64,000 nucleotides of DNA from Synechococcus sp. A10-1-5-1. GTDB lineage: Bacteria; Cyanobacteriota; Cyanobacteriia; PCC-6307; Cyanobiaceae. The translations under genes and the position numbers were made by a program. The stretch covers positions 124,001-188,000 of the forward strand of contig NZ_CP096032.1 in NCBI RefSeq assembly GCF_023115425.1, in the 5' to 3' direction. The notes under the pieces are model-generated. The model saw only the letters and a program-made list of their open reading frames with translations, searched no databases and was not told where the DNA came from. Positions 1 through 64,000 of this stretch are shown here, one piece after another; position 1 is the first letter of the stretch, and the number at the start of each line of letters is the position of its first letter.

Positions 1-93
1 CCGCTGATCCCGCTGGCGCAGGAATTTCACTTCCCGCAGACAGAGCGGACAGCCGCCGTCGTAGAGGAGCGTGAGGGACGCCGTCGTGGCCAT
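1..93 (-). CDS. DCC-family thiol-disulfide oxidoreductase-like protein (partial)
   Basis: The first 31 codons on the minus strand run off the left edge of the window. They read MATTASLTLLYDGGCPLC and then LREVKFLRQRD, which carries the D-G-G-C-x-x-C motif at the extreme N terminus that defines the DCC family (formerly DUF393). These are small proteins with a thioredoxin-like CxxC, and most have no proven substrate. The start is the ATG at 93. The gene diverges from the yjbQ-like gene at 272, leaving about 180 bases of shared upstream region in which I see no RNA gene. The family call is good; the function is open and the C terminus is not visible. Confidence 0.8.
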   Translation of the reverse strand, partial: MATTASLTLLYDGGCPLCLREVKFLRQRDQR

Positions 94-271
94 GGAGCGG
101 GACTTTGCTTAAGAGAATCCTGGCAAGGTCGTCCCCTCCGGTGGCTGGGTCACGCGGTGGTGAAGACCGCCGCCGCACTTGAGCATGTCCTTCAACCGTT
201 GGCTTGGAGCACTGGTTGGGGCCATGGGCCGCTGATCACTTTGACTGCGCTGAGCACCAACGGGACCGTTG

Positions 272-727
272 ATGGGCTTGCAGCAGGCTCTTGAGCAATT
301 CGACCTCCAGACGCGCGGCAAGGGGTTCTTGCGCATCGACCCTGAGCTGAACCGCTGGATTCGCTCAACGGGTGTCCGCCAGGGCGTTCTCCATCTGAGT
401 GCTCTCCACACCAGCTGCAGCCTGACCATCAATGAGAACGCCGATCCACGGGTTCTAGGCGATCTCGCGGCCTGGATGGAGGCGGTGGTTCCCCAGGTTG
501 CCCATGGTGCCTTGGATGGCTCCGATTCCTTGCGCCGTTACCTGCATGACGACGAGGGGCCCGACGACATGCCCGCCCATATCCGCTCGGCGTTGACCAG
601 CCAAACCCTGTCCCTGAGCGTTGTGGACGGCAAGTTGCTGCTGGGCATTTGGCAGGCGGTCTACCTCTGGGAGCACCGCGCCAGACCCCAGCGCAGGCGG
701 GTCGCGGCTCATCTGATCGGGGAGTAG
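272..727 (+). CDS. YjbQ / UPF0047 family protein
   Basis: This 151-residue protein matches the YjbQ (UPF0047) family in length and layout. Visible marks are the HTSCSLTINENAD stretch near residue 46, an acidic HDDEGPDD segment near residue 91, and the C-terminal signature DGKLLLGIWQAVYLWEHR, where the usual GTWQ reads GIWQ. Members are compact trimers. Some have been reported to show thiamine-phosphate synthase side activity, but the physiological role is unsettled. I use the ATG at 272 rather than the TTG just before it. The next gene starts three bases after this stop, so the two are likely co-transcribed. The family assignment is firm. Confidence 0.88.
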   Translation: MGLQQALEQFDLQTRGKGFLRIDPELNRWIRSTGVRQGVLHLSALHTSCSLTINENADPRVLGDLAAWMEAVVPQVAHGALDGSDSLRRYLHDDEGPDDMPAHIRSALTSQTLSLSVVDGKLLLGIWQAVYLWEHRARPQRRRVAAHLIGE

Positions 728-730
728 GTG

Positions 731-985
731 ATGACGCTTTCGCTCGAGGAACTGACCTTGGCGCTCACGCGCCTGCAAGAGCGGGTGGAGACGCTGGAGG
801 CGGAACTGGCATCACTGCGGGGCCGAGACCTGTCGCCTTCAACCCAGTTGGCGCGGCGCAATGCCGAACGGCTGGCGGAGGAGGTCCGTCGCCGCCGGGA
901 GAGCACGCCGGAGCCGGAGGACGACACCGACATTGATCTGTTGATCGATCGCCTGCATGACTTGGCCCTCGAGAATGGGCCTTAG
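731..985 (+). CDS. Small coiled-coil protein, function unknown
   Basis: An 84-residue soluble protein. Residues 1-30 form a clear heptad pattern of leucine and valine (LEELTLALTRLQERVETLEA), so a coiled coil is likely. Next comes a basic arginine-rich stretch with RRRRES, then an acidic tail with EPEDDTDIDLLID. No enzyme motif is visible. A GGGGAG at 719-724 lies six bases before the ATG at 731, which decides this start over the GTG at 728. The gene is packed directly behind the YjbQ-family gene, so it is probably translated from the same message. It is possibly an adaptor or oligomerising protein; I do not recognise it. Confidence 0.65.
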   Translation: MTLSLEELTLALTRLQERVETLEAELASLRGRDLSPSTQLARRNAERLAEEVRRRRESTPEPEDDTDIDLLIDRLHDLALENGP

Positions 986-1000
986 TTCCAGGTTTTTGGG

Positions 1001-1279
1001 ATGGCCACACCGATCAACGTCGTCCACGGGCCTGAACCCGCTCAATTGGAGCAATTGGGCGTCGCCCAGTGGCCGATCTGGAGCTGCGAGATCAGCTCCT
1101 TTCCTTGGACCTATGACGAGCAGGAAACCTGCCTGCTGCTGCAGGGGGCTGTCACGGTGACGCCCGAGGGCGGTGAACCCGTCCGCTTTGGCGCCGGCGA
1201 TCTGGTCACCTTTGCCGCTGGGCTCTCCTGCCACTGGGATGTGCATCAGCCTGTGTGCAAGCACTACCGCTTCGGTTGA
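1001..1279 (+). CDS. Cupin-domain protein (cupin_3 / DUF861 type)
   Basis: This 92-residue protein is essentially one cupin barrel. Residues 25-60 give the pattern SCEISSFPWTYDEQETCLLL followed by a turn and the glycine-rich GGEPVRFGAGDLVTF, which resembles the small cupin_3 group. The canonical histidines of motif 1 are missing: the usual HxH position is occupied by residues around DEQETC, so classic metal binding is doubtful. The C terminus WDVHQPVCKHYRFG is typical of short cyanobacterial and plant members. It sits 15 bases after the coiled-coil gene and 36 bases before the pterin dehydratase. The function is unknown. Confidence 0.75.
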   Translation: MATPINVVHGPEPAQLEQLGVAQWPIWSCEISSFPWTYDEQETCLLLQGAVTVTPEGGEPVRFGAGDLVTFAAGLSCHWDVHQPVCKHYRFG

Positions 1280-1315
1280 GCCGCGCCAGGCTGAGGGCCG
1301 TTGGATGGGTTGGTG

Positions 1316-1600
1316 ATGGCCGCTGTTCCGCTCACCCCGGCTGAAATCGATCAGCTCGAGCAGCAGTTGCCCGGCTGGAGCTTGGTGGACGGCAAGCTTC
1401 ACCGGGAGCTGGTCTTTGCGGATTTCAATGAGGCTTTTGGCTTCATGACCCGGGTGGCCCTGATCGCCGAAGCGATGGGCCATCACCCGGAATGGCGCAA
1501 CGTCTGGAACCGGGTGGTGATCGATCTGACAACCCACGACACCGGTGGTCTCTCCAACCTCGATCAGCAATTGGCGCATCGGATCAACGCCTTGGTTTGA
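1316..1600 (+). CDS. 4a-hydroxytetrahydrobiopterin dehydratase (PCD/DCoH)
   Basis: A 94-residue pterin-4a-carbinolamine dehydratase. The signature [13 protein letters not shown] with the two adjacent histidines and the tryptophan is present, followed by [14 protein letters not shown], the second half of the active site. It dehydrates 4a-hydroxypterin so that the cofactor can be recycled; cyanobacteria often keep it although aromatic hydroxylases are rare. The start is the ATG at 1316; a TTG at 1301 would add five residues with no support. It is followed within 32 bases by asnB. The length matches the family norm of 90-110 residues. Confidence is high for the family, moderate for the physiological role. 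Confidence 0.9.
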
Positions 1601-1632
1601 CCGTAGATTCAACGCACTGAGGGGCGCCTCGC

Positions 1633-3444
1633 ATGTGCGGACTGGCAGGCGAACTCACGAGTGGGTCCGCTGAGACCATGCCCCGCGCCCAGGCCGCGCG
1701 CATTGCTGAACTCCTGTTGCACCGCGGCCCCGATGACTCGGGCATTTGGCAGAGCCGGACCTGCACCCTGATTCATCGCCGTCTCTCGATTCAGGACCTG
1801 TCTCCGGCGGGCCATCAGCCGATGCAGTCATCCTGCGGGCGCTACCGGCTGGTCTTTAACGGCGAGATCTACAACTACAAAGAGCTCCGCAACCACTTGG
1901 AGTCCCTCGGCGAGCGATTTGTCTCCACGGGCGACACCGAGGTGCTCCTGCGGCTGTTGATCCGCGAGGGTGCAGCGGCGCTTCCCCAGTTGCGCGGCAT
2001 GTTCGCCTTCTGTCTATTTGATCAGCTCAGTCAGAGCGCCTTGCTGGGGCGGGATCCCTTCGGTATCAAGCCTCTCTATCTCTACCGATCGAGAGAAAGG
2101 CGGTTGCTGTTCTCATCGGAGGTGAGAGCTCTGCTTCGCAGTGGTGCGGTCCCCCGCGAACTCAATGGGGAGGCTCTTCAGCACTACCTGATGTTCGGCT
2201 GTGTGCCCCAGCTGGGGACCCTGGTGCAGGGTCTCAATGCCCTGCCCCCAGGGCATCTCGCCCGCTGGCAGAACGGCGAGCTGGCGATTGAGCGCTATTG
2301 GCATCCCCGCTTTGGAGCAGAAGGGGGTGGCTCATACGACGAGCTGGTGGAGCGGACGCGATCGGCGGTGAGCAAGAGCGTCAAAGCGCACATGGTCTCG
2401 GATGTGCCAGTGGGCCTGTTCCTCTCGGGGGGCATGGATTCATCGGCAATCCTCGCGGCCTCTGACCAGCGGCTGACGACCCTCTCGATTGGTTTTGAAG
2501 AGGAGGCCTTCGATGAAAGCGCCCTCGCTGAGCAGGTTGCTCGTCGCTTTGGCTCAGACCATCGCCGCTTGCTGCTGCGCCGGGATCAGGCCTGGTCGCG
2601 CTTGCCCGCCTTTTTTGATGCCCTTGATCAACCCAGTACGGATGGCTTCAACACCTACTGCGTTTCGGCTGAGGCCGCGGATGCGGGCCTCAAGGTCGTG
2701 ATGAGTGGGTTGGGTGGCGATGAACTCTTTGGCGGCTACCCCCTGTTTGAAACCGTGCCGAAGCTGCTGGCGCTGCGCCAGCGTCTTGGACCGGCTGCCT
2801 GGGCTGCCTCGCAGCTGATCAGGCCGATAAAGCGAGCCAAGCTCCAGCGTTTTGCGGACTATCTCGCCAGCCCGGCTGGGGTGGTGGCGGCCCATCGCTG
2901 CATGCGCACAATTTTTTCAGCGCGTGAAGCCTCACGGCTGATCAAGCTCTGGAATCTCACGGTGCCGGCCACGCCACCTCTGGCGGAGCTGCCTGAGGGG
3001 ATGGCTGAGGCCAGCGTCGCTGATCAGCTCGCGTGGCTTGAAACCTCGAGCTACATGGGAGGGATGCTGTTGCGCGATAGCGACGCCCTATCGATGGCCA
3101 GCTCCTTAGAGCTTCGGGTCCCGCTGGTCGACGTGGGTTTGTTCGAGGCCCTGTCTCCCGTGGCCGCATCAGAGCGTTTGGCTCCAGGCAAACAGCTGCT
3201 GCGGGATGCCTTCCCCGAGGTGACGGCGCTGCTGAAGGATGCCCCCAAGCGTGGTTTTGTCATTCCCTTTGACCAGTGGCTACGCACGTCATCCGAGGGG
3301 GCTGACATCGGCGGTCTGCCTCAGCTGGATCTCAGGGCGGCTTCCCGAGCTGTGGACCTCAGGCCCTGGGCACGGCAATGGGGACTCTTCGTTCTCGCTG
3401 ATTGGTTGGAGCGCAACATGGCGATTGCACTCCAACCCGGCTGA
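1633..3444 (+). CDS. asnB: Asparagine synthetase (glutamine-hydrolysing)
   Basis: This 603-residue enzyme makes asparagine from aspartate, ATP and glutamine. The protein begins MCGLAGEL, so Cys2 becomes the N-terminal nucleophile of the class II glutaminase domain (about residues 1-210) after Met removal. The synthetase domain carries the ATP pyrophosphatase loop LSGGMDSS at 264-271. The end of the domain keeps ELRVPLVD and KRGFVIPF, normal for the family. It ends nine bases from the convergent clpB stop. Some AsnB-like proteins amidate cell-surface sugars or peptides instead, but nothing in the neighbourhood points that way. Confidence 0.93.
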   Translation: MCGLAGELTSGSAETMPRAQAARIAELLLHRGPDDSGIWQSRTCTLIHRRLSIQDLSPAGHQPMQSSCGRYRLVFNGEIYNYKELRNHLESLGERFVSTGDTEVLLRLLIREGAAALPQLRGMFAFCLFDQLSQSALLGRDPFGIKPLYLYRSRERRLLFSSEVRALLRSGAVPRELNGEALQHYLMFGCVPQLGTLVQGLNALPPGHLARWQNGELAIERYWHPRFGAEGGGSYDELVERTRSAVSKSVKAHMVSDVPVGLFLSGGMDSSAILAASDQRLTTLSIGFEEEAFDESALAEQVARRFGSDHRRLLLRRDQAWSRLPAFFDALDQPSTDGFNTYCVSAEAADAGLKVVMSGLGGDELFGGYPLFETVPKLLALRQRLGPAAWAASQLIRPIKRAKLQRFADYLASPAGVVAAHRCMRTIFSAREASRLIKLWNLTVPATPPLAELPEGMAEASVADQLAWLETSSYMGGMLLRDSDALSMASSLELRVPLVDVGLFEALSPVAASERLAPGKQLLRDAFPEVTALLKDAPKRGFVIPFDQWLRTSSEGADIGGLPQLDLRAASRAVDLRPWARQWGLFVLADWLERNMAIALQPG

Positions 3445-3453
3445 CCAGGGGAC

Positions 3454-6072
3454 TTAGACCAGCAGCGGCAGCTTGCTGGGGTCCATTTGCTGGAAGCGCA
3501 GCTTTTCGCCTTCCACGTCGACCGCCACATCGTGACCGGCGCTGAATTGGCCGGCGAGGATCCCCTTGGCGATTGGGGTTTCCAGTTCTCGCTGGATCGC
3601 GCGCTTGAGCGGGCGGGCTCCGTAGACGGGGTCATAACCAACCCCGGCGAGCCAATCGAGGGCATCGGCATTGACCTGGAGGCCCAACTTCTTGTCCTCC
3701 AGTCGGTTGGCGAGACGTTTGACCTGCAGCTCGACGATCTGCCGCAGCTCATCTTGTTTGAGGCTGTGGAAGATGATCGACTCATCCAGGCGGTTGAGGA
3801 ATTCCGGGCGGAAGTGGCCGCGGAGGGCTTCATTCACCCGTGCTTCCATCTCGCTGTGGCGCCCAGGGTCGCCTGCGAGATCGAGGATGGACTGGCTGCC
3901 GATGTTGCTGGTGAGGATGAGCACCGTGTTGGTGAAATCCACCGTGCGGCCTTGTCCATCGGTGACGCGACCGTCATCGAGGATTTGCAGCATCACGTTG
4001 AAGACATCGGGGTGGGCTTTCTCCACCTCATCGAACAGGATCACGGCATAAGGCCGGCGCCGAACGGCTTCGGTGAGTTGGCCGCCTTCCTCGTAGCCGA
4101 CGTAACCCGGAGGGGCTCCGATCAGCCGGCTGACGGTGTGTTTCTCCATGTACTCGGACATGTCGATGCGCACCATGGCCTCCTCGCTGTCAAACAGTTG
4201 TGAGGCCAGAGCTTTGGAGAGCTCTGTCTTGCCGACCCCGGTTGGGCCGAGGAACAGGAAGCTGGCGATCGGCCGGTTGGGATCGCTCAGTCCAGCGCGA
4301 GAGCGTTGGATGGCATCGGCAACGGCGGTCACCGCTTGCTCCTGGCCAATCACCCGGGTGTGCAGTTCATCTTCGAGTTGCAGCAGTTTCTGCATCTCGC
4401 TCTGCACCAACTTGGCGACCGGGATCCCCGTCCATTTGGCGATCACCTCGGCAATGTCGTCTTCGGTGACCTCTTCGCGCAGCAGTGACTTGTCACCGCC
4501 GCCGGCGCTCAGCTCCGCTTCTTTGGCGGCCAGCTTTTTGTGGAGCCCCGTGAGGGTGCCGTACTCCAGCTCCGCGGCCTTGTTGAGGTCGTAGCTGCGT
4601 TTGGCCTGATCAATGTGCAGTTGAACCTGCTCGATCTCTTCCTTGATTGCGCTCAGCTCATCGATGGAGCCTTTCTCCTGCTGCCATTGGGCATTGAGGG
4701 TGCTCTGTTGCTCGCTGAGATCAGCGAGTTCTTTCTCGAGCCGCTCCAATCGGTCTTTGCTGGCGGCGTCCGATTCGCGGCCCAGGGAGAGCTTCTCCAT
4801 CTCCAATTGCAGGATCCGCCGATCGAGTTCGTCGATCTGCTCGGGTTTGGAGGTGATCTCCATCTTCAGCCGGGCGGCGGATTCGTCCATCAGGTCGATG
4901 GCTTTATCCGGTAAAAAACGATCGGCGATGTAGCGACTGCTGAGGACCGCGGCTGCCACCAGGGCGTTGTCGGCGATACGCACGCCGTGGTGCACTTCGT
5001 AACGCTCCTTCAAGCCGCGCAGGATCGAGATGGTGTCTTCGACCGTGGGCTGATCGACAAACACCTGCTGGAACCGCCGCTCGAGGGCCGGATCTTTTTC
5101 GATGTGTTGGCGATGTTCATCCAGGGTCGTGGCGCCGATGCAGCGCAGTTCCCCACGGGCCAGCATCGGTTTGAGCAGGTTGCTGGCATCCATCGCTCCG
5201 CCGCTGGCACCAGCACCCACCACGGTGTGGATCTCGTCGATGAACAGCACGATCTGACCTTCGGAGGCCGTGACCTCCTTCAGCACAGCCTTGAGCCGCT
5301 CCTCGAATTCCCCGCGGTACTTGGCCCCGGCGATGAGTGCCCCCATGTCGAGGGCGATGAGCTGACGGTTCTGCAGTGCCTGCGGGACGTCTCCATTGAC
5401 GATCCGCTGAGCCAATCCTTCAACGATGGCGGTCTTGCCTACCCCAGGTTCGCCAATCAAGACGGGGTTGTTTTTGGTGCGACGGCTAAGAATTTGGATC
5501 GTGCGGCGGATCTCTTCATCCCTGCCGATCACAGGATCGAGCTTGCCGTCTCGGGCCGCCAGGGTGAGATCACGGCCGTACTTCTCGAGGGACTCGTAGG
5601 TGCCTTCGGGGTTTTGGTCGGTCACTTTCTGGGATCCACGGATCGCCTGGACGGCGTCTTTGAGCTTGGTGGCATCACTGCCTGCTTGAGAGAGCAGTTG
5701 TTTGCCGCAACGATCATCCTTCGCCAGGGCGAGCAACAGATGTTCAATGGCGATGTAGCTGTCGCCGTAGGAGTCTTTGAGGGTGTTGGCTTGCTCGAGA
5801 ACGTTGTTCAGCCCTTTGCCGAGATAGACGTTCTCGGGAGGAGAGCTCAACGATGGCTGGCCCTCGATGTACGCATCGAGTTTCTGACTGAGGGTGCCCA
5901 CATCCACCCCCGCTTTCTCCAGCACTCGACCAGCCAACCCCTGTTGGCTGAGGAGTGCCGCAAAGAGATGTTCGCTTTCCATCTGCTGCTGCCGGCGCTG
6001 CTGCGCCAACTGCTGCGCGGCGACAATTGCGGCCCAGGCTTGTTCAGTGAAGAGTTCAGCAGTGGGATGCAT
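3454..6072 (-). CDS. clpB: ATP-dependent disaggregase ClpB
   Basis: An 872-residue Hsp100 disaggregase. The order is a Clp N domain (1-150), a first AAA+ domain with Walker A GEPGVGKT at 207-214, a middle coiled coil (about 400-530), a second AAA+ domain with [13 protein letters not shown], and a C-terminal cap. ClpB threads aggregated proteins and hands them to DnaK. The length is close to that of the heat-inducible cyanobacterial ClpB1 rather than the longer ClpB2, but I cannot settle which paralog it is. The ATG at 6072 is preceded by a GGGAAG. The 136-base gap upstream holds two hairpins described separately. The large frames on the opposite strand are shadows. Confidence 0.96.
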
Positions 6073-6136
6073 GGTGGTCTTCCCTCAACTGGGTGGTGAC
6101 CAAACCGTATGGCGGTTGTTGGGCTGTGGAGGAGCG

Positions 6137-6164
6137 GAGAACCGAAATGCTGCTTTCGGTCCTC
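6137..6164 (-). promoter_or_regulatory. Hairpin in the clpB leader
   Basis: An inverted repeat with arms ACCGAAA (6141-6147) and TTTCGGT (6154-6160), a six-base loop, then one mismatch and three further pairs (6137-6139 with 6162-6164). It lies about 65 bases upstream of the clpB ATG and would be in its 5' leader if transcription starts farther out. It is not a CIRCE element. It could be an RNA thermometer-like or mRNA-stability structure, but that is inference. Confidence 0.45.
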
Positions 6165-6182
6165 TACCCATTGGGCGTGCTG

Positions 6183-6201
6183 ACCGTCCGATCCGGACGG
6201 T
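6183..6201. terminator. Strong hairpin between the 6209 gene and clpB
   Basis: Arms ACCGTCCG and CGGACGGT pair perfectly around the three-base loop ATC. The hairpin starts eight bases after the stop of the minus-strand secreted-protein gene, so it may end or stabilise that message. The T run (TTTT) lies on the plus-strand side only, and no plus-strand gene precedes it, so classic intrinsic termination in the minus direction is not assured. Confidence 0.45.
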
Positions 6202-6208
6202 TTTCCCC

Positions 6209-6571
6209 TCAGCGGGGAGAGCCGTTGTAGATCACTTGGGTCACTTGGCGGCCATCCGCGGAGACCTCGAGCTCCGTTTCGGTTGTAGGCGATTTGCCCA
6301 ACTCAACCCAGCCTGGACCTCCTCCGAGGAACTTAAAGCGAAAGCCGCTGTTGTCCTTCTTGATGAGGCATGAACCCCCACCATCTCCTGTGTTGAACAT
6401 GCAGGCAGCTGGCCTGTAGACCGAAAGCCCGCCGTTGTTGTTGACGGCCCAATTCCGTGCAACGTTGAGGGCTCGCACATTGGCTGCACTGACTTGCGCG
6501 AGGGCAGGAAGGCTGCTCAATATCGCTGTCGTTGCAATCAGCGCAGAGCTCCTCACCAGCGACTTGAACAT
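6209..6571 (-). CDS. Small secreted protein, function unknown
   Basis: A 120-residue protein with a clear signal peptide: basic MFKSLVR, a hydrophobic stretch SSALIATTAILSSL, and cleavage expected after PALAQ near residue 26. The mature part of about 95 residues has two cysteines (in PAACMF and GSCLIK) that could form one disulfide, and is rich in glycine and asparagine. There are no membrane helices beyond the signal and no catalytic motif that I know. It is followed by a strong hairpin. The next minus-strand gene upstream also encodes a small cysteine-containing secreted protein, so the pair may act together in the periplasm. I do not recognise the family. Confidence 0.65.
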   Translation of the reverse strand: MFKSLVRSSALIATTAILSSLPALAQVSAANVRALNVARNWAVNNNGGLSVYRPAACMFNTGDGGGSCLIKKDNSGFRFKFLGGGPGWVELGKSPTTETELEVSADGRQVTQVIYNGSPR

Positions 6572-6622
6572 GACCGTGATGGTGGTGTGAAGGGTGTCGT
6601 TTTCAGTGTGGCCACGGTTATC

Positions 6623-6988
6623 TCATCGGGCAGCTGTCCCTGATGGAAGGGGCACAACACCACTGGTTTTGCTGCAAAGACGCGCTGGGCAACCATCGGT
6701 GCCATAGATCGCATCAGCGGGGGAGAGGCAGCCCATGCGGTTCTTTGCAGCTACATCCTTCGGAGCGATCCGTAGGGGTTGGAGTGCTGGTAGCTGCGGG
6801 CTCACCACCAGAGGGCATGGTTGTGCACGGATCACTTGCAGTGCATTGGGGCCGATTGCTGCCGGCGTTCCGCCGCCTTTGATCAGGTCTAGGGGCGCCA
6901 TGTCACCGCTGGACTGGGCTTGGGCAGCAGTGCCAGCTAGCGAGAGGCTGATCAACAGCAGCGACCACGCTCTCCGACTGGCCATCAT
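6623..6988 (-). CDS. Small cysteine-containing secreted protein, function unknown
   Basis: With the start at the ATG at 6988 this is a 121-residue protein. The signal peptide (MMASRRAWSLLLISLSLAG) would be cleaved near TAAQAQ. The mature domain has four cysteines (QPCPL, MGCLS, DGCPA and RLCSK), enough for two disulfides, and a proline-rich middle. The reading frame stays open to 7039, but that would overlap the divergent gene at 7030, so a start at 7000 or 6988 is preferred. It sits 51 bases upstream of the other secreted-protein gene on the same strand and could form a two-gene unit. The function is unknown. Confidence 0.55.
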   Translation of the reverse strand: MMASRRAWSLLLISLSLAGTAAQAQSSGDMAPLDLIKGGGTPAAIGPNALQVIRAQPCPLVVSPQLPALQPLRIAPKDVAAKNRMGCLSPADAIYGTDGCPARLCSKTSGVVPLPSGTAAR

Positions 6989-7029
6989 GGTCAGATCCAT
7001 GGCCCCAGTCTGCTCAAGACCATCCGAGA

Positions 7030-7262
7030 TGACCGTCAATTCAGCTGCTCACGATTCCTCAAGGCCTGAATTGGTGCAACGGCTGGCCCAGGAGTCCTTC
7101 GCTTTTGACGGCACCGCCCGCGATCCAGAGCGGAATTGCTGGCTTGTGGTGCATCGCCATCAGCACGGTTGTCTACCGAGTGAGTACGACATCCGGGAGG
7201 TGGATGAGGAGCTGTATCTCGAAGTGCTCGAGGCCAGGCGTTCTGCGATTACCTCTGAGTGA
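7030..7262 (+). CDS. Short conserved-looking protein, function unknown
   Basis: A 77-residue soluble protein beginning MTVNSAAHDSSRPELVQRLA and ending in a helical acidic-basic stretch (VDEELYLEVLEARRSA). The middle carries a Cys-Trp pair and histidines in NCWLVVHRHQHGCLPSEYD, which looks like folded sequence rather than noise and could bind a metal, though I know no matching motif. The start is the ATG at 7030; a much longer frame upstream is only the complement of the secreted-protein gene. The promoter would have to lie in the roughly 40 bases shared with the divergent gene. The function is unknown. Confidence 0.5.
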
Positions 7263-7282
7263 AGCCCGCCCGGTCTGTTGGA

Positions 7283-7438
7283 CTAATGCCCTCCTGACTC
7301 CTCCGGTGCTGCTTTCGATTCCCTGGCCTCTGAGCTGTTGAGGGGAGGGATTGCTGAGAGCTTGGAGCGTTTGAGGAAGTCGGCGACGGATCGAGCTTGA
7401 TCGTTTTGGCTCTTGTTGCGGACAGGCCGGTCAACCAT
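7283..7438 (-). CDS. Possible 51-codon ORF
   Basis: An ATG at 7438 opens a 51-codon frame ending at 7283. The predicted peptide starts MVDRPVRNKSQNDQARSVAD and is hydrophilic, with an LKRSKLS helix-like stretch and an acidic end. There is no convincing ribosome binding site and I recognise no family. It fills the largest gap between called genes, downstream of the petJ terminator. It could equally be a chance frame. Confidence 0.2.
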   Translation of the reverse strand: MVDRPVRNKSQNDQARSVADFLKRSKLSAIPPLNSSEARESKAAPEESGGH

Positions 7439-7505
7439 GCGTTTGCTGCTGCGGTTCGATCACCATCGCGCCTTCGCCAGGCTGCTGCAACGGAAGAAAA
7501 GAGGC

Positions 7506-7535
7506 ACAAAAAAACCGCCCCCGAAGGGGCGGTTG
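7506..7535 (-). terminator. Intrinsic terminator of petJ
   Basis: On the minus strand the arms AACCGCCCC and GGGGCGGTT pair around a short TTCG-type loop and are followed by a run of seven T. It lies about 27 bases after the petJ stop, exactly where a Rho-independent terminator for that gene is expected. Confidence 0.9.
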
Positions 7536-7561
7536 CTGGAGTCAATTGAAGTGGGACCGAA

Positions 7562-7903
7562 TCAAGCCCAGCCGTTCTGGCTCATGGTCTCGACGTAGGC
7601 AGCCACATCAGCGATGTCACCGTCGCTCAGCTTGCCGCCGAAGGCGGGCATTGCGTTCTTGCCGTTGGTGACTTGGTACTGGATGGCCTCTTCATGGCCA
7701 GCGCTGTAGTTGGCCAGGTAGGACTCGAGGGCTTCTTTCTTGAGGGTGCGCTCAGCGTTCACCACGTTGCCGCCGCCCATGTGGCAAGCAGCGCAGTTCG
7801 CGGAGAAGATCTGAGCGCCATGGTCGGCGTCAGCGGCGAAGCTGGGGGAAGCACCCAGCACCAGCGCCAGGCAAAGGGCAATCAGGGAGAGGAGACGGCG
7901 CAT
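7562..7903 (-). CDS. petJ: Cytochrome c6
   Basis: A 113-residue precursor of the soluble lumenal c-type cytochrome that carries electrons from cytochrome b6f to photosystem I. A signal peptide (residues 1-23, ending PSFA) sends it across the membrane. The haem motif CAACH is at 37-41 and the axial methionine is Met85 in KNAMPAFGG. The mature length of about 90 residues is typical. It has its own strong terminator downstream and a 94-base gap upstream, so it is probably monocistronic. Other cytochrome cM or c6-like paralogs are possible, but the KNAMPAF context favours true c6. Confidence 0.95.
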   Translation of the reverse strand: MRRLLSLIALCLALVLGASPSFAADADHGAQIFSANCAACHMGGGNVVNAERTLKKEALESYLANYSAGHEEAIQYQVTNGKNAMPAFGGKLSDGDIADVAAYVETMSQNGWA

Positions 7904-7997
7904 CTGAGCTCGTGCAACCCAGCCAAATTAAGAGCTCGAGGTGGCACTCGTCGTGTTTGCTGCAGAGGTTCGCAACATTTGAAACCTCCTGTTGTGA

Positions 7998-8996
7998 TTA
8001 CCCCCGGTGTTTCAGTCCCGCGTCCGCAAAGACCGCCTCCAGGGTTGGTGCATGGCTCACCAATCCAAAGCGCTCAGGCGGGCTGACCGGTTCGTGAACA
8101 AAGTGGCGCTGGCGGATCGAAAAACGATCCCAGGCATTCACTTCGATCCGCAGCAGCTTGATCAGGCCTTCGATCAGCCAGCCCTGAAGATCCAGGCCAA
8201 CCGGGGGATACCAGCCTCGGCGCCAGCGGCAGAGCCGCTTCACGGTCTCATTGACGGTGACGAACGGCTGACCCAGCACCAGTCGCCTCACTGGGCCCTG
8301 ACCGGCTTCGGGGTTGGGTTGATGGGGGTTTGTGGCGAGATGCACGCAGACCCGAGCGATGTCGGCGGCATGGATGAAGTGGAAGCTGGCATCGGCTCGC
8401 AGCCACTTCGCTAGCCAGAGCCAACGGGCCCCTTCCTTCAGTCCTGCCGTGAGGTAGCTGGTGGGGAAGACCCCAGTGCCATCGACGCGACCTCCGAAGA
8501 CCAGCGTGGGGAAGACCGCCACAATGCGCTGAGCAAGCACATGCTGTTCGAGCTGCTCCAGGCACTGCGCCTTGGTCTGGATGTATTCAGTGCCGTAGGG
8601 CATCGCCTCCGGCAACAGCTTGAGATCGCTATTAAGAATGCTGGCGGTGGAGAAATACACCACCTGCTCCAAAACCTCAGGATTGGTGGCCGCCAGCATC
8701 TGCTTCACAGCCACCACGTTCACCTGCCGGGCCCGTTCAGGGTCTCCCCAGGCCGTGGCGGTGTGGATGATGCGCGTGGCCGAGGCAATCAGTGCGCGGT
8801 GGGGTTCCACATCACGAAGGTCCCCCACCAACAGCGTGATCCGCGGATCAGTGGCGGGAACGGCCGTCAGTTTGCTGGGATCTCTCAGCCAGAGGAGCAA
8901 CTCGGCGTTGGTCTCTCGGTAGAGAAGATCAGCAATGTGCTGGCCAACGCAGCCGCTGGCCCCAGTGATCAGGATCCTTGCGGGCGCCGAACTCAA
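7998..8996 (-). CDS. NAD(P)-dependent epimerase/dehydratase (extended SDR)
   Basis: A 332-residue extended short-chain dehydrogenase. The nucleotide-binding motif TGASGCVGQ is at residues 11-19, and the catalytic Tyr and Lys are in YIQTK. The family covers sugar epimerases, reductases and chlorophyll or carotenoid-related enzymes; the substrate cannot be read from the sequence. The start is a TTG at 8996 whose last two bases form part of the hemE stop, a 4-base overlap that implies translational coupling to hemE. That suggests a porphyrin link, but co-transcription alone is weak evidence. Confidence 0.85.
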
Positions 8997-10051
8997 ACTG
9001 CAGCTCCCAGGCGGTCCATCACGGACTTGCCGGCCTCGAAGAAGAACTGACCATTCTCTTCAGGGGTGCCGGGCAGGATGCCGTGACCAAGGTTCAGGAT
9101 GTGCTTGCGGCCGCGGGCCTTGCGAACGCAGTCATCGATGCGGTCGCGGATGGCGTCTTGGCTCCCGAACAGCAGGCCGGGGTCCACGTTGCCTTGAACA
9201 CCGACGTGCTCGGGAAGGCGGGCCAGGCCTTCTGCCATGTCCACGGTCCAGTCCAGGGACACGATGTCCACGCCGGTGCGAGCCATCCGCTCGATGACCC
9301 CAGCGCTGCCGGAGATGTAGAGGATGAACGGTGTGTCGGGATGGGTCTGCTTGACCAGGTCCACCACCTTCTTCTGATAAGGGGCGGCGAACGTGTCGTA
9401 GTCCGCGGGGCTCAGCTGACCGGCCCAGGAGTCGAACATCTGCACGACCTGGGCGCCGGAGTCGATCTGGTAGCGCAGGTAGTTAGCGATGGATTCGGCG
9501 AAATGATCCAGCAGTTTGTGCAGGATTTTGGGCTCGCGGAAGGCCATGGCCTTGATCACCGCGTAATTTTTGCTGCTCTTGCCTTCAACGACATAGGCAG
9601 CCAGTGTCCACGGTGCGCCGACGAAGCCGAGGACAGCGGCCTCGTTGCCCACGCTCTGGCGCAGTCGACCCAGCACCTCGCCAACGAAGGGCATGGTCTC
9701 GGCCGGGTTCAATGGGGTCAGGGCTTCTACCTGCGCCATTGAGCGGATGGGGTCCTGGATTTGAGGGCCCTTGCTCTCGATGATGTCGAAGTCGATGCCC
9801 ATGCCCGGCAGGGGCGTGAGGATGTCAGAGAACAGGATCACGCCGTCGGGCTTGAAGGCGTTGAACGGCTGCATCGAGATCTCATAGGAGAGATCAGGGT
9901 TCTCAGAGCGTTCGCGGAAGCTGGGGTATTTGTCGCGCAGGTCGCGGTAGATCTTCATGTATCGGCCGGCCTGGCGCATCATCCAGACCGGAGGACGCTC
10001 CACCTGCTCACCACGGGCAGCGCGCAGCAGCAGGGGGGCGTTAGAAGACAT
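8993..10051 (-). CDS. hemE: Uroporphyrinogen decarboxylase
   Basis: A 352-residue enzyme that removes four carboxyl groups from uroporphyrinogen III to give coproporphyrinogen III, the branch leading to haem and chlorophyll. The N-terminal signature [10 protein letters not shown] at 21-30 contains the substrate-binding arginines, and the conserved [16 protein letters not shown] follows near residue 140. The length is standard. The start is the ATG at 10051. The stop overlaps the SDR gene start, and glgB ends 56 bases upstream on the same strand. Confidence 0.96.
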
Positions 10052-10107
10052 GAGGGCTTGCGAATGGGCCTTGGAACCTACCCGAGCAAACCCCCCGTTG
10101 AGGCCTT

Positions 10108-12432
10108 CTAGACCCTGGGTTCCGCCGCTTCGTCACGAACTTCAGTCTCCGCAGCGCCTAGGCCTTCCTGGCTGCGCTTCTCATCCCGCTTAAAGACCAG
10201 CACTGAGAGGGGAGGAAGACAGAGATCCAGGGAGTTTTCGTAGCTGTGGATGCCCCATTCGTCGGTGAATTTCCCGCCAAGGTTCCCCAGGTTGCTGCCG
10301 CCGTAGCGAGCGGCATCGGTGTTGAGGACCTCGGTGTAGAAGCCGCTTAGGGGAACGCCGACCCGGTAATGGGAATGGCTCTGGGGGGTGAAGTTCGCCA
10401 CGACCACCAACCACTGGCCGGTGGTGCTCTCCCGGCGCATGAAGCTGATCACCGAATGACGATTGTCATTGCAGTCGATCCATTGGAAGCCGTACTCCTC
10501 AAAGTCGTCGCGCCAGAGGGCCGGTTGTGACTTGTAGAAGACGTTCAGGTCATCCACCAGTCGCTGCAGTCCTTGATGGGGCTCGTACTGGAGCAGATCC
10601 CACTGCAGATCACCCCAGACATTCCATTCCGACCGCTGGCCGAATTCCATGCCCATAAAGATGGTCTTCTTGCCGGGATGGGTCCACATGTAGGCAAGGA
10701 GTGCCCGGGTGTTGGCGAACTTCTGCCAATCGTCGCCAGGCATCTTGTGGAGCAGGTTGCTCTTTCCGTGCACGACTTCGTCGTGGCTCAGCGCGAGCAT
10801 GAAGTTCTCGGTGTAGGCGTACCAGATCGAGAAGGTGACGTTGTTCTGGTGGAACTGGCGGAACCAGGGATCGAGCTCGAAGTAATCGAGCATGTCGTGC
10901 ATCCAGCCCATGTTCCACTTGAGGTTGAACCCCAAACCGCCCATGTCGGTGGGCTTGGTCACCATCGGCCAGGTGGTCGATTCCTCAGCGATCGACAGGG
11001 CCCCAGGGAAGTGCTGGAACAGCACGTGGTTGGCCTGCTGCAGAAATTGAACGGCCTCGGTGTTTTCCCGCCCGCCGTGTTCGTTGGCGATCCATTCACC
11101 ATCGGGACGCAGATAGTCCCGGTAGAGCATGGAGGCCACTGCATCCACACGGATGCCATCGATGTGGAATTGCTCGAACCAATAGACCAGGTTCGCGACA
11201 AGGAAGTTCCTGACTTCGTTGCGGCTGTAGTTGAAGATCAGCGTCCCCCATTCCTTGTGCTCGCCGATCCGGGGATCCGCATGCTCATAGAGGTGGGCGC
11301 CATCAAAGAAGGCCAGGCCGTGGGCGTCCTTGGGGAAATGTCCGGGGACCCAGTCGAGGATCACGCCAATCCCTTCGGCGTGGCAGCGATCGACAAAGGC
11401 GCGGAATTCGTCGGGCTGGCCGAAGCGGCTTGTCGGGGCGTACCAGCCCGTGACCTGATAGCCCCAGGATCCATCAAAGGGATGCTCCGAGATGGGCATC
11501 AATTCGATGTGGGTGAAGCCCCGTGCTTTCACGTAGGGGATTACTCGATCGGCAAGCTCGGAGTAGGTCAGTAGGCGAGCCCCGGGTTTGAGGTCGGCGG
11601 CGGGTACCGGCTCGCGCACGGTCCCATCGGTTTCGACGAAGGGCTGGTCGGCACTGGCGTGCATCCAGCTTCCGAGGTGCATCTCGTAGACCGAGATCGG
11701 CTGGTCAAGAGGGTTGCGACTGTCCCGCTCCTGCATCCAGGCGCCATCCCCCCAGCTGTAACCCTCCAGGGCTTCCACAACCGAGCCGTTGTCCGGTCTG
11801 ACCTCGTGGCGGAAGCCGTAGGGATCAGCCTTTTGGTAGCAGTGCCCCTGCTGGCTACGGATTTCGTACTTGTAGATCTCGCCCGGTTTGAGGCCAGGGA
11901 TGAACAGTTCCCAGCAGCCGCCCAAGCGCGACTGCATGGGGTGATGGCGTCCGTCCCAGCTGTTGAAATTGCCCAGCACGGAGACGCTGCGGGCGTTGGG
12001 TGCCCACAGGCAGAACATGACGCCTGCGACGCCATCGCGGGTCACCACATGGGCACCCATTCGCTGCCAGATGTGGTTGTGATTGCCTTCGGCGAAGAGA
12101 TGGCGATCCAACTCACCCATCCACTCCTCGCGGAAGGCCCAGGGGTCGTGGGCGACGTGTTCAATGCCGCCGCGCTGCACGCGGATCTGATAGCCGCTGC
12201 CGGGGTTGCTGGGGAGCTCGGTTTCGAAGACCCAGGGGTGATGGGGGGTCTCCATCGCCTGGGGCAGACCGGCGCCAATCAGTTCAACCCGATCAGCTTC
12301 AGGCATCCACACCCGGACGACCCATTTGCCGTTGTCGAGCGGGTGGGGACCCAGGACAGCCTGGGGATGGTCATGGCGGCATTCCGCGAGGCGCTGACCG
12401 TCTTCAACCATCCACTCGAGCTGAGCCAGCAC
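10108..12432 (-). CDS. glgB: 1,4-alpha-glucan (glycogen) branching enzyme
   Basis: A 774-residue GH13 branching enzyme that creates alpha-1,6 branches in glycogen. The order is an N-terminal domain (about 20-110), a CBM48 module (about 120-220), the catalytic barrel (about 260-620) and a C-terminal beta sandwich. The barrel has [11 protein letters not shown] with the nucleophile aspartate, the acid-base glutamate in [10 protein letters not shown], and [15 protein letters not shown] at 12432 gives the family-typical N terminus. The partner glycogen synthase lies 40 kb away at 50381. Confidence 0.96.
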
Positions 12433-12461
12433 AGGACCTCAAGGCAAAGCGTGGCTCGGAG

Positions 12462-12483
12462 CTTAAGCGGGTTTTTGCTTAAG
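12462..12483. repeat. Inverted repeat across the stop of the 12479 gene
   Basis: CTTAAGC (12462-12468) and GCTTAAG (12477-12483) form a perfect 7-base stem with an eight-base loop. The stop codon of the minus-strand gene lies inside one arm. There is no T run after it on the minus strand, so it is more likely a 3'-end stabilising hairpin than a strong terminator between this gene and glgB. Confidence 0.4.
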
Positions 12484-13255
12484 AAGCTGCAGCCGGTGCA
12501 GCGGGTTCCTCGGGGAAGTCGACGCCGGTGATTTGGTTCTCGTTATTGAGAATCACGTAGAGATTGTCACTCAGCCGGTTGAAGTGCACATTGACCAGCA
12601 CCAGGCGCGTGTCCGGGGTGGATTCCGCTTCGACAACGCGGTTGATGTTGACGAAATTGCCGGTGATCCGCTGCAGCCCCAGCCACTTGCGTTGGAGGGC
12701 ATCAGGGGTGATCTCCTCTTGGAAGTCAGGGCTCAGGAAACTTTGGGCGGTGATGAAGTTGCCCGTGCTCACGGCTTCGATGAAGCCCTTGGCAACCATG
12801 CTGCTGGCATCGTCGGCGCGATCGACGTAGTAGCGCGAGAGTTTGCCGTCGCCATTGAGGACCATGAAGACCACGCGCTTCCCGGCGCTGGTGTTCAGCT
12901 CGGCTTCAACGGTGCTCTTGCCCATGCCGCTGCGAACACTCAGCAAGGTGTAGCTCAGGACCTTCGGCTGGGTCCGCATGGTGGCCGCGATCATCGAAGG
13001 GCTGGTGATCGCCTGCCGTTCAGCTGAGAACTGGGCGTAGCGGGTATTTGCGTCCCCGTCTTTGACGGCCTTGAGGATTCGAACGGCAGCGGCCCGAGCC
13101 TGGTCCACGCTCAGGGCACTGCCCTGGGCGATTGGACTGAGACGTTGCTGGGGAAACGCCTCCGCAGGAGCAGGGCTCGCCAACAGGCCAGACGTCGCCA
13201 TGGCCAGGGTGAAGGACCCAAGACCGGCGGAGAGCAGGCGCAGTTGGCGCGGCAT
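12479..13255 (-). CDS. Secreted protein with two similar NTF2-like halves, function unknown
   Basis: A 258-residue exported protein. Residues 1-33 are a signal peptide ending PAEAF. The rest looks like two similar domains: roughly 50-150 (helix with AAVRILKAVKDGDANTRYAQ, strands, then a YVDRAD end) and 152-250 (MVAKGFIEAVSTGNFITAQS, strands, then NNENQITGVDF). Both read like the DUF3887/NTF2-like fold, a helix bundle over a cone-shaped sheet. I see no catalytic set. It lies 46 bases upstream of glgB and 21 bases downstream of the CocE-type hydrolase on the same strand. It is probably periplasmic or lumenal; the role is unknown. Confidence 0.65.
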   Translation of the reverse strand: MPRQLRLLSAGLGSFTLAMATSGLLASPAPAEAFPQQRLSPIAQGSALSVDQARAAAVRILKAVKDGDANTRYAQFSAERQAITSPSMIAATMRTQPKVLSYTLLSVRSGMGKSTVEAELNTSAGKRVVFMVLNGDGKLSRYYVDRADDASSMVAKGFIEAVSTGNFITAQSFLSPDFQEEITPDALQRKWLGLQRITGNFVNINRVVEAESTPDTRLVLVNVHFNRLSDNLYVILNNENQITGVDFPEEPAAPAAAS

Positions 13256-13276
13256 TGCAGAGGCACAGAGTGGGCC

Positions 13277-14836
13277 TCAGTTTGCCCCAACCATCGGAAG
13301 AATGCTGAGGGCCGCGTTGGGCAGCTTTAGGGACACAGTGATGACGCGATGGCTGGGACTCACACCTGATCGGGGCTGAGATCCATCGCCTGGGTTAACG
13401 GCGATCTGCGGCCAGGCCGCCAGGGCGATCGAGAGTCTCAGGGCACACCCGGCCTCAACGTTGATCAGCAGCGGTTGGAGTGCCACGGAGCGCCGCTGGC
13501 AGCGTTGGGCTGATGGCCCCAGGAAGCGGGCAACCCCTGTCGAGAGTTGTTCAACGCGGCCATCCATGTGGCAGAGCGAGAGGGCCAGGCAAAGATCAAA
13601 TCCGGGCTGATCGGCTTCGGCCTCAATCTCCAGCTGGGGTTGACCAAACACTTCGGTGGCTTGATCGAAGCGGGCAGTGGTGAAACAGGCCACATCCGTG
13701 CGGGCATCGAGATCGCTGCGATCGACCGGTCCTGCATCCAGCCCAAGGTGCCCTCCTCGGCCGCCCATGGCTCGCCAAGGGTCATGCACGATCACGACGT
13801 CCGAGCTGCTGGTGGCCCGCTCGAGCAGTTGCCCATCGCTCAGACACAAGGCGGCTCGTCCGCCGCTGGCTAATCGCCAGCGTTGGCCAGAGCACTCCCG
13901 TGGTGATCGCACCTGCCATTGCCCGGATCCTGACTCCATGAGCTGCGTTCCAGCCAAGGGGGTGGCGGGTTCATGGCCGCAGAGATGGTGATGGAAGAAG
14001 TCCAGCTGCAGCTGATCGACTCCCCCCTTCCAGTTCAGGTGGCTCCAGGCGCCGATCCGAAGCAGCGTGGCACCTCCAGCGGATGAAGAGCGGTTCCAAA
14101 GGTCCAGCACGCCCATCAGGTGTGGGTCATGCCAGCCGCCAATGAGCAGCATGGGCCGCTGCCAGAGCTCTTGGGGAGTGTGATGCTGCACCCAGTGGTC
14201 CGGTTGCCTGGGGTCTGACTTCAGCCAACGCAGCCCCATCCCTGTGGGGTCAAAGCGCTCTAGCAAGGCCATGCCATCGCGCACGAAAGCGCCGTCCTCG
14301 AGGCTGCGCCGAATCTCCTCCCAGCCCTGGTGGTCGCCTTCGCGCTGGCAATGTTGAGCCGCCAGTTGCAGAGCCCAGCCCAACCCCAAGGCCCACCAGT
14401 GACATCCGCCCTCGCTGGCCCAATGCAAACGCTCATCGAGCCCGCACATCGCCGGGGCTAGGGCATCAGGTAGGTGTTCAGTACTGGAATAGAGCAGCTG
14501 GCTAAGGCCTTGGTACGAAAAGCCGTAGGTCCCCACCTTGCCGTTGCACCAGGGTTGCTGGCGCATCCAGCGCAGGGTCTCACTGGTGTCGCTGGCCTCC
14601 TGCTGAAATCCGAGAAACGCTCCTTCGGAGTCGCCACGTCCGCGCACGTCCTGCACAAGGACTGCAAACCCCCCTTGGGCGTACCAACTCGGATGGGCGT
14701 AGGTGACCGTCGAGGCAATGGCGCGCCCGTAGGGCTGACGCATCAGCAGGCAGGGCCAAGGACCTTCGCCCCCAGGCGTCCATAGGGTTGATTCCAGGAC
14801 AGTGCCGTCAGCGCAGCGCAGCTGCTCCTGAGTCAC
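13277..14836 (-). CDS. CocE/NonD family serine hydrolase
   Basis: A 519-residue hydrolase of the CocE/X-Pro dipeptidyl-peptidase S15 type. The nucleophile serine is in YGFSYQGLSQ (about residue 107), with RQPYGR upstream giving the oxyanion tyrosine and VQDVRGRGDSEG between them. The C-terminal third is the expected jelly-roll domain with DLDARTDVACFTT. Family members cleave acyl esters or peptides; the substrate cannot be predicted. There is no signal peptide. The GTG at 14836 shares four bases with the upstream gene's stop, which I prefer over the TTG at 14851. It is translationally coupled to the small secreted protein before it. Confidence 0.85.
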   Translation of the reverse strand: MTQEQLRCADGTVLESTLWTPGGEGPWPCLLMRQPYGRAIASTVTYAHPSWYAQGGFAVLVQDVRGRGDSEGAFLGFQQEASDTSETLRWMRQQPWCNGKVGTYGFSYQGLSQLLYSSTEHLPDALAPAMCGLDERLHWASEGGCHWWALGLGWALQLAAQHCQREGDHQGWEEIRRSLEDGAFVRDGMALLERFDPTGMGLRWLKSDPRQPDHWVQHHTPQELWQRPMLLIGGWHDPHLMGVLDLWNRSSSAGGATLLRIGAWSHLNWKGGVDQLQLDFFHHHLCGHEPATPLAGTQLMESGSGQWQVRSPRECSGQRWRLASGGRAALCLSDGQLLERATSSSDVVIVHDPWRAMGGRGGHLGLDAGPVDRSDLDARTDVACFTTARFDQATEVFGQPQLEIEAEADQPGFDLCLALSLCHMDGRVEQLSTGVARFLGPSAQRCQRRSVALQPLLINVEAGCALRLSIALAAWPQIAVNPGDGSQPRSGVSPSHRVITVSLKLPNAALSILPMVGAN

Positions 14837-15117
14837 CGGACTGTCGGGCAATACAGGCCCACCACATAGGTGGAGAGAATTTCAGCGTCGGTTGTGTTCA
14901 GCCCTTGCTGTTGGGCAATTTGGGCCGTGGCTTCGGGGGAGTTGTAGGAAATCCCACGGGCATTCAGACCCTGCAGCTCGGCGCAGAGGGACTTGGCTTT
15001 CTGGGGGTTCTGCTTCACCGATTCCAACAGAGCTGAGTCCGCCAGAGCCGGGGAGGCAAAGATCAGGCTGAGGGCAGTGGCGGCCAGGGACAGGCCGCAG
15101 AGGCGGGGGCGTGTCAC
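14833..15117 (-). CDS. Small secreted protein, DUF732-like
   Basis: A 94-residue exported protein beginning at a GTG. The signal peptide spans residues 1-26 (TALSLIFASPALADS). The mature 68 residues contain two cysteines, KSLCAE and GLYCPTVR, and a pattern (helix, LNARGISYNSPEATAQIA, helix, C-terminal YCP) that resembles the DUF732 fold of actinobacterial secreted proteins, an analogy I draw by eye. The stop overlaps the CocE-type hydrolase start in a GTGA junction, so the two proteins are made in linked amounts. The function is unknown. Confidence 0.6.
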   Translation of the reverse strand: MTRPRLCGLSLAATALSLIFASPALADSALLESVKQNPQKAKSLCAELQGLNARGISYNSPEATAQIAQQQGLNTTDAEILSTYVVGLYCPTVR

Positions 15118-15178
15118 TGAAGGAGCTCTGACTATTTACATTTCAGGTCGCCTGCGATACTTCGCCGCGGATCAGGGG

Positions 15179-15592
15179 TCAGTTCCTTGAGCGACCGGCT
15201 TGCTGTGCCCGTTGGATCCAGGCGCGCACCAGCGACGGCGAAACGCGGGCTGGGGCCATCCCGGTCAAAGTCCGCTCGAGGCGCCCCAACTGCGTCAAGA
15301 GTTGTTGGGGGGATGCCGCAGCCAGGCCCTCTCGATTGGCGATCCCGGCATAGAGCAACAACGCGGCTTGGTAGGGCTCAAGATCCAACTCCACCACCAG
15401 CTGGGCTTGGCCGCGCAGTTTCCGGAGCTGACGCTCGAGCGCTCCGCCTCTCCTCGAGAGCTGATCGAGGTCCCGATCAGTCAGCCCAGCAATAGCCTCC
15501 CAGCTTTGAATGCCGGCGGCAATGAGCACCGCCTGCTCCCTGGAGAAATGGGAGGGCAGGGGATAGGGCGAAGGGCAAGGCTCGTTGCTCAC
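15179..15592 (-). CDS. DUF4332-like helix-hairpin-helix protein
   Basis: A 137-residue soluble protein made of short helices. It resembles the DUF4332 group, whose helix-hairpin-helix repeats look like those of nucleic-acid-binding proteins; here LIAAGIQSWEAIAGLTDRDL and LLYAGIANREGLAAASPQQL are the two repeat-like units. The start is the GTG at 15592, whose bases overlap the ycf51 stop as GTGA; the frame stays open further upstream but that part is inside ycf51. The gene order ycf51 then this one implies one transcript. The function is unknown. Confidence 0.65.
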   Translation of the reverse strand: MSNEPCPSPYPLPSHFSREQAVLIAAGIQSWEAIAGLTDRDLDQLSRRGGALERQLRKLRGQAQLVVELDLEPYQAALLLYAGIANREGLAAASPQQLLTQLGRLERTLTGMAPARVSPSLVRAWIQRAQQAGRSRN

Positions 15593-16062
15593 CGCTTGGC
15601 GTTGACGCTGACGTCCACCTCGCCGGTGGTCCAATCGCGGATGGCGGTGGCCAGGACGATGGGGCGATCGCTTCCATCGCCTTGGGGCTCGACGCGGCGC
15701 AGGCGCACTTCAACGGTGGGGTCCTTTCGGCCGCTGGCGCGCAGGTTGCGAGCGACCTGCTCAACGCTGGGACCGAAGGTCTCAGCAGTCAGGTCCGCAG
15801 GGGCGGCTGCTACCACCAGGTCTGAGCCGTTGTCGAACACAACCGGAACGCTCACAGCCCCTTCCACCACCAGCCTGGGGGCGTAGCTCACAGCAAAGGC
15901 CAGACAGGACAGAGAGAGCAGCACGGTGAAGCTCGTGACGCCCACCAGGCGAAAGCGGAAGCCCCAGCGCGCCACGAAGGCCACCACTGTGATGAGCAGC
16001 AGTCCACCAGCGGCAATCCCCAGCCATTCGCCAGCCGTGAGCAAGAGGGGATCGGCACGCAT
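15589..16062 (-). CDS. ycf51: Ycf51 family membrane protein (DUF2518)
   Basis: A 157-residue protein with two N-terminal membrane helices (about residues 10-30 and 38-60) and a soluble C-terminal domain. The motif GEWLGIAAGGLLLITVVAF followed by RWGFRFRLVGVTSFT is the Ycf51 hallmark, and VPVVFDNGSDLVVAA continues it. Ycf51 is kept in cyanobacteria and red-lineage plastids. Its role is unknown. The ATG at 16062 lies only 33 bases from the divergent TTG of the TamB-like gene, so the two must share a very compact promoter region. Confidence 0.85.
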   Translation of the reverse strand: MRADPLLLTAGEWLGIAAGGLLLITVVAFVARWGFRFRLVGVTSFTVLLSLSCLAFAVSYAPRLVVEGAVSVPVVFDNGSDLVVAAAPADLTAETFGPSVEQVARNLRASGRKDPTVEVRLRRVEPQGDGSDRPIVLATAIRDWTTGEVDVSVNAKR

Positions 16063-16095
16063 GGGGAATGTTCTGGATCAAGAAACACCTTTATA

Positions 16096-19000
16096 TTGCG
16101 GCCTTCTCAGCCCCCGAGACCCACGGGCCCAGCGCGCCGCCGAAGGAATCCCAGAACGCGCGGCCCCGCGGCCTCTTCCCTGCCTGCCCTGCTGGCGGCT
16201 GCGGGAATCGCGCTGACTTGGTTTGGCCTCGACCGGGTCGCGGCCTGGCAATACGACCTGCGCAAACCCTGGCTCGAGTTGTTGGCGAGTCGCGCCATGG
16301 GCCATCCCCTGGAGTTGGGGCCTTACCGCGGCTTGCGTCCCCTGGGTTTGGCCGCCGGCGGCAGTCGCTTTAAGCCCGGAATCGACAACCCGTCCACGAT
16401 TGATGCGGAATCGGTTGCGGTGGCATTCGATCCGCTGCGCAGCCTCTTAACCCGCAGCTGGGTCCTTCAGTTTCAGATCCATCGCGCCCGCGTCGACTTG
16501 CGGCGCAACAGCCAAGGTTCCCTCTGGCAGCTCGGGCGCATTCCCCCCGGCGCTGAGCCGCCGCCGCTCATCCTTCGCTATGGCCTCAGCGGTGGGCCTG
16601 CCCAGGTCCGTCTGCACCCGGCCAAGGGCGCTTCTACATCGGTGGCTTTGGACGGATCCCTGGCGGTTGATTTGCGCCGCCGCCGCCTGGAGACCGCACT
16701 TCAGATCAGGCCTGGCGGTGGTGGTCAGCTGCACATCGATGCCCGCAATGACTGGCAGAGCAAACGCTTGCGCTTGCAGCTACAGCCGCAAGCGCTGAAG
16801 CTCTCAGACCTGGTGCGGTTGCTGCCCGGGGGCGTCAAGGCTGATCTCAGTGGCGACCTCAATGGCCGTTTGCGCTTTGAACGCACGGCCTCCATTGACC
16901 GCTGTCAGGGTCAGCTTCAGCTCAATCAGCTGCGCTGGGCGCCTGGAGCATCTGTTGATCCCGTGCGGTCCGCTCGCTTTGACCTGCGCTGTAGTCCCCA
17001 GGGTCTTCGCTTGGCGTCTTCACCCCTGCTGTGGGGCAGTTGGCGCGGGCAATTGCAGGGAGAGCTGCCCTTGATTGGTGCGCGGTCTAATCAGCTTCAG
17101 CTGCGACTCCAAGCCCGTGAACCCAAGGCGGGCCATCGCTTCAAAGCGGAGCTGGCGGGCCGGTTGCCTCAGCTCCATCTTCAGCTCGACGGACAGCTGG
17201 AGGGGTTGGCCTTGGCCAACCAACCGCCTCTGCCACTGCAGCTCCAGGCCAAAGCCCTGTTGCGAAACCGAAAGGGCTTTGACGCCATTTTGGAGCGGCT
17301 GGTGCTTCGACAGGGTGGAGGCGAGCTGGTGGCCAGCGGATCGCTTTGGCCCAGGCTTCAGCTCCGTAGTCAGCGCCTGGCGCTGGGCCGCCGTCAGCAG
17401 CAGGACTGGGGCACGCTCTTGGGCTCCACCAAGGACCTTCAACTTCAGCTTCAGCAAAGGGGCGATTGGAGTCAGCCCCAGCTGAGCCTGGACGTTGAGC
17501 AACCGAACAATCCGCTGCTGGGTTCGATTCGATCGCGGCTGACCTGGCGTCCTTCTGCCCTGCGACTGGAGACCTTCGCCTCCCCTTATTTGTCGGCCCA
17601 GGGCCAGTTGCCGCTGCAGGGCACGCCCATGCGCCTTGACCTGGATCTGCGGCGCTTTCCCCTTGAGCGCCTCTCGCCGTTGGTTGGGACCGCGCTGCGC
17701 GGACGACTCAGCGCGACAGGAACTATTCAAGGACCCCTGCAACGGCTCAGTCCTGATCTGAGCCTGCGGGCTGAGGCACCTGGTTTTGGTCTGATCGGCC
17801 TTGAGGAAAGCTGGGTTGGTCAACTCCAGGGCCTGCCGAAGGGAGGGACCCGTCTCCGCCTGCAGGTTCAGGACACCACGGTCCCGGGAACCGTGCAGGC
17901 GGTGCTGGATCCCCGTTGGTGGCCCACCACGGTCAACCTGACGCGGGCTGGGGGCTCCCTCGCCTTCAGCGGAACCAACCAGCGTTACCGCTGGAGTGCC
18001 AGGCGTTTCCCCCTCTCGGGCTTTGACCTGGCCCTTTGGCCTTCAGCCGCTCACCAACCCCTCTCTGGCTATCTCAGTGGTCAAGGGGCCTTGGCCATGA
18101 AGCCCCTAGCCCTCGATGGTGAGCTTCGGGTTGATCAACCCCAGCTCTTGGGGGTCTTTGGGCGGTCGCTCCAAGCCAAAGCGGAGATCAGCCAGCGCCG
18201 CTTCCGTTTCGATGGTCAGTGGGCGGCCCTGGGCTTTGGAACGGTAGGGATTCAGCTCAAAGGTCAACAGGCTGGTCCGCTTTGGCTGCGTCTGGAAGCG
18301 CGCCAACTCCAATCGCAAACCCTGCAGGAGATCCTGGCTGCCGTTCCCCAATGGGGCGGCTTGCCCCTGGCTCCATCGGGTCGTGCCTTCGACCTGGGCA
18401 CGCTGGTCTTCAACACCCAGGGGTTCTCCCTGGGGGATCAGTTGACGGCCTTGGCGCAAGCTCAGCGTCAACGCCAACGGGCCCAATCCGCGCAGCGTCA
18501 AGCCGAGCTGCAGGACCTACGTGGTGTCTTCGATGCCGACTTCACCCTGAGGGGGCCATCAGCGGATCGATTGTTTGTTGATCTGGCAGCGAAGGGACAC
18601 CTTTGGCTGCAGGGATCAGACCGTGACCTGGCTTTGACGGATCAGCCCACAGTCGTGCGGCTCCATGGGCCCCTCAACCAAGGGGGGGACTTTGAGCTGG
18701 CCTATCTGCCCCTGGCGCTGTTGGCCTTGGTGGCCCCCGTTCCCGATGGGTTGCGCGGTTCGCTCTCCAGTCGCGGCACCTATCGCCTTGGCGGCCCAGA
18801 TCAACGCCCGGCATTTGAGCTGAACCTGGCCCTACAAGATGGCTCCCTCAATGGGGAGCGCTTGGCTTTAGAGCGCGGCGACCTCAAGCTTCAGGACGAT
18901 CGGCTTGAGCTCGATTGGGTTCTGCGCGGAGGTGGTTCGACGGAGGTCGTCGATCTGCGCGGCAAGGTTCCCCTGCTGGCTTCGTCGGACGATCTCGAAT

Positions 19001-20523
19001 TACGGATTGGTAGCCGCGGCGATGGCCTGCGCTTCCTCACCGCTCTCTCGGGTTCAGCGGTTCAGTGGAAGCAGGGGAGTGCCGACCTGGAGCTGCTGGT
19101 GCGCGGCTCGTTGCTGGAGCCGGTGGCCAACGGCTTCCTGCGTTTCGGCAATGGAGTGTTGCAACTGGCGGATCAGACGGTTCGCGATCTCGATGCGGTG
19201 GTGCTGTTCGACTTCAGCTCCCTGGAGCTGCAAGCCCTGACCGCGCGGGTCGGAAAGAAGGGCGAGCTCAGCGGTAGCGGCGATCTCAATCTGTTTTCCC
19301 CTACGGATGGGCCACAACCGAGGCAGCTCAGCCTCACCTTCAAGCAAGTTCCGTTCAAGCTCGCGCGCATGGCCGCCGTTGCCGACGGGACCGTGGAGAT
19401 TGGTGGCAGCTTGCTGCGCCCTGTTCTTGGCGGTGAGCTGGCCTTGAGCCATGGGGCGCTGAATGTCCAGCCCGGTGAGCTCGCCACAGAAGAAGCACCG
19501 AGCAAAGCCACCTCTCTCCCTGCCCTACTGGAGTCCAAGTGGGACTTCAGCAAGCCCCTGTTGGTCATGGGACGTCAGCTGGAAAGCTCCAGCAGCCAAG
19601 ACCTCCGGGCGGCACTTCCCAACCTGGGCTTGGTGAGCTTTGAGCGATTCAGGCTGCGCTTCGGCCGGGATCTCCGCGTTGAAGTTCCCAACGTCTTGAA
19701 CTTCGGTGCCGGCGGCTTTTTGACGTTGAACGGTCCCCTGGATCCCGACATTCAGATCAGTGGGGTGGTTCGGCTGCTGCGGGGTCGTTTGGGACTGTTC
19801 ACCACCACCTTCAGCCTGGACCCCGATGCTCCCAACGTGGCCGTTTTCACTCCGAGTCTGGGTCTGATTCCCTACGTGGACATCGTCCTACGCACACGGG
19901 TGTCAGACACCCTCTCGGCCTTTGGTGATGGAAACCGCTCAACCATTTACGACTGGAACACCTACGGATCCTTTAGCAACTCCTCCTTGACCCCGAACAG
20001 CTTCGATCAGCTGCAACTGGTGCGGGTGCGGCTCGAGGTCACCGGCCCAGCCGATCAATTGATGGACAACATTCGTCTGACCAGCACACCGCCTTTGCCG
20101 GAAGATCGACTCTTGGCCTTGATCGGTGGCAATTCGCTGGTGGGGCTGGCTGGGGGGAATGCCGGAGCGGCCGTGGCCACGGTGGTGGGGCAGTCGCTGC
20201 TTTCTCCCCTGGTGGGAAGCCTGACGGAACTCCTTGGCCAGCGCCTCACCTTTGCGATTTACCCGGCCTATGTCTTGCCCACGAACTACGACGTGGATTC
20301 CAACCGCTCAGGTCAGGTGCCATCGCAACTGGTCCCCGTCACCGATATCGGCTTGGATGTGACTGAGCGCTTCAACGCCTCCGTGCTGGCTGCTCCGAAC
20401 CGCAGTGACATCCCTCCGCAATTGACCCTTGGCTATCAGGCCAAGCCATGGCTTGGACTGCAGACCTCAATTGATGCGGAGGCCCGTTGGCAGACCCAGA
20501 TGCAGGTCTTCTTCCGTTTCTAG
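16096..20523 (+). CDS. TamB-like translocation/assembly protein (DUF490)
   Basis: A 1475-residue envelope protein. One N-terminal membrane helix lies in ALLAAAGIALTWFGLDRV (about residues 32-50). It is followed by over a thousand residues of beta-rich repeats heavy in Leu, Gln and Arg. The C-terminal DUF490/TamB domain carries NFGAGGFLTLNGPLDPDIQI, LRTRVSDTLSAF and GNSLVGLAGGNAG. TamB-like proteins span the periplasm and are linked to outer-membrane protein or lipid transport. The start is the TTG at 16096, since no ATG or GTG gives the helix in context. It is shorter than many cyanobacterial homologues. The ROK kinase gene follows after nine bases. Confidence 0.88.
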   Translation: MRPSQPPRPTGPARRRRNPRTRGPAASSLPALLAAAGIALTWFGLDRVAAWQYDLRKPWLELLASRAMGHPLELGPYRGLRPLGLAAGGSRFKPGIDNPSTIDAESVAVAFDPLRSLLTRSWVLQFQIHRARVDLRRNSQGSLWQLGRIPPGAEPPPLILRYGLSGGPAQVRLHPAKGASTSVALDGSLAVDLRRRRLETALQIRPGGGGQLHIDARNDWQSKRLRLQLQPQALKLSDLVRLLPGGVKADLSGDLNGRLRFERTASIDRCQGQLQLNQLRWAPGASVDPVRSARFDLRCSPQGLRLASSPLLWGSWRGQLQGELPLIGARSNQLQLRLQAREPKAGHRFKAELAGRLPQLHLQLDGQLEGLALANQPPLPLQLQAKALLRNRKGFDAILERLVLRQGGGELVASGSLWPRLQLRSQRLALGRRQQQDWGTLLGSTKDLQLQLQQRGDWSQPQLSLDVEQPNNPLLGSIRSRLTWRPSALRLETFASPYLSAQGQLPLQGTPMRLDLDLRRFPLERLSPLVGTALRGRLSATGTIQGPLQRLSPDLSLRAEAPGFGLIGLEESWVGQLQGLPKGGTRLRLQVQDTTVPGTVQAVLDPRWWPTTVNLTRAGGSLAFSGTNQRYRWSARRFPLSGFDLALWPSAAHQPLSGYLSGQGALAMKPLALDGELRVDQPQLLGVFGRSLQAKAEISQRRFRFDGQWAALGFGTVGIQLKGQQAGPLWLRLEARQLQSQTLQEILAAVPQWGGLPLAPSGRAFDLGTLVFNTQGFSLGDQLTALAQAQRQRQRAQSAQRQAELQDLRGVFDADFTLRGPSADRLFVDLAAKGHLWLQGSDRDLALTDQPTVVRLHGPLNQGGDFELAYLPLALLALVAPVPDGLRGSLSSRGTYRLGGPDQRPAFELNLALQDGSLNGERLALERGDLKLQDDRLELDWVLRGGGSTEVVDLRGKVPLLASSDDLELRIGSRGDGLRFLTALSGSAVQWKQGSADLELLVRGSLLEPVANGFLRFGNGVLQLADQTVRDLDAVVLFDFSSLELQALTARVGKKGELSGSGDLNLFSPTDGPQPRQLSLTFKQVPFKLARMAAVADGTVEIGGSLLRPVLGGELALSHGALNVQPGELATEEAPSKATSLPALLESKWDFSKPLLVMGRQLESSSSQDLRAALPNLGLVSFERFRLRFGRDLRVEVPNVLNFGAGGFLTLNGPLDPDIQISGVVRLLRGRLGLFTTTFSLDPDAPNVAVFTPSLGLIPYVDIVLRTRVSDTLSAFGDGNRSTIYDWNTYGSFSNSSLTPNSFDQLQLVRVRLEVTGPADQLMDNIRLTSTPPLPEDRLLALIGGNSLVGLAGGNAGAAVATVVGQSLLSPLVGSLTELLGQRLTFAIYPAYVLPTNYDVDSNRSGQVPSQLVPVTDIGLDVTERFNASVLAAPNRSDIPPQLTLGYQAKPWLGLQTSIDAEARWQTQMQVFFRF

Positions 20524-20532
20524 CTGCCCCCC

Positions 20533-21420
20533 ATGAGCCAACTGATCGGAGTGGATGTGGGTGGCACCGCCATCAAGCTCGGGCGCTTCTCAACCGATGG
20601 TGAGTTGCTGGCCGAGTTGGAATGCCCTACCCCGCAGCCGGCCATGCCCGGGGGGGTGGTGACGGCCATCGTTGAGGCCGTCGCTGTCCTCGATCCCGAT
20701 CGATTGGCCTCCAGGGTTGGAGTTGGCTTGCCCGGACCGATGGATGCTGAGGCGCGGGTGGCTCGGGTCTGCATCAACCTGCCGGGCTGGCAGCAGATTC
20801 CCCTGGCGGAGTGGCTCGAGCCGCAACTCCAGCGGCGCGTCACCCTCGCCAATGACGGGAACTGTGCCCTGATGGGGGAGGCCTGGAGAGGGGCCGCTGT
20901 GGGGTATCGCGACGTGTTGCTGCTCACCTTGGGAACCGGTGTGGGTGGTGGGGTCCTCCTGAACGGTCAACTGTTCAGCGGCCACGGCGGCGCGGCGGCT
21001 GAGCCCGGGCTCATCAGCGTCGATCCTGAGGGCCCTCCCTGCAACAGCGGCAACCGAGGCTCATTGGAGCAGCACTGCAGTATCTCGGGCTTACGTCGGC
21101 TGATGGATGTTGAGCCACAGAAGCTCGATCAGCTGGCCCGTATTGGTGACCCTGAGGCTCTGGCGGCCTGGCGTGACTACGGCCGTTGGCTTGGGGTCGG
21201 ACTGAGTTCGCTGATCTATGTCCTCACACCCCAGCTGGTCTTGATCGGGGGGGGGCTGAGTGCCGCCACTGATCATTTCTTGCCCAGCGCCCTGGCGGAG
21301 GTGGAGCAACGGGTGCAGGCCGAAAGCCGCCAGGGCCTTGAGATTCGCCGTGCTCAGCTCGGGAACGGTGCTGGGCGGCTGGGGGCAGCACGCTTGGCCT
21401 TGGAGCGCCTTCGCGTTTGA
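20533..21420 (+). CDS. ROK-family sugar kinase
   Basis: A 295-residue member of the ROK family (repressor, ORF, kinase) without a DNA-binding domain, so most likely a sugar kinase. The phosphate loop is IGVDVGGTAIKLG (5-17), the catalytic region is VTLANDGNCALMGE, and LTLGTGVGGGVL follows. The ROK zinc motif CxCGxxGCxE is degenerate: the segment reads CNSGNRGSLEQ, keeping only one of three cysteines. Substrate may be glucose or another hexose. A separate classical glucokinase is at 32584. It likely shares a message with the TamB-like gene. Confidence 0.87.
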   Translation: MSQLIGVDVGGTAIKLGRFSTDGELLAELECPTPQPAMPGGVVTAIVEAVAVLDPDRLASRVGVGLPGPMDAEARVARVCINLPGWQQIPLAEWLEPQLQRRVTLANDGNCALMGEAWRGAAVGYRDVLLLTLGTGVGGGVLLNGQLFSGHGGAAAEPGLISVDPEGPPCNSGNRGSLEQHCSISGLRRLMDVEPQKLDQLARIGDPEALAAWRDYGRWLGVGLSSLIYVLTPQLVLIGGGLSAATDHFLPSALAEVEQRVQAESRQGLEIRRAQLGNGAGRLGAARLALERLRV

Positions 21421-21459
21421 GTCCAGCTGGGATGATGCTCATTCGAGCCAGAGAAGTGT

Positions 21460-22764
21460 GTGAACGTTCCAGATCCATCGCCTGAACTGCTGCAGCGCGC
21501 TGGTGCCGTTCGCAGCGCTGCGATGGCCTTGGGGCGTTGCAGTGATCAAGAGCGGCGGCAGGCGGTCCTGGCCATGGCCGATGCCCTCGAAGCCGAGGCC
21601 GGCCAGATCGTGGCGGCCAATGCAGCTGATCTGGAGGCCGCGGCAGCCGATGGTCTGGCTCCGGCGTTGGTGGCCAGGCTGAAGCTGGATGCCAAGAAGT
21701 TGGCTGGGGCCATTGACGGGGTGCGTCAGGTGGCCCAGCTGCCCGATCCGGTGGGCGTTCGCCAAATGCACAGAGAGTTGGATTCCGGCTTGGTGCTGGA
21801 GCGACTCAGCGTTCCCCTTGGAGTCTTGGGGGTGATTTTTGAAGCCCGCCCTGATGCGGTCATGCAAATCGCCTCGTTGGCGATTCGCTCTGGCAACGGC
21901 GCCATTCTCAAAGGGGGCCGGGAGGCCAACCGCAGCTGCACCGCCATCCTCTCGGCACTTCGCGCCGGATTGACGGCCTCAGCCGTCTCCCCCCAGGCCT
22001 TGGAGTTGTTGACCTCCCGTGAAGAAAGCTTGGCCTTGCTCAAGCTGGATGGACTGGTGGATTTGATCATCCCCCGTGGTTCCAATGCGCTAGTGCGCTT
22101 CATTCAGGACAACACCCGCATCCCTGTCCTGGGTCACGCCGATGGGGTCTGCCATTTGTATGTCGATCAGGAGGTCGATGTCGCCCAGGCGCTCCGGATT
22201 GCCCTGGACGCCAAAACCCAATACCCAGCCGCGTGCAACGCGATTGAGACCCTGCTGCTCCACCGGGCTAGTGCCGCAGCCTTCCTGGAGCAGGCGTTGC
22301 CGGCCTTTGCCCAGGCTGGTGTGGAGTTGCGTGGGGATGCGAGCAGCCAGTCCTTGGGTGTCCCCAATGCGGCCAGTGAGGAGGATTGGCGAACGGAGTA
22401 TTCCGATTTGATTCTTTCGGTGCGGGTCGTGGATGACCTGCAGCAGGCCCTGGATCACATCGCCCGCAACGGCTCTCGGCACACGGAGTGCATCTGCACC
22501 TCCAACGGCTCGACGGCGGAGACGTTCCTACGCAGTGTGGACAGCGCCGGTGTCTATCACAACTGCTCCACCCGGTTCGCCGATGGCTTCCGCTACGGCT
22601 TTGGAGCTGAGGTTGGCATCAGCACCCAAACCCTCCCGCCTCGCGGTCCCGTGGGTCTGGAGGGTCTGGTGACCTATCGCTACCTGTTGCGTGGTGATGG
22701 TCATATCGCGGCTGACTACGCCTCAGGGGCCCGCAACTTCAGCCATCGCGATTGCCCCTTGTGA
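21460..22764 (+). CDS. proA: Glutamate-5-semialdehyde dehydrogenase (gamma-glutamyl phosphate reductase)
   Basis: A 434-residue enzyme of proline synthesis that reduces gamma-glutamyl phosphate to glutamate semialdehyde with NADPH. The aldehyde-dehydrogenase fold is clear, with [15 protein letters not shown] near residue 145, the cysteine nucleophile in [12 protein letters not shown], and [10 protein letters not shown] near the C terminus. The start is a GTG at 21460. The stop overlaps the folB start in a GTGA arrangement. I see no proB in the window. Confidence 0.96.
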
Positions 22765-23132
22765 GTGGCTCCGACCGGATCCTGGTGCGTGACCTGCGCC
22801 TCTGGGCGCACGTAGGTGTTCTTCCCCACGAGCGTGCAACAGGTCAGTGGTTCGAACTCGATATCCACCTCGGTTGGGATCTCAGCGCCGCTGCTGCCAG
22901 CGATGACGTGGGAGAAACCCTGGATTACAGCCGCGCCATTCAGGCCCTGCAGCGCCAGGCCACCCAGTTGCGCTGTCAGACCTTGGAGCACTGGAGTGAG
23001 TTGATCCTGGATTTGCTTGAGGACCTCTACGGTCCGGTGCCGATGGCCATTGAACTGCGCAAATGCCAGGCTCCAGTGCCTGGATTTGGCGGCCAGGTGG
23101 GCGTGCGGCGCAGCCGTCACCAATCGCCCTGA
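22761..23132 (+). CDS. folB: Dihydroneopterin aldolase
   Basis: A 123-residue folate enzyme splitting dihydroneopterin into hydroxymethyl-dihydropterin and glycolaldehyde. The start [20 protein letters not shown] and the end [15 protein letters not shown], with its catalytic lysine, match the family. The conserved [10 protein letters not shown] also sits in place. The GTG at 22761 overlaps the proA stop, so expression is coupled. The following lipase-like gene begins four bases after this stop, giving a proA-folB-hydrolase run. Confidence 0.92.
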
Positions 23133-23136
23133 AACC

Positions 23137-23736
23137 ATGTCAGAGCGTCCTCTGGTGCTGATCCATGGGCTGTGGGATACCCCTCGCCTCTTTGGGCGAC
23201 TCGAGCAGATGTTGCTGGAGCGCGAACCAGATTTAGAGCTCTTTGCTCCCCACTTGCCCCATCGCCTGGGGGCGACCCCGATTCGACAGCTCGCCCGTAA
23301 ACTGGACGGGGTGATTCGGGAGCGCTTTGGCAGCGAGACCTGCCTCGACCTGTTTGGGTTTTCGATGGGTGGGGTGATTGCCCGCACCTGGTTGCAGGAG
23401 TGGGGTGGGGCACGACGGACCCGCCGCTTTGTCTGTTTGGGGAGTCCTCAGCAGGGCACCTTGACGGCCCAGTTGATTCCGAGTTGGCCATTGGCGGGCA
23501 TTGCCGACATGAAGATCGGAAGCGCACTTCTGCGTGATCTGGATGTAGGGCGTGATCAATTGGATGGCTTGCAGTGCGTGAGTTTGTACAGCCGCACGGA
23601 CATCACGGTCTTTCCAGGTTGGCGAGCGGTTCTCCCCCAGGGGCCGCGGCAGGCCCTGCCCGTTTGGACGCATCGCCAACTGATCGCTAACCCGCGCGCC
23701 GCAGCGGTAGTGGCTGATGTTTTGCTCGCTCCTTAA
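23137..23736 (+). CDS. Alpha/beta hydrolase, lipase-like
   Basis: A 199-residue alpha/beta hydrolase. The N terminus has the oxyanion motif VLIHGLWDTP at 7-16. The nucleophile elbow is GFSMGG (serine near residue 75), followed by FVCLGSPQQGT, a lipase pattern. The acid is probably in SRTDITVFPG, and the histidine in WTHRQL near 181. It is a soluble protein without a signal. Homologues are often annotated as triacylglycerol lipase or permease-linked lipase, but the substrate is unproven. The ATG at 23137 follows folB by four bases. Confidence 0.82.
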   Translation: MSERPLVLIHGLWDTPRLFGRLEQMLLEREPDLELFAPHLPHRLGATPIRQLARKLDGVIRERFGSETCLDLFGFSMGGVIARTWLQEWGGARRTRRFVCLGSPQQGTLTAQLIPSWPLAGIADMKIGSALLRDLDVGRDQLDGLQCVSLYSRTDITVFPGWRAVLPQGPRQALPVWTHRQLIANPRAAAVVADVLLAP

Positions 23737-23812
23737 CAACAACGAATCTCATCAACGCTGTTGTCTCCTTTTGGCAACGTGTCTATGGGTAGGCCAAGTT
23801 TGAAGGCCTCGC

Positions 23813-24517
23813 ATGTGCTTTTCAGCCTCGGCCAGTTTCACGGCATCAGCGGTGTTGATGCCGTTGGGCCTCTACAGCACCCATATCGCGCAGAAAACGG
23901 GCAAGCGTGACTATGTGCCCTTGGCACTGGTGCCCTTTTTCTTTGGGGTCCAACAACTTGTTGAAGGCCTGGAGTGGACAGCGATTGATAACGGTGGCGT
24001 GGAGCCGCTCAGTAGTTTGGCCGGCCTCGGCTTTCTCTTTTTCGCCTATTGCTTCTGGATGATCTGGATTCCATGGAGTGCCTGGTCAATCAGTCGAACG
24101 ACCGACTCCAAGGGACTGCAAAAGCGGCTCCGCTGGGTCGCGATTGTGGCAACGGTCCTCGGGGTTGCCTTCTACTTGCCCGTCTTGTTTGACCCACCGG
24201 CCCTTCAACCGGCAGTTCATAGCAATGGCCGTTTGCTCTACGACGTTTCCAACCTGCACAGCATTATCCATAACTTTGTGAACACCGAGCCCGTGGGTGA
24301 ACTGGCTTACTGGGGCTTCATTGTTCTCCCGTTGATCGCACTCTCGGATAAAGCCGTCAAGCTGTTTGGTGTCCTGATCTTTGTCTCGATCTTCCTGACC
24401 TGGTTGACCTATAGCGCCACATTTAATTCCGTTTGGTGTTTCTACTGCGCTGTGCTCTCCATCTACGTCATCTGGATTGTGAATCGGCCTGCCCTGCGCG
24501 CTGCATCAGGTCAGTAG
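23813..24517 (+). CDS. DUF6629 family membrane protein
   Basis: A 234-residue integral membrane protein with about seven hydrophobic segments. It begins with the family hallmark MCFSASASFTASAVLMPLG and ends with a TFNSVWCFYCA segment. The loops contain IHNFVNTEP, a possibly functional histidine. Nothing is known about the family's activity. The gene has its own 76-base upstream gap and is followed after 19 bases by another membrane-protein gene, then by a membrane-anchored hydrolase. Together they form a likely three-gene operon. The family name is certain, the function unknown. Confidence 0.8.
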   Translation: MCFSASASFTASAVLMPLGLYSTHIAQKTGKRDYVPLALVPFFFGVQQLVEGLEWTAIDNGGVEPLSSLAGLGFLFFAYCFWMIWIPWSAWSISRTTDSKGLQKRLRWVAIVATVLGVAFYLPVLFDPPALQPAVHSNGRLLYDVSNLHSIIHNFVNTEPVGELAYWGFIVLPLIALSDKAVKLFGVLIFVSIFLTWLTYSATFNSVWCFYCAVLSIYVIWIVNRPALRAASGQ

Positions 24518-24523
24518 ATCTTC

Positions 24524-24529
24524 AGGAGG
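24524..24529 (+). promoter_or_regulatory. Ribosome binding site of the 24537 gene
   Basis: A perfect AGGAGG lies seven bases before the GTG at 24537 and fixes that start. It is one of the few full Shine-Dalgarno matches in this window, and it suggests efficient independent initiation inside the operon. Confidence 0.8.
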
Positions 24530-24536
24530 TCTCAGC

Positions 24537-25082
24537 GTGGGGGTGCAAACAGCACTGGATGCTTTAGGCGGTTGGCTTGTTCAAGCTGATATCGGTTTGG
24601 GCTTGCTGCTCTTGGTGGGGCTTTCGATGTCTCTTTCCCATGTCTTTTCGCTTCTGGCCAATCGCCTCAATCGCCGCCAGATCATCATTCACCTGATTCT
24701 TGATGCTTTGATGCTTTCGGTGGCTTTTCTCTTAAGCAGCACCATTGATATGGTGCTGCTGGCCACAAGTGCTAGCGCCCATATCCATCCCAGTGCCTTC
24801 GTCAATGGGGTGGCTGTTTGCCTGCTTCCTGCAGTTTTTTATCTGTTCGTGGCAGCCCCCTACGTCGGTGAAACCATTGGCTTTGTGATCTGGGTGCTCA
24901 TGCATCTCAACGTGGTGACGTTGTTGCATGCGCGCTTCGACTTGCCCTATGGCCAAGCGCTGCTCCTGGCGACGCCTGGATATGCCGTGGCTGTGGTGTT
25001 GGTCTGGTTGCTCTTTCGCCAAAGCTGGCAGGCGGGATACAGCACCCTGGCCTCTCAACTCTCCGATGCCCATGGGTCTTGA
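24537..25082 (+). CDS. Membrane protein of about four helices, function unknown
   Basis: A 181-residue protein with about four hydrophobic segments: around residues 18-40 (LGLLLLVGLSMSLSHVF), 45-70, 85-125 and 135-160. Between helices lie the basic NRLNRRQIIIH and a histidine-containing ASAHIHPSAF. There is no domain that I know. The start is a GTG with a perfect ribosome binding site. It is sandwiched between the DUF6629 gene and the membrane hydrolase with gaps of 19 and 3 bases, so it probably works with them in the membrane. The function is unknown. Confidence 0.65.
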   Translation: MGVQTALDALGGWLVQADIGLGLLLLVGLSMSLSHVFSLLANRLNRRQIIIHLILDALMLSVAFLLSSTIDMVLLATSASAHIHPSAFVNGVAVCLLPAVFYLFVAAPYVGETIGFVIWVLMHLNVVTLLHARFDLPYGQALLLATPGYAVAVVLVWLLFRQSWQAGYSTLASQLSDAHGS

Positions 25083-25085
25083 GTC

Positions 25086-26216
25086 ATGAACCCCAGGTCC
25101 GAGGCCGGTCCCATGCGCCCTAGGGCCAATGAAGCCGCAATTCAGGTGCAGCAGCACAGTCTGCGCTCCAGGCTCGGACTTGTCGTCTTGGTGTTGGCCG
25201 TTGGCCTGGGGGTGAGTTGGTTTGGTGTGGGCCATGTCCTTTTGGCCCTGCGATCGATCTTTGACTGGACGGACATCAGCCTGCTGTTGCGCTGGTCTGG
25301 CCTGTTGCTCTTGGTGTTAATCCCGACGGCTGGGATCTATTCGCTGGTCACGCAATTTGCCTTTTGGGAGGGCTGGTTGGATGGACTCCCTGAACCAACG
25401 GTCCTTTTCCCCGAGACTCCTGCAGCGAAGGAGCACCGCTGCTTTGTGGTCTACCTCGATGGGATCCACCAGTTGGAGCGGGATCATCCGCCAAGGGTCT
25501 CAGCCTTTCTTCAACTCCTGGATCAGCAGCTCAATGGCTCCACCCGACTGGTGAAGGGGTTAGAGGCCTACACCGTTCTGCCCGTGGCCCTTGCCCAAGA
25601 CCTCGGTAGTGCCTGGTTCTGGCGCCGATTGTTTGCGTTGCAAGAAGAGCATCCCAACGGCTGGATCCAGTTGCTGGCCGCTGTCTTGGTTCAAGCCAAC
25701 AACGTCATCAAGGTTGGGATTTCATCGGATCATCGCTACGGCCCGATCATGAACTACGAGCTCTCCCTCAAGATTGCGTTGCGCTTGGGAGAGGTCGGCT
25801 TCAGGCCGGATCAGGGCCAACGGGTCGTTCTTGTGGGATATAGCGGTGGAGCAGAGATGGCGATGGGGGTGGCGGAGTACCTGCGTCGCATTTGCCGGGC
25901 ACCGGTGAGCATCGTCAGCTTCTGTGGCGTGTTCAGTGGCAACCAACTGTTGAACCAGCTTTCGAAAATCACGATGATTGTTGGCAGTCGTGACCCAGTG
26001 GCGGCCTTTGGTCGCATTGCCTATCCGGGGCGATCGCCGTTGCTTCCCCTCTCCAATTGGAATCGAGCGCTGAAGTGCTCCTGCATCGAACGGCGCGAGA
26101 TTGACGGGATGAACCACAATGGTCTGAAGGGACCGTTTGCCGAATTGCATCGGCAGGATGTCGTCCAGCAGATCGTTCTGGCGATTGAGTCAGAGGAGGA
26201 GGGCCTGCTGGGCTAA
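25086..26216 (+). CDS. Membrane-anchored alpha/beta hydrolase-like protein
   Basis: A 376-residue protein. Two membrane helices lie near the N terminus (about 30-55 and 68-95), after a polar tail. The soluble part has a serine-hydrolase pattern: LVGYSGGAEMAMGVAE, with the serine in GYSGG, an aspartate in VGSRDPVAAFG, and a histidine in DGMNHNGLKG. This triad order is what an alpha/beta hydrolase would show; a lipase or esterase at the membrane surface is the best guess. It is the last gene of the DUF6629 cluster. Its final 27 bases overlap the convergent gene at 26190. Confidence 0.72.
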   Translation: MNPRSEAGPMRPRANEAAIQVQQHSLRSRLGLVVLVLAVGLGVSWFGVGHVLLALRSIFDWTDISLLLRWSGLLLLVLIPTAGIYSLVTQFAFWEGWLDGLPEPTVLFPETPAAKEHRCFVVYLDGIHQLERDHPPRVSAFLQLLDQQLNGSTRLVKGLEAYTVLPVALAQDLGSAWFWRRLFALQEEHPNGWIQLLAAVLVQANNVIKVGISSDHRYGPIMNYELSLKIALRLGEVGFRPDQGQRVVLVGYSGGAEMAMGVAEYLRRICRAPVSIVSFCGVFSGNQLLNQLSKITMIVGSRDPVAAFGRIAYPGRSPLLPLSNWNRALKCSCIERREIDGMNHNGLKGPFAELHRQDVVQQIVLAIESEEEGLLG

Positions 26217-27611
26217 GCGGAACGGACTGCTCTGGGGTTGGCAGGCTTTCAGGCGGCGTTGAGCATCCCGCCTGGTCTCGCCAAAACAAAATCCGTCGTG
26301 GGGCAAAGCCGTGATCGCTTGGCAGTAGCGCTGCAGCGCCCTTTGTTGAAACTCATGCTGCGGGTTCAGCTGCTGTTGCAACCGCCGGGCCCGATGCAGC
26401 AGCCGTTCGCGCCAGATGCCGCCGAGCAGGCAGGGAAAGAGATCGCAGCGTCCATCCAAGGCCTGTTGCAACACCGCTGAGCTATCGATGCAGAACCCCA
26501 AGGCGCCATAGCCCCCAAGCCAGAGGCCATCGTCTTCGCTCTCCTGGTTATGGATCAACGCCACGAGCTCGCAGAGATCCATGACGTCCAGGAGACGTTC
26601 ACCCTCGAACGGCTCACCGAAGTAGCGGATTGTTCCATTATCACGGTCGTTTTGCCAGGGACGATGCAGATCGTTCAGCGCTTCCCAACCGCAAAGCCCC
26701 TCTGTTCCCTGGTAGTACTGCAGGCGAAGGAGATCCTCGCCTTTTCGCCATTCCAGCTCCAGGCAGCTGTGGGGGAGCAAGCTTTGAATCTCCTGCCCGT
26801 CGTCCCCTAAGAGCCCCGTACGGATGGGCAATGCCAAAGGCACCTGACTCCAGCCTGGCGTGGGTTGACCTGACTTCGGCAGACTTGCACCCAGGCCAAA
26901 ACTGGCCACGCTCGCGCGCAACTGAGCACGCAGCATCCAGCCGCTTTGCTGCAACTGCTCGAACCAGCTCCTGCAGCTGCTCGCTCCATCGATCTGCCAT
27001 GGAACGCCCCCCAGTCCATTGGCGGAGAGACGATTCAGGACGCGGGCGGTCAGGGCATTGCGTTGCCGTTCGCCAGCTGACTGTTCATGGTTGAGACCAA
27101 TGTTGTGCCAGATCAGCCCACCGCTCAAGTGCCCGGCATCCGCGGAGTCTCCGTTGGCTTCTGCTGGATCTGAGAGTCCGGGATCAAGCCGTAACAGTTG
27201 CTCCAGGCTGGTGGGGAGGTTGACCTCTGGTGCCCCACGCCAACGCCCAATCGCCCCGCTCTCCTCCGGCAAGAGGTGGGGGAGTCCATCGGCCACAGCC
27301 CCGAGCAGGGCTGGAGTCAGCAATTCGCGCTCCACGAGTCCTCCAAGGGACTGAACCCGTTGCGGTAAGTCCGCTGGAGCTAACTTCCACCCCTTGGGCA
27401 GAAGCCAGAGCAGTGGCAGCAAGCGGGGCCTGTGGAGCTGGTGCGCCAAGCGTTTGAGCCAATCCGATCGGGTCAAACCGGAGCGAAAGACGCTTTGCTC
27501 GAGGGCTTCTTCAAAGGCGAGCAGGGGAACGCCGCAGGTCCACTCCGGATCCAGTTGCAGAGGATCGGTGACGGAGAAGAGGGGAGAGCCAGGAGCCATG
27601 TTGCGGCCCAT
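26190..27611 (-). CDS. Conserved-looking protein of unknown function
   Basis: A 473-residue soluble protein with the start set to the ATG at 27611; the ATG at 27599 is also possible, and the longer frame upstream enters the M3 peptidase gene. It is rich in Leu, Gln and Trp. The N-terminal half reads as helices. The C-terminal half carries CLELEWRKGEDLLRLQYYQG, LCELVALIHNQESEDD and FCIDSSAVLQQALDG. There are no membrane segments and no known motif. It is downstream of the M3 peptidase by 26 bases and likely co-transcribed with it. I do not recognise it. Confidence 0.6.
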   Translation of the reverse strand: MGRNMAPGSPLFSVTDPLQLDPEWTCGVPLLAFEEALEQSVFRSGLTRSDWLKRLAHQLHRPRLLPLLWLLPKGWKLAPADLPQRVQSLGGLVERELLTPALLGAVADGLPHLLPEESGAIGRWRGAPEVNLPTSLEQLLRLDPGLSDPAEANGDSADAGHLSGGLIWHNIGLNHEQSAGERQRNALTARVLNRLSANGLGGVPWQIDGASSCRSWFEQLQQSGWMLRAQLRASVASFGLGASLPKSGQPTPGWSQVPLALPIRTGLLGDDGQEIQSLLPHSCLELEWRKGEDLLRLQYYQGTEGLCGWEALNDLHRPWQNDRDNGTIRYFGEPFEGERLLDVMDLCELVALIHNQESEDDGLWLGGYGALGFCIDSSAVLQQALDGRCDLFPCLLGGIWRERLLHRARRLQQQLNPQHEFQQRALQRYCQAITALPHDGFCFGETRRDAQRRLKACQPQSSPFRLAQQALLL

Positions 27612-27637
27612 CTCCCCCCATCCTGCAGAGGCTCGTC

Positions 27638-29764
27638 CTAGACGGCTACCAGGCCGGAGTGACGGATCAGGGCATCGCTTCTGGGTTGACGACCACGGAA
27701 GCACTCAAACACCTGTTTGGGATCGAGGCTTCCCCCCAGGCTGAGGACCGTGTTTCGGAAGCGGCGACCCGTTTCGCGAATTTGCTCCTCGTTCTCCAGT
27801 CCAACCTCTTCAAAGGCGCCAAAGGCGTCGGCACTCAAGACCTCCGCCCACTTGTAGGAGTAGTACCCGGCTGCATAGCCCCCCGCAAAAATGTGACCGA
27901 AGGCGCAGAGGAAGGCGTCCTCGTCGATGGGGGTTAACACGGATGTGGTGGTGGCAATCTCTCGCCTGAGAGCCTCTGGACTCACGCCGGAGTGAGGTTG
28001 CCATTGGCTGTGCAAGCGCAAGTCCACCAGGGCAAAGTGCACCTGCCGCAGGGTCGCCGAACCCCCCATGAAGGTTCGCGCGGACAGCAACTTGGTGTAC
28101 TCAGCCTCCGGTAGGGGTTCACCGGTCTTCCAGTGCCGGGCCATCCCCATCAAGGTGGCGCGGTCGTAGCACCAGTTCTCCATGAACTGGCTGGGCAGCT
28201 CAACGGCGTCCCACTCGACACCATTGATGCCGGCGGCTTGAGGGTGCTCCACGCTGGTGAGCATGTGCTGGAGGCCATGCCCGAATTCGTGGAAGAGGGT
28301 TTCGACCTCGTCAAAGGTCATCAGGCTCGGTGTGTCCCCGACTGGTGCACTCTGGTTGCAGATCAGGTAGGCCACCGGCAGGACCGAGCTGCCGTCATCG
28401 CGCTTGGAGCGCACAAGGCATTCATCCATCCAGGCTCCGCCACGCTTTGTCCCGGGACGGCTGTAGGGATCGAGGTAGAACCCGGCGATGGCCTCGCCCT
28501 GCTCCAGGATTCGGAAGAAACGCACATCCGGATGCCAGATCGGCGCGTCCCCATCGGCCGCTTCGATACTGATCCCGAACAGCCGTTCGCTCAGGGCAAA
28601 GAGCCCATCGAGGACCTGGGGTAGAGGGAACCAGGGGCGAAGGGCTTCGCTGTCGAGCTCGAAACTCTCCTGGCGAAGAATCTCAGACCAGTAACTGATG
28701 TCCCAGGCCTGGAGCTCCGCTGCCTCAGAAGCCCCATGGGCTTGGGCGCAGGCGGCCAGGGCCTGTAATTCCCGTTGCGCGATCGGATAGGCCGCGCTGC
28801 GCAGGTCCTCCAGTAGCGCTTCGACCGACTGCTCAGAGTCGGCCATTTTTGAGGCAATGCTGAGCTCCGCCCAGTTGGCAAATCCCAGACGCTCAGCCTG
28901 TTGCCGTCGCAGGGTCAGGATCTCTTCGATCAAGGGCCAGTTGTTGAGATCGCTGCCGTTCTGACCCGATGCCCTGCTGATGTGGGCCTTGTAGACCTGC
29001 TCCCGCAGGTCACGCCTGCGGCTGTATTTCATGAACGGGACATAGCGAGGCATGTCGAGCCCCATGAGCCATGGACCCTCCTCGGCGCTGGCGCTCTGAT
29101 CACCGGCCTGGCGGGCCGATTGGGCTAGCTGCTCCAGCAGGCTCGCCGGTAGTCCTATGACCTGGTCGGCTTCGGTTAGGCGCAGGGTCCAGTTGTTGGT
29201 GGCATCCAGAACGTGGTTACCGAAGCGGGTCGAGAGCTCAGCCAAGGTCTGACTGGTGGCGTTAAAGGCCTCTTTAGTGGCTCCACTTAGACCGACACCA
29301 CGCAGCTGCATGTCCCGCAGTTCTGCGTCCAGAATTCGTTGTTGCGTGCCATCGAGTTCTGATCGCCGTTCCTGCAGCTGCTTGAGGGCCCGATAGATCA
29401 CCTGGCTTTGGCCAGCGCGGTTGCCGAATTGAACAACCGCCGCCTGCTGGCTGGCATGGGCATCGCGCAGTTCAGGGCTGTTGCAGACCCCATTCAGGTG
29501 ACTGACCACACCCCAGCTCCAACGCAACCGTTCACCGAGTCGCTGGAGGGGAGCGATGACGTCGTTCCAGCTGAGTGCCAGGTCCTGATCCAGCTTCTGG
29601 CTTAGGGCTTCCTCCAGTGCTCCCAGCTCAGAGTCCAGGGACTGCATCAGTCCGGGGATGTGTTCGCTGACAGCCTCGGGAGTGATGGCCTCGAAGTTCG
29701 GCAGCCCCTCGCCGCGGAGGATCTCCGGCCGAGTGGTGGCGGTGGCGGCGCTGCTTACAGTCAT
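27638..29764 (-). CDS. M3-family oligopeptidase (oligopeptidase A-like)
   Basis: A 708-residue zinc metallopeptidase of the M3 family (PrlC/oligopeptidase A and thimet relatives) that degrades short peptides in the cytosol. The zinc motif HEFGH is at residues 492-496, within VETLFHEFGHGLQHML, and the third ligand glutamate follows in INGVEWDAVELPSQFMENW. The C-terminal FAGGYAAGYYSYKWAEV is the substrate-binding signature. The length is standard. It starts at the ATG at 29764 and runs toward the unknown gene at 26190. Confidence 0.94.
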   Translation of the reverse strand: MTVSSAATATTRPEILRGEGLPNFEAITPEAVSEHIPGLMQSLDSELGALEEALSQKLDQDLALSWNDVIAPLQRLGERLRWSWGVVSHLNGVCNSPELRDAHASQQAAVVQFGNRAGQSQVIYRALKQLQERRSELDGTQQRILDAELRDMQLRGVGLSGATKEAFNATSQTLAELSTRFGNHVLDATNNWTLRLTEADQVIGLPASLLEQLAQSARQAGDQSASAEEGPWLMGLDMPRYVPFMKYSRRRDLREQVYKAHISRASGQNGSDLNNWPLIEEILTLRRQQAERLGFANWAELSIASKMADSEQSVEALLEDLRSAAYPIAQRELQALAACAQAHGASEAAELQAWDISYWSEILRQESFELDSEALRPWFPLPQVLDGLFALSERLFGISIEAADGDAPIWHPDVRFFRILEQGEAIAGFYLDPYSRPGTKRGGAWMDECLVRSKRDDGSSVLPVAYLICNQSAPVGDTPSLMTFDEVETLFHEFGHGLQHMLTSVEHPQAAGINGVEWDAVELPSQFMENWCYDRATLMGMARHWKTGEPLPEAEYTKLLSARTFMGGSATLRQVHFALVDLRLHSQWQPHSGVSPEALRREIATTTSVLTPIDEDAFLCAFGHIFAGGYAAGYYSYKWAEVLSADAFGAFEEVGLENEEQIRETGRRFRNTVLSLGGSLDPKQVFECFRGRQPRSDALIRHSGLVAV

Positions 29765-29827
29765 TGGGGCTGAGGCAATGGGCCTGTGATCAGCCCATTT
29801 CAGCCCAGTTGCAGACCCAGGCGGGGA

Positions 29828-31453
29828 TCAGCCGAGGGCGGGTAGCCGAAGGGCAACCACGGCGTGTTGCGCGAGGTTGTTGGAAAGGGCTGTTGTGCTC
29901 GCCTCGTAGAGATCAATCGCCAAGCGGGGCCAGAAGCCAATGACCAGGGTCGGGACCAGCAGGGTCAGGCCAATCATTAATTCCCTGGGCTTCATGTCGC
30001 CAAGCACTGCCAGTGCGGGGATCCGTGGGCCAAAGAACACCCGTCGGCAGAGGCTCAACAGGTAAATGGGGGTAAGAACCACTCCGATGGCGGCCAGGAC
30101 AACGGCGATCACCCGGAAGCCGACCGTGAAGCTGTCGTTGCTGGTGACGCCGAGAAACACCGTGATTTCACTGACGAAACCGCTCATGCCCGGCAGGGCA
30201 AGGGAGGCCAGGGAGCTGGCGACAAAGAAGGCAAAGGTGATCGGCAGAACCTTGGCCAGGCCACCCATGTTGGGGATCGAGAGGGTCTTGGTGCGTTCGT
30301 AGAAAACACCGGTGACGAAAAACATCGCTGCGGCGATCAGCCCGTGGCTGATCATCTGCAGCATCGCCCCGCTCATGCCAAGGCTGTCGATTGCTCCGAT
30401 GCCGAGGAGCACAAAGCCCATGTGACTGACGGAGCTGCAGGCGATCCGTCGTTTGACGTTGTCCTGTGCGAAGGCATTGAGGGCCCCATAGACGATGTTG
30501 ACGATGCCCAGGACAATGAGAGCCGGAGCCAATTGCACGTGTGCCTCAGGCAGCATCTGCACGTTGAAGCGCAGCAGGGCATACCCCCCCATCTTCAGCA
30601 GCACCCCCGCCAGAAGCATCGAAACCGGTGCATTGGCTTCACCGTGGGCATCGGGGAGCCAGGTGTGGAGCGGGAACATCGGCAGCTTCACACCGAAGCC
30701 GACCAGGAAGCCCAGATAACAGAGCAGGCCGAAGACACCCCCGGGGGAGCGGGCGATGAGTTCGCTCAGGTTGAGGGTGAAGGGGCCATTGAGGGCAAGG
30801 GCAAGGCCGCTGAGAAGAATCAGCAGTGACGCTGTGGCGGTGTAGAGGATGAATTTCGTGGCGGCGTATTGACGCTGTTGGCCGCCCCAGATGGCAATGA
30901 GGAGGTAGACCGGAACCAGCTCCAGCTCCCAGGCCAAGAAGAAGAGCAGGAAGTCTTGGGAGAGGAACACCAAGGCTTGGGCTGATGCCTGGACCAGAAG
31001 CAGAGCGAAGTAGAGCCGCGTCTTTTTCTGGATGTTCCAACTCGCTGCCACCGAGAGCAACGTGACCAGTCCAGAAAGAACCACAAGCGGTGCTGAGAGC
31101 CCATCGGTGGCCAGGGACCACTCCAGTCCGAGGGATGGGACCCAGGCAAAACGCTCAACCAACTGCAGCCCAGCGATCGAACCGTCGTAATGCTGGCTGT
31201 AGACGTAGAGCATCAGCCCCAGATCAGCCAAAAGCGTGATCAGGGCAACGGTCCGAGGGAGTTTGGGATCGGTGCCATCTCCCGGGAGGAGCATCACCAG
31301 CGGAGCGATCGCGACTGGCAGCAGAGCGATCAGGCTCAGCCAAGGGAACGTGGTGGGCGCCGCCGCCAGGATGCCATCGGCTAGGGCGGAGTCACCAAAT
31401 GCTGAGCCTGGAAGCGCAGCGGACGCGGCCATCAGGGGCAGGTTGGCGTCCAT
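29828..31453 (-). CDS. ndhD: NDH-1 subunit NdhD (NuoM-like)
   Basis: A 541-residue integral membrane proton-pumping subunit of the cyanobacterial NDH-1 complex. About fourteen helices can be traced. The conserved [20 protein letters not shown] carries the glutamate for proton transfer, and [16 protein letters not shown] and [11 protein letters not shown] are family motifs. The ATG at 31453 is preferred over an upstream GTG. Paralogs D1 to D4 serve respiration or CO2 uptake; no ndhF lies next to it here, so the D1-like respiratory form is the likelier reading. It follows thrB by 155 bases. Confidence 0.92.
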
Positions 31454-31607
31454 CGCGTACACGGCTTTTGGATGTCTTCGGTGATATCCCGTATCTGGGT
31501 CCAGCCCTCAGGGGACTCAACCCTCCTCCTACGGGAGGTGCCTATTGGCAATCAAATCTACCAGCGAGACAGATCTGCCCTAGGCATTTCTACCCAGGGT
31601 TCAACCC

Positions 31608-32552
31608 CTAGGAAGGCAGGTGGTCCCAGCGGCTCCCGCCCTGGTGGAGTTGCAGAACTTGAGAGCGCGAGGCAACGCCGGCACCCTCCCAGGCCCGCAC
31701 CATCGTTTTGCTGACCGCCACAGTGGATTCCTCTGGGCAAAGCGCCAGGATGCTTGGCCCGGCGCCGCTGATGACGCAGCCCCAGGCTCCTGCACCCATG
31801 GCTGCATTGCGGACCTCCTGGCCCCCTTGGATCAGGCCCCAGCGATAGGGCTCATGGATGCGGTCGTGCATGCCATCGGCGATGAGGTCGCCGTTTCCGG
31901 TCCGCAGGCCCTGCAGCAGCAGGGTCAGGCAACCCAAGTTGGTGACCGCATCCGGGATGGAGATGGCCTTCGGCATGACCCGCCGGGCTTCGCTGGTGGA
32001 TAGGCGGATCGCAGGAATGGCGACCACCACCATCACCTTGGGGTCCCACTCACAGCGCACGACCCTCCAGCGATGGGATGCTGCCCGCGCCGTCAAGCAG
32101 AGGCCTCCCAGCAAAGAAGGAACCACGTTGTCGGGGTGCCCCTCAATGTCAATGGCGAGCTCAAGCAGCTTCTCGCGGCTGAGCTTCTCGCCGATCAGGG
32201 CGTTGGCTCCCATCAATCCAGCCACGATCGCAGTGGCACTGCTTCCGAGTCCCCGGGCGGGGGGGACCGCTAGGCGAACCCGTGCCTCGACAGCAATCGG
32301 TTCTTCACCTGCCTCCTTCCAAACCCGCTGAGCGGCGCGATAGATGAGGTTGTCGGGGCCTCCGCGAAGGTGGGATCCCTCGCTGCCTTCAATCACCAGT
32401 TCAAACCGCTCGCCACTGCCTTCGATGCAGCGCATCTCGAAGCGGTTATTCAGATCGAGGGCTGCTCCAAGGCAATCAAAACCGGGACCCAAGTTGGCTG
32501 TTGTGGCGGGGACATCCACCACAACCCCCTGTCCAATGCGGGGGCGGGCCAT
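31608..32552 (-). CDS. thrB: Homoserine kinase
   Basis: A 314-residue GHMP kinase that phosphorylates homoserine in threonine synthesis. The N terminus has VDVPATTANLGPGFDCLG, and the ATP loop is LAVPPARGLGSSATAIVAG. The C-terminal GAGAWGCVISGAGPSILAL is the third GHMP motif. The start is the ATG at 32552. It is the last gene of a thrS-glk-thrB run on the minus strand, separated from glk by 31 bases. Confidence 0.95.
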   Translation of the reverse strand: MARPRIGQGVVVDVPATTANLGPGFDCLGAALDLNNRFEMRCIEGSGERFELVIEGSEGSHLRGGPDNLIYRAAQRVWKEAGEEPIAVEARVRLAVPPARGLGSSATAIVAGLMGANALIGEKLSREKLLELAIDIEGHPDNVVPSLLGGLCLTARAASHRWRVVRCEWDPKVMVVVAIPAIRLSTSEARRVMPKAISIPDAVTNLGCLTLLLQGLRTGNGDLIADGMHDRIHEPYRWGLIQGGQEVRNAAMGAGAWGCVISGAGPSILALCPEESTVAVSKTMVRAWEGAGVASRSQVLQLHQGGSRWDHLPS

Positions 32553-32583
32553 GCGCTCTGTTCTGCTGGGCTCAGTGTCCCAC

Positions 32584-33588
32584 TCAGGCGTTCAGATGCC
32601 GGGCCCGGCAGGCGGCGCTGAAGAGCCCTGTCTCTCCATCGACCAAGGCATGGACTGGGATTTGTTCCACCACTGGGCTGAGACGTCCTTTGTTGAGGAA
32701 GGGGCGGAGGAACCGCTCTGACCTCAGTTCATCGAGCAACTTGCCCGCTGTTCCTCCTCCCACCCAGAGACCGCCATAGCAAAGGCTCTGTAGAGCCAGA
32801 TCCCCAGCACAGCTGCCGTAGGCCTCCAGCCAGAGATCCAAGGCCGCGCGGGCGAGGGGATCACCGCCGCCCGCCGCCGCCGCTGTGGCCGCTGGAAGCT
32901 CGGTGTCTGCGGTGCCCATCAAGGCGTGGTTGCGCCCATCGGGATGGGTCGCCAGGTGCCAGCGCATCACATCCCCCAACCCTGTGCCGCTGACGATCCG
33001 TTCGATCGAGAGGCGCGGGAGGTTCAGCTCGGCCATCAGCCAGCGCTTGAGTTGCCACTGCTTTTCGTTGCAGGGGGCGAACTCGCCGTGGGAGGCCTCG
33101 CTGGCCATGGCCTGCAAGCCGCTGGCCGTTGGAATTCCCACGGCGACCCCGAGGCCAGTCCCAGCACCGAGGATGGCAATGGGAGCCTTCGGGTCCGGCT
33201 GACCGCCAGAAGGGTCCCGCAGGGTCGTTTGTTGTTCGGGCTGCAGATGCGGTAGCCCGTAGATCAAGACCGCAAAGTCATTGACCAGCTCGACGGCCTT
33301 GAGCTGGCAGTCCCGCGCTAGTCGTTCCTCCTCCAGGAGCCAGGGCAGGTTGGTGAGCTTGACGCGTCCCTGCCGGACCGGTCCAGCAATGGCAAAGCAG
33401 GCCTGCTGCGGGCGCGCGAAGGTCTGGGCTTGGCCTTCGAGGAAGTGGTTGACCAGGGCTGAGAAATCAGGCCAATCGGCGGAGACGTAGCGCTGGCTCG
33501 CGCGCTGGATCAGCGCCGTTCCTTCGAGGCTGTACAGCCCGAGAAGTGTCTTGGTGCCGCCGATATCGCCGGCTAGAAGCGTGGTCAT
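32584..33588 (-). CDS. glk: Glucokinase (Glk type)
   Basis: A 334-residue glucokinase of the bacterial Glk family (not ROK), phosphorylating glucose at position 6. The phosphate loop LLAGDIGGTKTLLGLY is at 4-19, FAIAGPVRQGRVKLTNLPW is the substrate loop, and LGAGTGLGVAVG follows. It uses ATP in the cytosol. The ATG at 33588 is six bases from the thrS stop, so it is co-transcribed. A ROK-type kinase at 20533 may share the job. Confidence 0.94.
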   Translation of the reverse strand: MTTLLAGDIGGTKTLLGLYSLEGTALIQRASQRYVSADWPDFSALVNHFLEGQAQTFARPQQACFAIAGPVRQGRVKLTNLPWLLEEERLARDCQLKAVELVNDFAVLIYGLPHLQPEQQTTLRDPSGGQPDPKAPIAILGAGTGLGVAVGIPTASGLQAMASEASHGEFAPCNEKQWQLKRWLMAELNLPRLSIERIVSGTGLGDVMRWHLATHPDGRNHALMGTADTELPAATAAAAGGGDPLARAALDLWLEAYGSCAGDLALQSLCYGGLWVGGGTAGKLLDELRSERFLRPFLNKGRLSPVVEQIPVHALVDGETGLFSAACRARHLNA

Positions 33589-33594
33589 CGAGGA

Positions 33595-35427
33595 TCAGCA
33601 GGGACTGATCTTGAGCCCCGCTCCCCGATCTTGATTCGCCGCTTGAGCAGCGGCCACAAGGGTGTCAAAGGCGATGCTGCCGAGGTCTCCATCCCGGCGG
33701 CTGCGGAGGCTGATGGTCCCACCTTCGGCTTCCTTGGCGCCGATCACCCCTAGGACGGGGATCTTCATCTGTTCGCCGTTGCGAATCAGCTTGCCCAGTC
33801 GATCACCGGAGTGGTCGACGCTGGCCCGGACTCCAGCCGCTTTCAAGCCTGCGGCAACGGATTCGGCGTAGTCGCGCACCTCATCAGTCACCGGCAGTAG
33901 ACGGATCTGTTCGGGCGCAAGCCAGAAGGGGAAGTCGCCGGCGTAGTTCTCGGTCATGATCCCGAAGAACCGTTCCAGCGAGCCAAAGATGGCGCGGTGG
34001 ATCATGATCGGCCGCTGCCTTGAACCGTCGGCGGCGACGTAGTTCAGGTCGAAGCGCTCCGGCAGGTTGAAGTCCAGCTGGATCGTGGAGCATTGCCACA
34101 TCCGGCCAATGGCGTCCTCGATCTTGAGGTCAATCTTCGGTCCGTAGAACGCACCGCCTCCTTCATCGATTTTGTAGTCCCAGCCTTTGCGCTCCAGCGC
34201 TTCGATCAGGCCCTGGGTCGCTAGATCCCAGACCGCGTCTTCACCGATGGATTTCTCGGGACGGGTCGAGAGGTTGATTTCGTAGTTCAGGAAATCGAAG
34301 GTCGAGAGGATCTGTTCGGTCAGATTCAAAATCGCCAGGATCTCGTCGCTGATCTGCTCAGGGAGGCAGAAGACGTGGGCGTCGTCCTGGGTGAAGCCGC
34401 GGACGCGCATCAGTCCATGCATGACCCCGGGGCGCTCATAGCGGTAGACCGTCCCCAGCTCGGCCCAGCGGATCGGTAGTTCGCGGTAACTGCGCAGGGT
34501 GCTGGCGTAGGTCAGCACGTGGAAGGGGCAGTTCATGGGCTTGAGCTGGTATTCCCGCTCATCCACCTGCATCGGGCCGAACATCGACTCGCTGTAGAAG
34601 TCGAGGTGCCCGGAGGTCTTCCAGAGGCTGATGTCTGCGACGTGGGGGGTATAGAGCAGCTCGTAACCGGCGTTGAAGTGAAGCTCTCGCCAGAGGTTCT
34701 CGATCAACAGGCGCATGCGGGCGCCGCGGGGGTGCCAGAACACCAAGCCGGCACCGGCTTCGTCTTCTATCGAGAACAAATCGAGGTCGGTGCCGATTCG
34801 CCGGTGATCCCGTCGCTTGGCTTCTTCCTGCCTGCGCTTGTACTCGCTGAGCTGCTCTGGGGTTTCCCAAGCGGTCCCGTAGATCCGCTGAAGCTGGGCC
34901 TTGTTCTCATCGCCGCGCCAGTAAGCACCGGCGACGCTCTCGAGGTCGAAGGCTTTGGCGTTGAGGTCTTTGGTGTTGCTGACGTGGGGGCCGGCACAGA
35001 GATCCCACCACTCCTCCCCGAGGGTGTAGAGGGTGATGGGCTCGTGAATCCCCGCCAGGATTTCGAGCTTGTAGGGCTCGTTCTGGGCCTGAATCTTGCG
35101 TTCGGCCTCAGCGCGGCTCACCTCAAGGCGCTCCAGCGGGAGCTTCTTGTTGATGAGCTTGATCATTTCCTTCTTGATGGCCTTGAGGTCGGCCTCCGTG
35201 AAGGGGTCAGGATTATCGAAGTCGTAGTAGAAGCCGTTTTCGGTCCAGGGACCAATGGTCACCTGGGCTTTTGGAAAGAGCCGCTGGACCGCCATGGCCA
35301 TCACATGGCTCATGGAGTGGCGGATGCGCAGAAGCTGCTCGCTCTCGCTGGTCTTGGGCAGATGCACCGTCACCACGTCCTGCCCCGCTTCACTGGCTGC
35401 AGGCTCGGCAGGTCGGGTCGCGGTCAC
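33595..35427 (-). CDS. thrS: Threonyl-tRNA synthetase
   Basis: A 610-residue class II aminoacyl-tRNA synthetase. The editing domain starts almost at once, with HSMSHVMAMAVQRLF near residue 38, so the N-terminal TGS domain of the usual 640-residue form appears to be absent. The catalytic core has the zinc ligands in MNCPFHV and in the HRAIFGSLERF stretch. The anticodon domain ends at DRLGKLIRNGEQMKIP. The start is a GTG at 35427. It diverges from the DUF2605 gene. It heads the thrS-glk-thrB run. Confidence 0.95.
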   Translation of the reverse strand: MTATRPAEPAASEAGQDVVTVHLPKTSESEQLLRIRHSMSHVMAMAVQRLFPKAQVTIGPWTENGFYYDFDNPDPFTEADLKAIKKEMIKLINKKLPLERLEVSRAEAERKIQAQNEPYKLEILAGIHEPITLYTLGEEWWDLCAGPHVSNTKDLNAKAFDLESVAGAYWRGDENKAQLQRIYGTAWETPEQLSEYKRRQEEAKRRDHRRIGTDLDLFSIEDEAGAGLVFWHPRGARMRLLIENLWRELHFNAGYELLYTPHVADISLWKTSGHLDFYSESMFGPMQVDEREYQLKPMNCPFHVLTYASTLRSYRELPIRWAELGTVYRYERPGVMHGLMRVRGFTQDDAHVFCLPEQISDEILAILNLTEQILSTFDFLNYEINLSTRPEKSIGEDAVWDLATQGLIEALERKGWDYKIDEGGGAFYGPKIDLKIEDAIGRMWQCSTIQLDFNLPERFDLNYVAADGSRQRPIMIHRAIFGSLERFFGIMTENYAGDFPFWLAPEQIRLLPVTDEVRDYAESVAAGLKAAGVRASVDHSGDRLGKLIRNGEQMKIPVLGVIGAKEAEGGTISLRSRRDGDLGSIAFDTLVAAAQAANQDRGAGLKISPC

Positions 35428-35483
35428 GGCGGCGGCATAGCGACCCCGATCCTACGCAGCGCAATTCAGGCCATCACTAGGGT

Positions 35484-35852
35484 GTGGAGGTGACCAACCC
35501 TCAAGGATCCCAGGCTGAGTCCGCTGAGTTGCTCGACCATTTGCTCGAGTCACTGTTTGGTGACTTCTGCCATTGGTTTGAGCGAGGTCTGGTCCTCTTG
35601 GATCATGCCCCTGATCACTTGGTCCCTCCGCAGGAGCAGCGGGAGTTCCGTGCGGCTCTGCAGGAGGGGCTTCAGGCGATTGCTGCCACGCAGTCGCTTC
35701 GGGCTGCTTGCTCGACGCCCATGGCGGTAGACATGGACGCCATGACCCCCTGGCATCGCCTGATGATGCGGGTCTGGAATCTCTCCGCGATGTTGCGGAT
35801 GGCGGGAGTCCCGTTGCCTGAGCAGCAGCGCCCCGAGACTCCTCAGGCCTGA
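35484..35852 (+). CDS. DUF2605 family protein
   Basis: A 122-residue soluble protein with LLDHLLESLFGDFCHWFERG near the start and a C-terminal DMDAMTPWHRLMMRVWNLSA, which match the cyanobacteria-restricted DUF2605 family. The family is mostly helical and its role is not known. The start is the GTG at 35484 (a second GTG at 35490 is possible). It diverges from thrS by 56 bases. Its last 10 bases overlap the convergent lysozyme-like gene. Confidence 0.75.
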   Translation: MEVTNPQGSQAESAELLDHLLESLFGDFCHWFERGLVLLDHAPDHLVPPQEQREFRAALQEGLQAIAATQSLRAACSTPMAVDMDAMTPWHRLMMRVWNLSAMLRMAGVPLPEQQRPETPQA

Positions 35853-36514
35853 GCCCAGCGGCTGCGCTTGAGTTGCTTGAGGTTGTTCTCGTAGAAGTTG
35901 GCCAGTTCTGTGGCTTTCTTCACCGGTTGGCCATAGGCGCTCAGGCCGTTATGGCTCGGGAACGAGGCCCACTCCTTCGAGAGGACAGCCATGACATTGC
36001 GGGTGAGACCGCTTCGGTCCACCTGGTCGAGCACACCACGGCGATCGATCAGATAGAGAGCAGCCTGGTCCTGATTACGGGGCTTGAAGCTGCGCAAGCT
36101 GAGTTTGGTGGCGGCTTCTTTCCAGGTGCCGGGTAAAAACTGATAGGCCCCTGCGGCCGCGCTGGTGTAGCGCTTCACCACCACCACCTCTGGGTGCTTG
36201 GCCAAGCTGCTGAAACGGCCGCCGCCATAGAGGGTGCGGTAGCCCTCATGGCCCTGCTTCCAGGTGCCTTCGGCGTAGCGGATCGTGTTCAGGAGTGCGC
36301 GCCGCTCGGGCGTGATCGCGTAGAGCTCATCCGCATCGCTTTGGCTGGCAGCGGCCACAACGTGCTCGAGGGATTGATCCACCTCTGTGCCTTTTGAGGG
36401 GGCAACAAGGGGGCCAGCGGCCAGGAGCAGCAGACCGAGGGAACAGGCCGGAGCGGCTGCACGACTCGGCTTGAGGGAGTGCTGTAGCGGATGACGGATT
36501 GGCAAGCGGCACAA
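35843..36514 (-). CDS. Secreted lysozyme-like protein (glycoside hydrolase family 104 type)
   Basis: A 223-residue exported protein. A signal peptide (residues about 1-38, PACSLGLLLLAAGPLVAP) is followed by a domain like the lambda endolysin group. NTIRYAEGTWKQGHEGYRTL has the catalytic glutamate in YAEGT, then YGGGRFSSLAKHP and the SAAAGAYQFLPGTWKEAA signature. Such enzymes cut peptidoglycan sugar chains, so it is probably a wall-remodelling enzyme. The start is a TTG at 36514, with a TTG nine bases downstream as alternative. The function is predicted, not proven. Confidence 0.8.
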   Translation of the reverse strand: MCRLPIRHPLQHSLKPSRAAAPACSLGLLLLAAGPLVAPSKGTEVDQSLEHVVAAASQSDADELYAITPERRALLNTIRYAEGTWKQGHEGYRTLYGGGRFSSLAKHPEVVVVKRYTSAAAGAYQFLPGTWKEAATKLSLRSFKPRNQDQAALYLIDRRGVLDQVDRSGLTRNVMAVLSKEWASFPSHNGLSAYGQPVKKATELANFYENNLKQLKRSRWAQA

Positions 36515-36714
36515 CTGCGCAGTTCAACGAGACTGCTGGCTAATCGAGTCCCAAGGTGAGACTTCCCGGCCGAACTGGACAGTGGGCCAGTCAATGTGCT
36601 TTGGAAGTTTTTGAGCTGGGGAGAGTGATTTGGGTGGACTTGGTGAGCTGGGCTTGCGTTGATGAATTAGCCACCTTTATCTTTCCTTCCGTTTTTGATT
36701 AAGGGCTTTGGAAG

Positions 36715-37743
36715 TCAGTTGGACTTCAGGAACCCCAGTGCTTCCCGTGTTCGCTCCAGGGTGGTCTGAGCCACGGCATTGGCCCGCTCGCTACCCGCCT
36801 TAAGAACACGATCGAGTTCGGCTGGATCGGCGCTGAGGGTGCTGTAACGCTCCTGAATCGGCCGAAGTGCCTCCACGAGGGTCTCAGCGAGCAGGGGTTT
36901 GAAGGTCCCCCAGCCCATCTCGGCGCATTCCACGGCAGCGGCATCTCGGCCTTTGCCGCTGAGCAGGGCGTAGAGACCAAGCAGGTTGTCGGTCTCAGGC
37001 CGCTCGGGGTTTCCGAATTCCAGACCCATCACGGGGTCCGTTTTGGCGCGCTTGACCTTTTTAGTAATGACCTCAGGGGGATCCAGAAGGTTGACCCTGG
37101 ACCCCTCATTGGGGTCGCTCTTGCTCATCTTGCTGCGGCCGTCGGTGAGGCTCATGACCCGGGCTCCTTCCTTGAGGATCAGCGGCTCGGGGACCTTCAG
37201 TACGGGGATGGGCTCGCCTTCGGCATCCCGCGGGGCAAACCGCGCATTGATCCGCTGTTGGGCGATATCTCGGGCCAGCTCCAGGTGTTGCTTCTGGTCT
37301 TCACCAACGGGGACGAGGTCCGCGTCATAGAGAAGAATGTCGGCCGCCATCAAGACGGGGTAGTCCAGTAGGCCGACGGACACCTGGTCCCCTTGTTTCA
37401 CCGCTTTTTCTTTGAACTGGATCATCCGCTCCAGCCAGTTCAACGGGGTGACGCAGTTCAGCAGCCAGCAGAGCTCGCTGTGGGCTGAGACGTGGCTTTG
37501 GACAAAAACCGTGGCTTCGTCTGGGTCAATCCCGCAAGCCAGGTAGAGCGCAGCGGTGTTGCGCGTGTCACGGGCCAGGACCTCCGCATCGTGGGGGACC
37601 GTGATCGCATGCAAATCAACGACACAAAAAAAGGTGTCGTGGCTCTTCTGCAGGTCGACCCAGTTGCGGATGGCCCCAAGCCAATTGCCCAGATGCAAGG
37701 CGCCAGTGGGCTGAACTCCGGACAGAACCCTGGCGCGTTGCAT
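36715..37743 (-). CDS. trpS: Tryptophanyl-tRNA synthetase
   Basis: A 342-residue class I tRNA synthetase. The HIGH-like motif is in SGVQPTGALHLGNWLGA near residue 7, and the KMSKS motif is in GRSKMSKSDPNEGSR. It charges tRNA-Trp. The start is the ATG at 37743; the frame continues upstream into the RG-rich gene's downstream region, which I reject as shadow. It is the last of a run of minus-strand genes that begins at the CDF transporter (39774). Confidence 0.95.
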   Translation of the reverse strand: MQRARVLSGVQPTGALHLGNWLGAIRNWVDLQKSHDTFFCVVDLHAITVPHDAEVLARDTRNTAALYLACGIDPDEATVFVQSHVSAHSELCWLLNCVTPLNWLERMIQFKEKAVKQGDQVSVGLLDYPVLMAADILLYDADLVPVGEDQKQHLELARDIAQQRINARFAPRDAEGEPIPVLKVPEPLILKEGARVMSLTDGRSKMSKSDPNEGSRVNLLDPPEVITKKVKRAKTDPVMGLEFGNPERPETDNLLGLYALLSGKGRDAAAVECAEMGWGTFKPLLAETLVEALRPIQERYSTLSADPAELDRVLKAGSERANAVAQTTLERTREALGFLKSN

Positions 37744-37804
37744 GCGAGCTGGCGAAATGTTCGCCGGATTCTGCCTGGAGGCAGTCCCCGGCAGCGGCCG
37801 TCGA

Positions 37805-38272
37805 TCAGGCCTCGGTGGTCTCGCTGGCTTCCACTGCATCGGCAGTGGCCTCGGCGGGAGCGGCATCGCTTGCAGCAGCAGTCGAGTCGCTCACCGGCTC
37901 CTCTTCAGCGACGGGAGCCGGAGGCTTGGCCGGGCGTGCAAAGGGGTTGGGGCGATTGCCAGGTCGCTCGCTGCGTTCGCCGCGGCTACCGCCACGACGA
38001 TCACTGCGCTCGCCGCGGCCGCGGGAACCGGCGCTGGCCTTCTGTTGGGCAACGATGTCGTCGATCCGGCCCTCTTCGATTAGCTGAGCCACGGTTCGTA
38101 GGGACAGGCCCAGGGCTGCCACGGTCGAGCGAACGCCAAAGGCCTCTTGAACGGCGCGGGCGGCGCGCATTTCGTTATCGCTCAGGCGAATGCGGAATCC
38201 GCCCCCTTCACGAGGACCACGGTTGTCGCGGGACTGATCGCCCGAATTCCGCTGGAAATCACCGTCGGCCAT
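37805..38272 (-). CDS. RG-rich protein with conserved-looking helical domain, function unknown
   Basis: A 155-residue protein in three parts: a short hydrophilic start (GDFQRNSGDQSRDNRGPREG), a helical core with FRIRLSDNEMRAARAVQEAF and STVAALGLSLRTVAQLIEEG (about 26-70), and a low-complexity Arg/Gly/Ser tail with GRGERSDRRGG and an acidic Ala/Glu end. The RG-rich tail suggests RNA binding, which I infer only from composition. It is 61 bases upstream of trpS and 19 bases downstream of the 38292 gene, so it is in the same run. The function is unknown. Confidence 0.6.
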   Translation of the reverse strand: MADGDFQRNSGDQSRDNRGPREGGGFRIRLSDNEMRAARAVQEAFGVRSTVAALGLSLRTVAQLIEEGRIDDIVAQQKASAGSRGRGERSDRRGGSRGERSERPGNRPNPFARPAKPPAPVAEEEPVSDSTAAASDAAPAEATADAVEASETTEA

Positions 38273-38291
38273 GGCCGCACACCTGAAGAAG

Positions 38292-38804
38292 TCAGCGGCA
38301 AGTGTGCCCTATGGAGAGGGAGGCAGGCCAGTGCCAAATCAAGCGATGGTGCTCTGGACTGCCTGATCGAGCTAAGACCAGTACTGGTAAAGGATTTGGT
38401 CCCTCCGCCTCGATGCTGCTGCGGTAGCGCGAGAGCAGGTCGAGGTAGGCCTGCAGAGTCCAGCCGTTGCAGCCTTGGTCCTGGGCGGCCCAAAAGCGTT
38501 GGAGCGCCTCGGAGCAGGCCGCTTTGCCAAAGTCCTCCCAGCACTGCTCTTCGGCGTCTGCCGCTGAGAAGCCAGCGCGGATCAGGTTCCGGAAGCGAAT
38601 CAACTCCGGAGCTTCCCCACTGTTGTCCGGCGGGAGAACCGCGTTGAGCTTGCTGATCGGCAGGATCCTCAGCCGCAACCAACAGCGTTCCAGCAGGGCA
38701 ATCGGTCGATCGCCATCCCATCGACTGAACAGCTGTTGGCGGGCGCTGAGATCCGCCAGTAAGTCCTGCTGATGGGGGGTGAGCCAACTCCTCAGCTCAG
38801 CCAT
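38292..38804 (-). CDS. Conserved-looking protein of unknown function
   Basis: A 170-residue soluble protein beginning MAELRSWLTPHQQDLLADLS at an ATG at 38804 that overlaps the CDF transporter's stop by eight bases. It is helical, with SRWDGDRPIALLERCWLRLR, three tryptophans and a GFSAADAEEQCWEDFGKAAC segment. There is no motif that I know. A longer frame upstream lies inside the transporter and is a shadow. Coupling to the CDF exporter is possible but the function is unknown. Confidence 0.6.
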   Translation of the reverse strand: MAELRSWLTPHQQDLLADLSARQQLFSRWDGDRPIALLERCWLRLRILPISKLNAVLPPDNSGEAPELIRFRNLIRAGFSAADAEEQCWEDFGKAACSEALQRFWAAQDQGCNGWTLQAYLDLLSRYRSSIEAEGPNPLPVLVLARSGSPEHHRLIWHWPASLSIGHTCR

Positions 38805-39774
38805 GGGTTCCCTGGAAGGTGATGGTCGATTCCGCGTACTCCCGTGGTTCCAGGTGAATGGTGCAGCGGACAGGTCCAAAGCGCCGCTCGAGATGGTCCT
38901 CCACGAGCTCGGTGATGCGATGGGCCTTGGGTAGATCATCGGCATCCACCACCATGTGCAGCTCGATGAACACCCTTTGACCGAGAACGCCGCGGCTGGC
39001 GATGTCATGGACGTTCAGCACCCCAGGCACGCCCATCGCAGTTTCGTGAATGGATTCCGGTGCGATGGCGATTTGATCGACCAACCACGGCAGGTTGGTT
39101 TTGAGCACCTGCCAGCAGACCCGGATTAAGAGCAAACAAAGCGGAATGGCCATCGCCACATCCAGCCAGGTCTGCTTGAAGAAAACGACACCGCACAAGC
39201 CCACCAGCACCACCACGGTGGTCCAGATGTCGCTGGTGGTGTGTTGTGCGTCAGCGAGAAGGAGCTGGTTGTTAAGGCGCTTGCCCTCACTGCGCTCGTA
39301 CCCGGCCAACAGCAGGTTGCAGCCCAGGACGATCAACAGCATCAAGAGCTCTTGCCCGTCGAGGCGCAACGGTTGGAGTCCCGAGGTGATCCGCTCCAGG
39401 GCGGTCCGCGCAATTTCTAAGGCCGTCAAACAGATGAAGCCAGCGATGGCAAGGGCGCCAATGGCTTCGTACTTGTCGTGGCCGTAGGGGTGATCACGGT
39501 CTGGCTTGGGGTCCGATAGGCCGTTGGTGATCAGTCCCAGCAGGCTGGAGAAGCCATCGGTCGCGCTGTGCATCGCATCGGCCAGCAGGGCCAGCGATCC
39601 ACTGAGGAGTCCGATGATCAGCTTCAGCAACAACATCGCCACGTTGACCCCAAGGGCCACCAGCAGGACTCGCTGAACCTCCGATCGGCGGTCGGCGTGC
39701 TTGCTGTTTTGGCCGGCAAGACCCATGGCCAAGGAGGCTCGCTGAGGTTCTCCCAAGTTATTGGGTCTGGGCAT
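38797..39774 (-). CDS. Cation diffusion facilitator (CDF) metal exporter
   Basis: A 325-residue metal/proton antiporter with six membrane helices and a cytosolic C-terminal ferredoxin-like domain. The intramembrane site is formed by helix 2 (ADAMHSATDGFSS) and helix 5 (ADAQHTTSDIWTT), both with the HxxxD pattern that usually favours zinc or cobalt. The C-terminal GVLNVHDIASR and FIELHMVVDADDLPKA are family features. The start is the ATG at 39774. It heads a minus-strand run through to trpS. Confidence 0.9.
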   Translation of the reverse strand: MPRPNNLGEPQRASLAMGLAGQNSKHADRRSEVQRVLLVALGVNVAMLLLKLIIGLLSGSLALLADAMHSATDGFSSLLGLITNGLSDPKPDRDHPYGHDKYEAIGALAIAGFICLTALEIARTALERITSGLQPLRLDGQELLMLLIVLGCNLLLAGYERSEGKRLNNQLLLADAQHTTSDIWTTVVVLVGLCGVVFFKQTWLDVAMAIPLCLLLIRVCWQVLKTNLPWLVDQIAIAPESIHETAMGVPGVLNVHDIASRGVLGQRVFIELHMVVDADDLPKAHRITELVEDHLERRFGPVRCTIHLEPREYAESTITFQGTHG

Positions 39775-39820
39775 GGGTTAATAGCTGAGCTAAAGAGTTG
39801 GCGCGGTCGCCGAGTTCAGG

Positions 39821-39829
39821 CCCCCCCCC
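39821..39829 (+). repeat. Nine-cytosine tract
   Basis: Nine consecutive C immediately precede the TTG start of the DUF697 gene. Such runs can slip during replication. Here the tract sits where a ribosome binding site would be expected, so length changes might alter expression. Confidence 0.6.
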
Positions 39830-41239
39830 TTGACTGTTCCTCAGGTCTCAGCTGAATCCCCATCGCCGAGGCCCGTGCTCCTGGGGGAGCAGCTCACAGC
39901 GGGCATCCTTCGCCAGGGCCTGCGCCACTGGCCTTGGTTTGCGGCAGCCGGGGGCGGCTGGATGCTGCTTGAGACGGTGCATGGCCCCTTCTCATCCCTC
40001 TTGAGCTTGGGAGCGGCTGGTGCAGGGCTCTGGTTGCTCGGGGGGCGAATGCGCCCTTCTGGTCAGCAGCTGCCGCGGTCTTCGCAGGGCTGGCTTGATC
40101 GTTGTGAGGCAGTTCTCGAACAGTTCCAAACCCTGCAAGGGGGCAGCAGCGACGTGAGCCCTGCCCAGGTCAATCGCTTTCAGCGGGATCAGGCACAGCG
40201 CCGCGCCCAATTGGAGTCGCTGCGTCAACGTCAACAGGAGTCCTGCATTCACCTGGCGCTCGTCGGGACTCAAGCCTGGAGCGATCTTGAGCAAGAGGCA
40301 CTTCTCAGTCAGTGCCTCTGCCCCCACCCCCTGCGGGTCCACCGCAGTCAGGCCTTGCCCTTGTCTCCGCTGCATTGGGAATGGACCGAGACGTTTCGCC
40401 AGTGCGAGCTGCTTCTCTACCGGCTTGATCTGCCTCTGACAGCGGCCGATCTGCGTTGGCTTGAAGCCCTGCCAGAGCAGCAGCGTGTGGGAATTCTCGT
40501 GCGGACCCTGCCGGGGCTCGAGACCCCCCTGCAGGTGCAGCAATTCGAGCAGCAGCTTCCCGCTCACCTGCGCGGGCGGTGTTGGCTTTTGCCTGATCTG
40601 GAGGCCAGCGGATGGCGGGATCTCTCGGCCTGGTTAGCCGAGTCCACGCCCCTGACCCGTGAACGCAACCAGCAGCGTTGCCTGCAGGAACTGCATGAGG
40701 GTTGGCAACGCGAACTTGAGGTCATTAGGCGTCAGTCCTGGTCACGCTTGCTGCAACGCACCCAGTGGACGGTCGCCGCGGGTGTTGTTGTAACTCCAGT
40801 CCCCAGCTTGGATCTCTTGGTCTTGGCTGCTGCCAATGGCTTGATGCTCCAGGAGATGGCCCGGCTTTGGAATTGCCCTTGGTCTCTGGAGCAATTGCAG
40901 GCTGGGGCTGCTCAGTTGGGAAAGGCGGCCTTGGCCTTGGGGGTCGTGGAATGGAGTTCCCAGGCTTTGGCTTCGGTGGTGAAGTGGCATGGCCCGACCT
41001 GGTTGTTGGGCGGTGCCATGCAAGCCCTCAGTGCGGCCTACCTCACTCGGGTTGTGGGCCGTGCAATGGCTGACTACATGGCTTTGGCCGTGGGCGTTCC
41101 TGAAGAGGAGTTGGAGAGCTTGTTGCAGCGTCAAGCTCCGCTGCTGGTTGCCCGCGCGGCCGAAGAGGAAAAACTCGACTGGAGCGCTTTTGTGGCGTCA
41201 GCACAGCAGTGGTTGAAACAACAACCCGCATCGGCATAA
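39830..41239 (+). CDS. DUF697-domain membrane protein without a P-loop
   Basis: A 469-residue protein. Residues 20-60 contain hydrophobic segments. The middle (about 100-250) occupies the position of the GTPase domain seen in DUF697 relatives, but the P-loop region reads LALVGTQAWSDLEQEALL instead of GxxxxGKS/T, so nucleotide binding is probably lost. The C-terminal DUF697 region (about 310-450) has VAAGVVVTPVPSLDLLVLAAANGLMLQEMA and helices. The start is a TTG after a run of nine C; alternatives such as the GTG at 39875 exist. The function is unknown. Confidence 0.72.
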   Translation: MTVPQVSAESPSPRPVLLGEQLTAGILRQGLRHWPWFAAAGGGWMLLETVHGPFSSLLSLGAAGAGLWLLGGRMRPSGQQLPRSSQGWLDRCEAVLEQFQTLQGGSSDVSPAQVNRFQRDQAQRRAQLESLRQRQQESCIHLALVGTQAWSDLEQEALLSQCLCPHPLRVHRSQALPLSPLHWEWTETFRQCELLLYRLDLPLTAADLRWLEALPEQQRVGILVRTLPGLETPLQVQQFEQQLPAHLRGRCWLLPDLEASGWRDLSAWLAESTPLTRERNQQRCLQELHEGWQRELEVIRRQSWSRLLQRTQWTVAAGVVVTPVPSLDLLVLAAANGLMLQEMARLWNCPWSLEQLQAGAAQLGKAALALGVVEWSSQALASVVKWHGPTWLLGGAMQALSAAYLTRVVGRAMADYMALAVGVPEEELESLLQRQAPLLVARAAEEEKLDWSAFVASAQQWLKQQPASA

Positions 41240-41426
41240 CCACCGGAGCCCCCTCGAAGCCGTTGCTATGCATAACTTCATGAAGACTTCATAAATTTCT
41301 TTGTAAACATCTTGGTTCTTTTTTGAATTTAGTTTTTGCTCTAGGAAATGGTTTCTGGGTCCCTCTAGTTTTTGCAGGCTGCAGTCGCAGCATTCGTACT
41401 CATTTGGCTCAATTGAGCCTTTTCTT
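41240..41426 (+). promoter_or_regulatory. psbA upstream and leader region
   Basis: A 187-base AT-richer stretch between the DUF697 gene and psbA. It contains ACTTCAT twice (41275 and 41286) around a CTTCATGAAG palindrome, a TTTGTAAA (41300-41307) that fits one half of an HLR1-type RpaB site in reverse orientation, T-rich tracts and a 14-base palindrome just before the start. The exact -35/-10 boxes are not clear to me. Confidence 0.55.
41406..41419 (+). repeat. Perfect 14-base palindrome before the psbA start
   Basis: GGCTCAATTGAGCC is its own reverse complement and ends seven bases before the psbA ATG, with TTTTCTT between. No Shine-Dalgarno sequence is seen in that space. As RNA it could dimerise or, less stably, fold, so it may be a translation or mRNA-stability element. 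Confidence 0.6.
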
Positions 41427-42503
41427 ATGACCACTGCTCTTCGGAAGAGCGGCTCCAGTTCTTGGACGCAATTTTGTGAGTGGGTCACCAGCACCGACAA
41501 CCGCATTTATGTGGGTTGGTTCGGTGTGCTGATGATTCCCTGCCTACTGGCCGCCACCATCTGCTTCATTGTTGCTTTTGTCGCCGCTCCTACGGTTGAC
41601 ATTGACGGCATCCGTGAGCCTGTTGCCGGCTCCCTGATCTACGGCAACAACATCATCTCTGGCGCTGTCATCCCCAGCAGCAACGCCATTGGTCTGCACT
41701 TCTACCCCATCTGGGAAGCTGCCAGTCTCGACGAGTGGCTGTACAACGGCGGTCCCTATCAGTTGGTGGTTTTCCACTTCCTGATTGGCATCTCTTGCTA
41801 CATGGGCCGTCAGTGGGAGCTCTCCTACCGCCTCGGCATGCGCCCCTGGATCTGCGTGGCCTACAGCGCCCCGCTGTCTGCTGCCTTTGCAGTGTTCCTG
41901 GTGTATCCCTTCGGTCAGGGTTCCTTCTCGGATGGCATGCCCCTGGGCATCTCTGGCACCTTCAATTTCATGCTGGTGTTCCAGGCTGAGCACAACATCC
42001 TGATGCACCCCTTCCACATGCTTGGTGTGGCTGGTGTCTTCGGTGGTTCCCTGTTCTCCGCCATGCACGGCTCCCTGGTGACCTCCTCCCTGGTGCGTGA
42101 AACCACCGAGAGCGAGTCCCAGAACTACGGCTACAAGTTCGGCCAAGAGGAAGAGACCTACAACATCGTGGCTGCCCACGGTTACTTCGGTCGCCTGATC
42201 TTCCAATACGCCTCCTTCAACAACAGCCGCAGCCTCCACTTCTTCCTGGGTGCTTGGCCTGTTGTCGGGATCTGGTTTACATCCATGGGCGTGAGCACCA
42301 TGGCGTTCAACCTGAACGGCTTCAACTTCAACCAGTCGATCCTGGATTCCCAGGGTCGTGTGCTGAACACCTGGGCTGACGTGCTGAACCGCGCCAACCT
42401 CGGTATGGAAGTGATGCACGAGCGCAACGCTCACAACTTCCCTCTCGACCTGGCTGCGTCCGAGTCCACTCCTGTGGCTCTGAGCGCTCCCACCATCGGC
42501 TGA
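41427..42503 (+). CDS. psbA: Photosystem II D1 protein
   Basis: A 358-residue D1 reaction-centre protein with five membrane helices. It carries the water-oxidising chain, with the redox tyrosine at Tyr160 (canonical 161) and Asp169 (canonical Asp170, a manganese ligand). Position 129, canonical 130, is Gln in MGRQWEL, so this is the D1:1 low-light type rather than the Glu D1:2 form. The precursor tail after LDLA (cleaved by CtpA) is [15 protein letters not shown]. Codon use is strongly biased to C-ending codons, as expected for a highly expressed gene. It has its own terminator. Confidence 0.98.
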
Positions 42504-42542
42504 GGACCAGTCCGCATCACCCCTGAGTTCAGGCTCAGGCCC

Positions 42543-42576
42543 AAGAGCTCTCGCTTCGGCGGGGGCTCTTTTGTTT
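42543..42576 (+). terminator. Intrinsic terminator of psbA
   Basis: An 11-pair stem (arms AGAGCTCTCGC and GCGGGGGCTCT, with two G-T pairs) closes around a TTCG loop and is followed by TTTTGTTT. It sits 40 bases after the psbA stop. Confidence 0.93.
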
Positions 42577-42667
42577 GGTCTCAGGGGTTTGATTGGACTT
42601 TGATGGGGTCTGCACGTGCTCTTGGCCCTCGTTGTCTTCCGCCTCCGCTCTGCCGCCATGGCCAGCG

Positions 42668-43477
42668 TTGCCATCCCTTCGCTTGGCGGTTGTTGGGCAT
42701 GTCGAATGGGTGCAGTTCCTGGCGGTGGATCAACTGCCTCGTCCGGGAGCGATTGGTCACGCACTCCAGACCTTGGAGGAACCTGCCGGCGGTGGAGCCG
42801 TCGTCGCCGTCCAGATGGCGCGTTTGCTCAAGCAGCCCGTCCAGTTCTTCACAGCTCTGGGCCGCGATGCGGTGGGAGAGGCCGCCGTCCAGCGCCTTGA
42901 GCAATTGGGCCTTGAGCTCCATGTCGCCTGGAGGGATGCGCCAACCCGGCGGGGCCTGAGTTTGGTTGACCGTGAGGGAGATCGGGCAATCACCGTGATT
43001 GGAGAGCGTTTGAGTCCCTCTCTTGATGACGCGCTGCCTTGGGAGGACCTGGCTCGCTGCGACGGCCTTTTTGTGACGGCGGCTGATCCCCCTCTGCTGA
43101 GGGCGTGCCGCGGCGCCAAAGTTCTGGCGGCAACCCCGCGGGTTCGTCTTCCGGTGCTTCAGCAGGCCGCGGTGCCACTGGATGCCCTGATTGGCAGTGG
43201 ACTGGATCCCGGCGAGTTGGTGGACCCGGATCAACTCAATCCAGCGCCTCAGGCCTTGATCCGCACTGAAGGAGCCTCAGGTGGCATCAGTTCTCCGGGC
43301 GGGCGTTACCTCGCAGCTCCGCTTCCAGGCCCCATGGTGGAGAGCTATGGCTGTGGTGACAGTTTTGCGGCAGGGGTGGTAACAGGCATGGCCGCCCAGT
43401 GGCCCTTGGCGGATGCCATCAGGCTCGGTGCCCAGTGTGGCGCGGTCTGTGCCACTCGATTTGGGCCCTATGGCTAG
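42668..43477 (+). CDS. PfkB-family carbohydrate kinase
   Basis: A 269-residue sugar kinase of the ribokinase/PfkB family. The N-terminal strand MPSLRLAVVGHVEW is followed by GGGAVVAVQMARL (substrate-site region), and the catalytic signature PMVESYGCGDSFAAG, with the base aspartate, is near the C terminus. The sugar is not identifiable. The start is ambiguous: a TTG at 42668 gives the typical N terminus, while the frame is open back to 42593. It follows the psbA terminator. The small membrane-protein gene overlaps its end by 8 bases. Confidence 0.82.
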   Translation: MPSLRLAVVGHVEWVQFLAVDQLPRPGAIGHALQTLEEPAGGGAVVAVQMARLLKQPVQFFTALGRDAVGEAAVQRLEQLGLELHVAWRDAPTRRGLSLVDREGDRAITVIGERLSPSLDDALPWEDLARCDGLFVTAADPPLLRACRGAKVLAATPRVRLPVLQQAAVPLDALIGSGLDPGELVDPDQLNPAPQALIRTEGASGGISSPGGRYLAAPLPGPMVESYGCGDSFAAGVVTGMAAQWPLADAIRLGAQCGAVCATRFGPYG

Positions 43478-43661
43478 TCCAATCGGTCGTTTTGCTTTGC
43501 GTCTGCTCAGGGTGACGGCGAGCACCGCCTCCATCATTGAGCTGCTGCGTTCGGATTGGGCTGGGGGCGTCTCGGCGGGGCTGGCTTGGTTTTTGTTTGT
43601 GCAGTTGGAGCGCCGTCTTCAGGCTGGCTCCACGGATACGTCTGACGAGCCACGGAGCTGA
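43470..43661 (+). CDS. Small one-helix membrane protein
   Basis: A 63-residue protein with one hydrophobic segment (GGVSAGLAWFLFVQLERR, about residues 31-45) and a polar, acidic tail. The ATG at 43470 overlaps the PfkB stop by eight bases, suggesting coupled translation. Its last 43 bases overlap the convergent SepF-domain gene. There is no family known to me. Confidence 0.5.
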   Translation: MASPIGRFALRLLRVTASTASIIELLRSDWAGGVSAGLAWFLFVQLERRLQAGSTDTSDEPRS

Positions 43662-43912
43662 CTGACCCCCACCCCCGCAGGCGCGCAGAGATAGGTCCCA
43701 TCGCCAACCCGCTCCATTTGCCCATCGAGGGCATGGACGGCCCCGGCGACAAAGTCAAGGATCCGCTGGGCTTCGCTCGGCTCCATCCCCTCGAGCTGCA
43801 GGACGACGCATTGCCGCTCTCGGACCGCGTCAACGGCATCACTGGCCTGCTCGAACTGCTGACAGCGCAGCACCGTGACCTGCGGCAGCCAGATCCCAAA
43901 TGGTGTCTGCAT
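43619..43912 (-). CDS. Short SepF-domain (DUF552) protein
   Basis: A 97-residue protein with a nearly complete SepF domain: VTVLRCQQFEQASDAVDAVR, then MEPSEAQRILDFVAGAVHAL and MERVGDGTYLCAP. SepF domains polymerise and bind FtsZ at the division site. Unlike the usual cyanobacterial SepF of about 190 residues, it lacks the N-terminal membrane-binding helix and linker. The start is the ATG at 43912; a TTG at 44029 would add a disordered tail. It may be a second, shortened SepF; whether a full copy exists elsewhere cannot be seen here. Confidence 0.75.
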   Translation of the reverse strand: MQTPFGIWLPQVTVLRCQQFEQASDAVDAVRERQCVVLQLEGMEPSEAQRILDFVAGAVHALDGQMERVGDGTYLCAPAGVGVSQLRGSSDVSVEPA

Positions 43913-44078
43913 GGACCGCTCGTGCAGCGTTGTCTGTGTTCTGCCCCATGCAGGGGCGTCTGTCCAGGGCAGCGCGGGCTCAGGGGGCGATTGTTGAAAC
44001 GTGCGTGGATCGATCGATCCACCCACCAATGGACTCCTGGCCTGCGATCATCGAACCACCTTTGCCGAGGAGCCGGGC

Positions 44079-44876
44079 TTGCAAACGCTGGACCACCAGG
44101 TACTGCCGGCCTTCTTGCTCACCCTCGGAGCAGGCCTTTCAACGGGTATTGGCAGTTGGCTTGGTGTGCTGAGCCGGCGCTTCAGCCCTGGATTGCTGAC
44201 CACGGCCTTGAGCTTCTCGGCCGGGGTGATGATTTTTGTCTCCTTTGTTGAGATCTTCCCCAAGGCACGGCAGTCTCTAACGCCAGCCCTGGGCTCCAGT
44301 ACCGCTTACTTGGTCACGGTTCTGGCCTTTTTTGCCGGGATGCTGGCCCTGGCCCTGATCGATCGACTGCTCCCCTCCCATGAACTGGCGATCTTGCCCT
44401 TGAGGGAGGGCTCTGATGCCTCCGCTCTGATGCGCACCGGGTTGTTTTCAGCCCTGGCCATCGCCATCCACAACTTTCCTGAGGGCTTGGCCACTTTTGT
44501 GGCGGCACTCTCCGAGCCCCGTCTCGGCATTGGCATCGCCATTGCCATTGCCATCCACAACATCCCTGAGGGACTGGCGGTTTCAGCCCCCGTCTATTAC
44601 GCCACGGGCAGCCGCAGTAAGGCGTTTTGGATTTCCTGTGCCTCGGGCTTGGCCGAACCGCTCGGGGCGCTCATCGGCTATGTCTTCCTGCGTTCATTCC
44701 TGAACGATGTGGTTCTCGGCTTGGTCTTCGCCAGCGTCGGCGGAATCATGATCTACATCTGCTTTGACGAACTGCTTCCGGCTGCCCAGCGCACCGGCGC
44801 CAAGCACCACTTGATGATGGCCGGTGTAACGGCAGGGATGCTGGTGATGAGCATCAGTCTGGTGCTGCTCAGCTGA
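44079..44876 (+). CDS. ZIP-family metal transporter (ZupT type)
   Basis: A 265-residue metal-uptake transporter with eight membrane helices. The binding sites are HNFPEGLATF (helix 4) and HNIPEGLAVS (helix 5), both with the H-N-x-P-E-G pattern of the ZupT group that carries zinc, iron and other divalent metals. I set the start at the TTG at 44079 because a GAGGAG at 44067-44072 lies seven bases before it and the protein then reads MQTLDHQVLPAFLLTLGAGL, as in relatives. The DUF4336 gene follows by eight bases. Confidence 0.88.
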   Translation: MQTLDHQVLPAFLLTLGAGLSTGIGSWLGVLSRRFSPGLLTTALSFSAGVMIFVSFVEIFPKARQSLTPALGSSTAYLVTVLAFFAGMLALALIDRLLPSHELAILPLREGSDASALMRTGLFSALAIAIHNFPEGLATFVAALSEPRLGIGIAIAIAIHNIPEGLAVSAPVYYATGSRSKAFWISCASGLAEPLGALIGYVFLRSFLNDVVLGLVFASVGGIMIYICFDELLPAAQRTGAKHHLMMAGVTAGMLVMSISLVLLS

Positions 44877-44884
44877 AGCGCTCG

Positions 44885-46045
44885 ATGGTTGCAGCTTCCG
44901 ATCAGCGCTGGAATTGGTGGCCGCTGTTGCCGCTTTATCCCTACGGGCGCAAGCGCACCTTGGTGCGTGAGTTGATCCCAGAGCAGCTCTGGAGCTTTGA
45001 GCAACTGCAGGGTGTGTTCTATGTGGCCGTGCCCATTCGGATGACGGTGGTCCGGGTGCGGGGGGGCTTGATGCTTTACGCCCCCGTGGCGCCAACCCAG
45101 GAGGTGCGTGCAGCTCTGCAGGCGTTAGAGGCGCGATTTGGACCGGTCCAATCCATCGTTTTGCCGACGGCTTCCGGCTTGGAGCACAAACTGCCTGTCC
45201 CCCCAATGGCCAGGGCCTTCCCTCAGGCGGTGGTCTGGATCACGCCAGGTCAATGGAGCTTTCCGGTCAATCTGCCGCCGGCCTGGCTGGGATTCCCTCG
45301 GGGACGGACCCGGGTGCTTCAGGAGGACGGCTATCCCCATGGCGATGAGCTGAGCTGGTCGTCCCTTGGACCGCTCGATCTGGGGCTGGGCCGCTTTCAG
45401 GAATTCGCTTGTTTGCATCAGGCCAGTGGCTCGCTGCTCCTGACTGATGCGCTGGTGGCGATCAACTCGACACCCCCGGCAATCTTTGACCTTGACCCCA
45501 CACCTCTGCTGTTTCACGCCCGCGACAGTGGCGATCAACCGCTCAAGGACACCCCAGAACTGCGTCAAAAGGGGTGGGAACGCCTGGCACTGTTCGCCTC
45601 GTTTCTGCGGCCGGAGGCCCTTGAGGTCCCCCCCCTGGCGCAGCTCTTGGCCAAGGCCTTTCAGCCAGGCTGTCGTTCAGCCCGGAGTTACTTCGGGTTC
45701 TTCCCCTTCCAATGGCGCTCGAGTTCCCGTGAAGCCTTTGCGGCTCTGACCCAGCAGGGCAGCCCCCTCCTGGTTGCGCCGGTTCTGGAGCGCCTGGTTT
45801 TCCCCCGGGCGCGTCCGGTCGTGGTCCGCTGGCTTCGGGAGTTGTCTCAACTGCCCCAGGTGCGTTGGCTGGTGCCAGCCCATTACGACGCCCCAGTTCC
45901 CTGCTCCAACCAGCAACTGGCCCAGTTGGCTGATGCCTTCGAGCAACGGCAGTGGGCACCGAGCCAAGGCAATTGGGATTACCTGGCGTCGATCGATCAG
46001 TTGCTGGTGCGCACAGGCGTTGTTCCCAGCGAAGAATCGCCCTGA
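44885..46045 (+). CDS. DUF4336-domain protein
   Basis: A 386-residue soluble protein that fits the DUF4336 family of cyanobacteria and plants. It has a metallo-beta-lactamase-like feel but lacks the full HxHxDH set: LLTDALVAINSTPPAIFDL and FGFFPFQWRSSSREAF are its own features, as are the N-terminal WWPLLPLYPYGRKRTLVREL and a later WLVPAHYDAPVPCS with one histidine. The function is not established. It follows the ZIP gene by eight bases and is convergent with the DUF760 gene. Confidence 0.78.
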   Translation: MVAASDQRWNWWPLLPLYPYGRKRTLVRELIPEQLWSFEQLQGVFYVAVPIRMTVVRVRGGLMLYAPVAPTQEVRAALQALEARFGPVQSIVLPTASGLEHKLPVPPMARAFPQAVVWITPGQWSFPVNLPPAWLGFPRGRTRVLQEDGYPHGDELSWSSLGPLDLGLGRFQEFACLHQASGSLLLTDALVAINSTPPAIFDLDPTPLLFHARDSGDQPLKDTPELRQKGWERLALFASFLRPEALEVPPLAQLLAKAFQPGCRSARSYFGFFPFQWRSSSREAFAALTQQGSPLLVAPVLERLVFPRARPVVVRWLRELSQLPQVRWLVPAHYDAPVPCSNQQLAQLADAFEQRQWAPSQGNWDYLASIDQLLVRTGVVPSEESP

Positions 46046-46054
46046 AGGCTGGAT

Positions 46055-46402
46055 CTAGAGCCTGAGTTCGCCGGGGTCGGCATCAGCAGCGTCGTCGTCA
46101 AACAAGGTCGCTTCCAACTCCATGCGCTGCTCCATCTGGCGCAGGAAGTACCCGGTCATCATCGCGCTGGCCAATAAGCCCGCCAGGTGATCGCGACTGG
46201 CGGTGATTTTGACGTCGAACTGCTCGCCGGGGATCATCCCCAGCAGGCCTTGGACGTTGTGCCGAATGATGTCTTGGATGTCGCCGCTGGCGGAACGAGC
46301 GACGCGTTGCAACACGTCCGGAGACTGTTCCTGCAGGTACTGGATCAGGGAGTTGCCACTGATCGGTTCGCTGTCGCTGGTCAGGAACTCCGGGTTGAAC
46401 AT
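46055..46402 (-). CDS. DUF760 family protein
   Basis: A 115-residue soluble protein. The core SGNSLIQYLQEQSPDVLQRV followed by GDIQDIIRHNVQGLLGMIPG and FDVKITASRDHLAGLLAS is the DUF760 pattern shared with plant chloroplast proteins. The role in cyanobacteria is unknown. The ATG at 46402 with a GGAG upstream is preferred over the GTG at 46417. It ends nine bases from the DUF4336 stop (convergent) and follows lepB by 29 bases on the same strand. Confidence 0.82.
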   Translation of the reverse strand: MFNPEFLTSDSEPISGNSLIQYLQEQSPDVLQRVARSASGDIQDIIRHNVQGLLGMIPGEQFDVKITASRDHLAGLLASAMMTGYFLRQMEQRMELEATLFDDDAADADPGELRL

Positions 46403-46431
46403 TCCGGCGTGCTCCACGTCAGGTTTGCACC

Positions 46432-47034
46432 CTACCCCAGCTGATTGTCCGGCTCTGGGGCGGGGAACCGAATGAAGCCGGCGCGGTTGAGTGGCCAGTA
46501 ACGGAGCACGGCGGTGCCGATCAAATCCTGCTCGGGTAGCGGTCCCCAGACATGGGAATCAAGGCTGGCGTTTCGGTTGTCCCCCAGCACCAAGAGCTGG
46601 TGATCGGGGACGGTCACCGGGCCAAAGTCGTAGTCGATCGCTTCGCTTCTCCAGGGTTCAGGCACCGGCTCTCCGTTCCGCAGCAGGTTGCCCCCACGGA
46701 CTTCGATCACATCGCCGGGTTGTCCAATGACGCGCTTGATCAGGGCTGCGGTTGGGTCGTAGCCCGCATCCACGAGTTGTTGCGGAGCATGGAAGACGAC
46801 CACGCTTCCGGTTGGAATGCCAGAACCGAGCTTGGGCCTGATTTTCTCCACAAGAATTCTGTCCTGCAGTTGCAGTGTGGGCAGCATCGAGCCCGAGGGA
46901 ATCCAACGCGGTTCAATCACGGCCCAGCGCAGCACCAGGGCTATGCCCAACCAGACGAGGATTGACCTCCAGCCCTTTGCCGCAGAGCCGGGTGCTTGAG
47001 GCGGTGTCTCCATCGGTTGAGCCTGGACCGGCAT
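46432..47034 (-). CDS. lepB: Signal peptidase I
   Basis: A 200-residue type I signal peptidase that removes signal peptides from exported proteins. One membrane helix (about 23-40) anchors it. The catalytic dyad is Ser49 in IPSGSMLPTL and Lys100 in ALIKRVIGQPGD. The LGDNRNASLDSHVWGPL box closes the domain. The ATG at 47034 is used; a second ATG at 47013 is possible. It diverges from menD over a 32-base gap. Confidence 0.94.
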   Translation of the reverse strand: MPVQAQPMETPPQAPGSAAKGWRSILVWLGIALVLRWAVIEPRWIPSGSMLPTLQLQDRILVEKIRPKLGSGIPTGSVVVFHAPQQLVDAGYDPTAALIKRVIGQPGDVIEVRGGNLLRNGEPVPEPWRSEAIDYDFGPVTVPDHQLLVLGDNRNASLDSHVWGPLPEQDLIGTAVLRYWPLNRAGFIRFPAPEPDNQLG

Positions 47035-47066
47035 GATCGCCACATCCTGATCAATGGCCCGGCTCG

Positions 47067-48833
47067 GTGCCTCTTCCCTCTCCCCACCCCTGCAGTGCCG
47101 AGGCGAATCTTCAGGCCGCACTGGAGCTGTTACTGGAGCTCAAACGCCAGGGCCTGAGCCGTCTGGTGCTTTGCCCTGGAAGCCGTTCAGCTCCATTGGC
47201 CTTGGCCGCTGGCTTGCTCGCGGAGCAGGGATTGGATTTGTTCTGCGGAGTGGATGAGCGCTCTGCGGCGTTTCTGGCCTTGGGCCTGAGTCGGGGCGAT
47301 GGACGGCCGACAGCCCTGGTCACCACCTCGGGAACAGCGGTGGCCAACCTGCTGCCAGCTGTGGTGGAGGCTGATTTTGGGGCCATACCGCTGCTGGTGT
47401 TGAGCGCCGATCGCCCCCATCGTTTGAAGGGCTGTGGTGCCAATCAGACGGTCAATCAGGAGACCTTTCTGTCCACCTCCTGCCGGCGTTTTCTTCAGGG
47501 TGATCCCTCCGGCTTAGCGGCCATGGAGAGAGCGGCGCTGCGGGGACTCGCTCAGGAGGCCTGGTCAGCAGCACTGGTTCCCCCTTGGGGCCCCGTCCAC
47601 TGCAACCTGCCCTTTGAGGAACCCCTGCATGCCTCGGGGGAGAGTCTCATCCGGTTGCAATCGGAGTTGCGATCGCTGGTTCTTGAGGAGGTCAGTGGCC
47701 ATGGCTTCATCCCTGAGCCAGAGGCCCCTCCACCCTTGGATCTTGATCGTCCAGGCGTGGTGGTGGCCGGTCCCTGGCGCGGTAGCGCGGAAGCCCTCCC
47801 GGGGTTTGCCACTGCCTTGAAACGTCTGCAAGAGCGCACCGGTTGGCCGGTGTTCGCGGACGTGCTCTCGGGGTTGCGGGGTTGGCCGGGGTTGAAGTGC
47901 ATCCACAGCTACGACCTCCTGCTGGCGGACGGTCACCGCCTACCCGCGTCACCCCAGCTGCTGCGCCTGGGCCCAGTGCCAGCCAGTCGCCGGCTCCAGG
48001 GCTGGATCCAGCAGTGCGCTGGGCCTCAGCTGTTGGTGACGGAGCAGGACCCCCGCAACCTCGATGCCGTGGGCAGCGCCACGGAGCGCTGGTCCGGTGG
48101 CTTGGAATCCTGGTGGCATCAGCTGCCTGAGGCCAGGCGGCAAGGGCACCCCTCAGGCGATAACCAGCGCTGGATCACCCGTTGGCTCGCCGCCGAGCAG
48201 CAGGTTCAGCAGCGGCTAGATGAGGAGCTCGATGGCTTTGACCCCTCCGAGCCTGCGTTGGCCCGATGCCTCAGCCGTCTGGTCCCGGCCCATTGGGGCC
48301 TGATGTTGGCCAGCAGTAGCCCCGTTCGGGATTGGGAAAGTTTCTCGGCCCCTGATGCTCCCTGCCGCCAGACCTATGGCTTCCGCGGAGCTTCTGGCAT
48401 TGATGGAACGCTATCCATGGCGGCTGGTTTGGCCTGCAGCACTGGCCCCCTGCTGCTCGTCAGCGGCGATTTAGCCCTCCTGCACGATGCCAATGGATGG
48501 CTATGGCACCAGCAGCTTCGGGACCGTGCTGCTCGCTTGACGGTCGTGATGGTGGATAACGGCGGCGGCGGCATTTTTGAGCAGTTGCCGATCCGTCCGG
48601 CCTTGGATTTCGAGCTCCTGTTCGCCATGCCGCAAGCCTTGGACCCTCGGCGCTGGGCCGAGGGCTACGGCATTCCTTCGCGAGGCGTCGCGAGCCTGGC
48701 GGCGTTGCCAGAGGCTTTGGCTTGGGCGCAGGAGCAAACCCTGAGCCTGCTTGTGCTGCGGACCGACCGCCAGGCGGATGCCCAGTTGCGTCAGGCCTTG
48801 CGCCGCACAATGGTCCAACTCGCCACCAGCTGA
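47067..48833 (+). CDS. menD: 2-succinyl-5-enolpyruvyl-6-hydroxy-3-cyclohexene-1-carboxylate synthase
   Basis: A 588-residue thiamine-diphosphate enzyme of phylloquinone synthesis, joining isochorismate and 2-oxoglutarate. The N-terminal [20 protein letters not shown] is the MenD signature, and the diphosphate-binding region is [15 protein letters not shown] with [12 protein letters not shown] after it. Phylloquinone is the A1 cofactor of photosystem I. The start is a GTG at 47067. Its stop overlaps the menB start by one base, so the two are coupled. Confidence 0.95.
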
Positions 48834-49684
48834 TGTCAGCCGCTGCGGTCGCCGTGCAGTGGATCCCCCAGGGCTCCTATGAGGACATCCTGTTTGATCT
48901 GAGCGACGAGGGCATCGCTCGGATTCAGATCAACCGCCCCCAGAAGCGCAATGCGTTTCGTCCCAAAACCGTCAGCGAACTGTTTGATGCGTTCTCACGG
49001 GTGCGAGACAACCCGAAGGTGGGAGTGGTCCTTTTCGGCGGCGTGGGTCCAGCCCCCGATGGCGGCTACGCCTTCTGTGCCGGGGGCGATCAGAGCGTCC
49101 GCGGGGACGGTGGCTATGTGGGGGATGACGGCCTGCCGCGACTGAATGTCCTCGATCTGCAGCGCCTGATCCGCAGCCTGCCCAAGGTGGTCATCGCTCT
49201 GGTGGCGGGTTACGCCATTGGTGGTGGTCAGGTCTTGCACCTGCTCTGTGACCTCAGCCTGGCGGCGGACAACGCACGGTTTGGCCAGACGGGACCCCGC
49301 GTGGGCAGCTTTGATGGCGGGTTTGGCGCGGGCTACCTCGCTCGGGTCGTCGGCCAACGCAAGGCCCGCGAAATCTGGTTTCTCTGCCGCCAGTACGGCG
49401 CCAAAGAGGCCCTGGACATGGGATTGGTGAACGCAGTGGTTCCCCTCGATCAGTTGGAAGCGGAGGGGGTGCGTTGGGCGCGCGAGGTGATGCAACACAG
49501 CCCCACCGCAATCCGTTGCCTGAAGGCGGCTTTCAATGCTGAGACCGATGGTCTGGCCGGCATCCAGGAACTGGCCGGTCAAGCCACCCATCTTTTCTAT
49601 CGAACGGAGGAGGGGCAGGAGGGCAGAAATGCGTTCCTGGAGAAGCGTTCTCCTGATTTCTCCGGCTCCGACTGGCTGCCGTAG
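48833..49684 (+). CDS. menB: 1,4-dihydroxy-2-naphthoyl-CoA synthase
   Basis: A 283-residue crotonase-fold enzyme that closes the second ring in phylloquinone synthesis. [15 protein letters not shown] opens the fold; [15 protein letters not shown] and [19 protein letters not shown] form the oxyanion hole, and [16 protein letters not shown] completes the signature. The ATG at 48833 shares a base with the menD stop. An upstream extension of the frame overlaps menD and is rejected. Confidence 0.96.
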
Positions 49685-49692
49685 CACACCAC

Positions 49693-49722
49693 CAGTCTTG
49701 TAGCTAGTCCTAGGTGAGACTG
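49693..49722. repeat. Inverted repeat between menB and the L,D-transpeptidase gene
   Basis: CAGTCT and AGACTG flank an inner CTAG-TC-CTAG, so the region can fold as a double-armed hairpin. It lies about 10 bases after the menB stop and 10 before the next gene. There is no T run, so its role is unclear. Confidence 0.35.
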
Positions 49723-49733
49723 CTGCTCGACCC

Positions 49734-50339
49734 GTGACCTTCTCCCGTCCGACTGGCTTCGCCCTTGTGGCGCCCCTCGCTTTGGCCCTGCTTCCTCAGG
49801 TGGCTGAGGCGCGGCAACCCGATCCCATTCCCCCTCCAGCGCCAGTCATCAGCGACACGGTGGCTCTCTCGCGTATCCCCGTTGAGCTCAAGAGCCAGCA
49901 GGGTCTGCATCTGGTGTTGGACCGCCAGACCCGTCAGCTGATGGTCATGAAGGATGGCCGAATGCTGCATCGCTACCCCGCCGCCGTCGGCACCGATGGT
50001 TGGGAAACACCCGCCGGTACCCATCGCGTTCTCGAAAAGGTGGCCAAGCCGGTTTGGCAGCATCCGGGCAATGGAAACAAGGTGGGTCAAGGACCGAAGA
50101 ATCCGCTGGGGTCCCGCTGGATTGGCTTCCATCGCAACTGCACCCCAAAGGAAAATGCTTGGGATGGTGAGCGCTATCTCAGCGTGAACGGCTGCACCGT
50201 GGCGGGCTTCCATGGCACCCCCCATCGCTGGACGGTCGGTCGCGCTGTCTCCCACGGCTGCGTGCGCCTCTACGAGGAAAACGTTCAGGAAGTGTTTGAG
50301 CTCGTCGAAGTCGGCACCTTGGTGACGGTTCTTCCCTAG
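49734..50339 (+). CDS. Secreted L,D-transpeptidase (YkuD)
   Basis: A 201-residue exported enzyme that forms 3-3 peptidoglycan crosslinks or attaches proteins to the wall. The signal peptide covers residues 1-26 ([16 protein letters not shown]). The YkuD domain has the catalytic motif [20 protein letters not shown], with His160 and the Ser-His-Gly-Cys at 173-176, Cys176 being the nucleophile. The start is a GTG at 49734. glgA follows by 41 bases and may be separately transcribed. Confidence 0.9.
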
Positions 50340-50380
50340 GGACTGCCCGTAAAGTTGCGCCCACTTGCGATCCCATCGCC

Positions 50381-51907
50381 ATGCGGGTGCTCTTTGCTGC
50401 GGCTGAATGTGCACCGATGGTCAAGGTGGGAGGCATGGGGGACGTCGTCGGCTCCCTGCCCCCGGCCTTGGCCCCGCTTGGCCATGACGTTCGTCTGATC
50501 ATGCCCGGCTACGGCCGGTTGTGGAGCCTGCTGCAGATCCCCGCTGATCCCGTCTGGCGGGGGCACACGATGGGCACCGACTTTGCGGTGTTCGAAACCC
50601 GCCACCCCAGCAATGGTTTGCCTTTGTATCTGGTGGGGCACCCTGTCTTCGATCCTGAGCGGATCTACGGCGGGGAAGACGAGGACTGGCGTTTCACGTT
50701 TTTCGCCAGCGCTGTTTCCGAGTTTGCGTGGCACCACTGGAAGCCCGACATCCTGCACTGCCACGACTGGCATACCGGGATGATTCCGGTTTGGATGCAC
50801 CAGGACCCCGAGATCAGCACGGTCTTCACCATCCACAACCTGAAGTACCAGGGTCCCTGGCGCTGGAAGCTGGACCGGATGACCTGGTGCCCCTGGTACA
50901 TGCAGGGTGATCACACCATGGCGGCGGCCTTGCTCTACGCCGATCGGGTCAATGCGGTCTCACCCACCTATGCCCAAGAGATCCGGACACCCGAGTACGG
51001 CGAGAATCTCGATGGCCTGTTGAATTTTGTCAGCGGCAAGCTGCGCGGCATCCTCAACGGCATCGATCAAGACGCCTGGAATCCGGCTACCGATTCCAGC
51101 CTTCCCGCCAATTTTTCCGCGGATGATCTCTCGGGCCGCGCTGCTTGCAAGCGGGCTTTGCAGGAGCGCATGGGGCTGGCGGTGAATCCGGACAGCTACC
51201 TGATGGGTGTTGTGAGCCGTTTGGTCGACCAGAAGGGCATTGACCTGTTGCTTCAAGTGGCCGACCGGGTCTTGGCCTACTCCGACAGTCAGATCGTGGT
51301 GCTTGGAACGGGGGATCGTCACCTGGAGGCGGGCCTATGGCAGATGGCGTCCCGTTATCCAGGTCGCTTTGCGGTCTTCCTGACCTATGACGACGCGCTC
51401 TCGCGCTTGATCTACGCCGGTAGCGATTCGTTCTTGATGCCGAGCCGCTTTGAGCCATGCGGCATCAGTCAGCTCCTGGCGATGCGCTACGGCTCCATTC
51501 CGGTGGTGCGCCGCGTTGGTGGTCTGGTCGATACGGTTCCGCCCCATGACCCCAATGACCACTCCGGCACTGGCTTTGGCTTCGACCGCTACGAGCCCCT
51601 CGACTTCTACACCTCGATCGTTCGCTCCTGGGAGGCGTACCGCCATCGCCAGAGTTGGACGGAGCTGCAGCGGCGGGCGATGCAGGCCAACTTCAGTTGG
51701 GATCGCTCCGCCCTGGAGTACGACCGGATGTACAAGGAGGTCAAAGGCGTGAAGGAGCCCACTCCCGATGCCCAGGCCGTCGAGCAGTTCTCCCTGGGAC
51801 AACAGGCTGATCCCAGCCGGCATGGAGAGGATCAAGGTTCTGAAGCCGTGCCGAATTCGGGCTTGCGGAATCCCCTCTCGCTGCTGCGCCGGCGGAACGC
51901 ACGCTGA
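50381..51907 (+). CDS. glgA: Glycogen synthase
   Basis: A 508-residue GT5 glycosyltransferase that adds glucose from ADP-glucose to glycogen. The N terminus carries the ADP-glucose site [20 protein letters not shown] (the K-x-G-G motif), and the GT5 C-terminal domain has [20 protein letters not shown]. The partner glgB is at 10108. It starts at an ATG and is followed by an unknown gene whose open frame overlaps its stop. Confidence 0.95.
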
Positions 51908-51993
51908 GCGCACCGCCACCTACTGAACGGCGCAGCAATCTGCCAGCGCCCTACCGGAATCCTTGGGTCTCCCTGGCGGAGGACCTTCGCGCT

Positions 51994-52659
51994 GTGCGTG
52001 CTGACCTCCTCCTGCGTGCTCAGGAGCTTTGGAGGCGCAATCGCCAGGGAACCCTGCCGGCACCGGCCTGGTGGCCGGCTGATCTGGCTCCCTTGTTTTG
52101 GCCCGGTCTAGGTCTGCTGCTGGTCGCTCTTGCCTTGGGATCAACAACCCTGTTGCTGAACAGATGGCCCATCACCCCGAATGCCGTGGAGGCACCGGCT
52201 CCTTCGTCTGTGATTCAAGAAGAGCTCGTGCCGCAGCAGGCCCCCAAGGCGATCAGCGAACCGACGGCGGCCCAAGAGGCTCCACTGCCGCCATCTCCGC
52301 TGGAGGAGGCGTTGATGGCGCCGATCCAGGAGCCGCCAGCCGATCTTGAGCCTGAAGGCCTGGAGGGCCCGTACGCCCCGGATCCCTTGGTTGAGCTCGT
52401 GCAGCGACCCGAGGCCGATGGCCTCTTGGTGCAGGCGGAGGGTGTGGCCGATCAATCCCTGCTGATCCTCCAGGTGCGGCGGGCATTCCCCGCCTTGAGC
52501 CAGCAGGAGCAGCAGCGTCGTGCGGAGCTCTGGCAGCAATGGGCGCTGCAGTTGGGGTACGACCACTTGGAGCTGCGCGATTCCCGCTCTGGCCTCATCG
52601 CCAGAGATGCCCTGGTGGGTGAAGGCATGATCGTCCTCGCTGAATCTCCGTCCACCTGA
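51994..52659 (+). CDS. One-helix membrane protein with proline-rich linker, function unknown
   Basis: From the GTG at 51994 this is a 221-residue protein. One membrane helix (about 30-55, LFWPGLGLLLVALALGSTTLL) is followed by a Pro/Glu/Ala-rich stretch (about 65-125) and a helical C-terminal domain with LSQQEQQRRAELWQQWALQLG. The frame stays open upstream for another 30 codons to a CTG at 51904, overlapping the glgA stop, and those residues (PYRNPWVSLAEDLRAVRAD) read like protein. The true start may therefore be earlier. It lies just upstream of murF. I do not recognise the family. Confidence 0.6.
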   Translation: MRADLLLRAQELWRRNRQGTLPAPAWWPADLAPLFWPGLGLLLVALALGSTTLLLNRWPITPNAVEAPAPSSVIQEELVPQQAPKAISEPTAAQEAPLPPSPLEEALMAPIQEPPADLEPEGLEGPYAPDPLVELVQRPEADGLLVQAEGVADQSLLILQVRRAFPALSQQEQQRRAELWQQWALQLGYDHLELRDSRSGLIARDALVGEGMIVLAESPST

Positions 52660-52663
52660 GCCG

Positions 52664-54022
52664 ATGCAGCTTGGCGCTCTGATAGCCCGTTGGGGTGCAC
52701 CCCAGGGTGCCCCACAGGAGTGGGAACCCGGGTCTGCTGAGGTCGAGATTTGCACCGACAGCCGGCAGCTCTGCGCCGGACAGCTGTTCATTCCCCTGGT
52801 GGGTGAGCGCTTTGATGGCCATGCGTTCTTGCCCCAGGCGGCGGCCATCGGTGCGCTGGCCGCCGTTGTTCAACGCGACAGGAAGGATCTTGTTCCCAAG
52901 GGATTTCTCCATTGGCTCGTCGATGACACCTTGGAGGCCTACCAGCAGTTGGCGTTGCTGCACCGCCAGATGCTGCGTTGCCCTGTGGTGGCCGTGACCG
53001 GCTCGGCGGGCAAGACCACCACGCGAGAACTGATTCGCTCCGCACTGCTGCCCCTGGGGCCTGTGCAAGCCAGCCGGGGCAATGAAAACAACGACATCGG
53101 CGTTCCGCTCACCTTGATGAACGCGGGCGAGCAACACCGGGCGGTGGTCGTCGAGATGGGGATGCGGGGTCTTGGCGAGATTGAACGCCTGAGTCACGCT
53201 GCGGCCCCGGACGTGGCGGTGGTGACCAATATCGGGACCGCTCACATTGGTCGCTTGGGCAGCCGCGAGGCGATTGCCCAGGCCAAGTTGGAAATCACGG
53301 CAGCCCTGCGACAGGACGGACTGCTCGTGGTGCCTGCCGGCGATCCCCTCCTAGAGGTGGCCCTCGCGCGGGTCTGGTCCGGCCGGGTCGCTCGGGTGGC
53401 CTTGGCGGATGAAGACGGCGCCAGGGATGCCGATTGGATCGGTGATTGGGAGGAAGCTGCGGGGGTGATCAGCGTCAATGGATCACGCATCCACCTGCCG
53501 CTGGACGGGCGCCATAACGCCCGCAATCTGCTCTTGGCCTTGGCCGTTGCCGCTGAATTGGGGGTGCCCACGGCCGCCCTGACGCAGATGGCCGTGGATG
53601 TGCCCGGAGGACGCAACCGCCGCCAGAAGATCGGTGGTCTGACCTTGTTGGATGAGACCTACAACGCCTCCCCAGAAGCCGTCTTGGCGGCCTTGGATCT
53701 CCTGGCAGGGCAGCCCGGCCGCCGTTTTGCGGTCCTCGGAACCATGCTTGAACTGGGGGATCAGAGTGTGGCCCTGCATCGTCAAGTGGCAGCGCGGGCA
53801 GCGGCCTTGGGCCTCGATGGCTTAGTGATCGTGGCAAGCGGAGCTGAAGCTGAGGCCATGGCCCAGGCCGCCACGGCCCTTCCCCGGTTAGCGGTGGTCG
53901 AGGAACCTGACCTCGCTGCTGGCCCGCTGCAGCAGTGGCTCTTGAGCGGTGATGTGCTGCTGCTTAAGGCGAGTCGCGGTGTTGCACTCGAGCGTCTGAT
54001 TCCTCTGCTGCCTCAGGTTTGA
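52664..54022 (+). CDS. murF: UDP-N-acetylmuramoyl-tripeptide--D-alanyl-D-alanine ligase
   Basis: A 452-residue Mur ligase, adding D-Ala-D-Ala in peptidoglycan precursor synthesis. The ATP loop TGSAGKTTTREL is near residue 110, followed by NENNDIGVPLTLMNAG and VVVTNIGTAHIGRLGS, the Mur core motifs, then DETYNASPEAVLAAL. It starts at the ATG at 52664, four bases after the previous stop. It is convergent with glmU. Confidence 0.95.
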   Translation: MQLGALIARWGAPQGAPQEWEPGSAEVEICTDSRQLCAGQLFIPLVGERFDGHAFLPQAAAIGALAAVVQRDRKDLVPKGFLHWLVDDTLEAYQQLALLHRQMLRCPVVAVTGSAGKTTTRELIRSALLPLGPVQASRGNENNDIGVPLTLMNAGEQHRAVVVEMGMRGLGEIERLSHAAAPDVAVVTNIGTAHIGRLGSREAIAQAKLEITAALRQDGLLVVPAGDPLLEVALARVWSGRVARVALADEDGARDADWIGDWEEAAGVISVNGSRIHLPLDGRHNARNLLLALAVAAELGVPTAALTQMAVDVPGGRNRRQKIGGLTLLDETYNASPEAVLAALDLLAGQPGRRFAVLGTMLELGDQSVALHRQVAARAAALGLDGLVIVASGAEAEAMAQAATALPRLAVVEEPDLAAGPLQQWLLSGDVLLLKASRGVALERLIPLLPQV

Positions 54023-54047
54023 GCCAGGCTGCCGCGTTCTTGCCCGC

Positions 54048-55388
54048 CTAGGACCAGTTCTCCTTCACCAGTTGCTTGGCTCGGCCCAAGGCCAAGGCAC
54101 CAGCGGGAACATCTTTGGTCAAGGTGGAGCCGGCTCCCACCGTGACATTGGCCCCCAGGGTGATCGGCGCGACAAGCACCGAGTTGGCCCCGGTCTTGCT
54201 ACCAGCGCCAATGACGGTCTGGTGTTTGTTGACCCCGTCGTAGTTCGCGGTGATGGTCCCTGCACCCACATTGACGTTTTCCCCCAGCTGGGCATCCCCG
54301 ATGTAGCTGAGGTGATTGACCTTGCTTCCTGCGGCGATTTGGCTCTTTTTGACTTCGACAAAGTTGCCGATTCGGCAGTCCCGGGCCAGTTCGCTCCCGG
54401 GTCTGAGCTGGGCGTAGGGGCCAATCGAGCAGCGATCAGCGACGACTGCATCACGCAGGACTGAATAGAGCACTTCGACCTCTTCGCCAACGCTGGCGTT
54501 CTCGAGGAAGCTCCCGGGACCAATGCGGCAGCCCCGGCCGATGGTCGTGGTTCCGCGGAAATGGCACTGCGGTTCGACGACGACATCGCGATCGAAACGG
54601 GTGCCATCGCTGAGGGTGCAGCTGTCCGGATCGATAAAGGTCACGCCTTCGGCCATCCAATGGCGACGGAGGCGCTGCTGAATCACCGCTTCGCACTGGG
54701 CCAGCTGATAGCGGTCGTTGATGCCATTGATCTCATCGGCATCGGCGACCTCGAGGTGCATGGCGGGGCTGAGCATCGCCACGGTGTCCGTTAGGTACAG
54801 CTCCCCCTGGTCGTTATCCGTGCTGAGTTGGGGCAAGACCGCGGCCAGCTTCTTCCAGTTGAAGCAGTAGATCCCGGCGTTGGTGAGGTTGTTCGCCCTC
54901 TGCTCGTCCGTGCAATCGCGGTGCTCAACGATGGCTGAGACCTGGCCACTGGCATCGGCGAAGACCCGTCCATAGCCGGTTGGATCGTCCAGCCTTGCGG
55001 TCAACAACGTCACGGAAGCCTGGGAACTGCGGTGCTGCTCAAGCAGTGCCGTGATCGTCTCTTCCCGCAGCAGGGGCACATCACCATTGAGGACCAGAAG
55101 ATCCCCGTCAAAATCCGCTAGGGGCGCCAGCAGCTGCTGGACGGCATGGCCGGTGCCGTTCTGGGGCTGCTGCAGGACAAACTCCAGCCCGTCGTGCTGG
55201 CTCAGGGATTGCTCGACGCGCTCGGCCTGGTGCCCGACGATCAGGATCTGGCGCTGCGGCTTCAGGGCACGGCAGCTGCCGAGTATACGCTCCACCAGGG
55301 TGGCTCCCGCGAGGGGCTGGAGCACCTTGGGCAGGTCGCTTTTCATGCGGGTGCCCTTTCCGGCAGCCAACACGGCAACGGCGAGCAT
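54048..55388 (-). CDS. glmU: Bifunctional GlmU (N-acetyltransferase / uridyltransferase)
   Basis: A 446-residue enzyme making UDP-GlcNAc for wall and surface polymers. The N-terminal uridyltransferase has [17 protein letters not shown] at 7-23. The C-terminal half is a left-handed beta helix of hexapeptide repeats, with [20 protein letters not shown] and [15 protein letters not shown] near the acetyltransferase site. The start is the ATG at 55388, two codons after a TTG. It lies downstream of the MnmD-like gene on the same strand. Confidence 0.95.
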
Positions 55389-55416
55389 CGGCAAGGGCAG
55401 GTAGCTGAGCGGGAAT

Positions 55417-56319
55417 CTACTGGTGGTTGCCCGTCAGGCCCCAGCGCCGGCGCCAGGCACTGGTGCCCTCGACGTTGCCCTCTTGCATGGCCCGGGCCTG
55501 GGCCTGTTGCCGCCGTTGAAGGATCGTCTTGCGGTCCAGGCTGAAGCCGGGGTCGCGGTAGGGCTCTGCCGCGTTTGTGAGCAAATGCTCCTCCTCCATC
55601 GCCGACAGTGGGCGCAGGCGCGGACCGCGAGCGACGGGGGATGGGCTTGCGGCCGTGCCGCCGCTCCAATCCTGTTTGTGCTGTTGCAGACCGCAGGGGG
55701 CCTCGATCGCCGCCAGTTCCAGGCCGGCGAGCCGCAAGGCTTGCCTTATGGCTGCGGCACTGCAGTAGGTCAGCAGTTTGCCCTCGGGCCGCAAGAGGGC
55801 CCCCAGTGCACCGAGAAATTCAACGCTCCAGAGCTGAGGACAGCGACTGGGTGAGAAGGCATCCATCAGCACCAGATCGAACTGCCCCTTCAGCTGTTCA
55901 ACAAGCGGTTGGACCCTTTCTCTGGCGTCTCCCCAAAGCATGCCTTCGCCGCTGCAGAGCTCTTGGAGGCGCGCCACCGTGCCGGGTTGCCATTGGGCGC
56001 AGAAGGCTGGGCTGGCGAGGGCTTGAGCCAAGGGCTCTTGGTCGAGCTCGAGTCCCCACCACTGCAGTGTGAGCTGGTGGCTGCCGCAGGCCTCTAGGAG
56101 TGCCGCCGTGTTGCAGCCCGTTCCAAGGCAAACATCGAGAACCCGAAGGCTGCTGCCTGGGGGAAAGCGCTCGAGCCCAGCCGGCTCGACAAACTTTTCA
56201 CGCGCTTCGGTAAGGGCCCCGCGGCTGCTGTGGAAGGCTTCGCCGAACTCCGGACTGAACAGGCTGAAGCTGCCGTCGCCGGTGCTTCGGGCTTCAAGCT
56301 TGAAGCCGTTCGAGGTCAT
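55417..56319 (-). CDS. MnmD-like SAM-dependent methyltransferase (MnmC N-domain type)
   Basis: A 300-residue protein similar to the methyltransferase half of MnmC, which adds the methyl group in mnm5U at tRNA wobble positions. The SAM motif is [19 protein letters not shown] near residue 60; the family's [19 protein letters not shown] follows near residue 150. The FAD oxidoreductase half of MnmC is absent. The ATG at 56319 overlaps the aroA 3' end by 26 bases, so the pair is translationally linked. The substrate in this organism is inferred. Confidence 0.82.
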
Positions 56320-57601
56320 TCCAGAAGCCGGGGTAAGACACAGCCGCCGCTTCTGGGCGCTGGATCGTGGTCGCACTGGACGCGATCTGCGCTGCCACGG
56401 CCAGGCTCATGGCGACGCGGTGATCGGTTTCGCTGTCGACTTCAGCGCCGTGCAACTGGACACCACCTTGGATGGTCATTCCGTCGGGGAACTCTTCGAT
56501 TTGTGCCCCCATGGCCCCGAGTTGACGGGCCATCACCGCCAGGCGATCGGTTTCCTTCACCCGGAGTTCCTCGGCTCCCGTCACCCGGCTGCGTCCCTCG
56601 GCGCAGCAGGCGGCGACCGCCAGCACGGGGATCTCATCCACCAGCCGGGGAATGAGATCGCTGCCGATGGTGAAGGCCTTCAAGGGGCCGTGGACCACAT
56701 GCAGATCACCCACGGGCTCACCAGCCACATCCCGGGCATTGAGGACCTCAATGCGGGCCCCCATCTGCTCGAGGACATCGAGAATCCCCGTTCGGCTTGG
56801 GTTGAGACCGACGTTCTCGATGGTGAGGTCAGAGCCTGGGGTGATCGCACCAGCGACCAACCAGAAGGCTGCCGAACTGATATCTCCAGGGACAACGACG
56901 TCCTGGCCTTTGAGCCTCGCGCCCGGAATCACGGTGACCTCGGTTTGCCCGGCTCCCCCCACCGTGAGTTCTGCGCCAAAGGCGCGCAGCATCCGTTCGC
57001 TGTGGTCCCTGCTCTGGACCGGCTCGATCACCGTGGTCGGCCCGTCAGCCGTCAAGGCCGCCAGCAGGATGGCGCTCTTCACTTGGGCGGAAGCGACCGG
57101 GGTGCGAATCGTTGCCCCCTTGAGTTGACGGCCCTCGATTGCCAGTGGGGCCAAGTTCCCGCCCGCGCGTCCATGGATGCTGGCGCCCATTTCCGCCAGG
57201 GGGCCACCCACCCGCTTCATCGGCCTGCGCCGCAGGGAGTCGTCACCGGTCACAACGAAGTGGCGTCCGCAGCGCCCCGCCAGTAGGCCAAGCATGAGGC
57301 GCATGGTCGTGCCGGAATTGCCGCAATCCAGCACGCTCTCGGGTTCTCGGAAACCGTCGAGGCCGACGCCTTCGACGACCACGGTCTTCCCGGCTTCGAT
57401 TGCCGAGACTTCGACCCCCATCGCCCGCAAACAGGCGGCGGTGCTCAAGGGATCCTCAGCTGGAAGCAGTCCCTCGATTCGGGTCGTCCCCTCGGCGATG
57501 GCTCCAAAGAGCAGAGCGCGATGGGAGATCGACTTGTCCCCAGGGACCCGAACGTGGCCCTTGAGGCTGCGGCCGGTAGTGGTGCCCAGGGCGAGCGACA
57601 T
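56294..57601 (-). CDS. aroA: 3-phosphoshikimate 1-carboxyvinyltransferase (EPSP synthase)
   Basis: A 435-residue enzyme of the shikimate pathway. The N-terminal [20 protein letters not shown] is the signature, [20 protein letters not shown] follows, and [20 protein letters not shown] is near the C terminus. An early segment reads [12 protein letters not shown], typical of class I/II enzymes; I do not infer inhibitor sensitivity. The ATG at 57601 was chosen over a 107-codon upstream extension, which contains the divergent Nif11 gene. Confidence 0.95.
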
Positions 57602-57688
57602 GGAGAACGACTTGGTTTCAGCGAGCGTAGGAAGTGATTGAAATTCAGCTCTTCTCGCCAAACTGAGACCACCCACCCAAACGGGTTC

Positions 57689-57940
57689 ATGGCTGAGCAA
57701 CTTCCGTCTCTCTTTGGCTTTCTCGCTCTGATCCAGGACAACCCGGAGCTTCGTGCACGCCTGAATGAGGTCTGCACTGTCGATGAAGTGGCGGCGATCG
57801 CGACGGAGATGGGTCACCCCTTTGAGGCGGCCACGTTGTTGGGTGTCTTCGAGCGCTGCAACGAGGCTTCGGTGGCTCGATCTGGGCTGATGGATGAGAA
57901 GTTGATTCGCGTCTATCTGCAACGGGACGCGCTGCTCTAA
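57689..57940 (+). CDS. Nif11-domain protein without a leader cleavage site
   Basis: An 83-residue protein whose N terminus [20 protein letters not shown] and [19 protein letters not shown] match the Nif11 domain, first seen near nitrogen-fixation genes and as leader peptides of proteusin and nitrile hydratase leader families. There is no Gly-Gly cleavage site or cysteine/threonine-rich core, so it is not an obvious modified-peptide precursor. No modifying enzyme lies nearby. Its last four bases overlap the convergent Rrf2 gene end. The role is unknown. Confidence 0.75.
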
Positions 57941-58371
57941 CCGAGCATTAGCCCTCCCCCATTACTCAGGCACTCCTGCCAGCTCTGGAGGTCAAAGAGG
58001 AGCTCCTGGAGAGTTAGTTGCTTGAGCTCTCGATCCAGGGCGGCCTGAAGCCGTCGTCCCATGCTGTTGAGCACCTGCTGTTCAGCTCGGCTGCTCTCCC
58101 CGGGGGCGTTCAGCGCCAGGGGCGCCCCGACCGCGTTGAGGACTTCGCTGACTGGAATGGATTCAGCTCGGCGGCTGAGGCGGTAGCCCCCCTGACGGCC
58201 TCGTTTGGCTTCCACGAGGTCGGCTCGCCGCAGTTGCAGGAGCAGTTGCTCGAGCGTCGGAGCCGGAAGCCCCTGGGCTTCTGCGATGTCATTGACCGAA
58301 CACCAGCGTGGGCTGGCCATGGCGAGGTGCAGCAACGCCTGGAGTGCCTGTAGACCACTGCGCCGCAGCAT
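57937..58371 (-). CDS. Rrf2-family transcriptional regulator
   Basis: A 144-residue winged-helix regulator. The helix-turn-helix is [20 protein letters not shown] with [20 protein letters not shown] as the wing. The three clustered cysteines that hold the Fe-S cluster in IscR and NsrR are absent in the [16 protein letters not shown] region, so it probably does not bind Fe-S in the usual way. It lies three bases after the UbiD gene on the same strand. Its target genes cannot be read. Confidence 0.88.
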
Positions 58372-58374
58372 GGC

Positions 58375-59940
58375 TTAGGTCGGCCGTTGTAGTCGCTCGA
58401 GAACCTGCTCGAGCACGTAGCCAAACAGGGCCGGGTCGGGATCCTGTTGACCGACATCGGCCAATCCCAGTTCCTCCCAGCGCTCGTCCAAGCGGGCCTC
58501 CAGGTCGGCGGGCCGCTGTAGGGGCTCACCCCAGGGGTGGTTGCGCTCGGGTCCCATCTTCGTTGTGGCATCGATTGCGAGGCGCCCCCCCAGTCCCAGT
58601 TGCTCGCTTGCGAAATCGAGGGTGTCGAATGGCGTGTTCTCGAGGACGAAGAGATCCCGCTGCGGATCGACCAAGGAGCTGATCGCCCAGATCACCTGCC
58701 GAGGATCGCGAATATTGATCGACTGATCGACGACAACGACGAACTTGGTGTAGGTGAATTGGGGTAGAGCACTCCAGAAGGCCATGGCTGCTCTCTTGGC
58801 TTGGCCCGGATAGGCCTTATCGATGGCGATCACCGCCAGCTTGTAACTGAGGCCCTCCATGGGGAGGAAGAAGTCGACAATTTCAGGGATTTGCTGGCGC
58901 AGGATCGGCGTGTAGATCCGATTGAGGGCGATCGCCAACATGGCGTCCTCCTTGGGCGGACGCCCGCTGAAGGTGGTGAAGTAGGTCGGATTACGCCGTT
59001 GGGTGACGCATTGGATGCGCACCAGTGGTGACGGCTCAACACCTCCGTAAAAGCCCATGTGATCGCCAAAGGGGCCGTCGGGCAGTTCTTCCCCGGGGGT
59101 AATCGTTCCTTCCAGCACGATTTCGCTGTGGCTTGGAACCTCCAGGTCCACGGTTTTGCACTTCGCCAGACGCACCCCCTCACCGGCGTAGAGCCCAGCA
59201 AAGAGCCACTCGCTCAGTTGCACCGGAATCGGGGTGGCGGCAGCCATCACCAGCAGAGGGTGAACGCCGATGGCAATGGCAATCTCCAGCGGCTTGCCCA
59301 GGGCTGCGGCCTTGCGCAGGTGGCGCGCACCGCCCCGCACGCTCAGCCAGTGCACGGTCATCGTGTTGATGGACTGCTGCTGAAGCCGATAGACCCCGAC
59401 GTTTGGGGTGCCGGTCTCTGGGTCCTTGGTGATGACCAGGCCGAGGGTGATGATGCGGCCGGCATCACCCGGCCAGGGCCGAAGCAGCGGCAGGCGATCG
59501 AGGTCAACGGCATCGCCCTGGAAAACCTCCTGTCTGCAAGGGGGCAACAGGTCGAGGTCGGGCTTGGCCTTCAGCACATCCAGCAAGACGGAGCCGAACC
59601 GGATGGCTTCCCGCGGACCTTTGGGGGGTTTGGGTTGCTGGAGCAGAGCCAGGCGCTCCCCAAGGGCCTCCAGCTCCTCGGGCCTCTCCATCCCCATCGA
59701 CCAGAGGACCCGCTCCAGGGTCCCCAGCAAATTCACCGCTACCGGAATGCTCGAGCCTTTGACGTTCTCGAAGAGCAGGGCTGGGCCGCCACAGCCCAAG
59801 ACCCGATCGGCAATCGCTGCAAGCTCGAGATCGGGGTCCACAGGGGCACTGATGCGGCGCAGTTGGCCCCGCGCTTCCAGTAGCTCCAGAAAGCCCCTGA
59901 GATCACGTTGGGATCCATTCGCGTTAGCCGCAGATCCCAT
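58375..59940 (-). CDS. UbiD-family decarboxylase
   Basis: A 521-residue protein of the UbiD family, which uses prenylated FMN to decarboxylate aromatic or unsaturated acids. In cyanobacteria such a protein is linked to plastoquinone-9 synthesis (4-hydroxybenzoate route). GPALLFENVKGSSIPVAVNL is near the start; DGPFGDHMGFYGGVEPSPL contains the family-specific acidic/histidine set; LPQFTYTKFVVVVDQSINI follows. The next gene (Rrf2) is four bases downstream. The role in quinone synthesis is by homology. Confidence 0.9.
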   Translation of the reverse strand: MGSAANANGSQRDLRGFLELLEARGQLRRISAPVDPDLELAAIADRVLGCGGPALLFENVKGSSIPVAVNLLGTLERVLWSMGMERPEELEALGERLALLQQPKPPKGPREAIRFGSVLLDVLKAKPDLDLLPPCRQEVFQGDAVDLDRLPLLRPWPGDAGRIITLGLVITKDPETGTPNVGVYRLQQQSINTMTVHWLSVRGGARHLRKAAALGKPLEIAIAIGVHPLLVMAAATPIPVQLSEWLFAGLYAGEGVRLAKCKTVDLEVPSHSEIVLEGTITPGEELPDGPFGDHMGFYGGVEPSPLVRIQCVTQRRNPTYFTTFSGRPPKEDAMLAIALNRIYTPILRQQIPEIVDFFLPMEGLSYKLAVIAIDKAYPGQAKRAAMAFWSALPQFTYTKFVVVVDQSINIRDPRQVIWAISSLVDPQRDLFVLENTPFDTLDFASEQLGLGGRLAIDATTKMGPERNHPWGEPLQRPADLEARLDERWEELGLADVGQQDPDPALFGYVLEQVLERLQRPT

Positions 59941-60003
59941 GGCGCTCTCAACTTTTCAGCAGGTTCTGCCTACTGTGACGCACCCCCTTGAGCCACTGCG
60001 GTC

Positions 60004-60759
60004 GTGCAGATCTCCTATTTCCACACCTCGGAGAACGTTCCCAGCCTGCGCCCCGTGGCTGAGGGTGGGCCCGATGCGGCCGTGGTGATCGATGTCCTGC
60101 GGGCCACCACCACCATCGCCTGTGCACTGCAGAGCGGTGCCGAAGCGATTCAGGCCTTCGCGGACCTCGAGGCCCTCAACCAGGCGGCTGATGCCTGGGT
60201 GCCCGAGCGCTGCCTCCGGGCTGGGGAACGGGGCGGTCAGCGGGTCCAGGGCTATGACCTGGGGAATTCCCCTCTGGCGGTCACTCCAGAGGTGGTGGGC
60301 GGCAAGCGCATCTTCATCAGCACCACCAATGGAACCCGCTCGCTGGAGGCGGTCAAACCTGTGCCGCTGCTGGTCACGGCCTGCCTGCCTAATCGAACCG
60401 CCGTCGCTAAACGACTGATCGACCATGGGGTCGAGCGGGTTTGGGTCGTCGGCAGTGGCTGGGAGGGCGACTACTCCCTGGAGGACAGCCTGGCGGCCGG
60501 CGCCGTGATTTCTGCCGCGATGGAATTGGCCGTCTCTCCCCACGTCGGGGTGCGCTGTGCCAATGACGAAGCCTTGGCTGCCCTGGCCCTGTGGCAACAG
60601 TGGCGCCATGACACCGAAACGTGCTTGCGGGCGGCGAGCCACGGCCAACGTCTGATGGGTTTGGGGAACCACGACGCCGATTTCGCCTGCTGTGCGGCCG
60701 TCGACACCATGACCATGGTTCCCACCCAAACCAGCCCGGGCGTTCTGCAGGCCGCTTGA
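60004..60759 (+). CDS. comB: ComB-type 2-phosphosulfolactate phosphatase
   Basis: A 251-residue protein of the ComB family, which hydrolyses 2-phosphosulfolactate in archaeal coenzyme M synthesis. [19 protein letters not shown] opens the fold and [14 protein letters not shown] is a second conserved block. Cyanobacteria keep ComB without a known coenzyme M pathway, so the cellular substrate is unclear. The start is a GTG at 60004. The nitrilase-family gene follows by 48 bases. Confidence 0.88.
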
Positions 60760-60807
60760 TCCCATTGCGGCCACCCTTACAGTGGTCTCGGTGGCAAAAC
60801 TCCAGCG

Positions 60808-61626
60808 TTGACAAGCTTTCTGGCTGCGGCAATCCAGCTCAATAGCAGCGCTGATCTAACCGCCAATTTCGCTGCCGCCGAAGAGCAGATTGAGCTGGCT
60901 GTTCGCCGTGGTGCCGAGTTGGTCGGCTTGCCGGAGAACTTCGCCTTCATGGGCGAGGACAGCCAGCGCCTTGAGCAGGCCGCGCTGATCGCAGAGCAGG
61001 CGCAGCGCTTTCTGATCACCATGGCTCGCCGCTATCAGGTGACCCTGATGGGCGGTGGTTATCCGGTTCCCGCTGGATCTGGACTGACCAGCAACCGGGC
61101 CGAGTTGGTGGCGAAGGACGGTCAAATCCTGGCGACCTACGACAAGATTCACCTTTTCGACGTCGATTTGCCTGACGGCAACACCTACCAGGAATCGGCG
61201 ACCGTTCAACCCGGAAACGCCTTGCCTCCTGTGGTGGCGGTTCCCGGCCTCTGCCGCGTTGGCCTCTCCATTTGCTACGACGTTCGCTTCCCTGAGCTCT
61301 ACCGGCACCTGGCTGCCGAGGGGGCTGATCTGTTGTTCATCCCCGCGGCCTTCACCGCCTTTACGGGCAAGGACCACTGGAATGTTCTGTTGCAGGCACG
61401 CGCCATCGAGAACACGGCCTACGTGGTTGCCCCGGCGCAGACAGGCCAGCACGGAGCGCGACGCCAGACCCACGGCCATTCCCTGGTGATCGATCCTTGG
61501 GGCACCGTTCTCTCGGATGCCGGCACCTCCGTGGGGCAGGCCGTGGCACCCATCGACGTCGGCCATCGCCAGCGGATTCAGGCTCAGATGCCAAGCCTTC
61601 AGCACCGCAAACCCGCTTTGTTTTAA
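60808..61626 (+). CDS. Carbon-nitrogen hydrolase (nitrilase superfamily, NIT1-like)
   Basis: A 272-residue amidase. The catalytic set is Glu43 (LPENFAFMGE), Lys113 (YDKIHLFDVD) and Cys156 (LSICYDVRFPELYR). This pattern is closest to the NIT1/NIT2 group, including deaminated glutathione amidase. It is soluble. The start is a TTG at 60808. The amidase gene follows after 10 bases, so they may be co-transcribed. The substrate is inferred from family resemblance. Confidence 0.9.
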   Translation: MTSFLAAAIQLNSSADLTANFAAAEEQIELAVRRGAELVGLPENFAFMGEDSQRLEQAALIAEQAQRFLITMARRYQVTLMGGGYPVPAGSGLTSNRAELVAKDGQILATYDKIHLFDVDLPDGNTYQESATVQPGNALPPVVAVPGLCRVGLSICYDVRFPELYRHLAAEGADLLFIPAAFTAFTGKDHWNVLLQARAIENTAYVVAPAQTGQHGARRQTHGHSLVIDPWGTVLSDAGTSVGQAVAPIDVGHRQRIQAQMPSLQHRKPALF

Positions 61627-61636
61627 GGCGAGATCT

Positions 61637-62752
61637 GTGTCGCCACAGACGCTGCATCGCCCAGTCAGACGCTTGTCTCGTCTGGGATTAGCCCTGCTGC
61701 TTCCCTGCGTAACGCTCCTCTCGGCGCTTCCGGCCCGCGCCTGGAGTGCTCTGTCGGCCTGGGCCATCAGTCGCGACGGTGTTCTGGAGCTGAGGACCCC
61801 ACCAGCCACCCGTCTTCAGGCTTTTTTTGAGGGGGGTAGCGGTGGTGTGGGCCCTCGGATCTGGGTGGACCTGCCCGGGGCGCCTCAACGCTCCAGAACC
61901 TTGGCGGGCAATGGTGCGATTCGAGAGGTTCGCATCGGTCGACCGACCGACAACGCCACGCGCTTGGTGATTGAGTTTGAGCCTGGCACCCGGCTGGATC
62001 CCCGTCAGATCAAGTTGGTTGGTACCGATGTCGATCGTTGGTCCATGGACTTTGGACCGAGTGTCCGCGGTCTTCGGGCCATCGGCGAAGGAAGTCTCGA
62101 ACGCCCCCAAGGCCCCAGTTGGCGCGCCCTTCCGCCCCCTGCCCTGCAGCTGCCCCGCGGACCGATTCCCAAACTTGGGGACCTTCCATCGGTTCCCGCG
62201 GGTCGTTACACGGTGGTCCTCGACCCCGGCCATGGCGGCCCGGATCCTGGGGCGATCGGAATCAACAACCTGCGGGAGACGGACGTCGTTCTCGATGTGA
62301 GTCTCCAGGTGGCTCAGATCCTTCAGGCCAAGGGTGTTCGCGTCCTCTTAACCCGTTCCTCGGAAGTGGATGTGGACTTGCCTCCTCGGGTGGCGCTGGC
62401 CAATAACAACCGTGCGGACTTGTTTGTGAGCATCCACGCCAATGCCCTGAGCATGAATCGCCCAGACGTCAATGGTGTGGAGACCTTCTACTTCCAAGGA
62501 GGCCGCTCCTTGAGCTTGGCCCAATCGATTCAGAACCAGCTCTTGGCAGCTTCACCGGGAACGCCTGACCGGGGAGCGCGCTCCGGTCGCTTCTTTGTGA
62601 TTCGCCGCACGGTGATGCCGGCGGCTTTGGTGGAGATGGGCTTTGTCACGGGGCAATTGGATGCACCCCGATTGGCCGATCCCGGTTTCCGCCGGCGGCT
62701 GGCTGTTGCTATCGCTATGGGCATCCTCAATTACCTGGTGGCTTACCCATGA
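61637..62752 (+). CDS. N-acetylmuramoyl-L-alanine amidase with AMIN domain
   Basis: A 371-residue exported enzyme that cuts the peptide from muramic acid. Signal peptide at about 1-35 (GLALLLPCVTLLSALPARA), an AMIN domain at about 40-130 and an Amidase_3 domain at about 190-365. The zinc site uses LDPGHGGPDPGA (His), the glutamate in LRETDVVLDVS and VSIHANA (His); VEMGFVTG carries the catalytic glutamate. The start is the GTG at 61637. Its stop overlaps the murI ATG by four bases. Confidence 0.92.
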   Translation: MSPQTLHRPVRRLSRLGLALLLPCVTLLSALPARAWSALSAWAISRDGVLELRTPPATRLQAFFEGGSGGVGPRIWVDLPGAPQRSRTLAGNGAIREVRIGRPTDNATRLVIEFEPGTRLDPRQIKLVGTDVDRWSMDFGPSVRGLRAIGEGSLERPQGPSWRALPPPALQLPRGPIPKLGDLPSVPAGRYTVVLDPGHGGPDPGAIGINNLRETDVVLDVSLQVAQILQAKGVRVLLTRSSEVDVDLPPRVALANNNRADLFVSIHANALSMNRPDVNGVETFYFQGGRSLSLAQSIQNQLLAASPGTPDRGARSGRFFVIRRTVMPAALVEMGFVTGQLDAPRLADPGFRRRLAVAIAMGILNYLVAYP

Positions 62753-63597
62753 GTGGGGCCCCCATCGGTCTGTTTGATTCCGGCGTTGGCGGTTTAAGCA
62801 TCTGGCGTCAGGTGGTGCATGCTCTGCCAGCTGAGTCCTTGCTGTACGTGGCGGATCAGGCCCATGTTCCCTATGGCAACCGCTCGGCAACCGAGATTCA
62901 GGCCAACAGCTTGGCGATTGCTGACTATCTGGTTGCTGAAGGTTGCAAGGCGATTGTGGTGGCCTGCAACACCGCTTCAGCCGTGGCGTTGGAACCCCTG
63001 CGACAGCGCTTCCCCAAGCTGCCGATCTTGGGCTTAGAGCCGGCGGTGAAGCCTGCGGTTCAGCTGACCCGCTCCGGAGTGGTGGGAGTGATGGCCACGC
63101 CGGCAACTTTTCAAGGGCAGCTGTATCGCGCCACCGTCGGTCGCTATGCCACGGCCGTTCAGGTGGTGGAGCAGGTCTGCGTGGGTCTGGCGGAGCTGGT
63201 AGAGCAGGGCGACCTGGAGGGCTCCGACTGCGATGCCAGGTTGATGAGCTATCTCCAGCCGATGCTGGCTGCTGGTGCCGACACGATTGTTTTGGGCTGC
63301 ACCCACTACCCCTTTGTGATCGAGTCCATCCGCCGTCTTGTGGGCCCGGCGATGGCGGTCCTGGACCCTGCTCCTGCCGTGGCACGTCATCTAGCGGATG
63401 TTTTGGAGAAGGCCGGTCTTTTGGCCTCTGGTCAACAGGGGGCCATGGCGCAGCCCTCCCGGTACCTCTTTGCCACCACCGCTGATCCTTCGGCCTTCAA
63501 TCGAGCCCTCGCGCGGCTGGTGGGCGTGAACAGCTCCTGTCAGGCGTTGATCTGGATGCCGCGTTCTGATGAATCCCGCTGTCTTGGCCCCGCTTAG
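62749..63597 (+). CDS. murI: Glutamate racemase
   Basis: A 282-residue enzyme making D-glutamate for peptidoglycan. The two catalytic cysteines lie in VVACNTASAVAL and VLGCTHYPFVI, and the N-terminal GLFDSGVGGLSIWRQVV is the family start. The ATG at 62749 overlaps the amidase stop (ATGA), so the two wall genes are coupled. The prenyl synthase gene follows after 50 bases. Confidence 0.96.
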   Translation: MSGAPIGLFDSGVGGLSIWRQVVHALPAESLLYVADQAHVPYGNRSATEIQANSLAIADYLVAEGCKAIVVACNTASAVALEPLRQRFPKLPILGLEPAVKPAVQLTRSGVVGVMATPATFQGQLYRATVGRYATAVQVVEQVCVGLAELVEQGDLEGSDCDARLMSYLQPMLAAGADTIVLGCTHYPFVIESIRRLVGPAMAVLDPAPAVARHLADVLEKAGLLASGQQGAMAQPSRYLFATTADPSAFNRALARLVGVNSSCQALIWMPRSDESRCLGPA

Positions 63598-63647
63598 GCA
63601 GCGGTCGGAGGTTGGCGCCTTCTAGGATCAATCCACCGCTGGGGGTC

Positions 63648-64000
63648 ATGGCCACCGTTGCAGAGCTGCTACAGCCCGTCGAGTCCGATCTCGAGGCTCT
63701 GCTGAGTGATCTCCGCAGCCTGATCGGTGCTGGCCATCCGATTCTTCAGGCCGCTGCAGAGCACCTGTTCAGTGCGGGTGGTAAGCGGCTCCGTCCTGGC
63801 ATTGTTCTCCTGATTTCCCGGGCCCTCGCGCCCCAGGGTGAGCTCACCAGTCGCCATCGGCGCCTGGCTGAGATCACTGAGATGATCCATACGGCCTCAC
63901 TCGTCCATGACGACGTCGTGGATGAAGCCTCCACGCGTCGTGGGGTGGACACAGTTCACAGCCGTTTCAACCACCGCGTTGCGGTTCTGGCCGGCGACTT
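63648..64000 (+). CDS. Polyprenyl diphosphate synthase (partial)
   Basis: The first 117 codons of a trans-prenyl transferase continuing past the right edge. The FSAGGKRLRPGIVLL block and the first aspartate-rich motif, HDDVVDEASTRR, are visible. In cyanobacteria this is usually the solanesyl synthase that makes the plastoquinone side chain, but octaprenyl or geranylgeranyl synthesis cannot be excluded without the rest. The start is the ATG at 63648. Confidence 0.9.
   Translation, partial: MATVAELLQPVESDLEALLSDLRSLIGAGHPILQAAAEHLFSAGGKRLRPGIVLLISRALAPQGELTSRHRRLAEITEMIHTASLVHDDVVDEASTRRGVDTVHSRFNHRVAVLAGD

Follow-up and report, generated by a model that had tools for sequence, protein, structure and literature searches.

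The conserved unit at this locus is a pair of adjacent genes, genes 2 and 3, and not a fixed three-gene complex. Gene 2 (positions 24537..25082, forward strand, GTG start, 181 aa) encodes an integral membrane protein, and its partner, gene 3 (25086..26216, same strand, ATG start, 376 aa), predicts a membrane-anchored serine hydrolase. Gene 1 (23813..24517, same strand, ATG start, 234 aa), which encodes a DUF6629 (PF20334) protein, is an accessory of one clade and an optional neighbour of the pair. Positions are those of the window, the whole stretch of 64,000 nucleotides that was analysed, which comes from a 2.40 Mb genome represented by a single contig. The preliminary description had taken the three genes for a three-gene membrane complex. 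The part concerning genes 2 and 3 stands, as a two-gene unit, but the complex is recast here as a two-protein unit with an accessory because the linkage of DUF6629 holds for the close clade only.

The three genes were originally described as lying on the plus strand with gaps of 19 bases (genes 1 and 2) and 3 bases (genes 2 and 3), and the ORF coordinates agree. The perfect AGGAGG reported ahead of gene 2 is present on the forward strand at 24524..24529, 7 bases 5′ of the GTG, and is the gene 2 ribosome-binding site. The start of gene 3 is uncertain by about 9 residues, with an ATG at 25086 and another at 25113. In comparison with a close relative, dN/dS is 0.031 for gene 1, 0.074 for gene 2 and 0.075 for gene 3, and the range across the three genes is 0.03–0.08 against L047 and 0.05–0.16 against L003. 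All three are therefore real, constrained genes under strong purifying selection. A promoter and terminator scan returned no promoters and 5 terminator-like sites, with 4.6 expected. None of the three gene products exceeds a family cut-off in NCBIfam, and those of genes 2 and 3 have no Pfam family above cut-off. A phage origin was rejected, as there was no match in the phage collection.

In a survey of the family (151 genomes), gene 3 was detected at 33 places in 32 genomes. Gene 2 was found in 28 genomes and every match adjoins gene 3 (28/28), the matched stretches being separated by −10 to 155 bases. The remaining 5 gene 3 places (G072, G099, G084, G134 and the second place of G051) have a distant gene 2 relative directly upstream, so that a gene 2 relative is adjacent at 33/33 places when distant relatives, found with a profile that includes some of those same sequences, are counted. 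The linkage proposed for close relatives thus holds for genes 2 and 3, but fails for DUF6629 outside the close clade. L030 and L036 show apparent gene 2–gene 3 fusions, but these, like the frames of 1141–1145 aa in L033 and L034, were left out of the fusion count. Their N-terminal parts are out-of-frame translations, since gene 2 sits in another frame.

Relatives of gene 3 were found in 47 of 386 genomes in a profile search of the phylum, and 20 loci outside the family, in other cyanobacteria, were examined. Using a gene 2 profile built from the family only, with these loci themselves excluded, gene 2 was found joined in frame to gene 3 at 12 of the 20 (L081–L091 and L093) and as a separate neighbour of gene 3 at a further 5 (L094–L098), with E values of 3e-34 to 5e-15 at the fused and neighbouring loci. 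No gene 2 relative was found at the other three (L079, L080 and L092). Eleven of the 12 fusions carry approximately 600 extra residues, while L093, of 658 aa, consists of gene 2 and gene 3 only.

Gene 3 was also matched in 13 of 72,556 plasmid records. In four of these, from three rhizobiales (S. fredii NGR234, S. meliloti GR4 and Microvirga sp. VF16) and one actinomycete (Nonomuraea gerenzanensis), a UDP-glycosyltransferase-type gene is followed by a gene 2 relative (E 7e-7 to 0.0036) and then gene 3 (L124 4353-6935, L125 5010-6887, L127 4929-6656 and L129 4926-6656). The glycosyltransferase was assigned by Pfam for the Microvirga copy only, and the other three are relatives of that copy by blastp. 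The glycosyltransferases of the rhizobial and actinomycete runs have 74–92% identity to the Microvirga copy, and the sharing of the run at this level suggests horizontal transfer. Many S. meliloti copies of gene 3 match only part of the query. One such partial copy (L126 6701-7645) no longer has the catalytic Ser or Asp and looks decayed.

The gene 3 product carries the motifs of a catalytic triad, Ser253 in GYSGG, Asp303 in GSRDPV and His344 in MNHNG. Of 46 homologues, 45 retain all three residues and only the apparently decayed L126 does not; the residues are also invariant in two other sets (21/21 and 28/28 sequences), though the three sets overlap. Both the Ser-Asp-His triad noticed at the outset and the expected invariance of the GYSGG serine, seen in all members of the set of 21, are thereby confirmed. 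As the triad is retained in nearly every homologue, gene 3 very probably encodes an active membrane-anchored serine hydrolase. Four further residues, N206, D215, R217 and Y218, form a second invariant set (46/46). Hydropathy predicts two N-terminal helices, at about residues 31–53 and 66–90, followed by the catalytic domain. Sub-threshold Pfam matches among gene 3 relatives are mostly to alpha/beta-hydrolase families, such as Thioesterase (7 of 28), Lipase_3 (5 of 28) and Abhydrolase_6 (3 of 28), which have one common fold. Across the 28 members no Pfam hydrolase family was significant or above its curated cut-off (best E 0.0082), and a search of PDB sequences gave no significant match (best E 0.63). 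A structure model from a two-sequence alignment (pLDDT 38.8) places the end of a strand just before Ser253, but is too weak to count.

The gene 2 product had been called a four-helix protein. Its hydropathy profile does show four stretches, but the third (residues 94–129) spans both sides of an invariant Pro108 and is long enough for two helices, and the number is four or, more probably, five. Two fused gene 2 relatives match the Yip1 family (PF04893) over nearly the whole profile (E 9e-6 and 1.8e-4), the better covering positions 6–165 of 173. Its score of 26.1 bits falls short of the gathering cut-off of 28.6. With E values up to 0.1 allowed, only three of 31 gene 2 members match Yip1, and the window protein itself does not. 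In 3 of 10 genomes scanned (G311, G385 and G161) the top-scoring Yip1 match falls within a fused frame. The only Yip1 match in the window genome (E 0.01) is another gene. Gene 2 is called Yip1-like here, and not Yip1, because its relatives score below the cut-off and the window protein has no match. A PDB profile search with gene 2 returned nothing useful.

The extension behind gene 3 is a C-terminal module of 600 aa with invariant His and Cys residues (9 sequences), typified by L081 8812-10632 and its relatives, which are either fused behind gene 3 or free-standing. None of 9 members exceeds a Pfam cut-off, and a PDB profile search produced nothing useful. A search of 28 genomes found the module in 11, in some cases as a protein of its own, and it is absent from the window genome; it may be an enzyme in its own right. 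Among three free-standing copies, L132 has a signal peptide-like start, L130 an N-terminal helix and L131 neither. The basic residues of gene 3 suggest that its catalytic domain is cytosolic, but this pattern conflicts with the copies of the module that stand behind an apparent signal peptide or an N-terminal helix.

Gene 1 scores 44.5 bits against DUF6629 with a cut-off of 27, in agreement with its initial assignment. About seven hydrophobic helices are predicted by hydropathy, and a low-confidence structure model (two-sequence alignment, pLDDT 39.5) contains helices only. The invariant residues include Cys2, Gln47-Gln48, Glu51, Trp55 and Trp208-Cys209. CREST-type membrane hydrolases have conserved metal-binding histidines, and gene 1 was rejected as a member of this type, there being no invariant His among 35 invariant columns in 11 proteins.

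Upstream of gene 1, a small alpha/beta hydrolase gene (23137..23736, forward strand; Palm_thioest 27.0 bits, cut-off 26.8) was considered as a fourth member and rejected. It is found in 129 of the 151 family genomes, some of them smaller than 2 Mb, and is therefore not specific to the cluster, most of those genomes lacking the pair. A convergent gene of 504 aa with no Pfam match (26190..27704, reverse strand) overlaps the tail of gene 3 and is not co-transcribed with the pair; its relatives adjoin the pair in several flanking contexts. In the closest genomes the flanking order is conserved, and comprises what we take to be a ROK kinase, proA, folB and a small lipase. Ten neighbouring genes picked from the examined loci were scanned. 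Those directly 3′ of the gene 3 frame include a diacylglycerol-kinase-type gene (L079) and BrkB-family genes (L081 and L088). Other neighbours in the scan (MatE, SDR, metallophosphoesterase, FkbM methyltransferase, T5orf172 and one unmatched) have no shared theme, and none of the ten is shared across all lineages.

We give roughly an even chance to a reading in which genes 2 and 3 specify a two-protein membrane enzyme, an ester or thioester hydrolase that acts on a lipid-like substrate with the help of a scaffold partner, to which DUF6629 was added in one clade. The gene 3 product would be a serine alpha/beta-hydrolase tethered by its two N-terminal helices, in which Ser253, activated by His344 and Asp303, would attack an ester or thioester bond, and the reaction would run via an acyl-enzyme. 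The helical, Yip1-like gene 2 product would bind it within the membrane, probably as an anchor or as a scaffold that presents the substrate, and gene 1 would have joined as an accessory in the membrane that has no catalytic part. As for the substrate, a lipid of the membrane or a lipid-like ester is most likely; this is proposed because of the weak family matches together with the scattered diacylglycerol-kinase-type and BrkB neighbours and the glycosyltransferase at four loci.

A three-protein complex in which DUF6629 is an indispensable subunit is unlikely. DUF6629 is present in 39 of the 151 family genomes, as 22 close copies and 17 distant ones (32–40% identity) that are located elsewhere and not at the pair. 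All 22 close copies lie within 14–57 bases of a gene 2 match, that of G047 being split over two frames, and an obligatory role would fit this, as well as the fact that gene 1 shows the strongest constraint among the three genes. It would also fit the clustering of DUF6629 on a gene 3 tree of 30 sequences, where 4 changes are needed compared with 7.9 in shuffles, though several forks of that tree are open and long branches are flagged. However, 10 of the 32 genomes with gene 3 have no DUF6629 gene beside the pair, and the close copy of G082 is reduced to a remnant of its end (31 residues matched) beside an intact gene 2 and gene 3. Furthermore, a search of 373 genomes detected DUF6629 in 22, and in the 5 that are outside the family it is never next to gene 3.

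The catalytic assignment of gene 3 also has competitors. The triad by itself does not determine which reaction is catalysed, and it might serve a membrane peptidase for peptide cleavage or an acyltransferase for transfer to a second acceptor. Simple hydrolysis leaves the second invariant set of residues unexplained, and the His/Cys module fused behind gene 3 in many relatives would suit this alternative, but families of thioesterases and lipases account for most of the weak Pfam matches, and nothing in this analysis points to peptides; we consider it unlikely. Membership of a toxin-type family, Ntox30, is hardly credible. Ntox30 matches 3 of 28 members, rhizobial relatives among them, with a best E of 4.7e-4, but one score seen is 18.4 bits, below the cut-off of 25, the match covers only 46 residues (251–296 of the Microvirga protein), and Ntox30 is not listed for the window protein. 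An alpha/beta-hydrolase triad accounts better for the whole domain. It is very improbable, given the fusions, that genes 2 and 3 are neighbours merely by descent and have no common role. The conserved flanking order in the closest genomes would be expected from inherited synteny, but the pair is kept amid several different sets of flanking genes, with other gene orders and strands, as one polypeptide and in other phyla.

Neither the gene 2–gene 3 system nor any paper on DUF6629 was found in the open-licence literature. PMC11237479, which falls under the topic of Yip1, cyanobacteria and hydrolases, does not concern the system in the part of it that was available. The pair could perhaps, although this is doubtful, be a previously undescribed membrane system that crosses phyla, in which a serine acyl-hydrolase usually has a Yip1-like protein as its partner, the two having later been fused, also with the 600-aa His/Cys module, in other cyanobacteria. 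If so, the system would remodel membrane lipid and would tie the Yip1 fold to lipid chemistry in bacteria. The fusions and the invariant triad lead to a testable statement, namely that genes 2 and 3 cooperate and that Ser253 is catalytic. The Yip1 fold functions in vesicle traffic in eukaryotes, and no eukaryotic member is known to be linked to a specific enzymatic activity. Should gene 2 prove to be Yip1-like, the pair would be a bacterial case of a Yip1-type protein with such a link.

Within DUF6629, the link to the hydrolase pair is confined to the clade of gene 1. Gene 2, with four to five predicted helices, can be compared with YIPF proteins, which have five (PMC8327215), and its relatives align along nearly the whole Yip1 profile but score under the Pfam cut-off. 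Like members of the alpha/beta-hydrolase superfamily (of the thioesterase, class 3 lipase and palmitoyl-thioesterase types), the gene 3 product has a nucleophile elbow, GYSGG, followed by Asp and then His in the usual order. Unlike them, it has no significant profile match, which leaves the assignment at the level of motifs. It also differs in having two N-terminal membrane helices, a signature of its own, YLDGI ... SSDxRYGP, and a Yip1-like protein as partner or fused domain.
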